NCBI GenBank assembly: GCA_019308645.1
Contig: JAFDHR010000205.1
Span: 1 to 8,949 of the forward strand
Reading direction: 5' to 3'
Source: Deltaproteobacteria bacterium
Lineage (GTDB): Bacteria; Desulfobacterota; DSM-4660; Desulfatiglandales; B25-G16
DNA length: 8,949 bases
The stretch's first letter is position 1. Each line of letters starts with the position of its first letter. The notes beneath the pieces were generated by a model. The model made no database searches. It worked only from the letters and a program-made list of their open reading frames with translations, and was not told the DNA's origin. A program made the translations under genes and the position numbers. Shown here in pieces: positions 1-8,949 of this stretch.

Positions 1-946
1 ATCGTCCAGGTGGTCAGTAACGATATGCCCAATGGTATCCATTTTTGATAAATCAGCGGCAGATAAACGAACTGTAGCTCCTTGTGCATTTTGTAATACC
101 TGTTCACTATTACGAGCCCCTGCGATTGCACATGTGTTTGGTTTAGCAATGACCCAGGCCAGTGCCAGTTGTCCAAGGCTCACGCCATTTCGTTGGGCAA
201 TAGGCCGAAGTTTGGCCAGCGCTTGGTGTACTCGATGTGAATTTTCAGGTTTTAATAACTTGTTTTTTGATCGGTGATCTCCTCTTGGAAATGTGTGATC
301 AGGAGCGAATTTACCCGTGAGAATTCCCTGAGCCATAGGAGAATAGGCAAGAATAGTGATGTTGTTAGATGTTGTTATTTGCACAGTAAGGCATTGCATC
401 CTTTTCCACATGTCGCCAAAAAAGGGAGTAGGGGGGTTGAAGACTATCGATGCGAGCGAACTTGGTTGCTTCCTCCAGTTGGATACGAGAGAAATTTGAG
501 ACACCAATAGCCCGAATCTTTCCCTGTTCTTTCAAGTCATTCATTGCCCTCATAGTTTCCTCGATAGGGACATATTTACTACCCCAGGAGCCGGCTGGCC
601 AATGGACATGGTAGAGGTCGATATAGTCGGTTTTAAGATTTTTGAGGGAGCGATGGAATGCTTCAATAACCTGGTCGTATTGAAGATGGTTGGGGGATAC
701 CTTGGTTGCGTAAATGACCTTGTCCCGAACATCAATTAGAGCTTCTCCTATTATCCGCTCGGAATGACCCCTTCCGTATTCTTCGGCGGTGTCAAACGTT
801 GTGATGCCAGCCTGAAAAGCGGTCCGAATGGCCTTAGTGGTCTCGGCATCATCAATCCCTGCCCACATGTTTTTGCCAGCTTGCCAGGTGCCCATAATGA
901 TAGGCGTTATTTTTACATCCGATGTTCCAAGCGAGCATAGTTCCAT
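1..946 (-). pseudogene. aldo/keto reductase, frameshifted by a 10-bp tandem duplication; 3' end beyond the window
   Basis: NAD(P)H-dependent oxidoreductase of the aldo/keto reductase superfamily, expected to be cytosolic and to reduce carbonyl compounds; the substrate cannot be read from sequence. The N-terminal frame (946 to 365, 193 residues) carries the whole catalytic tetrad: D52 and Y57 in FDTAEEYGRG, K82 in ATKVSP and H115 in LYHVHWP. It also has IRAIGVSNFS and QPPYSLFWRHVEKDAMPYC, typical of the aryl-alcohol dehydrogenase-like branch. This frame stops at 365-367. The rest of the barrel continues in another frame from about 357 to 1 (119 codons, no stop): ILAYSPMAQGILTGKF, then the cofactor region NKLLKPENSHRV and AIAGARNSEQVLQNA. 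Both parts fit one protein of about 312 residues plus a short missing tail, close to family length. The start ATG (946-944) has AAGGAG at 953-958. The truncated form lacks the C-terminal cofactor-binding region and should be inactive. Confidence 0.9.
357..376 (-). repeat. 10-bp tandem duplication that breaks the aldo/keto reductase frame
   Basis: Read on the minus strand, AACAACATCT (376-367) is followed directly by AACAACATCA (366-357), a 9-of-10 tandem repeat. The stop TAA spans the junction. Deleting one copy makes the codons read ANNNITILAYSP, the expected continuation of the reductase after MPYC. The broken frame is therefore explained by a single 10-nt insertion, most easily by replication slippage. 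Confidence 0.88.
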
Positions 947-1145
947 GTCAGTCTCCTTGCTTTGAGATTCATACTTGACTTATAATTTGTTAACCACATA
1001 ACCTATTAAAAGACAAAGAAATAATATCTTACGCCTTCCATGAGGTATATAAGTAAAAACTTTTTCTTTGAAATTGATTCTTTTTTATTTGACCTTGATT
1101 GTAGTGAGAGACTTGTCATTTGTTTTGTTTTTTCATTGCCTGTAA
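947..1145. other. AT-rich intergenic stretch between divergent genes
   Basis: Together with the repeat element at 1146-1247 this forms a gap of 354 bp between the minus-strand reductase and the plus-strand gene starting at 1301. Apart from the reductase's ribosome binding site (953-958) I see no convincing promoter, RNA gene or coding sequence. Short AT-rich hexamers occur on both strands but none has a good partner at 16-18 bp. Both divergent promoters must lie in this gap or inside the repeat. Confidence 0.5.
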
Positions 1146-1247
1146 CTCAGGTATCTTGCCACAAAGGCACCAAGGTTAGAGAATTATTCTTTATTATAGC
1201 TTTTTTATCTCCTCTTTGGGCCTTTGTGCCTTGGTGGCTGAATAGTT
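1146..1247. repeat. dispersed inverted-repeat element, copy 1
   Basis: A 102-bp element starting CTCAGGTATCTTGCCACAAA and ending CCTTGGTGGCTGAATAGTT. Its two arms are imperfect inverted repeats: GCCACAAAGGCACCAAGG on the left against the reverse complement GCCACCAAGGCACAAAGG on the right, 16 of 18 matching. The middle is AT-rich. A longer second copy in the same orientation lies at 2204-2377. Sequences of this CCACCAAGGCACAAAG type are common intergenic repeats in environmental bacteria. No coding capacity is likely. Confidence 0.8.
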
Positions 1248-1300
1248 TTCATAGGCTTATCAATTGAAATCCATCATCACCTCTATCAATCATTAGAAAA

Positions 1301-2179
1301 ATGTGCTGCATAAATACTGGAAGACTGGAATTAAAATTAGAAGTGGTTCCAGTGGAATCTTTATTACCGCATGAAGCAACCTTTCCACACATTGTAAATA
1401 AATTAATTTTAGAGTTTACAAATTTGGCAAAATTACAAAATCCAATCATTATTGATGAAAATGATATATTATTAGATGGTAATCATCGTGCCTTTGTTTT
1501 CAAAAAATTGCACTTTAAATATATTTCGGTGTGCAAAATCAATTATTTCAATAAAAATGTAAAGTTACGATATTGGTATAGATTGCTGAAGAATATTAAA
1601 AGTTTTGATTTGCTTAAACAGATTATTGAAGACATGAATGGGAGTGTTACGCAAGTAACGGACAAGAAAACATTAACAAAAGTATTGGAGAATAATAGTC
1701 TTAATTGTGGCATTCAGCAGGGCGATTTTTATGCAGCAATCAGTTTTAATAAAGATATTGTAAATGATGCAGTGAGCGCTTATGATTTTTTGGAAAAAAT
1801 CCAAAATAAATTAATAAAGGAAGGTATCGAATTAAAATATATTCCGGATCAATATGTGCACGAACGTAAATTTTGTAATGAATTGAAAGATAATGAAGTA
1901 GTGATTTGGACACCACAAATAACAAAAGAAATGGTGATAGATGCTGCAAAAAAGGGAAAGGTATTCGCACCCAGGACAACGCGCAATCTGATCCCATCGC
2001 GACCGATAAATGTCAATGTTCCAAGCCATTGGTTTAAAGAAAATATTTTATTAGAAGAAATCAATAAGAGATTCTCAACATTTCTTGAGAGCAAACAGGT
2101 AAAGCGATTTGGTCCAGGCCAGATCATTGATGGGAGGTACTACGGAGAAGAATTGTTTATTTATTTCGATAAAAAGTAA
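1301..2179 (+). CDS. ParB/sulfiredoxin-fold protein resembling free-serine kinases SbnI and SerK
   Basis: 292 residues. The N-terminal part has the ParB/Srx layout: a first strand VVPVESLLPHE (15-25), then NPIIIDENDILLDGNHRAFVF (47-67) with the DGNHR box at 59-63, which matches the DGxHR nucleotide-binding box of this fold. The C-terminal half has KGKVFAPRTTRNLIPSR (218-234) followed by a strand INVNVP. Its order and spacing match my memory of staphylococcal SbnI, an ATP-dependent kinase that makes O-phospho-L-serine for siderophore synthesis; archaeal SerK is a related ADP-dependent enzyme. E25, right after H24, sits where I place the catalytic glutamate of those enzymes. The next gene is a SerB-like protein, so a phosphoserine role is plausible but inferred. 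The gene is clearly more AT-rich than its neighbours and lies between two repeat copies, suggesting acquisition. An in-frame stop at 1265-1267 limits the start; no good Shine-Dalgarno precedes 1301. A plain ParB-like DNA-binding protein is the main alternative. Confidence 0.7.
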   Translation: MCCINTGRLELKLEVVPVESLLPHEATFPHIVNKLILEFTNLAKLQNPIIIDENDILLDGNHRAFVFKKLHFKYISVCKINYFNKNVKLRYWYRLLKNIKSFDLLKQIIEDMNGSVTQVTDKKTLTKVLENNSLNCGIQQGDFYAAISFNKDIVNDAVSAYDFLEKIQNKLIKEGIELKYIPDQYVHERKFCNELKDNEVVIWTPQITKEMVIDAAKKGKVFAPRTTRNLIPSRPINVNVPSHWFKENILLEEINKRFSTFLESKQVKRFGPGQIIDGRYYGEELFIYFDKK

Positions 2180-2203
2180 TACTTGTTAAGTAATTGGCAA
2201 CTG

Positions 2204-2377
2204 CTCAGGTATCTTGCCACAAAGCCACCAAGATTATAGAATTATTATTTATAATAGCCTTTTTAATGCGCCTGAGGCGCATTAATGCGTTTCACATTGA
2301 AATTAGCGAGAAAAGTCCGTTATTCAATTTATCTTCATCTTCTCTTTGTGTCTTTGTGCCTTGGTGGCTGAATAGTT
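2204..2377. repeat. dispersed inverted-repeat element, copy 2, longer
   Basis: Same ends and orientation as the copy at 1146-1247: CTCAGGTATCTTGCCACAAA at the left and CCTTGGTGGCTGAATAGTT at the right. It is 72 bp longer, the extra sequence lying in the middle. The extra part holds a perfect palindrome (2263-2285). The element fills most of the gap between the two surrounding genes and ends 36 bp before the next start codon, so it will be part of the leader or promoter region of the serB-like gene. Confidence 0.8.
2263..2285. repeat. perfect 10-bp-stem hairpin inside repeat copy 2
   Basis: TTAATGCGCC, then TGA, then GGCGCATTAA: a perfect 10-bp stem with a three-base loop. There is no following T-run, so it is not a typical intrinsic terminator. 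It lies in the part of copy 2 that is absent from copy 1. Confidence 0.75.
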
Positions 2378-2413
2378 ACATTAATTGTTCAAATAGGAAA
2401 AGAGGAATTTGAG

Positions 2414-3652
2414 ATGGGCAACAAACATAAACTTGTAAGCCTATCAGCGATAGGCCTTGATTCTCCCGGTTTGGTTTCAAAAATCACAACAGAAATATTT
2501 GAAATAGGCGGTAATATTATCGATGTAGAAGAATATTGCCGGAGAGATTTATTTTCAATATTCCTTATCATTGATTTCTCAGCGTCTAAGAATTCAATGG
2601 ATGAGATAATTACTATCTTGAAGGCAATTGAAAATGAGACAGGTCTGAAGGTTAGCGTGGGAATATACGATGAGGAAGAAATTCCTCGTTTAGATGAAAA
2701 AGAACTCCACATAGTAACTATCTTAGGGGTGGATCAACCTGGAATCATTGCGAATGTCTCTACTTTTTTTCAAAGATGTAATATTAATATACAAAATTGC
2801 AGGATGATTGCCCGTGGTAAGTTTTTTTCAATGGAGCTGGTTGTAGACACCAGCAAGATGATTGTTGAACCACGCTTGTCTCGTAAGGAAGCAATTGAAA
2901 AAATGAAAGACGAATTAAAGAGTTTATGCGTAAAAATAAATCAAAGCGTTGTAATTCAGAGTGAAAATATATACAAGAGGGCGAAAAAGCTTATTGTTTT
3001 CGATGTAGAATCTACCTTGATCCAAATCCCTTCCCTTACAAATCTATTGAAAAAGATAGAAGGAAAAGCAAGATCGATTGAGAGCACATTCAAATTTTCC
3101 GATGATAATAAAGGTGATATGCAATCACTTATTGAAAATATACGTATGCTCAAGGGTATGCATATGAGTGACTTAGAGAAGTTTAGCGAGATTCTCCAAT
3201 TAAATCCCGGAACACTTGAATTGGTACGAATTTTAAAATCGATGGGTTTCAAGATTGCACTTTTGTCATCTGGCTTTAATTTTGTTATTAAGAAACTTTT
3301 TGAAGCAGCAGGTGTTGATTACGCATTCTCAAACACCCTTAAGATTGATGAAAATGGGATAATTACCGGTGAATTGGAAGAACCTGTAATTACTGGCACA
3401 ACTAAAAATGAAATTCTTGAATTCATCATGAATCTTGAGAATGTCAGCCGTGATCAAGTAATAGCTGTTGGTGATGGTTCTACCAGTTCTCATTTTATAA
3501 CAAATAGCGGTCTATCTATTGCATTTAAACCAGATGAAACAGGCGTGAAAACCGACGGAATCTTTAGCAGTGATCAGATCACTAACCTTTTATATTGTTT
3601 GGGGATTCCTAAGATGGAACTGGATAAATATTTAAAGGAGGGTCATGGATAG
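2414..3652 (+). CDS. serB-like: SerB-like protein: two ACT domains plus a HAD domain with an altered active site
   Basis: 412 residues, the layout of long SerB phosphoserine phosphatases, which make L-serine from O-phospho-L-serine. ACT domain 1 (about 7-85) contains GLDSPGLVSKIT; ACT domain 2 (about 98-175) contains GVDQPGIIANVS; these usually bind amino acids such as serine. The HAD domain (about 190-400) keeps the nucleophile D197 and T201 in FDVEST, S285 in LLSSGF, K331 in TTKNEIL and the motif-IV D354 in VGDG. Aligned with the M. jannaschii enzyme from memory, the general acid is Glu (E199), the second metal-side Asp of GDGAND is Ser (S358 in GDGSTSS), and the serine-binding Glu and Arg are Pro206 and Asn242. 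This points to a changed substrate, weak activity or a sensor role. AGAGGA at 2401-2406 supports the start. The upstream neighbour is the SbnI/SerK-like gene. Confidence 0.85.
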   Translation: MGNKHKLVSLSAIGLDSPGLVSKITTEIFEIGGNIIDVEEYCRRDLFSIFLIIDFSASKNSMDEIITILKAIENETGLKVSVGIYDEEEIPRLDEKELHIVTILGVDQPGIIANVSTFFQRCNINIQNCRMIARGKFFSMELVVDTSKMIVEPRLSRKEAIEKMKDELKSLCVKINQSVVIQSENIYKRAKKLIVFDVESTLIQIPSLTNLLKKIEGKARSIESTFKFSDDNKGDMQSLIENIRMLKGMHMSDLEKFSEILQLNPGTLELVRILKSMGFKIALLSSGFNFVIKKLFEAAGVDYAFSNTLKIDENGIITGELEEPVITGTTKNEILEFIMNLENVSRDQVIAVGDGSTSSHFITNSGLSIAFKPDETGVKTDGIFSSDQITNLLYCLGIPKMELDKYLKEGHG

Positions 3653-3806
3653 TTTAACTACCCAGGTTGTCAGGTTCAAGCCCGCGACGGCCATTATCAA
3701 GGAGAACAACTCGTTACTATTTAAAAGTATATGTCTTAAATTCAACTCCTTGAAATCAGGTCTGGGCCAGGGGTTCACAGTTCAGGGGTTCAAGCTGGAG
3801 ATTTAA
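3645..3806 (+). CDS. small ORF overlapping the serB-like stop; possible gene remnant
   Basis: 53 codons beginning MDSLTTQVVRFKPATAIIKE. The ATG overlaps the end of the serB-like gene by 8 bp and is preceded by AAAGGAGG (3634-3641), a strong Shine-Dalgarno at good spacing, so translational coupling is likely if it is expressed. The first 25 or so codons look like ordinary protein. The last 16 codons fall in repeat DNA (GGGGTTCACAGTTCAGGGGTTC), so the ORF may be the head of an operon gene cut off by repeat insertion or rearrangement. I do not recognise the N-terminus as any family. Confidence 0.35.
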   Translation: MDSLTTQVVRFKPATAIIKENNSLLFKSICLKFNSLKSGLGQGFTVQGFKLEI

Positions 3807-3892
3807 ACCATTGTCAATGCCAAGACACCTCAACCGGCTCATGAACAAACCGCATTTAACGCTTAATGGTTCAGCAAATAACCATTGAACCC

Positions 3893-3925
3893 CGCCTGTC
3901 CCGATACAATCGGGGCGGGCAGGCG
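3893..3925. repeat. GC-rich imperfect hairpin
   Basis: Inner stem CCCGAT (3900-3905) with ATCGGG (3909-3914) around the loop ACA; outer stem CGCCTG (3893-3898) with CAGGCG (3920-3925), with a one- versus five-base bulge between them. It stands out as GC-rich in AT-rich surroundings. No T-run follows, so I prefer a REP-like repeat over a terminator. Confidence 0.65.
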
Positions 3926-3991
3926 TGAACTTGGAACTTTGAACCTGAGCAGTTCCAAATCTTGATGGTCTCGTAAAAAGTCTCAACAACA

Positions 3992-4071
3992 TGTCATTTC
4001 GAGCGAAGCGAGAAATCTTACCAATGTAACATGCTGAAAACACAAGATTTCTCCTTCCAGTCGAAATGACA
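3992..4071. repeat. palindromic dispersed repeat
   Basis: Two 28-bp arms, 3992-4019 beginning TGTCATTTCGAGCGAAGCGA and 4044-4071 ending TCGAAATGACA, are inverted relative to each other with 23 of 28 matching and a 24-bp loop. Elements of the TGTCATTTCGA...GAGAAATCTT kind occur widely in intergenic DNA of diverse environmental bacteria. No obvious target duplication borders this copy. Confidence 0.75.
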
Positions 4072-4139
4072 GATTAAATGTAACAATGCAGTATAGAGAT
4101 TTCGGTTTCTATAGTTGAATCGAAATTCGTGTTATTTGA

Positions 4140-4147
4140 GAAATATG
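4140..4147. repeat. 8-bp target-site duplication, left
   Basis: GAAATATG, repeated exactly at 4440-4447 on the other side of the inverted-repeat element at 4148-4439. Confidence 0.85.
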
Positions 4148-4439
4148 GTAACATTTTAGCTCTTTTAAAACTCCCTCTGGCCTTTATTAAAGGCCACATA
4201 GTTATCCATGGTGATACGTATGAGCATGGGGATGTCTTTTTTTACATCATGCCCTCTAAGATGGGGCCTCAGCGTGCCGCTTCAAACTGGTGCACACGAA
4301 CAAAGGCCCTAGAAGACAATGACGAGTTGCTCGTGCACATGGTTTGAAGCGGCCTACCAGCTCGTTTTTGTGAGAGCATGATAAAAAAAGACATCTCCAT
4401 GCTCATTTAACAGGGAATTTCAAAGAGCTAAAATGTTAC
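4148..4439. mobile_element. 292-bp IS66-type MITE (non-autonomous element)
   Basis: The ends are perfect 18-bp terminal inverted repeats: GTAACATTTTAGCTCTTT at 4148-4165 and its reverse complement at 4422-4439. They are flanked by the 8-bp direct repeat GAAATATG. Ends beginning GTAA and 8-bp duplications are the family signature of IS66, as I know it. The inside is also palindromic: 4221-4244 pairs with 4382-4405 (23 of 24), and 4276-4287 pairs with 4342-4353 (12 of 12). A separate hairpin GGCCTTTATTAAAGGCC lies at 4179-4195 in the left arm only. No transposase is encoded; an autonomous IS66 copy elsewhere would have to move it. The transcript would fold into a long stem-loop. Confidence 0.85.
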
Positions 4440-4447
4440 GAAATATG
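4440..4447. repeat. 8-bp target-site duplication, right
   Basis: GAAATATG, identical to 4140-4147. Its last G is also the first base of the Shine-Dalgarno GGAG (4447-4450) of the next gene, so the insertion landed at the edge of that ribosome binding site and left it intact. Confidence 0.85.
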
Positions 4448-4457
4448 GAGTTTTTAC

Positions 4458-5351
4458 GTGAATAAACCCACTGAATTTCTGGCTGATACTTCCCTCTTAT
4501 TCATTGCCATTATATGGGGAAGCACCTTCATTATCGTGAAGCAGTCTGTAGAAAATATTCCGGTATTTTCGTTTTTATTCATGAGGTTTGCACTGGCAGG
4601 GATGTTACTTATTCTCATCAACGCCCCTAAATTGAAAGTTATTGATAAAGGTGTTCTTGCAGATGGCGCGATGCTTAGCATAGCTATTTTCTTAGCCTAC
4701 GCATTCCAAACCTTTGCTTTAACAGTTACCTCTGCCTCTATTACGGCTTTCATCACAGGTCTTTTCGTTGTCTTCGTTCCTATCCTATCAAGTGTTTTCT
4801 TGAGGAAATTGCCGCGCCAAGAGGCCATAGTAGGGGTAATATTTGCCACTATTGGTCTTGGTCTCATCACATTGCAGGGTAAATTTCTCTTGTCTTTTGG
4901 TGAATTTTTGGCCCTTGTGTGCGCTTTTTTTATCGCTATACATATCATTTTGACAGATAAACTCTCCAGGAGAAACGACTTCGGCCTGCTCACTATGGTG
5001 CAGGTAAGTATGGTGGCGCTTTTTTCTCTCATTTTCTCTCTTTTCTTGGACCCTCGTATCATTCCTGTGCAATTTAATAACCAACTCATTTTCTCCTTAA
5101 TCATCAACGGCATTTTTGCAACTGCCATAGCATTTGTCATCCAGACTGGCATGCAAAAACACACCACACCCACCAAAGCTGCTATCATTTTTATTATGGA
5201 GCCGGTATCTTCTACCTTTTTCAGCTACTGGATCGGAGGAGAACTTCTAACTGTCAAACAGTATGTGGGCACTTCCTTTATCCTGTTAGCCATGGTATTT
5301 ACAGAAGCTGGAACATATTTGAAAATGAAGAGGGAGGCGACCTTTGGTTAA
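4458..5351 (+). CDS. EamA/DMT-superfamily transporter, first of a pair
   Basis: 297-residue inner-membrane protein of the drug/metabolite transporter superfamily, likely an exporter of a small metabolite or amino acid; the substrate cannot be read. It has the two-EamA-domain layout with about ten hydrophobic segments. WGSTFIIVKQ (20-29) lies in the first segment, which is the usual family start, and IIFIMEPVSSTFFSYWIGGE (243-262) is the typical late motif of domain 2. Length is normal. The start codon is GTG with GGAG at 4447-4450, seven bases upstream. The gene directly follows the MITE and overlaps the next transporter gene by 8 bp, so the two are probably cotranscribed. Any original promoter is now at least 300 bp away or replaced by one in the MITE. 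Confidence 0.87.
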   Translation: MNKPTEFLADTSLLFIAIIWGSTFIIVKQSVENIPVFSFLFMRFALAGMLLILINAPKLKVIDKGVLADGAMLSIAIFLAYAFQTFALTVTSASITAFITGLFVVFVPILSSVFLRKLPRQEAIVGVIFATIGLGLITLQGKFLLSFGEFLALVCAFFIAIHIILTDKLSRRNDFGLLTMVQVSMVALFSLIFSLFLDPRIIPVQFNNQLIFSLIINGIFATAIAFVIQTGMQKHTTPTKAAIIFIMEPVSSTFFSYWIGGELLTVKQYVGTSFILLAMVFTEAGTYLKMKREATFG

Positions 5352-6228
5352 GATCTTTGTCGGTGTGTCCATTGGTATCGTAGCCATCTCATTTGCCTCC
5401 ATCTTTATACGATTCTGCAATGATGTCCCTTCCATTATGATTGCCACTTACCGGCTTACCCTTTCCTCAGTCATCTTGTTAATCGTTGCAAAAAGTAAGG
5501 GCATACGCCTCTCTTCATATAACAAGAGGCATATCCTCTTGGGGATGCTGGGGGGCTTTTTCTTAGCCCTCCACTTTTCCTTTTGGATAAGCTCACTGAA
5601 ATTCACATCCGTGGCAAGCAGTGTGGTCCTTGTTGCGACAAACCCCATTTTTGTAGGATTATTCTCATATCTCTTTTTCAAGGAAAAACAGCCTGCTGAA
5701 CTCATCCTTGGTATCATCCTGTCCTTCTCAGGAAGTATCATCCTGGCAGTTGGCGATTTTGGTGTTCAAGGCTTGACTGGCCAAAACCCATCATTTCTTC
5801 TGGGCGATATTCTTGCCTTTCTGGGTGCCATCATGGCAAGTGGTTACCTAATGGTCGGTTCAAAATTAAGGGAGAAGATGGATGTCTTGCCTTATATATC
5901 TATGGTTTACACGTTCTCGGCATCTTTCCTGTTGATCACCTCTCTATCCTTAGGAATCCCTTTTACCGGATATAAGCCAAGTTCTTATTTCTATATGGTT
6001 CTTCTTGCAATCGTCCCACAACTTATTGGCCATACGGCCTTTAACTGGGCACTGAAACATCTAAAAGCCAGTATGGTTGCCATCACCATCCTGGGGGAGC
6101 CCATTGGGGCATCCATCTTGGCCTATATCATTTTTGGGGAGACGATAAAATCTTTTCAATCTGTCGGGATTATTTTAATCTTTCTGTCCATTATCATTGC
6201 CTCCAGAAAAGCGAAAAAGTATCTGTGA
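5344..6228 (+). CDS. EamA/DMT-superfamily transporter, second of a pair
   Basis: 294-residue inner-membrane protein with two EamA domains and about ten hydrophobic segments. SVASSVVLVATNPIFVGLF (89-107) in domain 1 and GEPIGASILAYIIFGE (251-266) in domain 2 are typical of the family. The C-terminus is basic (ASRKAKKYL), as expected for a cytoplasmic tail. I take TTG at 5344 as the start because AGGGAGG (5331-5337) stands six bases upstream; this overlaps the previous stop by 8 bp and suggests translational coupling. The two paralogues are clearly diverged, not a recent duplication. Each is full length, so each could work as a homodimer, but a heteromer or related substrates are possible. Confidence 0.87.
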   Translation: MVKIFVGVSIGIVAISFASIFIRFCNDVPSIMIATYRLTLSSVILLIVAKSKGIRLSSYNKRHILLGMLGGFFLALHFSFWISSLKFTSVASSVVLVATNPIFVGLFSYLFFKEKQPAELILGIILSFSGSIILAVGDFGVQGLTGQNPSFLLGDILAFLGAIMASGYLMVGSKLREKMDVLPYISMVYTFSASFLLITSLSLGIPFTGYKPSSYFYMVLLAIVPQLIGHTAFNWALKHLKASMVAITILGEPIGASILAYIIFGETIKSFQSVGIILIFLSIIIASRKAKKYL

Positions 6229-6258
6229 TAAAGTATTATGGAGTGAATTGGAAAATTT

Positions 6259-7017
6259 ATGAACCTCATTGATTCTCATTGCCATCTCTATTCCCTTTCC
6301 AACGTAAAAGATGCTATTCTTCAGGCTCGTGATGCTGGCATCACAAAGGCAGTTGTGGTAAGTGAAAACCTGGAGACAATGGAGCAAACCTTAAAACTCA
6401 GAGATACTTTTCCAGAATTTGTTCTTCCTGGGTTGGGCATTCATCCTGTGGATGTTCTCTCTATGTCACACAATGAATGGGAAAAATCCCTTTCTTTTTT
6501 GAAAATCCATGCACATGAGGCTTCATGCATTGGAGAAATTGGTCTGGATTATAGGTATGCTACAACAGAAAAAGAGAAAGAAAAGCAACGTGGAGCCCTT
6601 TATGCTCAGATGGAGGTGGCGGCAGAAAATCACTTATCCATCAACCTTCATTCCCGAAGGGCACTCAGGCAGACAATGGAAGAAGCTATTAGTTTTCATA
6701 AGGAAACCGGGTTTTCAGCCCTCCTTCACTGGTTTGCACATTCACGGAAACTCTTGAGGCGAACCAACGAAGAAGGCATTTTTGTCTCTGTTGGCCCTTC
6801 CATACTTTTTTCAGAAGAGGCCTTGAATATTGCCTTTGCCATAGATCCCAAACTCATTTTAGTAGAAACTGATACGCCTGTACCCTTTAACGGGAAACCC
6901 TCCAACCCAGCATGGGTAGCCGAGGTGGCTGATAAATTAATAACCAACCACCCAGAGAAGCAACTCACGAGAGAAACACTCTTTGATAATACACAGCGAT
7001 ACTTAAAGAAACCATAA
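6259..7017 (+). CDS. TatD-family metal-dependent hydrolase
   Basis: 252 residues, cytosolic TIM-barrel hydrolase of the amidohydrolase superfamily. TatD relatives are metal-dependent DNases; some act as other phosphoesterases or D-aminoacyl-tRNA-related enzymes, so the exact substrate is open. All expected metal ligands are visible: H7 and H9 in DSHCHL, E93 in GEIGLDY, H131 in NLHSR, H157 in LLHWF and D205 in VETDTP, along with GIHPVD at 60-65. Length is at the short end of the family (usually about 255-265). It begins 30 bp after the second transporter gene and is probably the last gene of that operon. The ribosome binding site is weak (GGA at 6250-6252, or GGAG at 6240-6243). Confidence 0.88.
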   Translation: MNLIDSHCHLYSLSNVKDAILQARDAGITKAVVVSENLETMEQTLKLRDTFPEFVLPGLGIHPVDVLSMSHNEWEKSLSFLKIHAHEASCIGEIGLDYRYATTEKEKEKQRGALYAQMEVAAENHLSINLHSRRALRQTMEEAISFHKETGFSALLHWFAHSRKLLRRTNEEGIFVSVGPSILFSEEALNIAFAIDPKLILVETDTPVPFNGKPSNPAWVAEVADKLITNHPEKQLTRETLFDNTQRYLKKP

Positions 7018-7115
7018 CAGCCTGGCAGATGTGCTTTTGTAATGACAGGTCAATGTAGCAGCGAATCATTACACCATCCATCGATTTTAACGTTACGGTG
7101 GTAATACCTTTACCA

Positions 7116-7144
7116 TTGACACACACGTGACTTTATCCTATACA
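7116..7144 (+). promoter_or_regulatory. sigma-70-type promoter of rocD
   Basis: TTGACA (7116-7121), a 17-bp spacer and TATACA (7139-7144): a perfect -35 and a five-of-six -10 box. A start near 7151 gives a leader of about 145 nt before the rocD ATG. It is the best promoter-like sequence in this gap and the only gene downstream is rocD. Confidence 0.7.
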
Positions 7145-7179
7145 ATTTTACAAGTATGTATTATTAAATGGTTCTCTAC

Positions 7180-7254
7180 ACTCTGGAGGTTATGTCCAAT
7201 TTCTTTTATTTTTTTCCTATACAATCCTCCAGATTTCAATAGGGTTTCCAGAGT
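7180..7254 (+). promoter_or_regulatory. rocD leader with two mutually exclusive stems
   Basis: Segment ACTCTGGAGG (7180-7189) can pair perfectly over 8 bp with CCTCCAGA (7226-7233), or over 8 bp with TCCAGAGT (7247-7254), but not with both. The two partner sites are 13 bases apart, and a T-rich run lies at 7201-7215. A 24-codon ORF (7168-7242, beginning MVLYTLEVMS) crosses the first two segments but has no clear ribosome binding site. The pattern resembles an attenuator or ligand-sensing leader; function is inferred and I recognise no known riboswitch class. Confidence 0.4.
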
Positions 7255-7295
7255 TGTTGAATATATCTGCCAGGAAATTAAAAGGAGAAATATGA

Positions 7296-8507
7296 ATGGA
7301 TACCCAACACTTCATCAATTTGGAAAATAGATATGGTGCCCAAAATTACAAACCTTTGGATGTAGTTTTAAGCCGTGGTGAAGGTATATGGGTCTGGGAT
7401 GTGGAAGGCAAGAAATACCTGGATTTCCTTTCGTCCTATTCCGCAGTCAACCAGGGACATTGCCATCCTAAAATCATGAAAACCATGATAGAACAGGCCC
7501 AAAAGCTGTGCCTTACTTCTCGGGCCTTTCGTAATGACCAATTGGGGGTTTTTTATGAGGATATCTGTAATTTGACCAATTCGCACATGGTTCTTCCCAT
7601 GAATAGCGGGGCTGAAGCGGTAGAAACTGTAATCAAGGCTGTACGCAAGTGGGGATATAACCTCAAAGGGGTCCCTCAGAACCAGGCCGAAATAATTGTT
7701 TGCGAGAACAACTTCCATGGCAGAACCATAGCAATTATTGGTTTCAGTAGTGAAAGCCAGTATAGAGAAGGCTTTGGACCCTTTCCACCTGGCTTCAAAA
7801 TCATTCCTTTTGGCAAAGCGAGGGCACTGGAAGAGACTATCACGCCAAACACCGTGGCCTTTCTGGTTGAACCGATCCAAGGGGAGGCGGGAGTGATTGT
7901 TCCGCCGTCAGGGTATCTAAGGGAGGTTAAGTCTATTTGCAAACAGAACGACGTCGTCTTGATCCTTGACGAGATACAGACTGGACTGGGACGGACAGGT
8001 AAACTTCTGGCTGAAGAACACGATCACATCGAGGCCGACGTGACAGTTATTGGCAAGGCTCTTTCCGGAGGGTTTTATCCCATCTCGGCAATCCTGTCCA
8101 ATACCGAGGTCCTGGGTGTCTTTATGCCCGGTGAGCACGGGAGCACTTTTGGTGGTAACCCTCTGGCCTGTGCTGTGGCCCGCACAGCCATCAAAGTCTT
8201 AATTGAAGAAAAGATGATAGAAAATGCCAGCAAGCTTGGAAATTACTTCCTGACCCAATTGAAAGGAATCAAGAGCCCCTACATCAAAGAAGTCCGGGGT
8301 AAAGGCCTTATGATTGGTGTCGAACTCGTCCCTGAAGCTGGCGGGGCCCGTGGCTTTTGTGAACAGCTTATGGCACAGGGACTGCTGTGCAAGGATACTC
8401 ACGAAAATGTCATTCGCTTTATGCCACCGCTGGTAATTACCAAGGAAGAGATCGATTGGGCGCTGGAGAAAATCGATCCGGTTTTGGTAGACAACAAACC
8501 CATTTAA
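7296..8507 (+). CDS. rocD: ornithine aminotransferase (ornithine-oxo-acid transaminase)
   Basis: 403 residues, cytosolic fold-type I PLP enzyme transferring the delta-amino group of L-ornithine to 2-oxoglutarate, giving glutamate 5-semialdehyde and glutamate, a step of arginine/ornithine breakdown and proline formation. The N-terminal [20 protein letters not shown] (10-29) and [13 protein letters not shown] (48-60) distinguish ornithine aminotransferases from acetylornithine aminotransferases. PLP-site features follow: SGAEA (104-108), ENNFHGRT (137-144), [11 protein letters not shown] (225-235) with D225, and the Schiff-base lysine K254 in [17 protein letters not shown] (282-291) supplies the phosphate-contacting threonine. 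Length is normal. ATG 7296 has AAAGGAGA (7281-7288) at good spacing; another ATG at 7292 is out of frame. It has its own promoter and long leader. The following amino-acid-binding protein suggests uptake feeding catabolism, but has a separate promoter. Confidence 0.95.
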
Positions 8508-8516
8508 ATAAATTCG

Positions 8517-8544
8517 TTGACATGATTTGAAAATTCTTTATAGA
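8517..8544 (+). promoter_or_regulatory. sigma-70-type promoter of the binding-protein gene
   Basis: TTGACA (8517-8522), a 16-bp spacer and TATAGA (8539-8544), beginning 10 bp after the rocD stop. A transcript start near 8551 would give a leader of about 195 nt. No intrinsic terminator separates it from rocD, so some readthrough is also possible. Confidence 0.65.
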
Positions 8545-8647
8545 GATAGAGGACAGTTTTCTGGTTTATGAGAGAAAAATGTGATAAAGACAAACGCAGA
8601 CAGGGTTTAAGCGGGGAAAGAGAGAAATTTTCCTCAATAGAGAAAGA

Positions 8648-8657
8648 AAGGAGGTGA
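8648..8657 (+). promoter_or_regulatory. orphan perfect Shine-Dalgarno sequence in the leader
   Basis: AAGGAGGTGA is an uninterrupted complement of the 16S rRNA tail, yet no start codon lies at normal spacing. The overlapping GTG at 8654 would give only 11 codons. The next ATG (8679) starts a 21-codon ORF (MGDDEAQSLLFVFSFKLRRG...) that stops at 8744, one base before the next gene's ATG, but it is 21 bases away. It may act as a standby site for 30S subunits or belong to a lost leader peptide. Confidence 0.4.
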
Positions 8658-8745
8658 CAGAAAAAGATATTTATCAGAATGGGCGATGATGAAGCCCAGA
8701 GTCTATTATTTGTTTTTTCATTCAAATTAAGGAGAGGAGTTTAAC

Positions 8746-8949
8746 ATGAAAAAGTTACTATTTGTAATTTTTATCTCAATATTTATTGGATCGTTTTGCC
8801 TAGGCTCCGCGATGGCTTTCACAACAGAAGATCTCGCTAAGGAATCGACTATTGAAAAAATCTTGAAGCGCGGAGAACTTTTGGTCGGCATGGAAGCCGG
8901 TTATCAGCCCTTTGAAATGCAGGACGAAAAGGGAAATATTGTTGGCTTC
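8746..8949 (+). CDS. periplasmic amino-acid-binding protein of an ABC transporter (5' part only)
   Basis: The first 68 codons of an open gene cut by the window end. MKK and a long hydrophobic core (4-21) form a signal peptide with a likely signal-peptidase-I site after AMA (22-24). The mature start, with ILKRGELLVGMEAGYQPFEM (39-58) followed by GNIVGF, is the characteristic first strand of family-3 solute-binding proteins (SBP_bac_3), which capture polar amino acids or opines in the periplasm for an ABC permease. A lipoprotein is less likely: C18 is not in a good lipobox. GGAGAGGAG (8731-8739) precedes the ATG at proper spacing. Permease and ATPase genes would be expected just outside the window. 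The specificity cannot be read from this fragment; the preceding rocD makes a basic amino acid an open possibility. Confidence 0.9.
   Translation, partial: MKKLLFVIFISIFIGSFCLGSAMAFTTEDLAKESTIEKILKRGELLVGMEAGYQPFEMQDEKGNIVGF

What the first reader, a model, noticed from the sequence alone, without database searches (positions are those of the whole stretch)
1301..3652. Possible serine kinase beside an altered phosphoserine phosphatase
A ParB/Srx-fold protein with features of the free-serine kinases SbnI and SerK (HE at 24-25, DGNHR box, TTRNLIPSR C-terminal motif) is followed by a double-ACT SerB-like protein. If the first makes O-phospho-L-serine and the second binds serine or phosphoserine through its ACT or HAD domains, the pair could form a serine/phosphoserine switch or feed a phosphoserine-dependent pathway. 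The motif resemblance is seen; the joint function is inferred.
Basis: partly seen in the sequence, partly recalled or inferred. Interest (0 to 1): 0.72.

Follow-up and report, generated by a model that had tools for sequence, protein, structure and literature searches.

The report
Serine kinase paired with altered phosphatase
Two neighbouring bacterial genes, a likely kinase of the free amino acid serine and a rebuilt relative of phosphoserine phosphatase, usually occur together and in about half of the relatives read here sit beside glycine-to-serine genes, hinting at a little-known exit of serine carbon through phosphoserine.

Summary
ORF1 (1301-2179) is homologous to the free-serine kinases SerK and SbnI by profile, alignment and fold; E25 and D59, opposite the two residues reported as essential in SbnI, are invariant in 65 of 65 rows. 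ORF2 (2414-3652) has two ACT domains with intact ligand loops and a SerB-like HAD domain whose site is rebuilt, not decayed: in 140 members the nucleophile, lysine and magnesium aspartate stay, Asp+2 is Glu (139), the two phosphoserine-reading residues are replaced and new residues are nearly fixed. The pair is adjacent in 20 of 22 bacterial loci and present in the same 5 of 395 sampled genomes. Unseen from the window: in 11 of 21 relatives ORF1 follows a GcvT-GlyA fusion gene, and a separate 140-residue SerK-like protein precedes gcvH in 8 of 9 other genomes. SerA and SerC are common, canonical SerB rare (4 of 20). Best reading: ORF1 phosphorylates serine made from glycine, sending it via phosphoserine towards 3-phosphoglycerate; ORF2 is an ACT-sensing partner or altered phosphoryl-transfer enzyme, probably not an ordinary phosphoserine phosphatase. 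Kinase activity, direction and ORF2 chemistry are untested.

The parts
1301..2179 (+). ORF1, SerK/SbnI-type ParB-fold protein (292 aa)
   Evidence: NCBIfam NF053625 E 4e-16, under cut-off; AlphaFold model pLDDT 93; the nine best Foldseek PDB matches are SbnI, SerK or the P. furiosus homologue 1vk1, E 3.1e-14 to 1.9e-12
1370..1375 (+). H24-E25; E25 aligns with SerK E30 and the SbnI catalytic glutamate
   Evidence: position checked; invariant in 65 rows
1475..1489 (+). DGNHR box (59-63); D59 aligns with the Asp of the SbnI DGVHR box
   Evidence: D59, G60, H62, R63 invariant
1925..1927 (+). K209, invariant lysine of the C-terminal part
1976..2002 (+). TTRNLIPSR motif (226-234), aligned with TTRH of SerK
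2414..3652 (+). ORF2, double-ACT plus HAD protein of an altered SerB-like subfamily (412 aa)
   Evidence: Pfam; TIGR00338 127.1 bits, under cut-off; model pLDDT 78.5, best Foldseek matches M. avium SerB2
2435..2659 (+). ACT domain 1 with GxDxPG loop (GLDSPG at 2453-2470)
2705..2938 (+). ACT domain 2 with GxDxPG loop (GVDQPG at 2726-2743)
2978..3592 (+). HAD domain
3002..3010 (+). motif I D197-V-E199: nucleophile kept, Asp+2 (acid/base) replaced by Glu
   Evidence: E in 139 of 140 family members; D in 22 of 29 other double-ACT HAD proteins, T, S or A in the other 7
3029..3034 (+). P206-S207: position of the phosphoserine amino-group reader (Glu20 of M. jannaschii PSP), replaced; S207 fixed in 140 of 140
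3137..3139 (+). N242 in place of the carboxylate reader Arg56
   Evidence: N in 132 and R in 0 of 140
3266..3271 (+). S285-S286: motif II serine kept, following Gly replaced by Ser
3404..3406 (+). K331, motif III lysine kept
3470..3496 (+). motif IV GDGSTSSHF: D354 kept, Asn170/Asp171 equivalents replaced, H360 and F361 nearly fixed
1125..1247 (.). intergenic repeat copy upstream of ORF1
2183..2377 (.). second copy of the repeat, in the 234-nt gap between ORF1 and ORF2

Best explanation
ORF1 is a free-serine kinase of a bacterial SerK-like clade: it transfers a phosphoryl group from a nucleotide to the hydroxyl of free L-serine, with E25 as base and the D59-G-N-H-R box at the phosphate and metal site. 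Its likely ancestral setting is the glycine cleavage / GlyA gene cluster, so the serine comes from glycine plus methylene-THF. The O-phosphoserine is then transaminated and oxidised by SerC and SerA running backwards to 3-phosphoglycerate, giving serine carbon an exit that does not pass through pyruvate. ORF2 is a neofunctionalised paralogue of double-ACT SerB; its ACT domains sense serine or glycine, and it either regulates ORF1 or has an altered phosphoryl-transfer activity. Shown: homology, conserved catalytic residues, pair recurrence, gcv/GlyA linkage in about half of the relatives, the rewritten HAD site, presence of SerA and SerC in most ORF1 genomes examined. Inferred: kinase activity, nucleotide used, direction of flux, the ancestral setting, and the role of ORF2.
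For: Fold and profile match SerK and SbnI above every DNA-binding ParB listed. E25 and D59 align with the SbnI Glu and Asp; that Glu20 and Asp58 are required for SbnI kinase activity is from one passage of PMC9641203 citing Verstraete 2018. ORF1 follows a GcvT-GlyA fusion gene on the same strand in 11 of 21 bacterial loci whose upstream gene is visible (in L007, L011 and L017 only the GlyA half is on the contig); 18 of 20 ORF1 genomes have the fusion, two of them (G011, G017) seen only as a GlyA half at a contig end. All 14 genomes of the 395 sample with a SerK-like protein have it (13 with both domains, G337 only a GlyA half at a contig end), against 34 to 37 of 395 overall. A 140-aa SerK-like protein lies directly before gcvH in 8 of 9 other genomes. 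The archaeal SerK-like gene of L019 (Thermogladius) is beside genes similar to lpd, gcvPB, gcvPA, gcvT and glyA. SerA in 21 of 22 and SerC in 20 of 22 ORF1 genomes; canonical SerB in 4 of 20. Makino 2016 shows Ser to Cys via phosphoserine and raises Ser to 3-phosphoglycerate in Thermococcus.
Against: ORF1 scores far below the curated SerK and SbnI cut-offs. [quoted passage not shown] In the window and its nearest relatives L001-L003 the pair is not beside gcv genes; L005, very close to L004 and L007 in ORF1, also lacks the adjacency. Of 23 fusion-bearing genomes without an ORF1 or short SerK-like hit, 0 gave one with a wider profile, so the fusion does not need the kinase. Serine dehydratase is missing in 16 of 22 ORF1 genomes but also in 19 of 21 fusion-bearing genomes without a SerK-like protein, so that is a lineage trait. 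Most of the 22 ORF1 genomes are draft assemblies in many contigs (G003 is one chromosome), so absences are soft. The statistics ignore relatedness.
Confidence: 0.6

Rival explanations
1. Kinase/phosphatase valve: ORF1 phosphorylates serine and ORF2 is a divergent but working phosphoserine phosphatase, standing in for SerB in many of these genomes; ACT domains set the direction between serine and phosphoserine.
For: SerA and SerC are common but canonical SerB is found in only 4 of 20 ORF1 genomes; 13 of 20 have neither a canonical SerB nor a ThrH-like protein (ThrH-like in G001, G002, G009, G012). Nucleophile, motif II Ser/Thr, Lys and Mg aspartate are kept in 139-140 of 140. In M. tuberculosis SerB2 the mutants D187N and D345N stay active (PMC4270767, Table 2 passage). 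A Desulfobacterota survey states that phosphoserine phosphatase was detected in all clades (PMC12827605, passage).
Against: [quoted passage not shown] PMC6321591, passages) are replaced: E at the first place in 9 of 140, R at the second in 0 of 140, while both are kept in the 22 other double-ACT proteins with canonical motifs. Genomes with a canonical SerB (G003, G012, G016, G017) carry the same altered ORF2.
Confidence: 0.22
2. Phosphoserine made by ORF1 feeds cysteine synthesis (O-phosphoserine sulfhydrylase), as in Thermococcus, with ORF2 as feedback sensor.
For: Established use of SerK in T. kodakarensis (PMC5120207: abstract and sections 9, 14, 15).
Against: Serine-acetyltransferase-like proteins occur in 16 of 22 ORF1 genomes, 13 with a match of 148 bits or more, though only 1 is over the curated cut-off. 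The linkage seen is to glycine/GlyA genes; cysteine genes were not searched for in the flanks.
Confidence: 0.1
3. ORF1 is a nucleotide-binding regulator (ParB-like) rather than a kinase, and ORF2 its ACT-domain sensor, together controlling glycine/serine genes.
For: A SerK-like archaeal protein bound CTP (PMC12704722); SbnI is described also as a transcriptional regulator (PMC9641203 passage); the P. furiosus homologue was once reported as a nuclease (PMC5120207 section 9); ACT domains of ORF2 resemble GcvR.
Against: No Pfam HTH or ParB match; ParB-type structures align far worse than SerK/SbnI; catalytic Glu and Asp invariant in 65 rows; an AsnC/Lrp-type regulator is already in some of the gcv loci.
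Confidence: 0.08

Closest known systems
SerK, ADP-dependent free serine kinase of Thermococcus kodakarensis, and its Pyrococcus homologue (PDB 5x0b series, 1vk1)
   Same: fold, catalytic Glu, DGxHR box, C-terminal TTRx motif, about 240 aligned columns
   Different: about 20% identity; bacterial; C-terminal extension of about 50 residues with a conserved RFGPGQxIDGRYY stretch, a version of which is also in the archaeal L019 and L023; paired with a double-ACT HAD gene; nucleotide unknown
SbnI of Staphylococcus (staphyloferrin B locus)
   Same: fold (best Foldseek match 5uje), catalytic Glu and Asp equivalents
   Different: no siderophore genes among the window's neighbours identified; profile score far below the SbnI cut-off
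Double-ACT phosphoserine phosphatase SerB/SerB2
   Same: domain order ACT-ACT-HAD, fold, nucleophile, Lys and Mg Asp, ACT ligand loops
   Different: Asp+2 is Glu; both phosphoserine readers and the N-D of motif IV replaced; nearly fixed new residues S207, N242, S286, S359, H360, F361
ThrH-like proteins (phosphoserine phosphatase / homoserine phosphotransferase; this activity is recalled and is also the NCBIfam name)
   Same: Glu at Asp+2 of motif I (D[LM]EGI in all four ThrH-like proteins of L045, L046, L047, L050)
   Different: 203-215 residues, too short for two ACT domains; motif IV keeps N-D; weak overall similarity to ORF2
A second altered group of double-ACT HAD proteins (L109-L113, L116, L118)
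   Same: double-ACT HAD proteins about 28% identical to ORF2 with a non-canonical HAD site
   Different: Asp+2 is T, S or A; the motif III lysine is not aligned; found in genomes without ORF1

Membership tests
SerK (NCBIfam NF053625 equivalog) | score over curated cut-off (380 bits) | tested here: not met
   58.8 bits, E 4e-16
SerK / SbnI free serine kinases | catalytic Glu (SerK E30 / SbnI E20) | tested here: met
   E25 aligned, invariant in 65 rows
SerK / SbnI free serine kinases | Asp of the DGxHR box (SbnI D58) | tested here: met
   D59
SerK / SbnI free serine kinases | fold of the whole protein, not only of the ParB N-domain | tested here: met
   Foldseek 5uje E 3.1e-14 over 257 columns, 5x0k 7.1e-14 over 239
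SerK / SbnI free serine kinases | phosphorylation of free L-serine | not testable with these tools
   needs an enzyme assay
SbnI (NCBIfam NF033589) | score over cut-off 350 bits | tested here: not met
   22 bits
SerB phosphoserine phosphatase (TIGR00338) | score over cut-off 144.15 bits | tested here: not met
   127.1 bits
SerB phosphoserine phosphatase | nucleophile D11, S99, K144, D167 | tested here: met
   D197, S285, K331, D354
SerB phosphoserine phosphatase | acid/base D13 | tested here: not met
   E199; E in 139 of 140 family members
SerB phosphoserine phosphatase | substrate readers E20 and R56 | tested here: not met
   P206 and N242
SerB phosphoserine phosphatase | hydrolysis of L-phosphoserine | not testable with these tools
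   needs an enzyme assay
SerB2-type ACT regulation | invariant glycine at the beta1-alpha1 turn of each ACT domain (G18, G108 of M. tuberculosis SerB2) | tested here: inconclusive
   G19 and G110 of the GxDxPG loops are invariant in 45 rows; G19 aligns with the same loop of M. avium SerB, whose second loop differs in sequence; the M. tuberculosis protein itself was not aligned, and ligand binding was not tested
Glycine cleavage / GlyA gene cluster | gcv or GlyA genes beside the pair | tested here: inconclusive
   present in 11 of 21 relatives; none found in this window

The most novel reading that the evidence does not exclude
These anaerobes run an unrecognised exit of the reductive glycine pathway: one-carbon units and CO2 are built into glycine and serine by the Gcv proteins and the GcvT-GlyA fusion, ORF1 (or the 140-residue SerK-like protein) phosphorylates the serine, and SerC and SerA run backwards to 3-phosphoglycerate, so carbon enters gluconeogenesis without passing pyruvate. 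ORF2 is a new class of HAD protein, grown out of a SerB, that reads serine or glycine through its ACT domains and gates the kinase or moves the phosphoryl group to a new acceptor.
Probability: 0.25. Interest if true: 0.78.

Novelty: new variant of a known kind. Interest (0 to 1): 0.6.

Why it matters
Makino 2016 wrote that clear-cut SerK homologues are not found in bacteria and raised, without proving it, that serine can be turned into 3-phosphoglycerate this way; SbnI is the bacterial relative described since. A bacterial clade tied by gene order in many members to glycine cleavage and GlyA makes that idea testable in a second domain of life, and would add an exit for the reductive glycine pathway in Desulfobacterota. 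ORF2 shows a SerB paralogue whose active site was rewritten and then held fixed, a clean case for asking what a phosphatase becomes when its substrate readers are replaced.

Tried and rejected
Rejected: ORF1 as a DNA-partition ParB (no HTH or ParB Pfam match; SerK/SbnI fit far better). Rejected: ORF2 as a decayed pseudogene (S207 in 140, N242 in 132, H360 in 127, F361 in 137 of 140). Absence of serine dehydratase as specific support for the kinase: dropped, because fusion-bearing genomes without a SerK-like protein lack it too. Tree of ORF1 (28 rows): adjacency to the fusion needs 5 changes (t.changes, 21 rows) or 6 (group table); 12 of 25 inner branches are open and 9 starred, the archaeal rows are long branches, so ancestral adjacency followed by losses is likely but not shown. 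In that tree L016 was set aside (contig edge) and L022 left out.

Rows dropped or changed on recheck: the script kept only comparison proteins with a GDG motif IV, 22 of the 30 loci given; the 8 dropped were looked at. One (L115) is the cut ORF2 of G015; the other 7 (L109-L113, L116, L118) are double-ACT HAD proteins with a differently altered site, so the contrast is 22 of 29 canonical, and non-canonical double-ACT HAD proteins are not unique to ORF2. The 140 family rows are all different but fall into 94 clusters at 95% identity, so they are not 140 independent cases. ThrH-like proteins, which might serve as phosphoserine phosphatases, were found in 4 of the 20 genomes.

Limits: of 1484 hits for ORF2 only the best 120 are listed, of 321 for ORF1 likewise 120, 46 of which went into A2 beside the window and 18 locus proteins. 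No whole genome is held for the window, so its own pathway genes could not be checked. G292 and G367 were not searched with TIGR00338, hence 20 and not 22 in that count. Rfam found nothing in the window; promoter and terminator scans of 900-4500 were near chance.

Literature: searched only in the held PMC library. Among the listed titles and abstract starts I saw none that reports a SerK-like kinase in a glycine cleavage cluster, a GcvT-GlyA fusion, or an ORF2-type protein. PMC12827605 was seen in passages only; it has no occurrence of 'fusion', and uses the names GCST and SHMT, so the zero counts for GcvT and GlyA say nothing. Nagata 2017 was not looked up and Verstraete 2018 is not held; neither was read.
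Full report
1. What is there. The window encodes ORF1 (1301-2179) and ORF2 (2414-3652) on the same strand, 234 nt apart; most of the gap is an intergenic repeat that also lies upstream of ORF1. Other genes: an aldo-keto reductase frame, two EamA transporters, a TatD family nuclease, an ornithine aminotransferase; I see no evident link of these to the pair.

2. ORF1. No Pfam family matches. NCBIfam gives SerK (58.8 bits, E 4e-16) and SbnI (22 bits), both under their curated cut-offs. PDB sequence search finds the Pyrococcus/Thermococcus SerK-type chains (best E 1e-8) and, with a 65-row profile, also SbnI. The AlphaFold model (pLDDT 93) has SbnI, SerK and the P. furiosus homologue 1vk1 as its nine best PDB matches, E 3.1e-14 to 1.9e-12; ParB-type domains begin at 3.1e-5. 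E25 lies opposite SerK E30, the residue changed in the E30A and E30Q structures, and opposite the SbnI glutamate; D59 lies opposite the SbnI aspartate (by my count the chain numbers are two above the published Glu20 and Asp58, which I take to be a tag offset). That Glu20 and Asp58 are needed for SbnI kinase activity is from one passage of PMC9641203. H24, E25, D59, G60, H62, R63, W92, K209 and R228 are invariant in 65 rows, two of them archaeal.

3. ORF2. ACT-ACT-HAD, fold closest to M. avium SerB2 (pLDDT 78.5, so details of the model are not used). I compared 140 members (ORF2, the 120 listed hits, 19 locus proteins; 94 clusters at 95% identity) with other double-ACT HAD proteins. Kept: D197 (140 of 140), S285 as S or T (140), K331 (139, one gap), D354 (139, one gap). 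Changed: Asp+2 is E in 139; the Glu20 position is E in only 9; the Arg56 position is N in 132 and R in none; Gly100 is S in 136; Asn170 is mostly T, I or V; Asp171 mostly R, G or S. Nearly fixed new residues: S207 140, S359 133, H360 127, F361 137 of 140. Of 29 full-length comparison proteins, 22 have the canonical letter at every one of these places; 7 (L109-L113, L116, L118, about 28% identical to ORF2) are altered in another way, with T, S or A at Asp+2. So rewriting of double-ACT HAD proteins happened more than once, and ORF2 is one such line. The roles of Glu20 and Arg56 as readers of the amino and carboxylate groups are from passages of PMC6321591. Strong conservation speaks for a selected function rather than decay. 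Loss of the second motif I or motif IV acid need not kill a SerB: D187N and D345N of M. tuberculosis SerB2 remain active (PMC4270767, passages); the argument against phosphoserine rests on the two readers. Both ACT domains keep the GxDxPG ligand loop. All four ThrH-like proteins found (L045, L046, L047, L050) have Glu at Asp+2, so a phosphotransferase-like role is possible.

4. The pair recurs. One scan of genome contigs gave 23 loci. Of 20 bacterial loci with usable flanks, ORF2 follows ORF1 on the same strand in 18 (cut at the contig end in L015); L011 and L013 lack it; L020 is cut inside ORF1 and not counted; the archaeal L019 and L023 lack it. Two further genomes of the phylum sample have the pair (L123, L124): 20 of 22. 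In 395 genomes drawn from the phylum of G003, full-length ORF1 is in 5 and close ORF2 (49% identity or more, only its first 160 residues in G015) in the same 5; the next ORF2 matches are at 36% or less (hypergeometric 1.3e-11, without correction for kinship).

5. The unseen context. ORF1 directly follows a gene that fuses GcvT with serine hydroxymethyltransferase (for L008) on the same strand in L004, L006, L007, L008, L010, L011, L013, L014, L015, L017, and in the genome of L022 on another contig piece (L057): 11 of 21 with a visible upstream gene (L016 excluded). In L007, L011 and L017 only the GlyA half is on the contig. L008, L010 and L014 add gcvH-, gcvPA- and AsnC/Lrp-like genes on the other side, L008 also gcvPB and a lipB-like gene. 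The fusion is somewhere in 18 of 20 ORF1 genomes, in G011 and G017 seen only as a GlyA half at a contig end. A class V aminotransferase follows ORF2 in L004, L007, L022 and L124. In the window clade (L001-L003) the upstream neighbour is DUF1786 and the downstream one an amidohydrolase-like gene (that name is my reading of the sequence).

6. A second, separate case. Nine of the 395 genomes have a short SerK-like protein (about 140 residues) with HEE, DGHHR, TKE and PPKTSKHM or near versions (four read in full, nine found by tblastn). Two scanned copies match the SerK model at 74 and 78 bits. It lies directly before gcvH in 8 of 9 (in G355 the contig ends there), and a two-ACT protein is encoded upstream of it in 4 of 9, in G131 with one other gene between. 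All 14 genomes with either SerK type have the GcvT-GlyA fusion (13 with both domains, G337 a GlyA half at a contig end), against 34 of 395 with a match across both domains, 37 counting partial or split ones. Of 23 fusion-bearing genomes without a SerK-like hit, 0 gave one with a wider profile; of 40 fusion-lacking genomes, 2 gave weak hits. So the kinase goes with the fusion, not the reverse.

7. Pathway genes in ORF1 genomes. SerA 21 of 22, 19 over cut-off; SerC 20 of 22, 17 over cut-off; canonical SerB, over cut-off, 4 of 20; ThrH-like 4 of 20 (G001, G002, G009, G012), leaving 13 of 20 with neither; CysE-like 16 of 22, 1 over cut-off; serine dehydratase 6 of 22, but it is also found in only 2 of 21 fusion genomes without a SerK-like protein and 0 of 9 with the short one. 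Most of these are draft assemblies.

8. Reading. The parts add up to glycine to serine (Gcv, GlyA), serine to phosphoserine (ORF1), and phosphoserine to 3-phosphoglycerate (SerC, SerA reversed), as Makino 2016 raised for Thermococcus. They also fit a kinase/phosphatase valve if ORF2 still acts on phosphoserine. Direction cannot be settled from sequence.

9. Literature. In the searches I saw no listed title or abstract start that describes this pair, the fusion, or the gcv linkage. PMC5120207 was read in abstract and sections 9, 14 and 15; PMC12704722, PMC12827605, PMC6321591, PMC9641203, PMC5424206, PMC10564941 and PMC4270767 in passages only.

10. Recheck. On checking, the count of dropped comparison proteins was mended (8, not 4), the second altered group and the ThrH-like proteins were added, and partial fusion matches are now named.

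Noticed in passing
L125:4162-4584, L128:1693-2115, L129:2392-2937, L131:12729-13274, and tblastn matches in L127, L130, L138, L139, L140: A SerK-like protein of about 140 residues lacking the middle part of SerK, encoded directly before gcvH in 8 of 9 genomes; may be a minimal serine kinase.
   Followed up: partly
L008:5180-7927 and the genomes: GcvT fused to serine hydroxymethyltransferase in one protein of roughly 880-920 residues; in 34 of 395 genomes of the phylum sample.
   Followed up: partly
L109, L110, L111, L112, L113, L116, L118: A second group of double-ACT HAD proteins with a differently altered active site (T, S or A at Asp+2), in genomes without ORF1.
   Followed up: no
window 1125-1247 and 2183-2377: Two copies (81-91% identical pieces) of an intergenic repeat flank ORF1 and lie in the gap to ORF2.
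   Followed up: no
window 3992-4444: Three inverted repeats with 25-28 nt arms (I1-I3) in the gap before the first EamA gene; nature unknown.
   Followed up: no
window 365-946: The aldo-keto reductase frame covers only profile positions 1-184 of 291; it looks truncated.
   Followed up: no
L125:2084-2641, L129:1500-2039, L138:10761-11294, L139:1057-1602: A GcvR-like protein of two ACT domains upstream of the short SerK-like gene: a second association of ACT domains with a SerK fold.
   Followed up: partly
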